Source: a virus. Taken from it: 26,437 nt of DNA. The notes below the pieces were generated by a model. The model was given only the letters and a program-made list of their open reading frames with translations. It was not told the DNA's origin and searched no databases. Below, in pieces: positions 1-26,437 of the stretch. The stretch covers positions 1 to 26,437 of the IMG/VR virus record IMGVR_UViG_3300022856_000029; one strand, given 5' to 3'. The position numbers and the translations under genes were made by a program. The stretch's first letter is position 1, and the number at the start of each line of letters is the position of its first letter.

Positions 1-64
1 ATAAGTCTGGCTGTGATGAGCTTAATGCATCACTCGACTGAGGTATATTTTCTTGATATGCCAT
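1..64 (-). CDS. Phage structural protein, N-terminal fragment (runs off left edge)
   Basis: Only the first 21 codons are in the window. The reading frame starts at ATG 62-64 and begins MAYQENIPQSSDALSSSQPD. An AAAGGA Shine-Dalgarno lies 7 nt upstream, so the start is well supported. N-termini of this style (MAY..NIPQ..D.L..SQ.D) are, from memory, common in virion proteins of marine-type podophages that follow the head-completion genes. That match is recall, not a search. The gene follows the 320-aa connector-like gene on the same strand after a short GC-rich repeat spacer. It is cut by the window edge and not necessarily by a real truncation. Confidence 0.7.
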   Translation of the reverse strand, partial: MAYQENIPQSSDALSSSQPDL

Positions 65-73
65 GCTCTATCC

Positions 74-141
74 TTTTTAAAAATTACACTAAAGTCCGAC
101 CACTCGGCCCGACTCGGCCCGACCACTTTTTTAAAAATTAC
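74..141. repeat. GC-rich tandem repeat flanked by a direct repeat
   Basis: Two exact copies of CTCGGCCCGA sit at 103-112 and 113-122. They are bracketed by CCGACCAC at 96-103 and 119-126. Outside these, TTTTTAAAAATTAC occurs at 74-87 and 128-141. The block is far more GC-rich than its surroundings and fills the spacer between two minus-strand structural genes. TCGG/CCGA arms could fold into small hairpins. Its role is unknown; an intercistronic processing or termination element is possible. Confidence 0.7.
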
Positions 142-1093
142 TACTTCCTGGTGACCATCCTGATCCATTACCATTTTCTGAATATATAGTAGCCACACGT
201 TGATTTGACAATTGTTGTAACGTTCGCCGCAAAATAAGACGCTCTTGCTCTTTCAAAGAAGGCATTATCATTTGAATGCTTTCCATATCCATTCGATCTT
301 CAAGTATCTTTTTTGCACTAGAAAATGCTATATATTGCCACCACTCTTCTAGCTGTGGACTCTGCCCTGCAGCAAGAAGTTCTGATGGGCGCACATTCAC
401 TTCGATATTTACGGGATAAACCTTGTCAGGAACTGGACGTATGGTAAATGTATCATTAAAAAATAGAACAGCAGTTGGTTTTCCTGCAGCGTAAGGTATC
501 GTCTCGCTATATATAACTTCTGATGCTCCTGGAGCAGCTGAATATGCTAAAGTGAACGCACCATTAAGATAATTAATAGTACCAGTACCATCACCTGATA
601 AAACTCCAGAACCGTCATCACTTAACCTTAATCCATTTCCTGCAGCATCTTTACTAACAAAATTAACATTGTTTCTCAATACAGGAATCGAAGACAATGT
701 ACCAGCAAAGGCCGTCGTTATCCCATCACCAGTTGTTCCAATACTCAAAATAGTATTTGTTAAAGGGAACATTGCAGCAAATTGAGATCGAGATTGACTA
801 TAAACAACCTCTTGTCCGGCAATAAAAACAGGAGGGTGTACAGTAAGATTAGATTGAATAAATCCAGAAAGACCAGCACTTACCGAAGAAGAATTATATT
901 CATCTATGTTAGGCTGCGTATACCACGTTAACGTTTGCCTCAAATTAAAAAGCCTAAGATGCTCAGGAAAATCATATTGAATAAAGGTATTCACGTACTC
1001 ATCTATAGTGGTATCAGATATTTGAGAAGAAGATGGGCTACGCGTTAATCTTCTTATCTTTATTCGTATAGCATTTAGTGTTGAATTGGCCAT
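131..1093 (-). CDS. Head-tail connector-like virion protein (320 aa)
   Basis: The protein starts MANSTLNAIRIKIRRLTRSP and has a helical N-terminal part (about residues 1-60, with IDEYVNTFIQYDFPEHLRLF). A beta-rich middle follows, then a helical C-terminal segment rich in charged residues (about 245-300). A helical N-terminus of this type, placed just after the capsid genes, fits a head-completion or connector protein, but I recognise no named family. The start ATG at 1093 has an AAAGGAG site 7 nt upstream. It lies downstream of the capsid, decoration and 128-aa genes and upstream of the truncated MAYQENIPQ gene, as in head-to-tail gene order of podophages. The assignment to a virion role is by context. 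A tail-tubular or fibre-anchor role is an alternative. Confidence 0.6.
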   Translation of the reverse strand: MANSTLNAIRIKIRRLTRSPSSSQISDTTIDEYVNTFIQYDFPEHLRLFNLRQTLTWYTQPNIDEYNSSSVSAGLSGFIQSNLTVHPPVFIAGQEVVYSQSRSQFAAMFPLTNTILSIGTTGDGITTAFAGTLSSIPVLRNNVNFVSKDAAGNGLRLSDDGSGVLSGDGTGTINYLNGAFTLAYSAAPGASEVIYSETIPYAAGKPTAVLFFNDTFTIRPVPDKVYPVNIEVNVRPSELLAAGQSPQLEEWWQYIAFSSAKKILEDRMDMESIQMIMPSLKEQERLILRRTLQQLSNQRVATIYSENGNGSGWSPGSSNF

Positions 1094-1122
1094 AAAACAT
1101 CTCCTTTAGCACTCATAAACAA

Positions 1123-1170
1123 GCTACCCTAAGCATTAGTTGGATAAGGCTAAGCTAACGCTAGAGTAGC
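1123..1170. other. Imperfect intercistronic inverted repeat
   Basis: GCTACCCTAAGC (1123-1134) faces GCTAGAGTAGC (1160-1170). The arms pair with one mismatch and one bulge around a 25-nt loop that itself contains GCTTAG/CTAAGC-like pieces. It lies between the 128-aa and 320-aa genes of the structural operon. On the minus strand no T-run follows, so it is more likely an mRNA processing or stability element than a terminator. Confidence 0.4.
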
Positions 1171-1179
1171 TATACCTTT

Positions 1180-1566
1180 TTAGATTATATTTTCTACGGT
1201 AATAAGATCGCCTTCTGGCCTTAGATCATCAATATCAACGAACTCCAAACTCTGGAAAGAGCAACGTCGTACTTTTTGACCTAATTTTTGCGTATGTTTT
1301 CCTGTTTCATCTTGCTGATAAGAATGTACTGGGTACCAACAGTTCTTATTAAGATGCTTTGCTACACCTAAAGGTAACGTATAAATTTCACCATCCCGTA
1401 AATCATATCGCTCAGTGGGATCTTCTTTATATTGTCTAAAAACAAAACTTAATGTGCCACCAGCTACTTCATGAAAGATGAACTTACCACGTACTGGCTC
1501 ACGGTCTTTGTCTCTCATATATTTTAAATTAGGTTTTTTCTTTTTCTCTGTTTTTTCAAGACTCAT
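1180..1566 (-). CDS. Conserved phage protein of the head module (128 aa)
   Basis: A small soluble protein with a lysine-rich N-terminus (MSLEKTEKKKKPN) and a beta-rich body containing RDGEIYTLPLGVAKHLNKNC. From memory, a motif like YTLPL.VA.HLN..C.YP recurs in small proteins next to capsid genes of uncultured marine podophages, where no function is assigned. The ATG at 1566 has AGGAG 6 nt upstream. The gene lies directly after the strong hairpin at 1582-1627, so its expression may be lower than that of the capsid and decoration genes before it. It is probably a minor virion or head-completion protein. This is inferred from position only. Confidence 0.6.
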   Translation of the reverse strand: MSLEKTEKKKKPNLKYMRDKDREPVRGKFIFHEVAGGTLSFVFRQYKEDPTERYDLRDGEIYTLPLGVAKHLNKNCWYPVHSYQQDETGKHTQKLGQKVRRCSFQSLEFVDIDDLRPEGDLITVENII

Positions 1567-1581
1567 TTTTTCTCCTAAAAG

Positions 1582-1627
1582 TTGGGAGAGGAATTTCCTG
1601 TCCGTAAAGAGGAAATTCCTCTCCCAA
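1582..1627 (-). terminator. 18-bp perfect hairpin after the decoration gene
   Basis: TTGGGAGAGGAATTTCCT (1582-1599) is an exact reverse complement of 1610-1627, with a 10-nt loop. On the minus strand the stem is followed by CTTTTAGG, a short T-run that then merges into the SD of the next gene. It lies 8 nt after the stop of the 332-aa gene. It is a good candidate for a partial terminator or RNase-processed barrier that limits read-through from the capsid/decoration unit. The short T-run keeps the terminator call moderate. Confidence 0.65.
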
Positions 1628-1635
1628 ATAATTAC

Positions 1636-2634
1636 CTATTGATTATCGACACTAAAAGACTTACCAGCTACCCAGTAAATTACATTAGTATTGACACCAG
1701 CAGGGCCATTGGCACCAGCAGTCAATATCATTTGTAGTGCTGCGTTATTAACCGTAGCATCACCAAGAATATTAACAGCAGACGCTAAAGCTTGAGCGGT
1801 ACTTTCTCCAACTGGAGTAACAACAGACCAGGTGAATGGAACTGCAGCAGCACCAGGAAAAGCAAATGCAGTAAATGCAGACGAATCAATATTAAGAGTA
1901 ATAGTATTATTCGCCGTACTTATTGCAGTAATTGTGCCAAGAAGACCATCCATTTCAATCATTCCAAACTCTGAAGGAACAGACATTCTTACCTGTTGAC
2001 CTACCGTAAATAGGTGGGTAACAGAGCACGTAACTACCGCAGCAGCTGCTTGAGAAATGTTCACAACAAATCGATTGGTTGGATAATACATAGGATCAAA
2101 GGCTACGTGACGATATGTACCATCACCCGCACCAACAGCTCCTGGAGCTGTTGCTAATGTATAACGCATCTTGAATGAATTATTAGCTACAACTGTATCA
2201 ACTTCAAAATCAAACCCACAAATGTTAGGTACACCTGTATCAGCTTGAAGACGAACAACAGATCCGGTTGTTAATGAACCCGTATTACCCGTAGAAACTA
2301 CCGGTAGAGTTATATTAGTTATTCCAGTTTCTGCAACAGCAGCTCCAAGCGGATTACCTGAAGTATCTCGCAAAAAGAATCCAGCATCAGCAGCTATTTG
2401 AACCGTTGTCATAGGATCATTTACTACTGTACCAAGTTTTCTATACTCAACACCACGCCCATCAGTCATACCACGCTGCCAGTAAAACTGTGCTCCACTG
2501 TCAGTTCCTAATGCAGCGTCATTAAGAATAGTCTCGTTGTAAACCCACATCCAATCTATATCAGATCTAATAGCAACAACTTGATTAGTTCCATCAGCAG
2601 TAAACCTGCCTTGATTAACGATAGTTCCGTTCAT
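1636..2634 (-). CDS. Putative capsid decoration / virion structural protein (332 aa)
   Basis: The protein is beta-rich, Ala/Thr/Val/Gly-rich and poor in lysine, like an abundant extracellular or virion protein. It begins MNGTIVNQGRFTADGTNQ. It contains a segment (about 188-250) with FVVNISQAAAAVVTCSVTHL and VGQQVRMSVPSEFGMIEMDG, which resembles small beta-barrel modules in phage structural proteins. Its SD, AAGGAGG with 5 nt to ATG 2634, is the strongest in the module, consistent with very high expression. It starts 10 nt after the major capsid stop, so the two are one transcription unit closed by the 1582-1627 hairpin. A decoration or head-stabilising role is inferred from this pairing. A tail or minor capsid role is possible. 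Confidence 0.6.
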   Translation of the reverse strand: MNGTIVNQGRFTADGTNQVVAIRSDIDWMWVYNETILNDAALGTDSGAQFYWQRGMTDGRGVEYRKLGTVVNDPMTTVQIAADAGFFLRDTSGNPLGAAVAETGITNITLPVVSTGNTGSLTTGSVVRLQADTGVPNICGFDFEVDTVVANNSFKMRYTLATAPGAVGAGDGTYRHVAFDPMYYPTNRFVVNISQAAAAVVTCSVTHLFTVGQQVRMSVPSEFGMIEMDGLLGTITAISTANNTITLNIDSSAFTAFAFPGAAAVPFTWSVVTPVGESTAQALASAVNILGDATVNNAALQMILTAGANGPAGVNTNVIYWVAGKSFSVDNQ

Positions 2635-2644
2635 AAGTACCTCC

Positions 2645-3592
2645 TTAAGATCTTGTGCAACGCATATTAATTACCCATAGATCATTCGTAATACGAGGAA
2701 CTTCAGCAAACTTATAACCAACAGAGGCATTAAGTGCTAACGGTCCATCATATATAGGTGGTCTATAAATAAATGTTGAGCTGTATCCATCTTGTTCTAT
2801 ACATGCATACGCTTCCATACCAACACAGAAAACGTTATATACATTATTGTCTAACACAGAAGCATTAGGAGAAACAGAACCAATAGAAGAAACAAGGAAA
2901 CGAAGGTTACCAATAGCTCCCCACTCTGAACGCAAAGCATCCATAGGTGATGGATATTGATTTTTATGGATAAAACCAGCAACGTTATCAAGATCACCAG
3001 TAAGCTGAGTAGATCCTAATGCAAAATATGCATCACGAACTGGAGCTGTTCCAAATTTATCTTCACCCTCAATATTGTCCATGATGGTGTAAGCATCATT
3101 ATCAAGAAGAGTACGCACAACTTCATTCACATCAAAACGAGTAATTTCAGTTGGGTTATCTCCGTTTACTCCACCAACACAGTTAATAAATGCTGCAGTA
3201 CTAGCAAGCATATTACGTGTAAGCTCATCTTCAGTTTGACGAAGAGAAACACCTAAACGAGCCGCTGCTTCATTTAGAACTGGATCTTGGTTTTGCAAAG
3301 TAACTTGCTCATTCAATTGAATGTACTGCCCGTAGAAATCAATGCGAGCATCAATATCTATTGCAGATAAAGCAACTGAAGGAGGTGTAATTCCTGTGTT
3401 TCCAAGAGGAACAAGAGCACTCGGCAAAGGATTATAACGACGCATACGTAATGTACGTCCGCCATTCCTTGGCATAGCTTTCTTCATCGCAGGTATTTTA
3501 TGGATCATGTTTGGTACAGGAACAGACAACAGTTTATAACTAAAACTTTGTTGTACTGGAGCCGGCAACAAACTCGTAGTCGTAACAGGCAT
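2645..3592 (-). CDS. Major capsid protein, N4-gp56 family
   Basis: This is a HK97-fold major capsid protein of the N4-gp56 family, which forms the icosahedral shell. The N-terminal third carries the family signature: RNGGRTLRMRRYNPLPSAL followed by VPLGNTGITPP, then DARIDFYGQYIQLNEQVTLQ and DPVLNEAAARLG (about residues 42-112). The central part has DELTRNMLAS and a domain ending in FGTAPVRDAYFALG. The length (315 aa) is at the short end for the family. ATG 3592 has AAGGA 7 nt upstream. Its own promoter lies in the 175-nt gap before it. The scaffold-like gene precedes it and the decoration gene follows, the usual order for capsid assembly modules. Confidence 0.9.
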   Translation of the reverse strand: MPVTTTSLLPAPVQQSFSYKLLSVPVPNMIHKIPAMKKAMPRNGGRTLRMRRYNPLPSALVPLGNTGITPPSVALSAIDIDARIDFYGQYIQLNEQVTLQNQDPVLNEAAARLGVSLRQTEDELTRNMLASTAAFINCVGGVNGDNPTEITRFDVNEVVRTLLDNDAYTIMDNIEGEDKFGTAPVRDAYFALGSTQLTGDLDNVAGFIHKNQYPSPMDALRSEWGAIGNLRFLVSSIGSVSPNASVLDNNVYNVFCVGMEAYACIEQDGYSSTFIYRPPIYDGPLALNASVGYKFAEVPRITNDLWVINMRCTRS

Positions 3593-3632
3593 AAAGAATC
3601 CTTAAAGTTTATACATCTAACACATAAAAACC

Positions 3633-3651
3633 TTAAGCTGACGAGGCTTAA
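3633..3651 (-). other. Small hairpin in the capsid mRNA leader
   Basis: TTAAGC (3633-3638) pairs with GCTTAA (3646-3651) around a 7-nt loop. On the minus strand it is followed by GGTTTTT. It lies between the capsid promoter and the capsid start. It may be a weak terminator for read-through from the scaffold gene or a 5' stabilising hairpin. The 6-bp stem makes either call tentative. Confidence 0.3.
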
Positions 3652-3725
3652 AAAGTACGTCATGATCGTGGCGAATTGATCATACAGCCGATAGAAGTGA
3701 GTGAGTCTTCATTACACTCATCTTA

Positions 3726-3754
3726 AATATACTTTTTATATATAACCGTTACAA
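3726..3754 (-). promoter_or_regulatory. Promoter for the capsid/decoration unit
   Basis: On the minus strand TTGTAA (3749-3754) and TATATT (3726-3731) are separated by exactly 17 nt. That is 4/6 and 5/6 to the sigma-70 consensus. The site lies in the longest gap of the head module, about 135 nt before the capsid ATG. It would allow capsid and decoration proteins to be made in excess of portal and scaffold. Confidence 0.55.
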
Positions 3755-3767
3755 CCGAAACGAAATA

Positions 3768-4598
3768 CTATGAATTCTTCCTTGCAGCATTCATTTCTCT
3801 TCTCAATTGATCGCGCAATTCAGGCGTTAATCCATTAGCAAAGGCGTTCGCATGAGACATCGGAGAACTTCCACGCTGAGGCGAAACAGCATGTAGAGTC
3901 TTAGGCTTTAAAGAATTCTGCTTTGCTATCTCCCTATCTTTAACAAACGCATCTTTCTGGCCAATACCGAGCCTTTTTATTGTTTTATAGGCAAGAGCGG
4001 CTTTTTTATAAAGATCTGGTGTATGCGAAATCGCTAAAGCCAAGTCAGGATCCATGTCACGCAATGCATTTACATTTTCATTTGATACAACAGAAGCAAA
4101 GTCCGGAAAATTATTATTTAACTTCGCCTCTATGCGCGACTCTGAAGACACTTGCTCATAACTCTGTAACTTTTTCTCAAGCATAAGCATTCTTTTATCA
4201 TACTTACTTAAATGCTTGCCCTCTACAAGATCATCAGGATTAAGATGTAAATCTTGTTCTGGAACAACTTCTTTTGCAGGCTCTTGCTTAGCATTCCAAC
4301 GCTTCTCTAAGTCTTTAGCATATTGGATAGCTTCATTTCTCTCTTGCTCCAAACGAGAAGTTTTTTCCCTCAAACGCTTGAAGTTATCGTCTTTGATTGT
4401 ATTTTTTTCACTATCTATTTGCATTTCATTTTCATTAATGCCTGCTTCATCAGTAGTTTCCTCCTGTGCAACACGTTGCACAACTTCTTCCTGCGCAACA
4501 TCATTTGCAATAGGAGTATTTGGATCTTCTTGAAGCTTGTCTAATGTTTCTTTCTGTGGAACCGGTCGGCCATCTTTATCGTATTTCATATCAAACAT
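3768..4598 (-). CDS. Putative scaffolding protein (276 aa)
   Basis: A highly charged, low-complexity protein placed immediately before the major capsid gene, as scaffolds are. Residues about 1-70 are acidic and disordered. Residues 75-105 form a predicted coiled coil (RLREKTSRLEQERNEAIQYA), and further heptad-like helix lies near 130-155. The C-terminus is basic and helical (ELRDQLRREMNAARK), the kind of end that binds capsid subunits in P22-type scaffolds. There are no cysteines and almost no aromatic residues after residue 110. The start ATG 4598 has AGGA 6 nt upstream. The family match is by composition and position, not by a sequence signature. Confidence 0.75.
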   Translation of the reverse strand: MFDMKYDKDGRPVPQKETLDKLQEDPNTPIANDVAQEEVVQRVAQEETTDEAGINENEMQIDSEKNTIKDDNFKRLREKTSRLEQERNEAIQYAKDLEKRWNAKQEPAKEVVPEQDLHLNPDDLVEGKHLSKYDKRMLMLEKKLQSYEQVSSESRIEAKLNNNFPDFASVVSNENVNALRDMDPDLALAISHTPDLYKKAALAYKTIKRLGIGQKDAFVKDREIAKQNSLKPKTLHAVSPQRGSSPMSHANAFANGLTPELRDQLRREMNAARKNS

Positions 4599-4619
4599 AG
4601 TATTCCTCTCTTGTTCTTT

Positions 4620-5099
4620 TTATGATTGTAAAAGTATTGTATTTAACTGCTCTCCATTACGCTTCTTTGCTAATTGTAATAAAGTATTGTCCTCAAAGTC
4701 TAAGACGTGCTTTAAAAGTTCTCGTTCTTCCTCAGCAACACTTAGTGCGTTAGTTTTTAACAAAATACACGTATGTTTAGATGGTACTACCCATAGAAAT
4801 TCAATACGATCAGATGGTCTATCATAAAAATAAACTGTCTGATCGTATGTTGGGGTTGGGCATGTGCGTCTAAAGAAGAAGTAGTTTCTTATAACATTCT
4901 GCATAAGACGTTCTTTTTTTGTTTCTACCATTACATAGAAACTTTCAGAGTCTATATCTTTCTTTCCGCGCTTAACGCACTCAAGAATACTATTTGTATA
5001 ATCTTTTTGCATTTCACGTTGGAGTTCAATAGGATCACGCGTCTCAGGTGTTTTTAAGAGCAAATTAGATGATTGCTTACCAATCGTTTCGTGTGACAT
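4620..5099 (-). CDS. Conserved phage head-module protein (159 aa)
   Basis: I place the start at ATG 5097-5099 (MSHETIGKQSS), where GGAG lies 9 nt upstream. The frame stays open to 5144, but no SD is present there. The protein is soluble and mixed alpha/beta. Its centre reads RTCPTPTYDQTVYFYDR followed by EFLWVVPSK, which I remember from small proteins between portal and scaffold genes in uncultured podophages. No function is known to me. The C-terminal 40 residues are charged and helical. It lies between the small basic gene at 5196 and the scaffold. A role as an internal virion or assembly factor is inferred from order alone. Confidence 0.6.
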   Translation of the reverse strand: MSHETIGKQSSNLLLKTPETRDPIELQREMQKDYTNSILECVKRGKKDIDSESFYVMVETKKERLMQNVIRNYFFFRRTCPTPTYDQTVYFYDRPSDRIEFLWVVPSKHTCILLKTNALSVAEEERELLKHVLDFEDNTLLQLAKKRNGEQLNTILLQS

Positions 5100-5195
5100 A
5101 TATTTATTCTCCACTACTGCTTTAATTAAATGAATACGAAACACTATATATCATAAAGAAGCAGCAATGAAGCTATTTATACGCTATACGTGTTG

Positions 5196-5531
5196 CTATT
5201 CAACATCAAAGTTTATTTTTTTAACACTATCTTGAATGTATGGATTAGCATAATAACCAGCCCGTGGAAACTGCTTCTGATAGCCTACACCTGAAAGATT
5301 AGACATTGCATTACGATCTTCTTTGACTATTCCAGCATCAGCCATTTCTCTTTTTCTTCGAGGATCTACACCAGCATAAAAAGAACTATAAGCTGATTGT
5401 ACGCGCTCATAATCATACTGATTCTTAATGTCTTGCTTGATGTTATAATTTTCATACGACTGAATCACTTGTTCACGAGATTTAACTTTAGCAGCAGATC
5501 CCTTAAGTGGTTTTAGCTTCTTTTGTACCAT
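5196..5531 (-). CDS. Small basic phage protein, paralogue of the 5734-6003 product (111 aa)
   Basis: A 111-aa, Tyr/Lys/Arg-rich protein with no membrane segment. Its centre (RRKREMADAGIVKEDRNAMS, then NLSG) matches the centre of the 89-aa protein encoded at 5734-6003 (ERKRMEAEGAAMIKEDRNAI, then ANLP). The two are therefore diverged paralogues. The N-terminal 45 residues (lysine-rich, then YENYNIKQDIKNQYDYERVQ) are unique to this copy. ATG 5531 has AAGGAG 5 nt upstream. It lies between the portal and scaffold genes, so an internal head or DNA-associated virion protein is plausible. Small proteins with an EDRNA/EDHNAIANMP-like core recur in environmental phages, from memory, without assigned function. 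Confidence 0.6.
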   Translation of the reverse strand: MVQKKLKPLKGSAAKVKSREQVIQSYENYNIKQDIKNQYDYERVQSAYSSFYAGVDPRRKREMADAGIVKEDRNAMSNLSGVGYQKQFPRAGYYANPYIQDSVKKINFDVE

Positions 5532-5545
5532 AAAGACTCCTTTTT

Positions 5546-5580
5546 ATAATAGGGGAAAACTTGCGCCTTCCCCCTATTAT
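5546..5580. other. 10-bp intercistronic hairpin
   Basis: ATAATAGGGG (5546-5555) is the exact complement of CCCCTATTAT (5571-5580), with a 15-nt loop. On the minus strand it begins inside the stop codon of the 48-aa gene and ends just before the AAAAAGGAG SD of the 111-aa gene. No T-run follows on that strand, so mRNA processing or control of SD access is more likely than termination. Confidence 0.5.
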
Positions 5581-5726
5581 TATTTTACGTACCGAGTTTC
5601 TTCATAAATAAGACGCCGACTTCTATGGGAGGACTTATTTTTTTTATAATCAATATTCATCGGTAAGCCTAAGATCTCATACGCAATCTTAGTTGCTTTA
5701 CACTTTGCTCGAGGCATAGCAGGCAT
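5580..5726 (-). CDS. Very small basic protein between portal and scaffold genes (48 aa)
   Basis: The frame is open further upstream, but the start at ATG 5724-5726 is preferred. AGGA lies 6 nt upstream, and it begins 7 nt after the stop of the 89-aa gene, whereas the longer frame would overlap that gene. The product begins MPAMPRAKCKATKIAYEILG and ends in a basic stretch (KSSHRSRRLIYEETRYVK). It has no membrane segment. The core KATKIAYEILGLP looks like a short amphipathic helix. Its function is unknown. Tight spacing places it in the portal-scaffold operon. Confidence 0.5.
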   Translation of the reverse strand: MPAMPRAKCKATKIAYEILGLPMNIDYKKNKSSHRSRRLIYEETRYVK

Positions 5727-5733
5727 AAGTATC

Positions 5734-6003
5734 CTAGTACTTTTCAGGATACGACATACCACTTTTGCGTCGCTCTTTATTTACATCATCACGAACCTGT
5801 GTATCAACACCTTTAATGTCATCATTAAGGTTATAATAACTATATGATTCTTGTGGATAAGCCTTAAACATAACCTCAGTAGGAAGATTAGCGATAGCGT
5901 TACGATCTTCTTTGATCATTGCTGCTCCTTCTGCTTCCATACGTTTTCGTTCAGCCATATTGTCAGAGCCATAGTAACGTTTCTTTGCCATCATTTTTGC
6001 CAT
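5734..6003 (-). CDS. Small basic phage protein, paralogue of the 5196-5531 product (89 aa)
   Basis: An 89-aa protein beginning MAKMMAKKRYYGSDNMAERK. The central motif MIKEDRNAIANLPTEVMFKA is shared with the 111-aa neighbour, where it reads IVKEDRNAMSNLSG. The C-terminal half is acidic then basic and contains DDIKGVDTQVRDDVNKERR. From memory, an EDHNAIANMPQ..M.K.YP core occurs in many small proteins next to portals of environmental phages. ATG 6003 has AAGGA 7 nt upstream. It follows the portal gene after 56 nt. A structural or internal virion role is likely by context. The biochemical role is unknown. Confidence 0.6.
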   Translation of the reverse strand: MAKMMAKKRYYGSDNMAERKRMEAEGAAMIKEDRNAIANLPTEVMFKAYPQESYSYYNLNDDIKGVDTQVRDDVNKERRKSGMSYPEKY

Positions 6004-6059
6004 TATTAGTCCTTTTTGTAGAAAATGTCATCAAGACAAGGTTAAAATCCTCTAACTAC

Positions 6060-8057
6060 TTAAAGCTCAAGATTGCTCTCTTGCTTCTTAACCATCTGAC
6101 TAAGTGTGATCAGTTTTTCAATCTGTCGCAAGTCAATATCTTCCATTTCTTTCATAGCCTTAGCAAGATCCAAGATCCCACTAAATCTATCTTTTTGAGC
6201 CTCTGCTTTTCTTTCAATAGCAAGAGCTTTATTTTCCTCTACTCGACTTATTCGTTCAATTCCAAGCCCTCTATTAGCTACCGCTCGTGCTTTCTCAGAT
6301 TCTATACGAGCTTCTAATTCTGCCATCGAAGCTTGCATCTGAACATTTGTTTGTTGAGCTTGCTGTTCAGCTTGTTTAGCAATAGTTTCAGTCAGCTGTT
6401 TCTTGTTCTGTAATGTAGAAGCTTCTAGCAGAACACTATCAGGAACTTGAACTCCGACCTCACGTAAATGTAATAACTGGGCAAACTGCATTTGTCGTTG
6501 AGTGGTAGTATTTAATCCATCTTCAACTGCTGCATCATAACGACCAAAAGCTTTATTATAAAACTGAGCAGTAGGTTCTTCCTCTATAATTCTTTTAACT
6601 TTTCCTGGTGTAAAGTTAACCTGAATCAATTCTATAAGAATTTTACCCAATAGCTTTTGTGCATTATCAAGATTATCAAACAATCCTTGAAGCGTAGTAA
6701 GTCCTGCTCCTTGTCTGAGCATAGAAAGAATACCAGCCTTATCATCAGTAGCAGATCCAAGAAGTTCTTCATTAACACCAGAGATCTCCATAACTTCACG
6801 TGCTAATAGTTCACTTAACTGAATCATAGAAGGTGGTATTTGAGGAGCATTTATACGTTGTACATCGGTCATATTAGCTTCTTCTTTTAACGCTAAACCA
6901 CGACCTTGAGCTGAAAGAAAGACATCTTTTGGATTAACTAAAGCATTTTCCTTATAAACCCAACCTGAATTCAGTTGCGATTCAAGAATATCTAATTCTA
7001 TTTGTCTTCTTCTATTATACAAATATTGCGCATCTCGTAGTCCACGAACAACACCCTGTATTCTCCAAGGAAAGTAAGGTATTTGAGGATTATAGTAAGC
7101 AAATACGGGAACGAATGGATAAATATCTATCCCAAGAGGATTAGGACCGTCGTACATAACACGACCTTCAAGAACAATAGCCAACTTAACTGTTGGGACC
7201 TCTTGGTTAATAACAGTAACTTGAGGATAGGTAGCAAGAAACTCTTCAAGCGATTCTTCTTTAGAAGACTTCCACTCCATCGTTTCACCAGTTTGCGTAT
7301 CAACAAGCATGCGCTGTGTTCTGTAATCACGATAATAGTACTCATCATACGCAAGAAGACCTTGATTGCCTGAGTTTAATGATTCAGGCATAAATTCAAA
7401 CTTCCCATCTTTTCCTCCGCCAGCTTGACCCTGCATTCCCATTATTTCATCTGCTTGATCAGGGAGAAGAGAAAGAGCTTCTTTTTTAGAAACAAATGAA
7501 CGCTTCCATAATCCATTACAATCAGATAAATCAGCTTTCTTAAAGAAGGGGTCAATAAGAAAACTATTATAAGCACAGTTATCTACACGTATATCACCAG
7601 AAATAGGATCACGACGATAATCCATCCATACCTGTAAGAGGTTCATACCCGTTACTAATGATCCATGAAACGAATCAGAGATCGTTTCTAACACACCTTC
7701 TTGCTGTGAAAGCCACATAAGTATCTTTGAAAACTGATCAGCAGTATCTGCATCACCATTCTCTGTAGGAACTGCGATTATAGACTTTCTATTCCGTCTC
7801 TGATTACCAGATATCATGTTTACAACACGACGAATTCTATTGAAGTTAAACTGTTTTCTACGATTTATGGGGATAGATCCGTAAATATCGTTCCACAAAG
7901 TCTGATCACCTGCTTCAAAGCGAGTGTCGGTATCTGCTTCACTCCAGAAGGACTGGTTAATAGTAATAGCCTCAGCATAGAATGCTTCCATACGGCTCAA
8001 GACACCGCGGTTTTTCTCATTATAGTACTGAGGTCCTAATTGAGGGAATAAAGGCAC
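6060..8057 (-). CDS. Portal protein, P22-like (665 aa)
   Basis: The portal forms the dodecameric DNA channel at one capsid vertex and docks the terminase. The N-terminal part matches the P22-type family: the FEAGDQTLW stretch, NFNRIRRVVNMISGNQRRNR (about residues 66-85), SFHGSLVTGMNLLQVWMDYR and the DPFFKKADLSDCNGLWKRSF region. The wing/stem region contains GVVRGLRDAQYLYNRRRQIE and ISGVNEELLGSATD. The last 120 residues are a Gln/Glu/Lys/Arg-rich coiled coil, as expected for a C-terminal barrel or crown. The length is close to the 725 aa of P22 gp1. The start is GTG at 8055-8057, with AAGGA 6 nt upstream. Downstream come the small head genes and scaffold, upstream the small 8101 gene. Confidence 0.92.
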   Translation of the reverse strand: MPLFPQLGPQYYNEKNRGVLSRMEAFYAEAITINQSFWSEADTDTRFEAGDQTLWNDIYGSIPINRRKQFNFNRIRRVVNMISGNQRRNRKSIIAVPTENGDADTADQFSKILMWLSQQEGVLETISDSFHGSLVTGMNLLQVWMDYRRDPISGDIRVDNCAYNSFLIDPFFKKADLSDCNGLWKRSFVSKKEALSLLPDQADEIMGMQGQAGGGKDGKFEFMPESLNSGNQGLLAYDEYYYRDYRTQRMLVDTQTGETMEWKSSKEESLEEFLATYPQVTVINQEVPTVKLAIVLEGRVMYDGPNPLGIDIYPFVPVFAYYNPQIPYFPWRIQGVVRGLRDAQYLYNRRRQIELDILESQLNSGWVYKENALVNPKDVFLSAQGRGLALKEEANMTDVQRINAPQIPPSMIQLSELLAREVMEISGVNEELLGSATDDKAGILSMLRQGAGLTTLQGLFDNLDNAQKLLGKILIELIQVNFTPGKVKRIIEEEPTAQFYNKAFGRYDAAVEDGLNTTTQRQMQFAQLLHLREVGVQVPDSVLLEASTLQNKKQLTETIAKQAEQQAQQTNVQMQASMAELEARIESEKARAVANRGLGIERISRVEENKALAIERKAEAQKDRFSGILDLAKAMKEMEDIDLRQIEKLITLSQMVKKQESNLEL

Positions 8058-8100
8058 ACTAATTCCTTTTTTAAAAAGTTTCTAGGAAAAAGATAGCACA

Positions 8101-8436
8101 TTAAACCTTGGGTGCATCCTCTTTTCTACATCCCTTACAACCACAATCACCTTCAATCATTTTCTTCTCTTGTATAACTGACCATTTTTCATCAAACCAG
8201 AGGAAGAATTCTTTTCTATCTAGATAAGATTCTTTTGCAAACTCTACCATAGGCTTTAAGAGTAAAATGAGATTTAATAATTGATAGTCAGTTCCATGAG
8301 GACCATGAACCCTTTCCATCTTTGTCGCCTCATCCATCTCTTTATTTTTAAGTAAATCTTGAGCCTCTTTATTTATCTTATAAATATGCTGTATAGCCCA
8401 TGCCATTGCGTGCTCTAATGCTTTATCCTTGTTCAC
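8101..8436 (-). CDS. Small helical protein upstream of portal (111 aa, or 131 aa)
   Basis: Two starts are possible. GTG 8434-8436 has AAAGGA 6 nt upstream and gives 111 aa starting at the residues NKDKALEHAM. ATG 8494-8496 would overlap the previous gene by 14 nt and has only a weak AGAAG site, so I prefer the GTG. The product is alpha-helical, with HAMAWAIQHIYKINKEAQDL and a Trp-rich segment FLWFDEKWSVIQEKK. It ends in a possible metal-binding tail C-G-C-K-G-C-R-K. It lies 43 nt before the portal start and is probably cotranscribed. I do not recognise the family. Confidence 0.5.
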   Translation of the reverse strand: MNKDKALEHAMAWAIQHIYKINKEAQDLLKNKEMDEATKMERVHGPHGTDYQLLNLILLLKPMVEFAKESYLDRKEFFLWFDEKWSVIQEKKMIEGDCGCKGCRKEDAPKV

Positions 8437-8482
8437 TGACAATCCTTTTATTTGATGAGTTTTTATTAACCGCCTTATAATA

Positions 8483-8698
8483 CTACATTTTGCCATCACT
8501 TCTAGGCTTATTGCCAGAACAATCTAACCGACAAAGAAATATCTTAATACGCTCTTCTATTAATTCGTCAGACATACCACTATTTCTCAACAGTTTATAC
8601 AAGTTTCTTACGGCTCCTGACTTAAGGTAATCCTGATTATATTTAGGATCAAACAAGCCACTCTTTTCTAAAAACTCTTCAAGACCTTTTATTTTCAT
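8483..8698 (-). CDS. Small hypothetical phage protein (71 aa)
   Basis: A 71-aa soluble protein beginning MKIKGLEEFLEKSGLFDPKY with two amphipathic helices (LEEFLEKSG; SDELIEERIKIFLCRLDC). ATG 8698 has AAAGGA 8 nt upstream. It lies between the HTH gene and the portal-proximal small gene on the same strand. No family is recognised. The C-terminus (GNKPRSDGKM) overlaps the alternative upstream start of the next gene. Confidence 0.5.
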   Translation of the reverse strand: MKIKGLEEFLEKSGLFDPKYNQDYLKSGAVRNLYKLLRNSGMSDELIEERIKIFLCRLDCSGNKPRSDGKM

Positions 8699-8744
8699 TT
8701 TTTACATCCTTTACATTCATACTCGCCCTTTAATAAACTTATTT

Positions 8745-8837
8745 TTATTCAGGCCGTTTCCACTTTTCCTCAAATGGTAAGTAACCCCTTAACATACTAC
8801 GAGAAATCTCACCCCACTGATTTGGATATGATTTCAC
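8745..8837 (-). CDS. Possible 30-aa microprotein or gene remnant
   Basis: Between the HTH gene and the 71-aa gene an open frame reads ...KSYPNQWGEISRSMLRGYLP and then FEEKWKRPE before TAA. Its composition (W, Y, P, R, E) looks like real protein more than random AT-rich DNA. The only available starts are GTG 8835-8837 or TTG just upstream, and neither has an SD. It could be an unannotated microprotein, a remnant of a longer gene, or chance. I list it so the 190-nt gap is not read as empty. Confidence 0.25.
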   Translation of the reverse strand: MKSYPNQWGEISRSMLRGYLPFEEKWKRPE

Positions 8838-8891
8838 CAAAACAATCTGTAGTACTCACTTTTGAGAAGATACAATCTTGAACCCAACTTT

Positions 8892-9077
8892 TTAATCGAC
8901 CTTAAAACTATTTAAAATAGCCTCTAAATCTTCTTTCTTATAGAATCTATACTTTGAAATAGGATGATAATACACCTTTATTCTTTTAGCTTTTTCCCAA
9001 TTACGAAGTGTATTTTTATGAACTCCCAGAAACTCAGCTGCTTCTGTTATCATTAAGAAGTCTTTAAAATTCATCAT
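8892..9077 (-). CDS. MerR/excisionase-type helix-turn-helix protein (61 aa)
   Basis: A single-domain DNA-binding protein. Residues about 8-52 form the winged HTH seen in the HTH_17/excisionase group: LMITEAAEFLGVHKNTLRNW is the HTH and YRFYKKEDLEAIL is the wing plus final helix. It could act as a phage repressor/activator or as an excisionase. The start ATG 9077 overlaps the stop of the 15-codon leader ORF by the ATGA arrangement and has only a weak SD of its own, so translation is probably coupled. Transcription would come from the minus-strand promoter at 9171-9199. It is the first protein gene of the strand that carries the head genes, so it could control either the divergent 122-aa gene or its own operon. 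Confidence 0.8.
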   Translation of the reverse strand: MMNFKDFLMITEAAEFLGVHKNTLRNWEKAKRIKVYYHPISKYRFYKKEDLEAILNSFKVD

Positions 9078-9121
9078 TCTTTACTACTCATAGCAATAAG
9101 CTGTTTTTTTGATGATTCCAT
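9074..9121 (-). CDS. 15-codon leader peptide coupled to the HTH gene
   Basis: ATG 9119-9121 follows a GGGGA site by 8 nt and encodes MESSKKQLIAMSSKE. Its TGA (9074-9076) overlaps the ATG of the HTH gene (9075-9077). This is the standard geometry for translational coupling. No codon run typical of amino-acid attenuation is present. It may simply raise or tune translation of the HTH protein. Confidence 0.5.
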   Translation of the reverse strand: MESSKKQLIAMSSKE

Positions 9122-9170
9122 TATTTTTATCCCCGTATGTAATTAATAAGTATCTCTTTCACCTATTATA

Positions 9171-9199
9171 AGTATAACATAGACTACCAACCTTGACAA
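9171..9199 (-). promoter_or_regulatory. Minus-strand promoter for leader-HTH
   Basis: On the minus strand TTGTCA (9194-9199) and TATACT (9171-9176) are separated by 17 nt. A TG pair one base before the -10 makes it an extended -10. Both boxes match 5/6 to consensus. The -35 box overlaps the -35 box of the plus-strand promoter at 9193-9198. Confidence 0.75.
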
Positions 9200-9221
9200 C
9201 CTTACCAAACTATGCTATAAT
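9193..9221 (+). promoter_or_regulatory. Perfect sigma-70 promoter for the 122-aa gene
   Basis: TTGACA (9193-9198), a 17-nt spacer and TATAAT (9216-9221) match the consensus exactly, with TGC before the -10 (extended -10). It is oriented towards the gene at 9267. The conserved core TATGCTATAATTATAG is nearly repeated in the ERF promoter at 13857. Confidence 0.85.
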
Positions 9222-9266
9222 TATAGTAGAAGGTAAGGAAACAGATAAACAATCAGAAGGATAAAA

Positions 9267-9635
9267 ATGAAAAATATAAACAAAGAATTGACCAAGACAA
9301 ATGAAGAAATGATCAATTATATCATCGAACGAGGAGTAGAAGAATATTGCGAATTAATCGAAGAAGAAAGAGATGCTGGAAATAACGATGAAATTTTATG
9401 CAGAGTTGGTGGAGATAAATATGATGTTCTTTATGAATTAAGACTATTCATCCTAAACAATGACATTACTTCAAAAGATTCTTTAACCCCAAGAGCACTA
9501 AAAATATTTGCTAAGAATATCAATGAATTTGAGCTGGAAGAAGTATTAGATAGTCTCAAAGATATACAAAAAAGAGCTATCACAAAAGCCTACTTTGAAA
9601 TAAAAGAAGAAGAGGAATTCGTTGCCAAAAATTAA
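9267..9635 (+). CDS. Acidic hypothetical protein, divergent to the HTH gene (122 aa)
   Basis: A soluble, strongly acidic, all-alpha protein. It is rich in Glu/Asn/Lys, with EEYCELIEEERDAGNNDEI in the middle and ENYFEIKEEEE-like charge at the C-terminus. No membrane segment, signal peptide or known motif is visible. ATG 9267 has AAGGA 6 nt upstream and lies about 40 nt downstream of a consensus promoter, so it is likely expressed early or in the prophage state. It faces the terminase gene convergently, with a GC-rich hairpin between them. Its position next to a divergent HTH gene fits a regulatory or anti-host protein, but its function cannot be read from sequence. Confidence 0.65.
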   Translation: MKNINKELTKTNEEMINYIIERGVEEYCELIEEERDAGNNDEILCRVGGDKYDVLYELRLFILNNDITSKDSLTPRALKIFAKNINEFELEEVLDSLKDIQKRAITKAYFEIKEEEEFVAKN

Positions 9636-9638
9636 GTA

Positions 9639-9664
9639 GTTACGGGCCCACGTGGGGCCATAAC
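9639..9664. terminator. GC-rich palindrome between convergent genes
   Basis: A 26-nt dyad centred on CCCACGTGGG folds into 12 paired positions with two mismatches (GTTA...TAAC outside, GGCCC/GGGCC inside). It lies 4 nt after the stop of the 122-aa gene and 12 nt beyond the terminase stop. No T-run follows on either strand, so it is an atypical bidirectional terminator or stability hairpin. Its GC content stands out in this genome. Confidence 0.5.
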
Positions 9665-9676
9665 TTATAAGGTACT

Positions 9677-11047
9677 TCAATAGTGTGGTAGATCGTCTCT
9701 AAATATCGATGGCATATTACTGTTATTATTACGACCATAGAGTGTTTCAGCGTATCGTCTATCTAATTCTTCTGGTGTAGTTGTGTTTTTAACCTTAGGT
9801 AAAGAAATACAAAGGTATCTCATAGCATCAGCAAAATGAGAATTACTATCATGCAATGGATGTGCTTTATATACCTTTCGCTTATGATCATACTCTTGTC
9901 TATATCCCTCAATAGATTTTATTAAACTAACGCATTGAGTATTATCAATCCAAATCTTACCTAAAGAGGAACGCACAACCTCTATACCATCAATAATACT
10001 AATGTTGGCAGCAGTCATAAACTTTACTCCTAACTGCTTTGCCTTCTCAATACGCGTTAATCCTGAACCCCATTCTTTTACAGCAATGTCATGAGGGGCT
10101 ATATGTCTACCATACGTATACGGTTTGTTCTTGATAACATTCACATAATGCTCAAGACCTTCTTTGCTATTCTCATAACAATCAATGATACGTACCGTCT
10201 GACCAATAGTCTGAAAGAAGATAATGCAAGTTGAGTCACGAACCCCTAAATCCCATGCTGTATGAACAGAGAATGCACTTTCCCATGGAACACTACCTAT
10301 TTGACCCTTAAGTTTCATGCGATCAATGTATTTAGAATAATATGATCCTTCAACTCCGAGCGTAAAGCTACAGAAATACTCTTGTTGTATAAGATCTTCA
10401 CTTATTAAACCAGAATATCTCTCTTTCTGTATTGTCTCGAGAGATATATGGCCAGTATCCATTACCGTAAGAAAACTCGAATACCAATCAGGATGATTTG
10501 ATGCTATCTGATATAACTCATAAAAATGATTCTTTGCTCGTGGTGTACTCAAAAACATGGCCCAACCATCATTTGCTGCCAAAATAGGACGAGCATACTG
10601 GAACGCTCTTGGATCTGCTAAGGCCCACTCAGTAAACACGATACCAAGCGGGTTAGAACCTACTAAACTTCTATCGTAAGAGTCTGAACCAATCACCTGG
10701 ATCAATGACCCATTAACAAGATGAAGTTTCATCTGTTGGTCATTCTTTCGCTCTATAAGTTCTGATGGTATATAGTCTAAAAACTTAAAACCATCATTTG
10801 TCATTGAGTCCCATATTATCTTTCTCCCGTGTGAATACGTAGGCGCACAATAAAAATAAACACCAGGCTTTAGCAATGCAGCTCGGATCATACAATTCCA
10901 TCCTAAAACATCCTTTCCACTACGGCGTGCCCATACAGCAAGAATACGTTTGTAGCCCTTGTTGAATAAAGCATCCATGATAGGTATCTGATAAGAGCGA
11001 GGCTTAAATCTATTAAGCTTTAATCGTGTCTCTATTTTTAATTTCAT
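9677..11047 (-). CDS. Terminase large subunit (456 aa)
   Basis: The packaging motor ATPase and nuclease. In the 456-aa form (ATG 11045-11047) the Walker A variant is WARRSGKD at about 39-46. The Walker B-like strand with catalytic glutamate is GIVFTEW at 135-141, and the coupling motif is LSTPR at 166-170. The RNase H-like nuclease half has AWDLGVRDST (first Asp about 266), HIAPHDIAV and a final HFADAMRY near the C-terminus. Its length is typical. The frame is open to 11110 inside the small-terminase gene, but the 11047 start sits 7 nt after that gene's stop and is preferred. It pairs with the small subunit upstream. It is far from the portal and in a different operon. Confidence 0.93.
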   Translation of the reverse strand: MKLKIETRLKLNRFKPRSYQIPIMDALFNKGYKRILAVWARRSGKDVLGWNCMIRAALLKPGVYFYCAPTYSHGRKIIWDSMTNDGFKFLDYIPSELIERKNDQQMKLHLVNGSLIQVIGSDSYDRSLVGSNPLGIVFTEWALADPRAFQYARPILAANDGWAMFLSTPRAKNHFYELYQIASNHPDWYSSFLTVMDTGHISLETIQKERYSGLISEDLIQQEYFCSFTLGVEGSYYSKYIDRMKLKGQIGSVPWESAFSVHTAWDLGVRDSTCIIFFQTIGQTVRIIDCYENSKEGLEHYVNVIKNKPYTYGRHIAPHDIAVKEWGSGLTRIEKAKQLGVKFMTAANISIIDGIEVVRSSLGKIWIDNTQCVSLIKSIEGYRQEYDHKRKVYKAHPLHDSNSHFADAMRYLCISLPKVKNTTTPEELDRRYAETLYGRNNNSNMPSIFRDDLPHY

Positions 11048-11054
11048 GTACTCT

Positions 11055-11582
11055 TTACTTCTTTTTGGGAACGAGTGGTGAGTTTGGAATGCTATCAAGA
11101 ACAATAACACTTGGCGCTACATGAGAATTCTCATTCTCTTTGAGCTTAGATCTCCACACTTCAAGCTCTCTTATATCTTCACAATAGAGTGGCATTGTAT
11201 GTTTCACCGTAGAAGGCTCAAGCTTACGCGTTAATGCTCCCTCTTCTCTTCGTATGCCTATAATCTGCATAGCAACAGAATGAGCGTCTGTCATTTCAGG
11301 ATATTTCTTTACCCATTTATAAAATGTTTTTTTTAATATACCTTTCATGATATAGAACTTACCAAGTGTAAGCGCTGAATCACTAGAGACAGACCACTTT
11401 ACAAGCTCTTTTGAAAGTCGTGTTATAAATGATGATGAGATTGGTTTTACACGCATGCTAAAAGTATCTCGGTAATCTTCTAACCATGCGCTATAAGGCG
11501 TGTCAGAGTCACGTTTTGTAACCTTTTTTGCTGACTTTACTCTTTTATTGCTATTGTTTAAGGTTCTCTTCTTTACTGACAT
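11055..11582 (-). CDS. Putative terminase small subunit (175 aa)
   Basis: The gene sits directly before the large terminase and overlaps its alternative start region. The product has a lysine/arginine-rich N-terminus (about 1-25). A helical DNA-binding-like core follows: ITRLSKELVKWSVSSDSALT, then GILKKTFYKWVKKYPEMTDA, resembling the HTH of small subunits that recognise pac sites. A further helix contains HSVAMQIIGIRREEGAL, and the C-terminal region is variable. ATG 11582 has AAAGGAG 9 nt upstream. The call rests on position, size and the basic helical core; there is no sharp family motif. Confidence 0.7.
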   Translation of the reverse strand: MSVKKRTLNNSNKRVKSAKKVTKRDSDTPYSAWLEDYRDTFSMRVKPISSSFITRLSKELVKWSVSSDSALTLGKFYIMKGILKKTFYKWVKKYPEMTDAHSVAMQIIGIRREEGALTRKLEPSTVKHTMPLYCEDIRELEVWRSKLKENENSHVAPSVIVLDSIPNSPLVPKKK

Positions 11583-11606
11583 ATATAAGATCTCCTTTAT
11601 TATATC

Positions 11607-12011
11607 TTATGCTATCTCACTTATAGTAAATTCTACTCGTGGGTGCTTATCGTAAATCTTTTTTGTACGTATCTCAGCTATTTGATCAGTGCTTTTATAA
11701 ATAATTTTATTGGAAGTGTTAAAAACAAACTTTAAACAGTCTCTTATAGAAGGACGAACTATACAGGACTTTCTATAAACACTTTTATTACTTTGATCTA
11801 CTAGTGCACACTTTGGTCGTATGTAAAAAACAGCTTCAAGACATAAAGGTCCAGAAAATAATCGTGCTTCTCCATGCTGACCCTTAAGAGAAAGGAGCGT
11901 TCTTATTTTTAATTCTCGTTGCGCATCCCACATTCTCTTAACATTAGCAAAGCATATACGAGCTAATAAAAATGGGTCATAATCTAACACATACGTCTTG
12001 CTTCTACTCAT
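11607..12011 (-). CDS. RusA-like Holliday junction resolvase homologue, altered active site (134 aa)
   Basis: RusA enzymes are dimeric nucleases that cut Holliday junctions and clear branches before packaging. The C-terminal half fits the family without gaps. RPSIRDCLKFVFNTSNKIIY (86-105) aligns with the usual KPD.DN..KF..DAL.G..Y block, and YKSTDQIAEIRTKKIY (105-120) with the usual Y.DDSQI.E....K.Y block, followed by HPRVEF. The catalytic Asp positions of the first block are Ser88 and Arg90, and the usual DD is Ser107-Thr108. Asp residues occur one position later (Asp91, Asp109). The active site is therefore shifted or lost. ATG 12011 has AGGAG 6 nt upstream. It lies between the replication-type gene and the terminases. 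Confidence 0.75.
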   Translation of the reverse strand: MSRSKTYVLDYDPFLLARICFANVKRMWDAQRELKIRTLLSLKGQHGEARLFSGPLCLEAVFYIRPKCALVDQSNKSVYRKSCIVRPSIRDCLKFVFNTSNKIIYKSTDQIAEIRTKKIYDKHPRVEFTISEIA

Positions 12012-12019
12012 TACAACTC

Positions 12020-13162
12020 CTATTGCAACTCTTTAATTTCTTTCGTTAACGATTGAATGCTGTTATACCATATTTTAGTCAGCTCTTTCAAGAAGAACCT
12101 ACTACCTGATGGTGGCTCAATCAGCATCTCTTGGTATTTAATAATATCTTTTTTAGCCTTTTTTATCTTCTCTTGTTTAGATAACTCTTTTTCTACTATT
12201 TGCGGAGAATGATTACGTACCATATATGGACGATCTGCAATCTTTTTACTCATGATGGCAGATCTACCAACGGACTGTGCCTTTTGCCAGTCTGGTACAA
12301 TCTCATTAGCATCACACCACTTCTTACACACCATAAAGAACCAATTAAACGGATCTTTTATATTTCTAAAGTGCTTCATCTTCTCTTTTGCATGAGCTAT
12401 AGCATCCGAGGGGAATACACTCAGCTTGGTTTGACCATCAATTGTCAAATGTAATGTAGACAAATCTACAATATATTGAGGAGGTGTAGCCGACTCCTGT
12501 TTAAAGTGCTTCATTTTAGCCCACTTCGAATAATTAGAAGGCAATTTCTTGCGTTTCTTCGTTTTCTGGTGCGATTTTCTCTTCTTTTTAGCATCCCCGG
12601 TAGCGAAAGCATTATTACAGGGATATATAGACTTACTTGTAATACTATTTCTTGTGCTATATTCATACTGCACAGGATTTAATATAGGGGCATTAGGCAT
12701 ATATTCAGACTGAATAGGAATCATGCAATTAACCAGGCTGAGAAAGACAAGTGGAAGAAAACGTAGTGATGGAAGTACTCCTGAAAGAAGAGATCGTATC
12801 TTGGTATCAAAAAATATAGGATCTACTGCATAAAGATTGCTCGCCTTCCAACGCCGCTTGCTTGCAATAAGGCCGAGACCTTTTAGTACTTTTATGTAAC
12901 GATTTACAGTCTCTCTTGTACATCCAACATAATTAGCTATAGCTTTTGATTGTGATGGATAAATATGCTTGTATGTATTGCTTAGACCTATAAGATAGTT
13001 AAGAAGTCTGAGTTGAGTTCGAGTTAAACCATCTATAATAGTTAATAAATGCAAACTACCTTTTATACCTAATTGAAAAGAAGTTTTTTTATTTACTTGT
13101 ATTTTAGTAAAATTTGATTTATTCTTGTTTTTGTTAATGATAACTAGTAATCTGTTTCTCAT
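12020..13162 (-). CDS. Winged-helix replication-type protein (380 aa)
   Basis: Residues about 45-115 form a winged helix-turn-helix: LTRTQLRLLNYLIGLS, then SQSKAIANYVGCTRETVNRY and a wing at KVLKGLGLIASKRRW. Similar N-terminal domains occur in phage and plasmid replication initiators and primosome-loading proteins. A very basic linker follows (KKKRKSHQKTKKRKK near 191-205), and the C-terminal 150 residues are helical, with a Trp-rich part (DPFNWFFMVCKKWCDANEI). ATG 13162 has AAGGA about 12 nt upstream, rather far. The leader holds repeats and micro-ORFs that may control expression or serve as binding sites. Position ahead of RusA-like and terminase genes fits replication, but a transcriptional regulator cannot be excluded. 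Confidence 0.6.
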   Translation of the reverse strand: MRNRLLVIINKNKNKSNFTKIQVNKKTSFQLGIKGSLHLLTIIDGLTRTQLRLLNYLIGLSNTYKHIYPSQSKAIANYVGCTRETVNRYIKVLKGLGLIASKRRWKASNLYAVDPIFFDTKIRSLLSGVLPSLRFLPLVFLSLVNCMIPIQSEYMPNAPILNPVQYEYSTRNSITSKSIYPCNNAFATGDAKKKRKSHQKTKKRKKLPSNYSKWAKMKHFKQESATPPQYIVDLSTLHLTIDGQTKLSVFPSDAIAHAKEKMKHFRNIKDPFNWFFMVCKKWCDANEIVPDWQKAQSVGRSAIMSKKIADRPYMVRNHSPQIVEKELSKQEKIKKAKKDIIKYQEMLIEPPSGSRFFLKELTKIWYNSIQSLTKEIKELQ

Positions 13163-13214
13163 TGTATTAGTTTTCCTTAACAGTTAATGATAACTAGTAA
13201 TTGTATTAGTTTTC
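13133..13214. repeat. 50-bp spaced direct repeats at the replication gene start
   Basis: GTTAATGATAACTAGTAA occurs exactly at 13133-13150 and 13183-13200. TTGTATTAGTTTTC occurs at 13162-13175 and 13201-13214, and a related TTGTACCAGTTTTACTTA occurs near 13274. The pattern looks like a tandem duplication of the start region of the 380-aa gene. It could be iteron-like binding sites or a plain duplication. Confidence 0.7.
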
Positions 13215-13495
13215 TTTGTAATAACTGGTCCTATGTTTCGTATAGCAATTTTTTGATGTTCTTTCGTATTCATTGTACCAGTTTTACTTAACTTTGAAAT
13301 TTTCGTTTGTATATAAGAATGGGGTTTGTTCGCCCCAGAGATGAACTTGTTCATCTGCATTGTACCTTCCTTCCTATGAGCAAACATAGGGAGCCGGTTG
13401 TCTATGATAGGCAAAAGAGGGCGTTTATTTAAGAGCATTTGTTTCCTTAGTGGGTTGCATGGTTTTTTAGTAATTGTTTTTTGTTTACTTTTCAT
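13184..13495 (-). CDS. Basic hypothetical ORF before the replication gene (103 aa, or 58 aa)
   Basis: An open frame of 103 codons from ATG 13495, or 58 codons from ATG 13358-13360. The inner start has the better SD: AGGAAGGAAGG directly before TACAATG. The product is lysine-rich with no recognisable domain, beginning MKSKQKTITKKPCNPLRKQM or MQMNKFISGANKPHSYIQTK. Its 3' end lies in the duplicated segment shared with the start of the 380-aa gene, so the C-terminus (TNTITSYH) may be a by-product of duplication. It is either a small real gene or a leader region that stays open by chance. Confidence 0.35.
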   Translation of the reverse strand: MKSKQKTITKKPCNPLRKQMLLNKRPLLPIIDNRLPMFAHRKEGTMQMNKFISGANKPHSYIQTKISKLSKTGTMNTKEHQKIAIRNIGPVITKKTNTITSYH

Positions 13496-13498
13496 GGT

Positions 13499-13525
13499 TC
13501 AGAACTGTTTCCTTTCGGGGTACAT
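13499..13525 (-). CDS. Possible 8-codon leader peptide
   Basis: ATG 13523-13525 encodes MYPERKQF and stops at 13499-13501, 3 nt before ATG 13495. An AGAAGGA site lies 10 nt upstream. It may couple translation to the next frame. It is short enough to be chance. Confidence 0.25.
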   Translation of the reverse strand: MYPERKQF

Positions 13526-13569
13526 TGTTATAAAGATCCTTCTTGGGTTTTGTGTGAGTTTCTAAATAT

Positions 13570-13640
13570 AGCCTCCTTGGTTATGTTGTTTTTTCTAAAA
13601 AGCCTCCTTTGGTTTTTTTATATATAGCCTCCTTTGGTTA
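13570..13640 (-). repeat. Three orphan Shine-Dalgarno repeats
   Basis: On the minus strand AACCAAAGGAGGCT occurs at 13626-13640 and 13601-13614, and AACCAAGGAGGCT at 13570-13583. Each contains AAGGAGG, a full match to the 16S anti-SD, yet none is followed by ATG, GTG or TTG at a working distance. Short frames starting at ATA follow two of them. The array lies in the 400-nt leader between the ERF promoter and the replication-type gene. Confidence 0.7.
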
Positions 13641-13833
13641 TTTGTTTAAAGTTTTTACCTTTTATATAAAATTCTCTCGCCTGCAAGCTAAAAAATTAAT
13701 ATAAGATAAAAACTACCTTTCTCTGGCGATTCCGTCAAAATAAATTTCAATAAAAATCATTAATTGTCGTTTTTGTAATGACTTTTTTCTTTTATATAGT
13801 GTTTTTGTGCGTACATACAACATTCAAGACAGC
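13641..13833. other. Non-coding AT-rich leader between divergent modules
   Basis: No supported gene is seen here on either strand. The minus strand contains several weak promoter-like pairs (for example TTGTAT and TATATA 16 nt apart near 13795-13825), none good enough to call. This stretch should hold the minus-strand promoter of the replication module and possibly an origin. Confidence 0.4.
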
Positions 13834-13862
13834 TTGACTTCTTGACTTCAATATGCTATATT
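13834..13862 (+). promoter_or_regulatory. Extended -10 promoter for the ERF gene
   Basis: TTGACT (13834-13839), 17 nt, TATATT (13857-13862), with TGC before the -10. A second TTGACT lies 8 nt further down (13842-13847). The segment TATGCTATATTTATAG nearly repeats the one in the 9193 promoter, and GACAGCTTGA (13828-13837) recurs at the 24706 promoter. Confidence 0.75.
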
Positions 13863-13905
13863 TATAGAGAAAGAAATACAGCATTATTAAAAGAAAGAAG
13901 TCATC

Positions 13906-14709
13906 ATGGAAAGTATGAAAAAAACTATTCAAGATCGTCATGATCGCCATATGAGTGAAGCACTACAAGAGAGTAATGATAAAAAAATATCTGAAAAGCT
14001 AAGTTATATATTAAATGAAATTCGTTCTCTTTCTCAAAAGCTTGAATCACCAAAAGACATTCAAAAAACAAGATCTGATGATTTAAAAGATTTATTTAGT
14101 GCATTAGCTAAAGCTCAATCAGAAATGAGATCAGCAGGATTAAACTCAGAGAATCCTTACTTTAAAAGCAAATATGCTGGTCTTGCTGAAGTTGTTAAAG
14201 CTTCTCGCAGTGCTTTAACAAAGAATGAGCTGAGTGTTATACAACAGATTATGCCAAACAAAGAAGGACAAAACTTTCTTCATACTATCTTGGGTCATGC
14301 ATCAGGTCAGTGGATAGAAAGTCGCATGAGAATTGTACCACATAAGCCTGACATACAATCTCTTGGCTCTTACATCACTTACCTTAGAAGATATTCATAT
14401 GCTTCAATTATTGGTGTTGTATCAGCTAATGAAGATGATGATGGTGAACTAGCAGTACATGACATGAGAAAGACAGTGTCAAAAGGGGTAGCACTTAACA
14501 CAAAATATAATCCAAGAAAACAAAGTTCAGAAACTATTACCAAAGAACAGTTAGAAGAGTTAGAATATGAGCTCGGTGATTATACTGACATTTGTGAAAT
14601 GGTACTAGAAGGACTAAAAATTCAATCTCTTGCTGATATGCCAAAAGATAAATATATGGTTTCTGTAAGAAGAATACGTGAGATAAAAAAACTCAGAGAA
14701 GGTCGTTAG
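13906..14709 (+). CDS. erf: ERF-family single-strand annealing protein (267 aa)
   Basis: ERF proteins anneal complementary single strands in phage recombination and genome circularisation. The family core spans about residues 62-185: LFSALAKAQSEMRSAGLNSE, NPYFKSKYAGLAEVVKASRS, a beta segment with HTILGHASGQWIESRMRI, and the hallmark SLGSYITYLRRYSYASIIGV. DEDDGE-like acidic residues (ANEDDDGELA) follow. A coiled-coil-like N-terminal extension (1-55) and a helical C-terminal tail are outside the core. The start at 13906 has a weak purine-rich site; ATG 13915 is an alternative. It is expressed from its own promoter and ends at a strong terminator. No exonuclease or SSB partner is visible in the window. 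Confidence 0.9.
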   Translation: MESMKKTIQDRHDRHMSEALQESNDKKISEKLSYILNEIRSLSQKLESPKDIQKTRSDDLKDLFSALAKAQSEMRSAGLNSENPYFKSKYAGLAEVVKASRSALTKNELSVIQQIMPNKEGQNFLHTILGHASGQWIESRMRIVPHKPDIQSLGSYITYLRRYSYASIIGVVSANEDDDGELAVHDMRKTVSKGVALNTKYNPRKQSSETITKEQLEELEYELGDYTDICEMVLEGLKIQSLADMPKDKYMVSVRRIREIKKLREGR

Positions 14710-14755
14710 AGATATTAGTTTCATATGGTTAACCCCCTACATGAGTACTGATACG

Positions 14756-14790
14756 AAAAAGGCGATGGTTTTATTCCATCGCCTTTTTTT
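14756..14790. terminator. Bidirectional rho-independent terminator
   Basis: GGCGATGG (14761-14768) pairs with CCATCGCC (14776-14783) around a 7-nt loop. It is followed by seven T on the plus strand and preceded by five A, which read as a T-run on the minus strand. It serves the ERF gene on plus and the 104-aa gene on minus. Confidence 0.9.
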
Positions 14791-14805
14791 AATATAACTA
14801 TATCT

Positions 14806-15120
14806 TTATTTTTTTTTCTCTTTTTTTTTATCAGCTATATTTACATCTTTTATTTTAACTATATTAAGAATAGAACTTATGTCATCAGCCAAATTCTTTT
14901 TGTTATCTTCATGCTTTTTCTTAAGATCTTTAATATCCTCTACAGTGGGATGAGTATAGTATTGCGTTAAAGAATTATAATTTACTTTTCTTTCATCTAT
15001 CGGCAAAGAGTTCTCTTCCGGATCATAATAAGGAGTGAACATTGATATTGGTGGTATTGAACAAATAAATAGCGATGAAGACGATGCCAATACAAACAAA
15101 GCTTTTAATATATATTTCAT
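14806..15120 (-). CDS. Small secreted or lipid-anchored protein (104 aa)
   Basis: The N-terminus MKYILKALFVLASSSSLFIC is a classic Sec signal peptide with a two-lysine n-region and a hydrophobic core. LFIC-S could be a weak lipobox (Ile at -1 is unusual), so it is either a lipoprotein or a periplasmic protein. The mature part is acidic then basic, with a helical Lys/Asp-rich region ending in a lysine tail. It has no phage-structural look. The gene stands alone, reads against its neighbours and shares a terminator with the ERF gene. That is typical of a moron or lysogenic-conversion gene, or a lysis accessory such as a spanin. I recognise no family. Confidence 0.65.
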   Translation of the reverse strand: MKYILKALFVLASSSSLFICSIPPISMFTPYYDPEENSLPIDERKVNYNSLTQYYTHPTVEDIKDLKKKHEDNKKNLADDISSILNIVKIKDVNIADKKKEKKK

Positions 15121-15321
15121 TTCTTCTTTTTTCCCTTAAGTATTAATAAATATTAAACAATTATAAAAGTGTAGTTTCTAGATTTTATTAAGTAAGTCAA
15201 TAAAATAAAACCGTCTAAATAGAACAGATTTAATACCAAAAGAAGTTTGAATAATTGATTACATTTAAACAATGCTTTGTTTTAGGGATATATAAACAAT
15301 AACTGTCTATTGTGTATAAAC

Positions 15322-15332
15322 TTTGCTATAAT
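15322..15332 (+). promoter_or_regulatory. Extended -10 element upstream of integrase
   Basis: TTTGCTATAAT gives TGC plus a perfect TATAAT (15327-15332). No good -35 is present 17 nt upstream (TGTCTA). Extended -10 promoters can work without one. The site points to the integrase gene 165 nt downstream. Confidence 0.45.
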
Positions 15333-15336
15333 AAAA

Positions 15337-15362
15337 CCCTCTAAAAAAGAGGGCAAATTTTT
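15337..15362. terminator. Small bidirectional terminator-like hairpin
   Basis: CCCTCT (15337-15342) pairs with AGAGGG (15348-15353) around five A. CAAATTTTT follows on plus, and TTTTATT follows on minus. It begins 5 nt after the -10 box, so any transcript from that promoter would start with the hairpin. Confidence 0.5.
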
Positions 15363-15496
15363 ATGCAGCTGGTGGCCATCCAATTAAAACTAAAGAAAGC
15401 AACGGCATAAGTTTAAGAAGTCGGTCTAACATAAGAAGTCCTACAATTAAAAATGATTATAAAGACTAAAGTATAGTAACTAAAAAACTTATATCA

Positions 15497-16507
15497 ATGC
15501 AGGATATTCCCATTTTAAATAAATATAATCCATCAGAACATTCCTTAGCATCACAAGATTTGTTTAAGCACAATTCTTATGCCTTTATCGAAAAGCTTGA
15601 GAACTCTTCTATTAAATCAGTACTGCATAATTGGCTAAAGAATCTTTCTCCTGAAACGAGACGAAACTATTCTTATTATGTAACCGATATGATACGACGT
15701 AATATCATCCCTGAGAAAGATGCTTTAGGAAATCCTTTTACAGTGGGACACTTTAGACTTATCCCTCATGAGCTAGTTCTTGATTACATAAAAAGCATTA
15801 AAGAATGGTCAGAAGGTACTCGACAATTGCATGCAGCAGTATATATATCACTCACATCCTACTTATCCCGAATAAGCCAAGGATGGGTCAGAAAAGTAGA
15901 ACCATCAAGGCTCAGGTCAAATCCAACGTTTTATAAAGTACGAGAAAAATGTGCAACCAATGCTTTAACCTTAGCAGAATGGTATAAGTTCATTTCTGAG
16001 TTGTCAGATATTAATACAAGAGACTCATTGATAGCTCGATCAGCATTTCATGGGGCCAAAAGAATAACAGAAGTCATTAGCATTAAACTTTCTCAAATAG
16101 ATTGGGGAAAAAATATTATTCGCTATAGACAGTCAAAGTCATGCGGAACATTTCGTGAAATACCCATTACATTTCCATTGTCTTTTATGGAAGAACTTAA
16201 AATGTATATAACAGAAACAATTGATATACGAAAAGACTCACCTTTTGTTTTTATTACAAGAACCGGAAAAATGGTAACACGATTCCAGCTTAATTATGCA
16301 TTTAAAAAAGCAGGAGAGAGAGCTAACATTAAAATTAAAGTAACTCCTCATGTTCTACGTGCCACCTGGGTAACACTTGTTCGCAATCAAGGAGCAAGCG
16401 ACTCACAAATCATGCAAGTAACTGGTCACAGAAACAACACAATGGTTATGGCATATGATAAGACTAGTGACGAAGAGAATATATCTAAAAAGATAAACTT
16501 TATTTAA
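15497..16507 (+). CDS. int: Tyrosine recombinase / integrase, chlamydial-plasmid Pgp7/8-like (336 aa)
   Basis: It catalyses site-specific recombination between phage and host attachment sites. An N-terminal core-binding domain (about 35-130) precedes the catalytic domain. The catalytic set is complete: Arg189 in GAKRITEV, Lys214 in RQSKSCG, His285 and Arg288 in TPHVLRATW, His311 in TGHRN, and Tyr320 in MAYDK. Stretches such as TFYKVREK, ITFPLSFMEEL and IKIKVTPHVLRAT resemble what I recall of Pgp7/Pgp8 of chlamydial plasmids (TFFKIRDK, ITFPISLMEEL, MKIKITPRVLRAS). That likeness is memory, not a search. No SD precedes ATG 15497, which is odd for this genome. It converges on the fibre module. 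Confidence 0.93.
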   Translation: MQDIPILNKYNPSEHSLASQDLFKHNSYAFIEKLENSSIKSVLHNWLKNLSPETRRNYSYYVTDMIRRNIIPEKDALGNPFTVGHFRLIPHELVLDYIKSIKEWSEGTRQLHAAVYISLTSYLSRISQGWVRKVEPSRLRSNPTFYKVREKCATNALTLAEWYKFISELSDINTRDSLIARSAFHGAKRITEVISIKLSQIDWGKNIIRYRQSKSCGTFREIPITFPLSFMEELKMYITETIDIRKDSPFVFITRTGKMVTRFQLNYAFKKAGERANIKIKVTPHVLRATWVTLVRNQGASDSQIMQVTGHRNNTMVMAYDKTSDEENISKKINFI

Positions 16508-16571
16508 GTTAAACGTAATAACTACTATAAAAATACACTCTTATTCAAGTAAATTTGAATAGGCACTATCA

Positions 16572-16607
16572 CAAAGCGCCCTTCTGAGAATTCAAAGCGC
16601 CCTTCTG
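16572..16607. repeat. 15-bp direct repeat between integrase and fibre genes
   Basis: CAAAGCGCCCTTCTG occurs exactly at 16572-16586 and 16593-16607, separated by 6 nt. It fills the gap between convergent integrase and fibre genes. It could be arm-type integrase binding sites, part of attP, or a remnant of transcription-stop sequence. No T-run or stable hairpin is seen. Confidence 0.7.
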
Positions 16608-16608
16608 G

Positions 16609-17934
16609 CTAACTTGCTGTAAATCTCATAGAAAATGCACCTTCTTGAAATCCTGTGACACCAGCTTCTATAGAAATAGACAAAAGTTCACCTTCTGTAA
16701 CAGCTACAGAATCTACTGTATTAGAGAATTGACCAAAGGTTAAAGCAGTTGTTGTTACAATCAAAGTTGTGTTAACTCCATCAAGTCTAACCGTATAATC
16801 AACATCATTTGTTGAAGAATTATTACCAAGCTGAACATAGAAATTATCTAGAGTACCACTTTGAGACATAGGGATTTGATGAGCACCTTCGTTTGAGCCT
16901 GATGGTGAAGGTTCAAATACAGTAGCATATCTAATAGAGCCAACAGTATTTAGAGTTTCAAATGCCTTCCCCATAATGCTAGAACCTCCACCACTTGACG
17001 CAGCCTGCCACGTAGGCGCAGCACCAGTATTCGCGGTTAGCACCTGGCCATTTGTTCCAACCGAACTTACTTCAGAAAGAGCTCCTGAGGTTCCGTAAAC
17101 AGCAACGGTATTTGGTGTGGCATAATCAATATTAACACTACCAGTACCATCGGGTGTTAATGTTATATCTCCATTAGTATCGGTAGATATAATAGTGTTA
17201 CCATTGATGTTTATGTTGTCTACATCAAGATTGGTGAATGTCGCTGCACCAAGACTGTTTATTGACGCTACTTCAGCATCTGAATCATTTGTGAATGATA
17301 CTGAATCAGTTCCCGCATCATCTGCCATGTTAAGTACTAGATCACCGCTTGCTACAGTATATAGAGGACTCGTCACTGAAGTTGCTAATGAAATTGCAGC
17401 ATCGAGATTAACAATAGGAATAGCAGCAGTACCAGTTACATTTATGTTTGTTCCTCCAGTAATACTCGTAACAACCCCTACTGTAGCAGCTTGCCATGTT
17501 GGAGCGGCCCCAGTATTCGCAGTAAGAACTTGACCATTGGTCCCAACAGAACTTACCTCGGAAAGTGATCCTGTTCCACTATAAACAGCAACAGTATTTG
17601 GTGTACCACCATCAAGATTAACTATAGGATCAGTTGCTGTACCAGTGATATTGATATTTGTTCCGCCACTTACACTATTTACATTACCATCACCAAAATT
17701 AATCCATGAAGCAACATTATTACTTTTAGATACAAGTATATAAATATCATCTGAAGTTGGTGCAACAGAAGGAATTAAGTCTAAGTTGCTTGTATCTAGC
17801 CAGATAGTACTTACATTAAAGTTTCTATAATCATTAGCAGTTGGTGCTCGAGGATGCTTCTCAAATTGAGGAGGAGTAGCAGCTCTTACCCCAAGATATG
17901 CTGATGCATTCCGTCCATCTCTGTATAATGCCAT
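16609..17934 (-). CDS. Tail fibre protein with duplicated segment (441 aa)
   Basis: A long, Gly/Thr/Ser/Asn-rich, lysine-poor beta protein of tail-fibre type. An N-terminal segment (about 25-75) with HPRAPTANDYRN and TIWLDTSN resembles that of the 538-aa fibre and is a likely virion-attachment module. The shaft contains GGTNINITGTATDPIVNLDG repeats. A 40-residue unit, TPNTVAVY...SEVSSVGTNGQVLTANTG, occurs twice (about 111-150 and 275-317). A segment DVDNININGNTIISTDTNGD is of a kind common in environmental phage fibres. The C-terminal 120 residues are a separate globular beta domain, perhaps receptor-binding. ATG 17934 has AGGAG 6 nt upstream. Confidence 0.8.
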   Translation of the reverse strand: MALYRDGRNASAYLGVRAATPPQFEKHPRAPTANDYRNFNVSTIWLDTSNLDLIPSVAPTSDDIYILVSKSNNVASWINFGDGNVNSVSGGTNINITGTATDPIVNLDGGTPNTVAVYSGTGSLSEVSSVGTNGQVLTANTGAAPTWQAATVGVVTSITGGTNINVTGTAAIPIVNLDAAISLATSVTSPLYTVASGDLVLNMADDAGTDSVSFTNDSDAEVASINSLGAATFTNLDVDNININGNTIISTDTNGDITLTPDGTGSVNIDYATPNTVAVYGTSGALSEVSSVGTNGQVLTANTGAAPTWQAASSGGGSSIMGKAFETLNTVGSIRYATVFEPSPSGSNEGAHQIPMSQSGTLDNFYVQLGNNSSTNDVDYTVRLDGVNTTLIVTTTALTFGQFSNTVDSVAVTEGELLSISIEAGVTGFQEGAFSMRFTAS

Positions 17935-17952
17935 ACTAAACTCCTCAATTTC

Positions 17953-18246
17953 TTATTTTACTTCTAATTCACGTTTTGATCTGTTCTTATAGTTTGGCTG
18001 TGCAAAAATAAGCTCAGCTAAAGCATCTTTATCAAGAGGAATAGATTTAACACCATTCACTTCAAGCTTTGGCATCCACTCTTTCTTTAGTTTATCAAAG
18101 CATTGTTCGTATTTATGCATTAATACCCATTTCAATCGACGTTTGAGATCTGCATCAAATATCTCTGATCTAATTTCATTGGCCATAACCTTCTTTTGTA
18201 TTTCAGAAAGAGTAAAAAGTTTAATATTATTAACAGAAATTTTCAT
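17953..18246 (-). CDS. Conserved small protein of the fibre module (97 aa)
   Basis: A charged alpha-helical protein: FTLSEIQKKVMANEI, then DADLKRRLKWVLMHKYEQCF and a C-terminal FAQPNYKNRSKRELE. From memory, close relatives of the KRRLEWVLMHKYEQC segment are frequent beside fibre genes in uncultured marine phages, always without function. It is lysine-rich, unlike its fibre neighbours, so it is probably not a fibre itself. It may be a chaperone or assembly factor. ATG 18246 has AAGGA 6 nt upstream, and spacing to both neighbours is under 20 nt. Confidence 0.65.
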   Translation of the reverse strand: MKISVNNIKLFTLSEIQKKVMANEIRSEIFDADLKRRLKWVLMHKYEQCFDKLKKEWMPKLEVNGVKSIPLDKDALAELIFAQPNYKNRSKRELEVK

Positions 18247-18260
18247 TTTTTTCCTTTTTG

Positions 18261-18902
18261 TTAAGATAAAAGCGCTACAGAAATAGTACCACTAGTCACA
18301 TCAGTAATTTTAGTTCCTCCACTATTAGTAATATGAAAAGTTGCTGTATCACTTGCAGTCATATCGGCTAAAAAATTAAACCTTCCCGCTACAGCAAGAG
18401 ATACATCTCTTGCTTTTAATGGACTTTGATAAGCGCATGAATAAGTACGTGCAGTTGTTACGAGGTCTACTATAGTAGAGGTAGAATTAGAATACCTTGT
18501 ATTTAAATACCCACAAAAATAATATATTCCTGTAATAGGCGCAGTAAATGTTGGAGAAGAAAAATTTCCATTTTGATCTATTAATTCTGTCACAAATGGC
18601 ATAGTATAGTCTGTTCCATCCCCCGTTACATTATTCTGAGAAGAATTTTGCGCCAGGACTGCAGAAGAAAGAGGATGAGTAACATTACCACCAGATGTTA
18701 TTTTCCATAAATCTCCGGTTCCTAAAGCGGAAGGTGCAAGTTTGAATGAGTCACTATCAGTGTCATCAACGCCCATTCTAAACTCTTGTGTAGTATTAAT
18801 ATCAAAATCAATATAAGAATCTCCTGATGCACCTGGATCAACGGTAATAGCAGAAGAGGATAAAGGATTACTTATATTGTTTATAGAATTTTTAGTGGCC
18901 AT
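18261..18902 (-). CDS. C1q-like tail protein, copy 1 (213 aa)
   Basis: The C-terminal 130 residues look like a C1q/TNF-type jelly roll: NNVTGDGTDYTMPFVTELID, then GNFSSPTFTAPITGIYYFCG and a final T-rich strand. These domains trimerise and bind ligands and are used as phage receptor-binding tips. The N-terminal 80 residues (MATKNSINNISNPLSSSAIT, then DPGASGDSYIDFD) are shared with the next gene and probably form the attachment stalk. It has two cysteines in the C1q part. ATG 18902 has AGGA 5 nt upstream. It is a paralogue of the 18910-19569 product. Confidence 0.75.
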   Translation of the reverse strand: MATKNSINNISNPLSSSAITVDPGASGDSYIDFDINTTQEFRMGVDDTDSDSFKLAPSALGTGDLWKITSGGNVTHPLSSAVLAQNSSQNNVTGDGTDYTMPFVTELIDQNGNFSSPTFTAPITGIYYFCGYLNTRYSNSTSTIVDLVTTARTYSCAYQSPLKARDVSLAVAGRFNFLADMTASDTATFHITNSGGTKITDVTSGTISVALLS

Positions 18903-18909
18903 AATAATC

Positions 18910-19569
18910 CTAACTAATTAAACATCCACTAAAATAAGAATTAGCTCCAGTAATATCAACAACCTTGGTTCCATTTGCTGTATATAGATACACGTTTGCA
19001 ACATCAGCAGCAGTCATATCAGTAATTATAGCTAATTGTGATCCATAGTCTGTATTAACATCAAATACATTACCAGGATCAATAAAATTAGCAATAAAGT
19101 TGGTCGCCGTTGTTGTTATTCTTAGTTGATATGTGTTATGGGATGTGGTAAAACCTGTTGCTCTAATAGAAGTAGTTAATAAATAAATACCAGTTACTGG
19201 CGCTGTAAACGTAGACGATGCAAAATCACCTCCTTGATCAAAAAATTCTCCTCCTGTGAATGTTACTGAATAGACGGTTCCTGACCCAGTTATATTAGCT
19301 TGATCAGCAGCATAAGCACCAAAACAACTATTTTGAGGCTTAATAACATTTCCATCAGAGCTAATAGAATAAGTATCATTAGTTCCCAATGCTGACCCTT
19401 GAGAGATCTTAAATGCATCACTAGCATCATCATCAACTCCAATGCGAAACTCTCCAGTAGCATTGATATCAAACTGAACAAAGCTATCACCAGAAGCTCC
19501 AGGATCGATCGTAACAGCTGTTGAAGCTAGTGGATTAGAAGTGTTATCTATACTGTTTTTTGTAGCCAT
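18910..19569 (-). CDS. C1q-like tail protein, copy 2 (219 aa)
   Basis: It has the same architecture as its downstream neighbour. The N-terminal stalk MATKNSIDNTSNPLASTAVT is followed by DPGASGDSFVQFDINATGEF, then a C1q-like domain with NITGSGTVYSVTFTGGEFFD and SSTFTAPVTGIYLLTTS. The N-terminal halves are far more alike than the C-terminal jelly rolls. That fits duplication followed by divergence of the receptor-binding face. ATG 19569 follows AAGGAG closely. The gap to the next gene is 7 nt, so they are cotranslated from one message. Confidence 0.75.
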   Translation of the reverse strand: MATKNSIDNTSNPLASTAVTIDPGASGDSFVQFDINATGEFRIGVDDDASDAFKISQGSALGTNDTYSISSDGNVIKPQNSCFGAYAADQANITGSGTVYSVTFTGGEFFDQGGDFASSTFTAPVTGIYLLTTSIRATGFTTSHNTYQLRITTTATNFIANFIDPGNVFDVNTDYGSQLAIITDMTAADVANVYLYTANGTKVVDITGANSYFSGCLIS

Positions 19570-19578
19570 TATTACTCC

Positions 19579-21309
19579 TTATACGATGGTTATGTTTCCT
19601 AAACTAGACAATATAAGCCACCGAGTAGATGTTCCAGAGACTGTGCAGACCATTCTTACTGAGTCGCCCAGTGCAGTAGCTTCTAGGTACCCACCAACTC
19701 CTATTGTTGTAAGTGAACTACCAAATCGTATTGCTTGTAGAGCATTCTGTGCAATTCTCCACCCCACAGCAGTATTGATATTAGTTAACTCAATTATATC
19801 TCCAATAGCAGCTGTAGATGGCAATGTCATTGTCAAAAGACCTGCTTTATTAGCTATATAGCCATTTGCAACAACCAATGTCGCATTAACCGTTGTAACT
19901 GCCCAGGTAAGTCCACCACCACCACCACCAGCTGCTTGAAACGTTGGAAGAGCGCCAGCTCCATTAGAGGTTAATATTTGTCCGCTCGTACCAACAGATG
20001 CAATTGATTGATGCGCTGCCGTTGTTGTAGTTCCACCACAAATTACTGCATATGCTGTTGCTGTAGTTCGTCCAGATCCACCACCTGCAACTACAGCGGT
20101 GCCAAATGCTGGATTGACTGCTGCGCCTTGTGAAATCAAAGGAACACCACTTGTTGCAGAAGGAGCTACTGTTGCAATAGCAGAAGTATTATTACCAATT
20201 AATACATTATATTGTGTTAACGAAGTAGAGCTCGTACCACCATTGGCAACTGGAAGAGTTCCACTAACACCTGTTGCTAGTGCAATCTGAGCCCATGCAG
20301 GATTATTAGATGCTCCGGTATTAGAAAGATAACGAGTCGAAGAAGCATTCTTAGCAAGTGCACTCAATGTGTTTGCTGCTGAAGAATAAATTATATCACC
20401 CTGCGTGAATGAAGTAAGACCAGTACCACCATTAGCAACTACAAGAGTTCCTGTAATCGTTTCAGTTGTTCCGGCACCAGCAAAAGTAAGTCCCGTAGTT
20501 CCACCAGTAAAGGTAAATGCAGAGGCAACTAAAGCCCCACCACTATCACCCGTTATAGAAATAGAAGCTGACCCAGCAGTCTGAAATGTTGGAAGAGCAC
20601 CAGCACCATTAGAGGTTAATAGCTGACCAGATGTACCTACAGATGCTATTGACTGATGTGCTGCTGTTGTTGTAGTTCCACCACAAATTACTGCATATGC
20701 TGTTGCTGTGGTTCGTCCAGATCCACCACCCGCAACTACTGCTGTTCCAAATGCTGGATCAGCTGCTGCGCCTTGTGAAATCAAAGGAACACCACTGGTT
20801 GCAGAAGGAGCTACTGTTGTAATAGCAGAAACATTGTTACCTATCAATACATTGTATTGTGTTAACGCAGTAGCTCCGGTTCCGCCATTAGCAACTACAA
20901 GAGTACCTGTAAGTGTTTCAGTTGTTCCTGCTCCAGCAAAAGTAATACCTGTAGTTCCACCAGTAAAGGTAAATGATGTTCCCGTTAGGGCACCACCACT
21001 ATCACCAGTAATATCTATTGTGGATCCACCAGCTTGAAACGTAGGAGCGACACCAATTCCTCCGGATGTTAGTACCTCACCGGCATTACCAACAGCCGTC
21101 GTAACTATACTAGTTCCATCAAAATAGTTAACACCATATGTTGTTGCCATTGTAATAGCATTAGTTCCACCATGAGAAATGATGATAGGAACATCAAGAT
21201 TAACAACTGGATCAGCTGCAGTTCCACTCGTATTGATACCAGTTCCACCCGTAACACTATTTACAGCGCCACCTCCGCCACCAGCTGCAGTACTTCCTAT
21301 TTGGCTCAT
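19579..21309 (-). CDS. Long repetitive tail fibre protein (576 aa)
   Basis: The protein is Gly/Thr/Ala/Ser-rich with almost no charged residues before residue 500, typical of a trimeric fibre shaft. It contains repeated VVANGGTG.T and TGDSGGALTG..FTFTGGTTG modules. A block of about 95 residues (QYNVLIGNN to GALPTFQ) occurs twice, and a GDIIYSSAANTLSALAKNAS module lies between the copies. This module type is widespread in phage fibres. The last 110 residues, after a GGGGGG hinge, form a distinct C-terminal domain (LPSTAAIGDIIELTNINTAV). ATG 21309 overlaps the upstream gene's TGA (ATGA), with GGAGGT 5 nt before it inside that gene. Confidence 0.8.
   Translation of the reverse strand: MSQIGSTAAGGGGGAVNSVTGGTGINTSGTAADPVVNLDVPIIISHGGTNAITMATTYGVNYFDGTSIVTTAVGNAGEVLTSGGIGVAPTFQAGGSTIDITGDSGGALTGTSFTFTGGTTGITFAGAGTTETLTGTLVVANGGTGATALTQYNVLIGNNVSAITTVAPSATSGVPLISQGAAADPAFGTAVVAGGGSGRTTATAYAVICGGTTTTAAHQSIASVGTSGQLLTSNGAGALPTFQTAGSASISITGDSGGALVASAFTFTGGTTGLTFAGAGTTETITGTLVVANGGTGLTSFTQGDIIYSSAANTLSALAKNASSTRYLSNTGASNNPAWAQIALATGVSGTLPVANGGTSSTSLTQYNVLIGNNTSAIATVAPSATSGVPLISQGAAVNPAFGTAVVAGGGSGRTTATAYAVICGGTTTTAAHQSIASVGTSGQILTSNGAGALPTFQAAGGGGGGLTWAVTTVNATLVVANGYIANKAGLLTMTLPSTAAIGDIIELTNINTAVGWRIAQNALQAIRFGSSLTTIGVGGYLEATALGDSVRMVCTVSGTSTRWLILSSLGNITIV
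19938..20867. repeat. Intragenic 285-bp direct repeat
   Basis: Segments 19938-20222 and 20583-20867 align base for base at a 645-bp offset with few differences. They encode the same block of about 95 residues of the 576-aa fibre. High DNA identity implies recent duplication or ongoing recombination. Confidence 0.8.
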
Positions 21310-21644
21310 GATGCACCTCCGAATGCTGATACATAAAAACTACCAGAGCCTGCAGCCCCAGCAAGTTGTTTTACATATATACGTGTTCCTTCAGCAATAT
21401 AGAAACCATTAGCTATCGTCTTATTAGCCGTTATATCAAGAACTAGGTAGCCACTCGTAACTAAAGGTATATGATCATCAACTCCGTCAAACGAAATCAT
21501 AACGGAAACATCTGTTAAGTTCTGAAAAATAATGAGGCGAATAGGTTTATCAAATGCAGTCCCTACTCCCGCATAACCAGCACCAATAGACCCAAAAGCT
21601 AACTCTTTAACTGTCTCTGGGACGAGACGAATTGATAAACTCAT
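21306..21644 (-). CDS. Small beta-rich tail protein, copy 1 (112 aa)
   Basis: A beta-sandwich-like protein with no charged clusters. IRLIIFQNLTDVSVMISFDG is followed by DDHIPLVTSGYLVLDITA and GTRIYVKQLAGAAGSGSFYV. It is a paralogue of the next gene's product, with the same order of elements: N-terminal strand, [IL].F.N..D..V.[IS]FDG, then a G[ST]G.FYV end. Such small proteins next to fibre genes may be tail-tip or fibre-anchoring units. I recognise no named family. ATG 21644 has AGGAG 7 nt upstream. Its stop overlaps the fibre start. Confidence 0.65.
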   Translation of the reverse strand: MSLSIRLVPETVKELAFGSIGAGYAGVGTAFDKPIRLIIFQNLTDVSVMISFDGVDDHIPLVTSGYLVLDITANKTIANGFYIAEGTRIYVKQLAGAAGSGSFYVSAFGGAS

Positions 21645-21654
21645 TTCTACTCTC

Positions 21655-21990
21655 CTATGGTAATTGGGTATATGCTACTACATAAAAGAGTCCTGTACCC
21701 ATAGAGCCTTTAATATATATCTTTGTTTTTTTAGCAATTTGAGCTCCACGAGCAGTAGACCCAAGAAGAGCAGAAAAATTAATCTCTGTCTGACTATCTG
21801 ATAAGACAAAGTCATGACTTGTAATACCATCAAAACTAACAGTCCCATCGGTATCAGATTCATTAATAAATTTTAAAATAGAAACAGGGTATATAAATCC
21901 TACTGCATCTACTACCTGGAAGCTTGCTGACAATGAAGTTGTATCAAATGATTTTAGCGCAAGCGGAATAATCCTTTTTGTTGTTGGCAT
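21655..21990 (-). CDS. Small beta-rich tail protein, copy 2 (111 aa)
   Basis: A paralogue of the 112-aa product. Matching elements are ILKFINESDTDGTVSFDG (about 38-55), SHDFVLSDSQTEINFSALLG and the end GLFYVVAYTQLP. It begins MPTTKRIIPLALKSFDTTS. The SD is weak (GAAGAG). It is the first gene after the homing endonuclease insertion, so its promoter or leader may have been separated from upstream fibre genes. A role in tail-fibre attachment is inferred from context. Confidence 0.65.
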   Translation of the reverse strand: MPTTKRIIPLALKSFDTTSLSASFQVVDAVGFIYPVSILKFINESDTDGTVSFDGITSHDFVLSDSQTEINFSALLGSTARGAQIAKKTKIYIKGSMGTGLFYVVAYTQLP

Positions 21991-22084
21991 TACTCTTCTT
22001 TCTTTTTTTATAAAGCTGAATTCATTAAAATATTCTCTTTATTTCTATAGAAAGCATACAAAAACTATGTATAAATTTCCTCAA

Positions 22085-22921
22085 TTAATCTATTTTAACC
22101 CAGGCCCATAATTTTCTATGTTTTATTGATGAAGCAGTACTCTGACTGATTCCAAAGTCTTTAGCTATTCTACAGCCCTTTACTCCCATCTTAAACCTAG
22201 ATAGTATCTCTTTAACCTCTTCTTCAGAAAGTTTTTCAACTTTGCCCCTTCCCTTTCGCACTTTATCTTTTTGATTGTCAAGATAAGTACCCACCTTAAG
22301 ATGATCAGGATTAACACATGGAGGGTTATCACAGATATGCATTACTATTAATCCTTTTGGAATTAGTCCTCGATATAATTCATAACTTATGCGATGGGCT
22401 ATATTAGTTCTTTTATCTCTAAAAGAGAAAGACCCATAAGGCAACTTCTTGCCATAATTTTTTTTACCTCCTTTCCATTCCCAACATCCATCCGTTTTAT
22501 CAAAGAACTTTTCAAATGCTTCTTTCATTATAGCTTTTGTCTCTTGATGGGTTTCTTGCTCCCATTTTTTATGTATCTTTTGAGATGATTTCTTACCAGC
22601 TGTAGAGCATTTACATGAATTTGAGCAAAACTTAGAACTTTCATAATGCCTTTTAGCTACTAAATAAATAGTCCCGCATAATAGGCACTTTTTTTTTAAC
22701 TTTGGTTGCTTTATAAAATCACTACTACATTTGTTAGAACAAAATTTTGATGATTTTAGACGAACCTCTACAAAGTATTTCTTATTACACTGATTACATT
22801 TTTTCTCAATGCGTTCAATATACATATGCTTATTATGGCACTCTCGTGAACAGAGCTTTGCAAATGAAGACTTGCTACTAAATTCCTCTTTACAATGACA
22901 ACATTTTTTTATAAATGGCAT
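22085..22921 (-). CDS. HNH homing endonuclease with three zinc-finger motifs (278 aa)
   Basis: A freestanding mobile endonuclease. Residues 1-105 hold three C-x2-C...C-x3-C motifs: Cys7/10/24/28, Cys42/45/61/65 and Cys79/82/99/103. The HNH_3-type nuclease core follows at about 140-215, with CWEWKGGKKNYG, AHRISYELYRG and MHICDNPPCVNPDHLKVGTY (His195, Asn204, His207). The C-terminal 45 residues form a HTH (GCRIAKDFGISQSTASSIKH), as in many homing enzymes. The start MPFIKK at ATG 22921 is preferred because AGGA lies 5 nt upstream; a longer start at 22927 has none. The gene is Lys/Cys-rich and splits the fibre cluster. It is a clear foreign insert. Confidence 0.9.
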   Translation of the reverse strand: MPFIKKCCHCKEEFSSKSSFAKLCSRECHNKHMYIERIEKKCNQCNKKYFVEVRLKSSKFCSNKCSSDFIKQPKLKKKCLLCGTIYLVAKRHYESSKFCSNSCKCSTAGKKSSQKIHKKWEQETHQETKAIMKEAFEKFFDKTDGCWEWKGGKKNYGKKLPYGSFSFRDKRTNIAHRISYELYRGLIPKGLIVMHICDNPPCVNPDHLKVGTYLDNQKDKVRKGRGKVEKLSEEEVKEILSRFKMGVKGCRIAKDFGISQSTASSIKHRKLWAWVKID

Positions 22922-22991
22922 AAGCATCCTATAATTAATTAATTTTAACTATAGAATGCTTCACCTTTCTTAATATGTCAAAGACCTCAGA

Positions 22992-24608
22992 TCACGCCGC
23001 GGTTGTGATTGCTGTCCATGTACCCACCGCATCTGTGGCAATATACCCCCTTGTACTCGTACTGGAGCCGTCGGTACGTAAATATAGGCTCCCTTTTGGT
23101 GCATTATGAGATGGAGCTCCAGTACCAACTTGTATAGCTGCAGTTTGTGCACTTTGCACAAGATGAAGTCCAGTAGTTGCAGCTAATGCACCTGTAGTTA
23201 CTTCTACACCACCAGCAGATGAAATATCAATAGCATCTTTTCCTGTACCTTGATTTGCCTCGATTACAATGGTTTCAGACGTCCCATTGTTGGTTGTAAT
23301 AAGAATTGTTTCTGCGGTATTATTAGGGCCACTAATCGTTATATCACCACCACTAATATCAATATCTCCGCCACCACTCGTAATATCTATACCACCAGCC
23401 GCATTGCTTGCATTAATAACAATTGCATCGTCTGCAGCTTCAGATGAAGCAATATTAACTTGTAGTGCAGCATCCATATCAATACCACCTGCCGTTGCAA
23501 CAAAATTAATTGCATCTTCAGAAGCCATTCCCGTTGCTGTAAGTGTTATTCCACCAACATCTGATAAAAGATTTATAGAATCAACACCAGTTCCTTGGTC
23601 ACTGTGCAATTGTATCGTTTCACTTACTCCACCATTAGCATGAAGTTTAATAGCCAGAGCAGCATCTTCAGTAGAGCTAACTAATACAGATCCAAGAACA
23701 GATGAAAGAGTTAAATCTATTCCTGCGCCAGTAGTCGTAATATTAGAAGCTAATGCTCCATCAATAGAAAACGCTCCAGCAGTTGCAAGAACATCAAATC
23801 CATTAGCACTGCAATCAAAGTCAAAGCCATCACATGCCATAACTATATCACCACCGGTAGCCAATACATCTAAACCAGCAGTTCCAGCAATCATATCTAT
23901 ACCACCAGCAGCATTAGAAGCTGTAATTAATATTGCATCTGATGCTGCTTCTGATGAGGCAAGATTAACTTGTAGCGCAGCATCAATATCTATACCGCCA
24001 GCAGTTGAATTAATATTAATAGCATCATCAGACGCTAAACCAGACTGTAAGGTTAACCCACCGACATCAGAATCAATAAGAATAGAGCTAACTCCAGTAC
24101 CTTGGTCTGAACGTATACGAATTTGTTCTGATGTTCCGCCATTGGCATGCAAATAAATAGAAGGCGCCGCATCAAGAGTAGAAGTAAGATCAATTAAGGC
24201 CCCTGATGATAAATCTAAATCACCTGTAAGAGTAGTCACGCCTGACACAGTAAGAGCTCCACTAATTGTGGTAGTTCCTGCAGCATTATCAAAATTAATA
24301 GTTCCACTTGATATTACAGTAGTTCCTGCAGCATTTTGTACATCTAGTGAAGTTCCAGCGCCAGTAATATCAAGTGATGCGAGAACTGTAGCACCAGCTG
24401 CCGGAGTCGTTGTCCAGTTAGATGAATTTGCTGTAATAGACGCAAGTCCATAAAATACACCCGCAGAAGTATCAACCCAAGTACTTCCAAGCTCAGCCTG
24501 ATCTCTTGTAGTTGGTGCTCTGTTAGCAATAATAGGACGAGGAGCTACTTGAATTAAGTTATCACCCATACCATAGACAAATTGCGGTGTAATCTGTTTT
24601 GTTGCCAT
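22992..24608 (-). CDS. Beta-helix-type tail fibre protein (538 aa)
   Basis: The first gene of the fibre module. An N-terminal segment (about 25-75) with RAPTTRDQAELGSTWVDTS and a later Trp resembles the 441-aa fibre and is probably the attachment part. The shaft is an Asp/Ala/Ile/Gly-rich repeat suited to a beta-helix. A unit of about 95 residues (LHANGG.SE.I...SDQGTG ... DAALQVN.ASSEAA.DAI) occurs twice, near 153-248 and 322-408. The C-terminal tip, GAPSHNAPKGSLYLRTDGSS and GTWTAI, is a small domain frequent at the end of phage fibres. Its very acidic, lysine-poor composition is unlike the head genes. ATG 24608 is preceded by AAGGAAG. Confidence 0.8.
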   Translation of the reverse strand: MATKQITPQFVYGMGDNLIQVAPRPIIANRAPTTRDQAELGSTWVDTSAGVFYGLASITANSSNWTTTPAAGATVLASLDITGAGTSLDVQNAAGTTVISSGTINFDNAAGTTTISGALTVSGVTTLTGDLDLSSGALIDLTSTLDAAPSIYLHANGGTSEQIRIRSDQGTGVSSILIDSDVGGLTLQSGLASDDAININSTAGGIDIDAALQVNLASSEAASDAILITASNAAGGIDMIAGTAGLDVLATGGDIVMACDGFDFDCSANGFDVLATAGAFSIDGALASNITTTGAGIDLTLSSVLGSVLVSSTEDAALAIKLHANGGVSETIQLHSDQGTGVDSINLLSDVGGITLTATGMASEDAINFVATAGGIDMDAALQVNIASSEAADDAIVINASNAAGGIDITSGGGDIDISGGDITISGPNNTAETILITTNNGTSETIVIEANQGTGKDAIDISSAGGVEVTTGALAATTGLHLVQSAQTAAIQVGTGAPSHNAPKGSLYLRTDGSSTSTRGYIATDAVGTWTAITTAA

Positions 24609-24705
24609 CTACTTCCTTTTTATAGAGGAGTGAAAAATCTTATATATTTACTCTATCAAAAAAACAAAACGACAACCTAGAAGTATTAATTGCATTCAAG
24701 TCATC

Positions 24706-24734
24706 TTGACAGCTTGATGGCAATGTGATATACT
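24706..24734 (+). promoter_or_regulatory. Extended -10 promoter for the right-end small operon
   Basis: TTGACA (24706-24711), 17 nt, TATACT (24729-24734), with TG one base before the -10. It shares GACAGCTTGA (24708-24717) with the ERF promoter. It lies 44 nt before the ribbon-helix-helix gene. Confidence 0.75.
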
Positions 24735-24777
24735 TATTATAGATAAGCAATAGTTTATTTATCAAGGAAATACAAAG

Positions 24778-24957
24778 ATGTTCACCAATAGAAAAACAAT
24801 GACGATAAGAATCGATGCATCTCTTCATAGAAAAGTTAAATTTTTAGCACTCTCAAGAGGAATTACCGTACAAGGATGGGTAATGTGTGCGATTGTAGAA
24901 AAAATGTATAAAGATGATACGGATTTAAAAGAACAAAAAGTTATCAACTCAAAATAA
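24778..24957 (+). CDS. Ribbon-helix-helix DNA-binding protein (59 aa)
   Basis: A 59-codon gene with the Arc/MetJ/CopG-type fold. TMTIRIDASLHRKVKFLALS supplies the DNA-contacting beta-strand and first helix, and RGITVQGWVMCAIVEKMYKD the turn and second helix. Such dimers are phage repressors (Arc, Mnt) or antitoxins. ATG 24778 has AAGGA 10 nt upstream. It is transcribed from the consensus promoter at 24706, divergent from the fibre operon and followed by two tiny membrane-protein genes. It may autoregulate, repress fibre transcription, or be an antitoxin. Confidence 0.8.
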   Translation: MFTNRKTMTIRIDASLHRKVKFLALSRGITVQGWVMCAIVEKMYKDDTDLKEQKVINSK

Positions 24958-24988
24958 TAAACAACGTTATATAAAAAGGAGAATGTGC

Positions 24989-25072
24989 TTGGATCCAGAG
25001 AATGAAGCAATAGTAAGAGTTTTACTTTTTTCAGTTTATTTATTTTGGTTTTGGTGGGTAGGAAGAAATTAG
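24989..25072 (+). CDS. 27-aa membrane microprotein with TTG start
   Basis: AAGGAG (24976-24981) stands exactly 7 nt before TTG 24989. The product begins with the charged residues DPENEAIVRV and ends in a transmembrane segment LLFSVYLFWFWWVGRN. An in-frame ATG at 24983 is only 1 nt from the SD. The Trp-rich helix and size suit a holin-like, antiholin or type I toxin-like microprotein. It lies 31 nt after the ribbon-helix-helix gene in the same orientation. It is too short for standard gene callers. Function is unknown. Confidence 0.5.
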   Translation: MDPENEAIVRVLLFSVYLFWFWWVGRN

Positions 25073-25086
25073 ATATTTATTTAGAC

Positions 25087-25103
25087 GCGACGTCGCCGCG
25101 ACG
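25087..25103. repeat. Overlapping GC-rich palindromes
   Basis: GCGACGTCGC (25087-25096) is a perfect palindrome. It overlaps CGTCGC-C-GCGACG (25091-25103), a second dyad with a one-base centre. GAGAGAGCGACG continues the motif to 25114. The CpG-rich block lies between two AT-rich small genes. It may be an operator or a hairpin controlling the next start. Confidence 0.6.
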
Positions 25104-25143
25104 AGAGAGCGACGAAATTATTATGATGTTAGGTGGAATTATT

Positions 25144-25368
25144 ATGATATTAAAAAATTTTCTATATATGTTTAGGATTTTAGACTGGGGAAACTTATGG
25201 CTATTACTTTTTCATCCTTTTGTTTGGATAGTGTTGTTGATAATAGTATTAATAACACTATCCATTAATTTATTAGCGGGATTTATAAAATCCATTGATT
25301 TACTAGCAGGATTTATAAAATATTTGATTGATCTTTTTATGAACCTTTTACAGAGACCGAATACTTAG
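25144..25368 (+). CDS. Small membrane protein, holin-like (74 aa)
   Basis: I prefer ATG 25144, with AGGTGG 7 nt upstream. Two further ATGs at 25123 and 25126 would add seven residues, and the frame is open back to a TTG at 25045. The product has a strong transmembrane region (NLWLLLFHPFVWIVLLIIVL, continuing ITLSINLL) and a short duplicated amphipathic motif LLAGFIKSID / LLAGFIKYLID before a polar tail QRPNT. Size and topology fit a holin or other phage membrane effector, but no endolysin lies beside it. It overlaps the convergent right-edge gene by 4 nt at the stop codons. Confidence 0.6.
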   Translation: MILKNFLYMFRILDWGNLWLLLFHPFVWIVLLIIVLITLSINLLAGFIKSIDLLAGFIKYLIDLFMNLLQRPNT

Positions 25369-26437
25369 CTTTTGGCTTTTCTGCTTAAAAGCGTTTCAAA
25401 AAGACCTCTAAATTGCTTATCTTTTTTTTCTGTTAAATCAGGACCAGATGAACTTAGTTGATCTTTTTCTGCTTCTGTTAAATCAGCAAAAGCCGTTTTA
25501 GAATTTTTAGAATTTTTTTCATGTTTTAATTCAAGCATAGACTTCCGATGGCCTGATACAAATTCTTTAGCAATAGCCCCAACACGTTCATCTGTTCTAC
25601 TATTTATTAAAGTTTCTATATTTGCTGGCTCAACACCTTGATACTCAGCCATAATTTTTTCTTTTTCAAAATATTTTAATTTAGTTATTTCGTCCATTAA
25701 AAGTAAGTTTGTTGCTACTCTTATCTTTCCATTATGTGATTGCATAAGAGATGGAACAGTTTTTAAATAATCTGACGCCTGCCTATCTGTAATTTTTCCA
25801 CTAAATAGCTTTGGTAAATCTTTTAAAAAATCTTTAGTTAATTTTTGAGCTTCTTGACTATCAGCGTTTAGAACAGTCCCTCTAAGGTCATAACCTATTT
25901 TCTTAGCAAGAAAATCATACAGAGCTACCTCTTCAGGCTTTTGTAAGTTTCCATTCTTTAAAAGTTCAAGATACCTATTAAGTCGCATTCCAGAACTTTT
26001 AGTAGCGTCATATTTACCATTAATGCCAACAATATACGGTTTGTTTTTTGCATTTATTTTGTCTTGTTTAACATCTAGTCTAGCTATCTTATCTCTTCCA
26101 TTTTTTATAATTATTTTTTTTTGCTCTGGAGAAATAAGAGTATTTTGCGATATTAAATCAAGTTGTTTTTCTAAAGAATTTGATTTTAATCCAGGAGCTT
26201 TTCTAAATCGATCTTCCATTTCCTCAGGAGAATAACTCTTGGGCAATTTAAAAACAAGTCCTTCTTTTTTAAAAGTAACCCCTGGCTTTTCAATGTCTTG
26301 TTGTTGACCAATAGGACCTGCCTCTTGCGGCTGACCAATAGGACCTGCCTCTTGCGGCTGACCAATAGGACCTGCCTCTTGCGGCTGACCAATAGGGCCT
26401 GCCTCTTGCGGCTGATTAAACGGAGCTGCTTCTTGTG
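25365..26437 (-). CDS. Large hypothetical protein, C-terminal part (runs off right edge)
   Basis: The frame is open from the right edge to the TAA at 25365-25367. TTG 26246 is not the start, since coding continues upstream through a nine-residue repeat QPQEAGPIG present four times and a linker DIEKPGVTFKKEGLVFKLPK. The visible non-repeat part (about 300 aa) is soluble, Lys/Leu/Asp-rich and alpha-helical, with GMRLNRYLELLKNGNLQKPE and KITDRQASDYLKTVPSLMQS. No catalytic motif is recognised. A Gln/Pro/Gly linker joined to a helical domain is seen in internal virion or ejection proteins and in secreted phage proteins. The N-terminus is outside the window. Confidence 0.65.
   Translation of the reverse strand, partial: QEAAPFNQPQEAGPIGQPQEAGPIGQPQEAGPIGQPQEAGPIGQQQDIEKPGVTFKKEGLVFKLPKSYSPEEMEDRFRKAPGLKSNSLEKQLDLISQNTLISPEQKKIIIKNGRDKIARLDVKQDKINAKNKPYIVGINGKYDATKSSGMRLNRYLELLKNGNLQKPEEVALYDFLAKKIGYDLRGTVLNADSQEAQKLTKDFLKDLPKLFSGKITDRQASDYLKTVPSLMQSHNGKIRVATNLLLMDEITKLKYFEKEKIMAEYQGVEPANIETLINSRTDERVGAIAKEFVSGHRKSMLELKHEKNSKNSKTAFADLTEAEKDQLSSSGPDLTEKKDKQFRGLFETLLSRKAKS
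26307..26437. repeat. 27-bp coding tandem repeat
   Basis: Four head-to-tail 27-bp units occupy 26307-26333, 26334-26360, 26361-26387 and 26388-26414. They differ only by one A/G change in the fourth. A degenerate fifth runs into the window edge. Each unit encodes QPQEAGPIG on the minus strand. Near-identity at silent positions implies recent expansion by slippage or recombination. Confidence 0.9.

Follow-up and report, generated by a model that had tools for sequence, protein, structure and literature searches.

The organization of genes and regulatory elements was analyzed in a virus record of 26,437 bases (IMGVR_UViG_3300022856_000029), taken at its full length and hereafter called the window. 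Its minus strand carries the head gene cluster, which is composed of terL (terminase, 11056-9677, profile match), a gene for a 61-aa winged-HTH protein of BldC/excisionase type (8892..9077), a 71-aa ORF downstream of it (8483..8698), a 132-aa ORF (8101..8499), the portal gene (6060..8057, PHROG portal match at 1.8e-74) and the major head protein gene (3592-2645, profile match). The 71-aa and 132-aa frames come from the ORF list; the second is conserved in L003, the nearest relative, and a scan with its protein found only a near-identical contig. On the plus strand, profile matches identified an Erf-type protein (13906-14709) and a tyrosine integrase (15497-16507), the latter 6 kb away from the HTH gene. 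RNA elements and tRNAs were searched for and none was found. Elsewhere in the window, positions 13524-13647, between a putative replication gene and the Erf-like gene, hold AGCCTCCTTTGGTT in three or four imperfect copies flanked by T-rich DNA, which could be iterons of an origin; direct repeats ATTGTATTAGTTTTCCTT (three copies) and GTTAATGATAACTAGTAAT (two copies) were observed at 13133-13289, over the beginning of the replication gene and the bases directly preceding it. At 24706-24765 two 11/12 promoters face each other with adjacent -10s, near small ORFs (24640-24957).

A 122-aa gene (9267..9635, plus strand) is divergent from the HTH gene and convergent with terL. A Shine-Dalgarno-like AGAAGGA, noted by eye, lies directly upstream of its start. 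Family and phage profile searches with the 122-aa protein gave no match beyond chance, and profiles detected no DNA-binding domain of the kind expected for a lambda-type opposing regulator; the single-sequence structure model (pLDDT 51) was too poor for use. Beyond the window, the gene is carried only by L002, a contig 100% identical. Between the converging 122-aa gene and terL we observed a hairpin (9640..9670; -13.6 kcal/mol on the plus and -15.1 kcal/mol on the minus strand, z -1.9 and -2.8), a possible terminator without a T run.

The HTH protein matches Pfam HTH_17 over residues 10-57 (1e-9). It consists of a MerR-like winged HTH only, without dimerisation or effector domain, as in the BldC family. 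Modelled with AlphaFold2 on 24 homologues (pLDDT 86), it gave as top Foldseek matches the BldC-DNA structures 6ama and 6amk (TM about 0.7), then MerR proteins and Pukovnik Xis; the very small size of the protein keeps the E-values modest. A profile search against solved structures likewise listed BldC, Xis and MerR proteins. Excisionase profiles were matched as well (PHROG 66 at 3.9e-8; TIGR01764 at 26.7 bits, under the 28.8 cut-off), and so was the PADLOC mad1 model (7e-11). We class the protein as BldC-like and not as BldC, since BldC's own repeat consensus, AATTNNNN(C), is not found here. Homologues were gathered from viral contigs and bacterial genomes. Among the closer genomic ones, assemblies of Dependentiae/Babeliales, Chlamydiae and Planctomycetota predominate, and this gives no more than a hint of the host. 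In Dependentiae and Chlamydiae genomes (L092, L096, L103 and others, with the HTH gene at about position 3001) the HTH gene is followed, after about 170-230 nt, by a large serine recombinase and often lies downstream of an AAA/primase-like gene, an arrangement which suggests a common integrative element.

A divergent promoter pair with overlapping -35 regions

Two promoters were predicted back to back between the HTH and 122-aa genes. P+ (9193..9221, plus strand, 12/12) has the form TTGACA-17-TATAAT with a TG extension: TTGACA at 9193-9198, a 17-nt spacer (9199-9215), TGC, and TATAAT at 9216-9221. P- (9171..9199, minus strand, 10/12) has the form TTGTCA-17-TATACT, also TG-extended: TTGTCA at 9199-9194, a 17-nt spacer (9193-9177), TGT, and TATACT at 9176-9171. 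Start sites inferred from the hexamers fall at about 9228, toward the 122-aa gene, and at about 9164, toward the HTH and head genes; the HTH transcript would begin with an 87-nt leader (9078..9164, minus strand) in which folding gave no notable structure (z +0.74). A sequence-only reading of this DNA had proposed the pair, and its promoter coordinates, 17-nt spacers and extended -10s were all confirmed, as was the divergent layout with the 122-aa gene on one side and the HTH and head genes on the other. It had also taken the two -35s to be the same bases: five of the six (9194-9198) indeed overlap, and the boxes are offset by one rather than identical.

The second -35 is partly automatic, since TTGACAA always reads TTGTCAA on the other strand. 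With the -35 in common, a second -10 scoring 5/6 or better would arise by chance at a spacing of 16-18 in 4.9% of cases, and a TG-extended one (at least 5/6, right spacing) in 0.2%. The whole window was also shuffled 200 times with dinucleotides preserved. P+ is the sole 12/12 promoter in the window (0.04 on average in the shuffles); pairs sharing a -35 with both members at 10/12 or better occurred 0.03 times per shuffled window on average, and no shuffle reached the observed score sum of 22. The promoter pair with a common -35 is beyond chance, and at the level of sequence the two divergent core promoters overlap.

Direct repeats over the common -35 and in other HTH loci

A repeat scan together with a cross-locus motif identified a predicted operator array at 9185..9211, made of three 9-bp direct repeats (TACCAACCT, TGACAACCT and TACCAAACT); the repeat units in the window read AGGTTGGTA / AGGTTGTCA / AGTTTGGTA. 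The array extends from about -47 to -21 of P- and from -43 to -17 of P+; within it, the middle repeat spans the whole of the minus -35 together with the larger part of the plus -35. Its triple-repeat score is attained at only four places of the window, and the paired repeat is present only at 9188/9197. The sequence thus shows what is characteristic of BldC-family sites, direct repeats with units of about 9-10 bp within promoter regions. In a limited search of open-access papers the operator repeat had no match.

A 10-bp direct repeat, AATGTTTGnTAATGTTTG, was observed upstream of the HTH homologues, both those of phages and those in genomes of Dependentiae, Chlamydiae and Planctomycetes. Lag-10 direct repeats are enriched in these upstream regions, with a mean z of 1.0 relative to shuffles and 1.4 relative to randomly placed sites of the same loci, where 0 of 5000 draws reached the observed value; the enrichment at lag 9 across the HTH loci was not significant against random places (p 0.21). 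As the cross-locus signal is at lag 10, support for the 9-bp period comes from the window itself and from L172, a locus found later, outside motif training, which has three 9-bp TTTGAC repeats upstream of its HTH gene (TTTGACATG, TTTGACGCT and TTTGACGTC) and, by eye, a divergent layout.

The motif, AATGTTTGnTAATGTTTGg (AATGTTTGnT), was learned from 37 other loci with the window left out, in a search seeded by eye from the pattern in L003 and others. When both strands of the window were scanned, its top match was 9195-9214 (minus strand), on the common -35, with a score of 10.1 and the next site not far below (8.3). In a leave-one-out analysis, which drops the tested locus from the training set and not from the by-eye seed, the single best match lay at most 170 nt upstream of the HTH gene in 19 of the 38 loci, about one being expected. 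In L172 the match upstream of the HTH gene ranks second (7.0 vs 9.2). That a motif from other loci peaks in the window on the common -35 agrees with the sequence-only proposal of the HTH protein as the likely regulator. The box being part of the predicted binding site also suggests why the two promoters have one box.

L003, whose terL, portal and HTH proteins are 81%, 83% and 65% identical to those of the window, carries its HTH gene in the same place. Its promoters (TTGACA-17-TACACT and TTGACA-17-TACTAT, at -122..-94 and -70..-42) have separate best -35s, about 23 bp apart, each lying within or next to an operator motif of its own (matches at -116 and -77); a weaker divergent promoter (9/12) would have its -35 in common. 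The divergent ORF, of 111 aa, is unrelated to the 122-aa protein. Comparison with related phages, which the sequence-only reading had put forward as a check, thus favours it in that both promoters persist in L003, and goes against it in that the best -35s are separate, with their own operators and an unrelated divergent gene. In L074 a palindromic TTGCAA serves two back-to-back 9/12 promoters, again with an unrelated divergent ORF. A common -35 is present in 3 of the 38 loci (the window, L003 with its weaker second promoter, and L074; 0.36 expected), a count that is weak because the window was chosen for that trait; as a general conserved trait it was set aside. Overlap of -35s in homologues cannot be shown, since their promoters often deviate from the sigma-70 consensus. 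The operator follows the -35s across loci, and the common -35 is therefore one arrangement among several. Many HTH homologues have no divergent gene, and no homology was found among the divergent genes of the HTH loci.

Portal relatives (80 loci) yielded few further HTH copies. In L003-L059 the distance between terL and the portal gene varies from about 20 nt up to several kb, which marks this gap as a hot spot for inserted genes. In L064, CAAAC-like motifs with a spacing of about 10 bp (3893-3943) lie upstream of an HTH gene beside an apparent type I restriction methylase gene, and this operator style may extend to restriction-modification loci.

A predicted self-regulated control point

From these computed features we infer binding, repression, promoter use and timing as follows. 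The HTH protein most likely oligomerises on the array 9185-9211 and represses its own promoter together with that of the divergent 122-aa gene. Made from P-, it would bind the three head-to-tail 9-bp repeats, and one short filament would cover and block both -35 regions; joint blocking of the two directions is predicted because the array sits symmetrically. While the protein is scarce, upon fresh infection or induction, polymerase would take either promoter, only one per DNA molecule, and P+, being the consensus one, should be the more frequent winner. Accumulation of the protein would then shut both promoters, giving negative autoregulation and a pulse of 122-aa protein. Transcription from P- into the head genes would probably be repressed too: a scan of the minus strand from P- to position 8000, just inside the portal gene, showed nothing that resembles a terminator. 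On balance we favour a phage divergent control point at which the HTH protein, on its three repeats, blocks both -35s and shuts both promoters.

Two polymerases should exclude each other sterically at such a site, given the size of their footprints. The sequence-only reading had seen in this exclusion a decision switch. The exclusion itself is to be expected, as is described for EcoRV (PMC5333194); the switch is not supported, as an operator over both -35s predicts joint repression rather than a choice of direction, and neither the single box nor the divergent gene is kept across the loci described above. As the main point it was rejected, not being conserved in L003, and no decision is identified because the 122-aa gene has no known function. 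Since the common -35 is the best window match to the predicted HTH binding motif, the locus resembles an on/off point under self-regulation, which is a known general type, more than it does a novel sort of decision switch.

The protein could still pick the direction if its filament repressed one side and activated or spared the other. RdfS, a related protein, activates intS while repressing its own gene (PMC11963761), and the HTH protein could therefore activate one side; Euo likewise represses some promoters, activates others, and is one-sided at one divergent pair (PMC10653925). We hold this to be rather unlikely, as the near symmetry of the three repeats over both -35s predicts joint blocking and the best -35s are not common in L003. 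Doubtful as well is the view that there is no regulator at all: constitutive overlapping promoters would compete for polymerase, the 122-aa gene would be cargo and P- would restart the head operon. Both promoters are strong and close to consensus, a hairpin follows the 122-aa gene, and the variable terL-portal gap of relatives shows that cargo genes enter here, but the common -35 is precisely where the motif from other HTH loci lands. There is only a small chance that the HTH protein is chiefly the excisionase of the tyrosine integrase, with promoter control secondary. Its excisionase-family profile matches, and the position of the Dependentiae/Chlamydiae homologues, which precede a large serine recombinase by about 180 nt, point that way; against it, the HTH gene is in the head cluster, the paired repeat is confined to 9188/9197, and neither a paired repeat nor, among the best motif matches listed, any match was found near 15497-16507, in a window that may not span the whole genome. 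Finally, it is barely credible that P+ alone is real and P- a by-product of the near-palindrome TTGACAA, which yields TTGTCA for free in a site of just 10/12, as the extended second -10 has the 0.2% chance given above and the HTH gene would need terL read-through across the oppositely oriented 122-aa gene.

Beyond joint repression at this locus, it is possible, though we put it forward tentatively, that the HTH gene and its operator form a self-regulating promoter cassette that is portable and has spread over the phages and the mobile elements of Dependentiae, Chlamydiae and Planctomycetes, with a common operator code of 9-10 bp direct repeats, and that in some phages the operator also controls an exchangeable divergent cargo gene. 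The analysis provides a testable predicted operator sequence for widespread, mostly unstudied small regulators annotated only as excisionase-like, including those of Dependentiae and Chlamydiae.

Comparison with known systems

The top fold match is BldC of Streptomyces, likewise a small protein with nothing beyond a MerR-like winged HTH. Its protomers line up head to tail on 9-bp direct repeats and, at smeA, occupy the promoter DNA from -60 to -10 (PMC5859096), a repeat length and a promoter coverage that the predicted array would have in common with it. The phage protein is however about 24% identical to it, the repeat is AGGTTGGTA here and AATTNNNNC for BldC, and binding here is predicted. 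RdfS and the HTH_17 excisionases, including Pukovnik Xis, have in common with the HTH protein the domain family, the fold and a gene on a mobile element, and RdfS negatively autoregulates its own promoter (PMC11963761); here, in contrast, the gene is in a head cluster, no matching site lies near the integrase, and RdfS is without a defined consensus site. Chlamydial Euo (PMC4989314, PMC10653925) is also an excisionase-like winged HTH that represses its own gene and acts at divergent promoters. It is a host master regulator, and was rejected as the same system since its published consensus, TTAAAAACAAATTTT, differs.

For the promoter arrangement, EcoRV restriction-modification (PMC5333194) offers overlapping divergent core promoters that polymerase cannot use both at once, but there the control lies with a C protein and the genes served are those of restriction-modification. 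In the Pc/Pr region of pLS20 (PMC8014075), overlapping divergent promoters are combined with a row of boxes in the same orientation and with a regulator, Rco, encoded on one side; Rco is a tetramer acting by DNA looping with a second box cluster, and here no further cluster was observed. Pairs of divergent promoters that overlap and are governed by an autoregulator are thus already known (pLS20 Rco; compare EcoRV), as is the HTH family to which the predicted regulator belongs.
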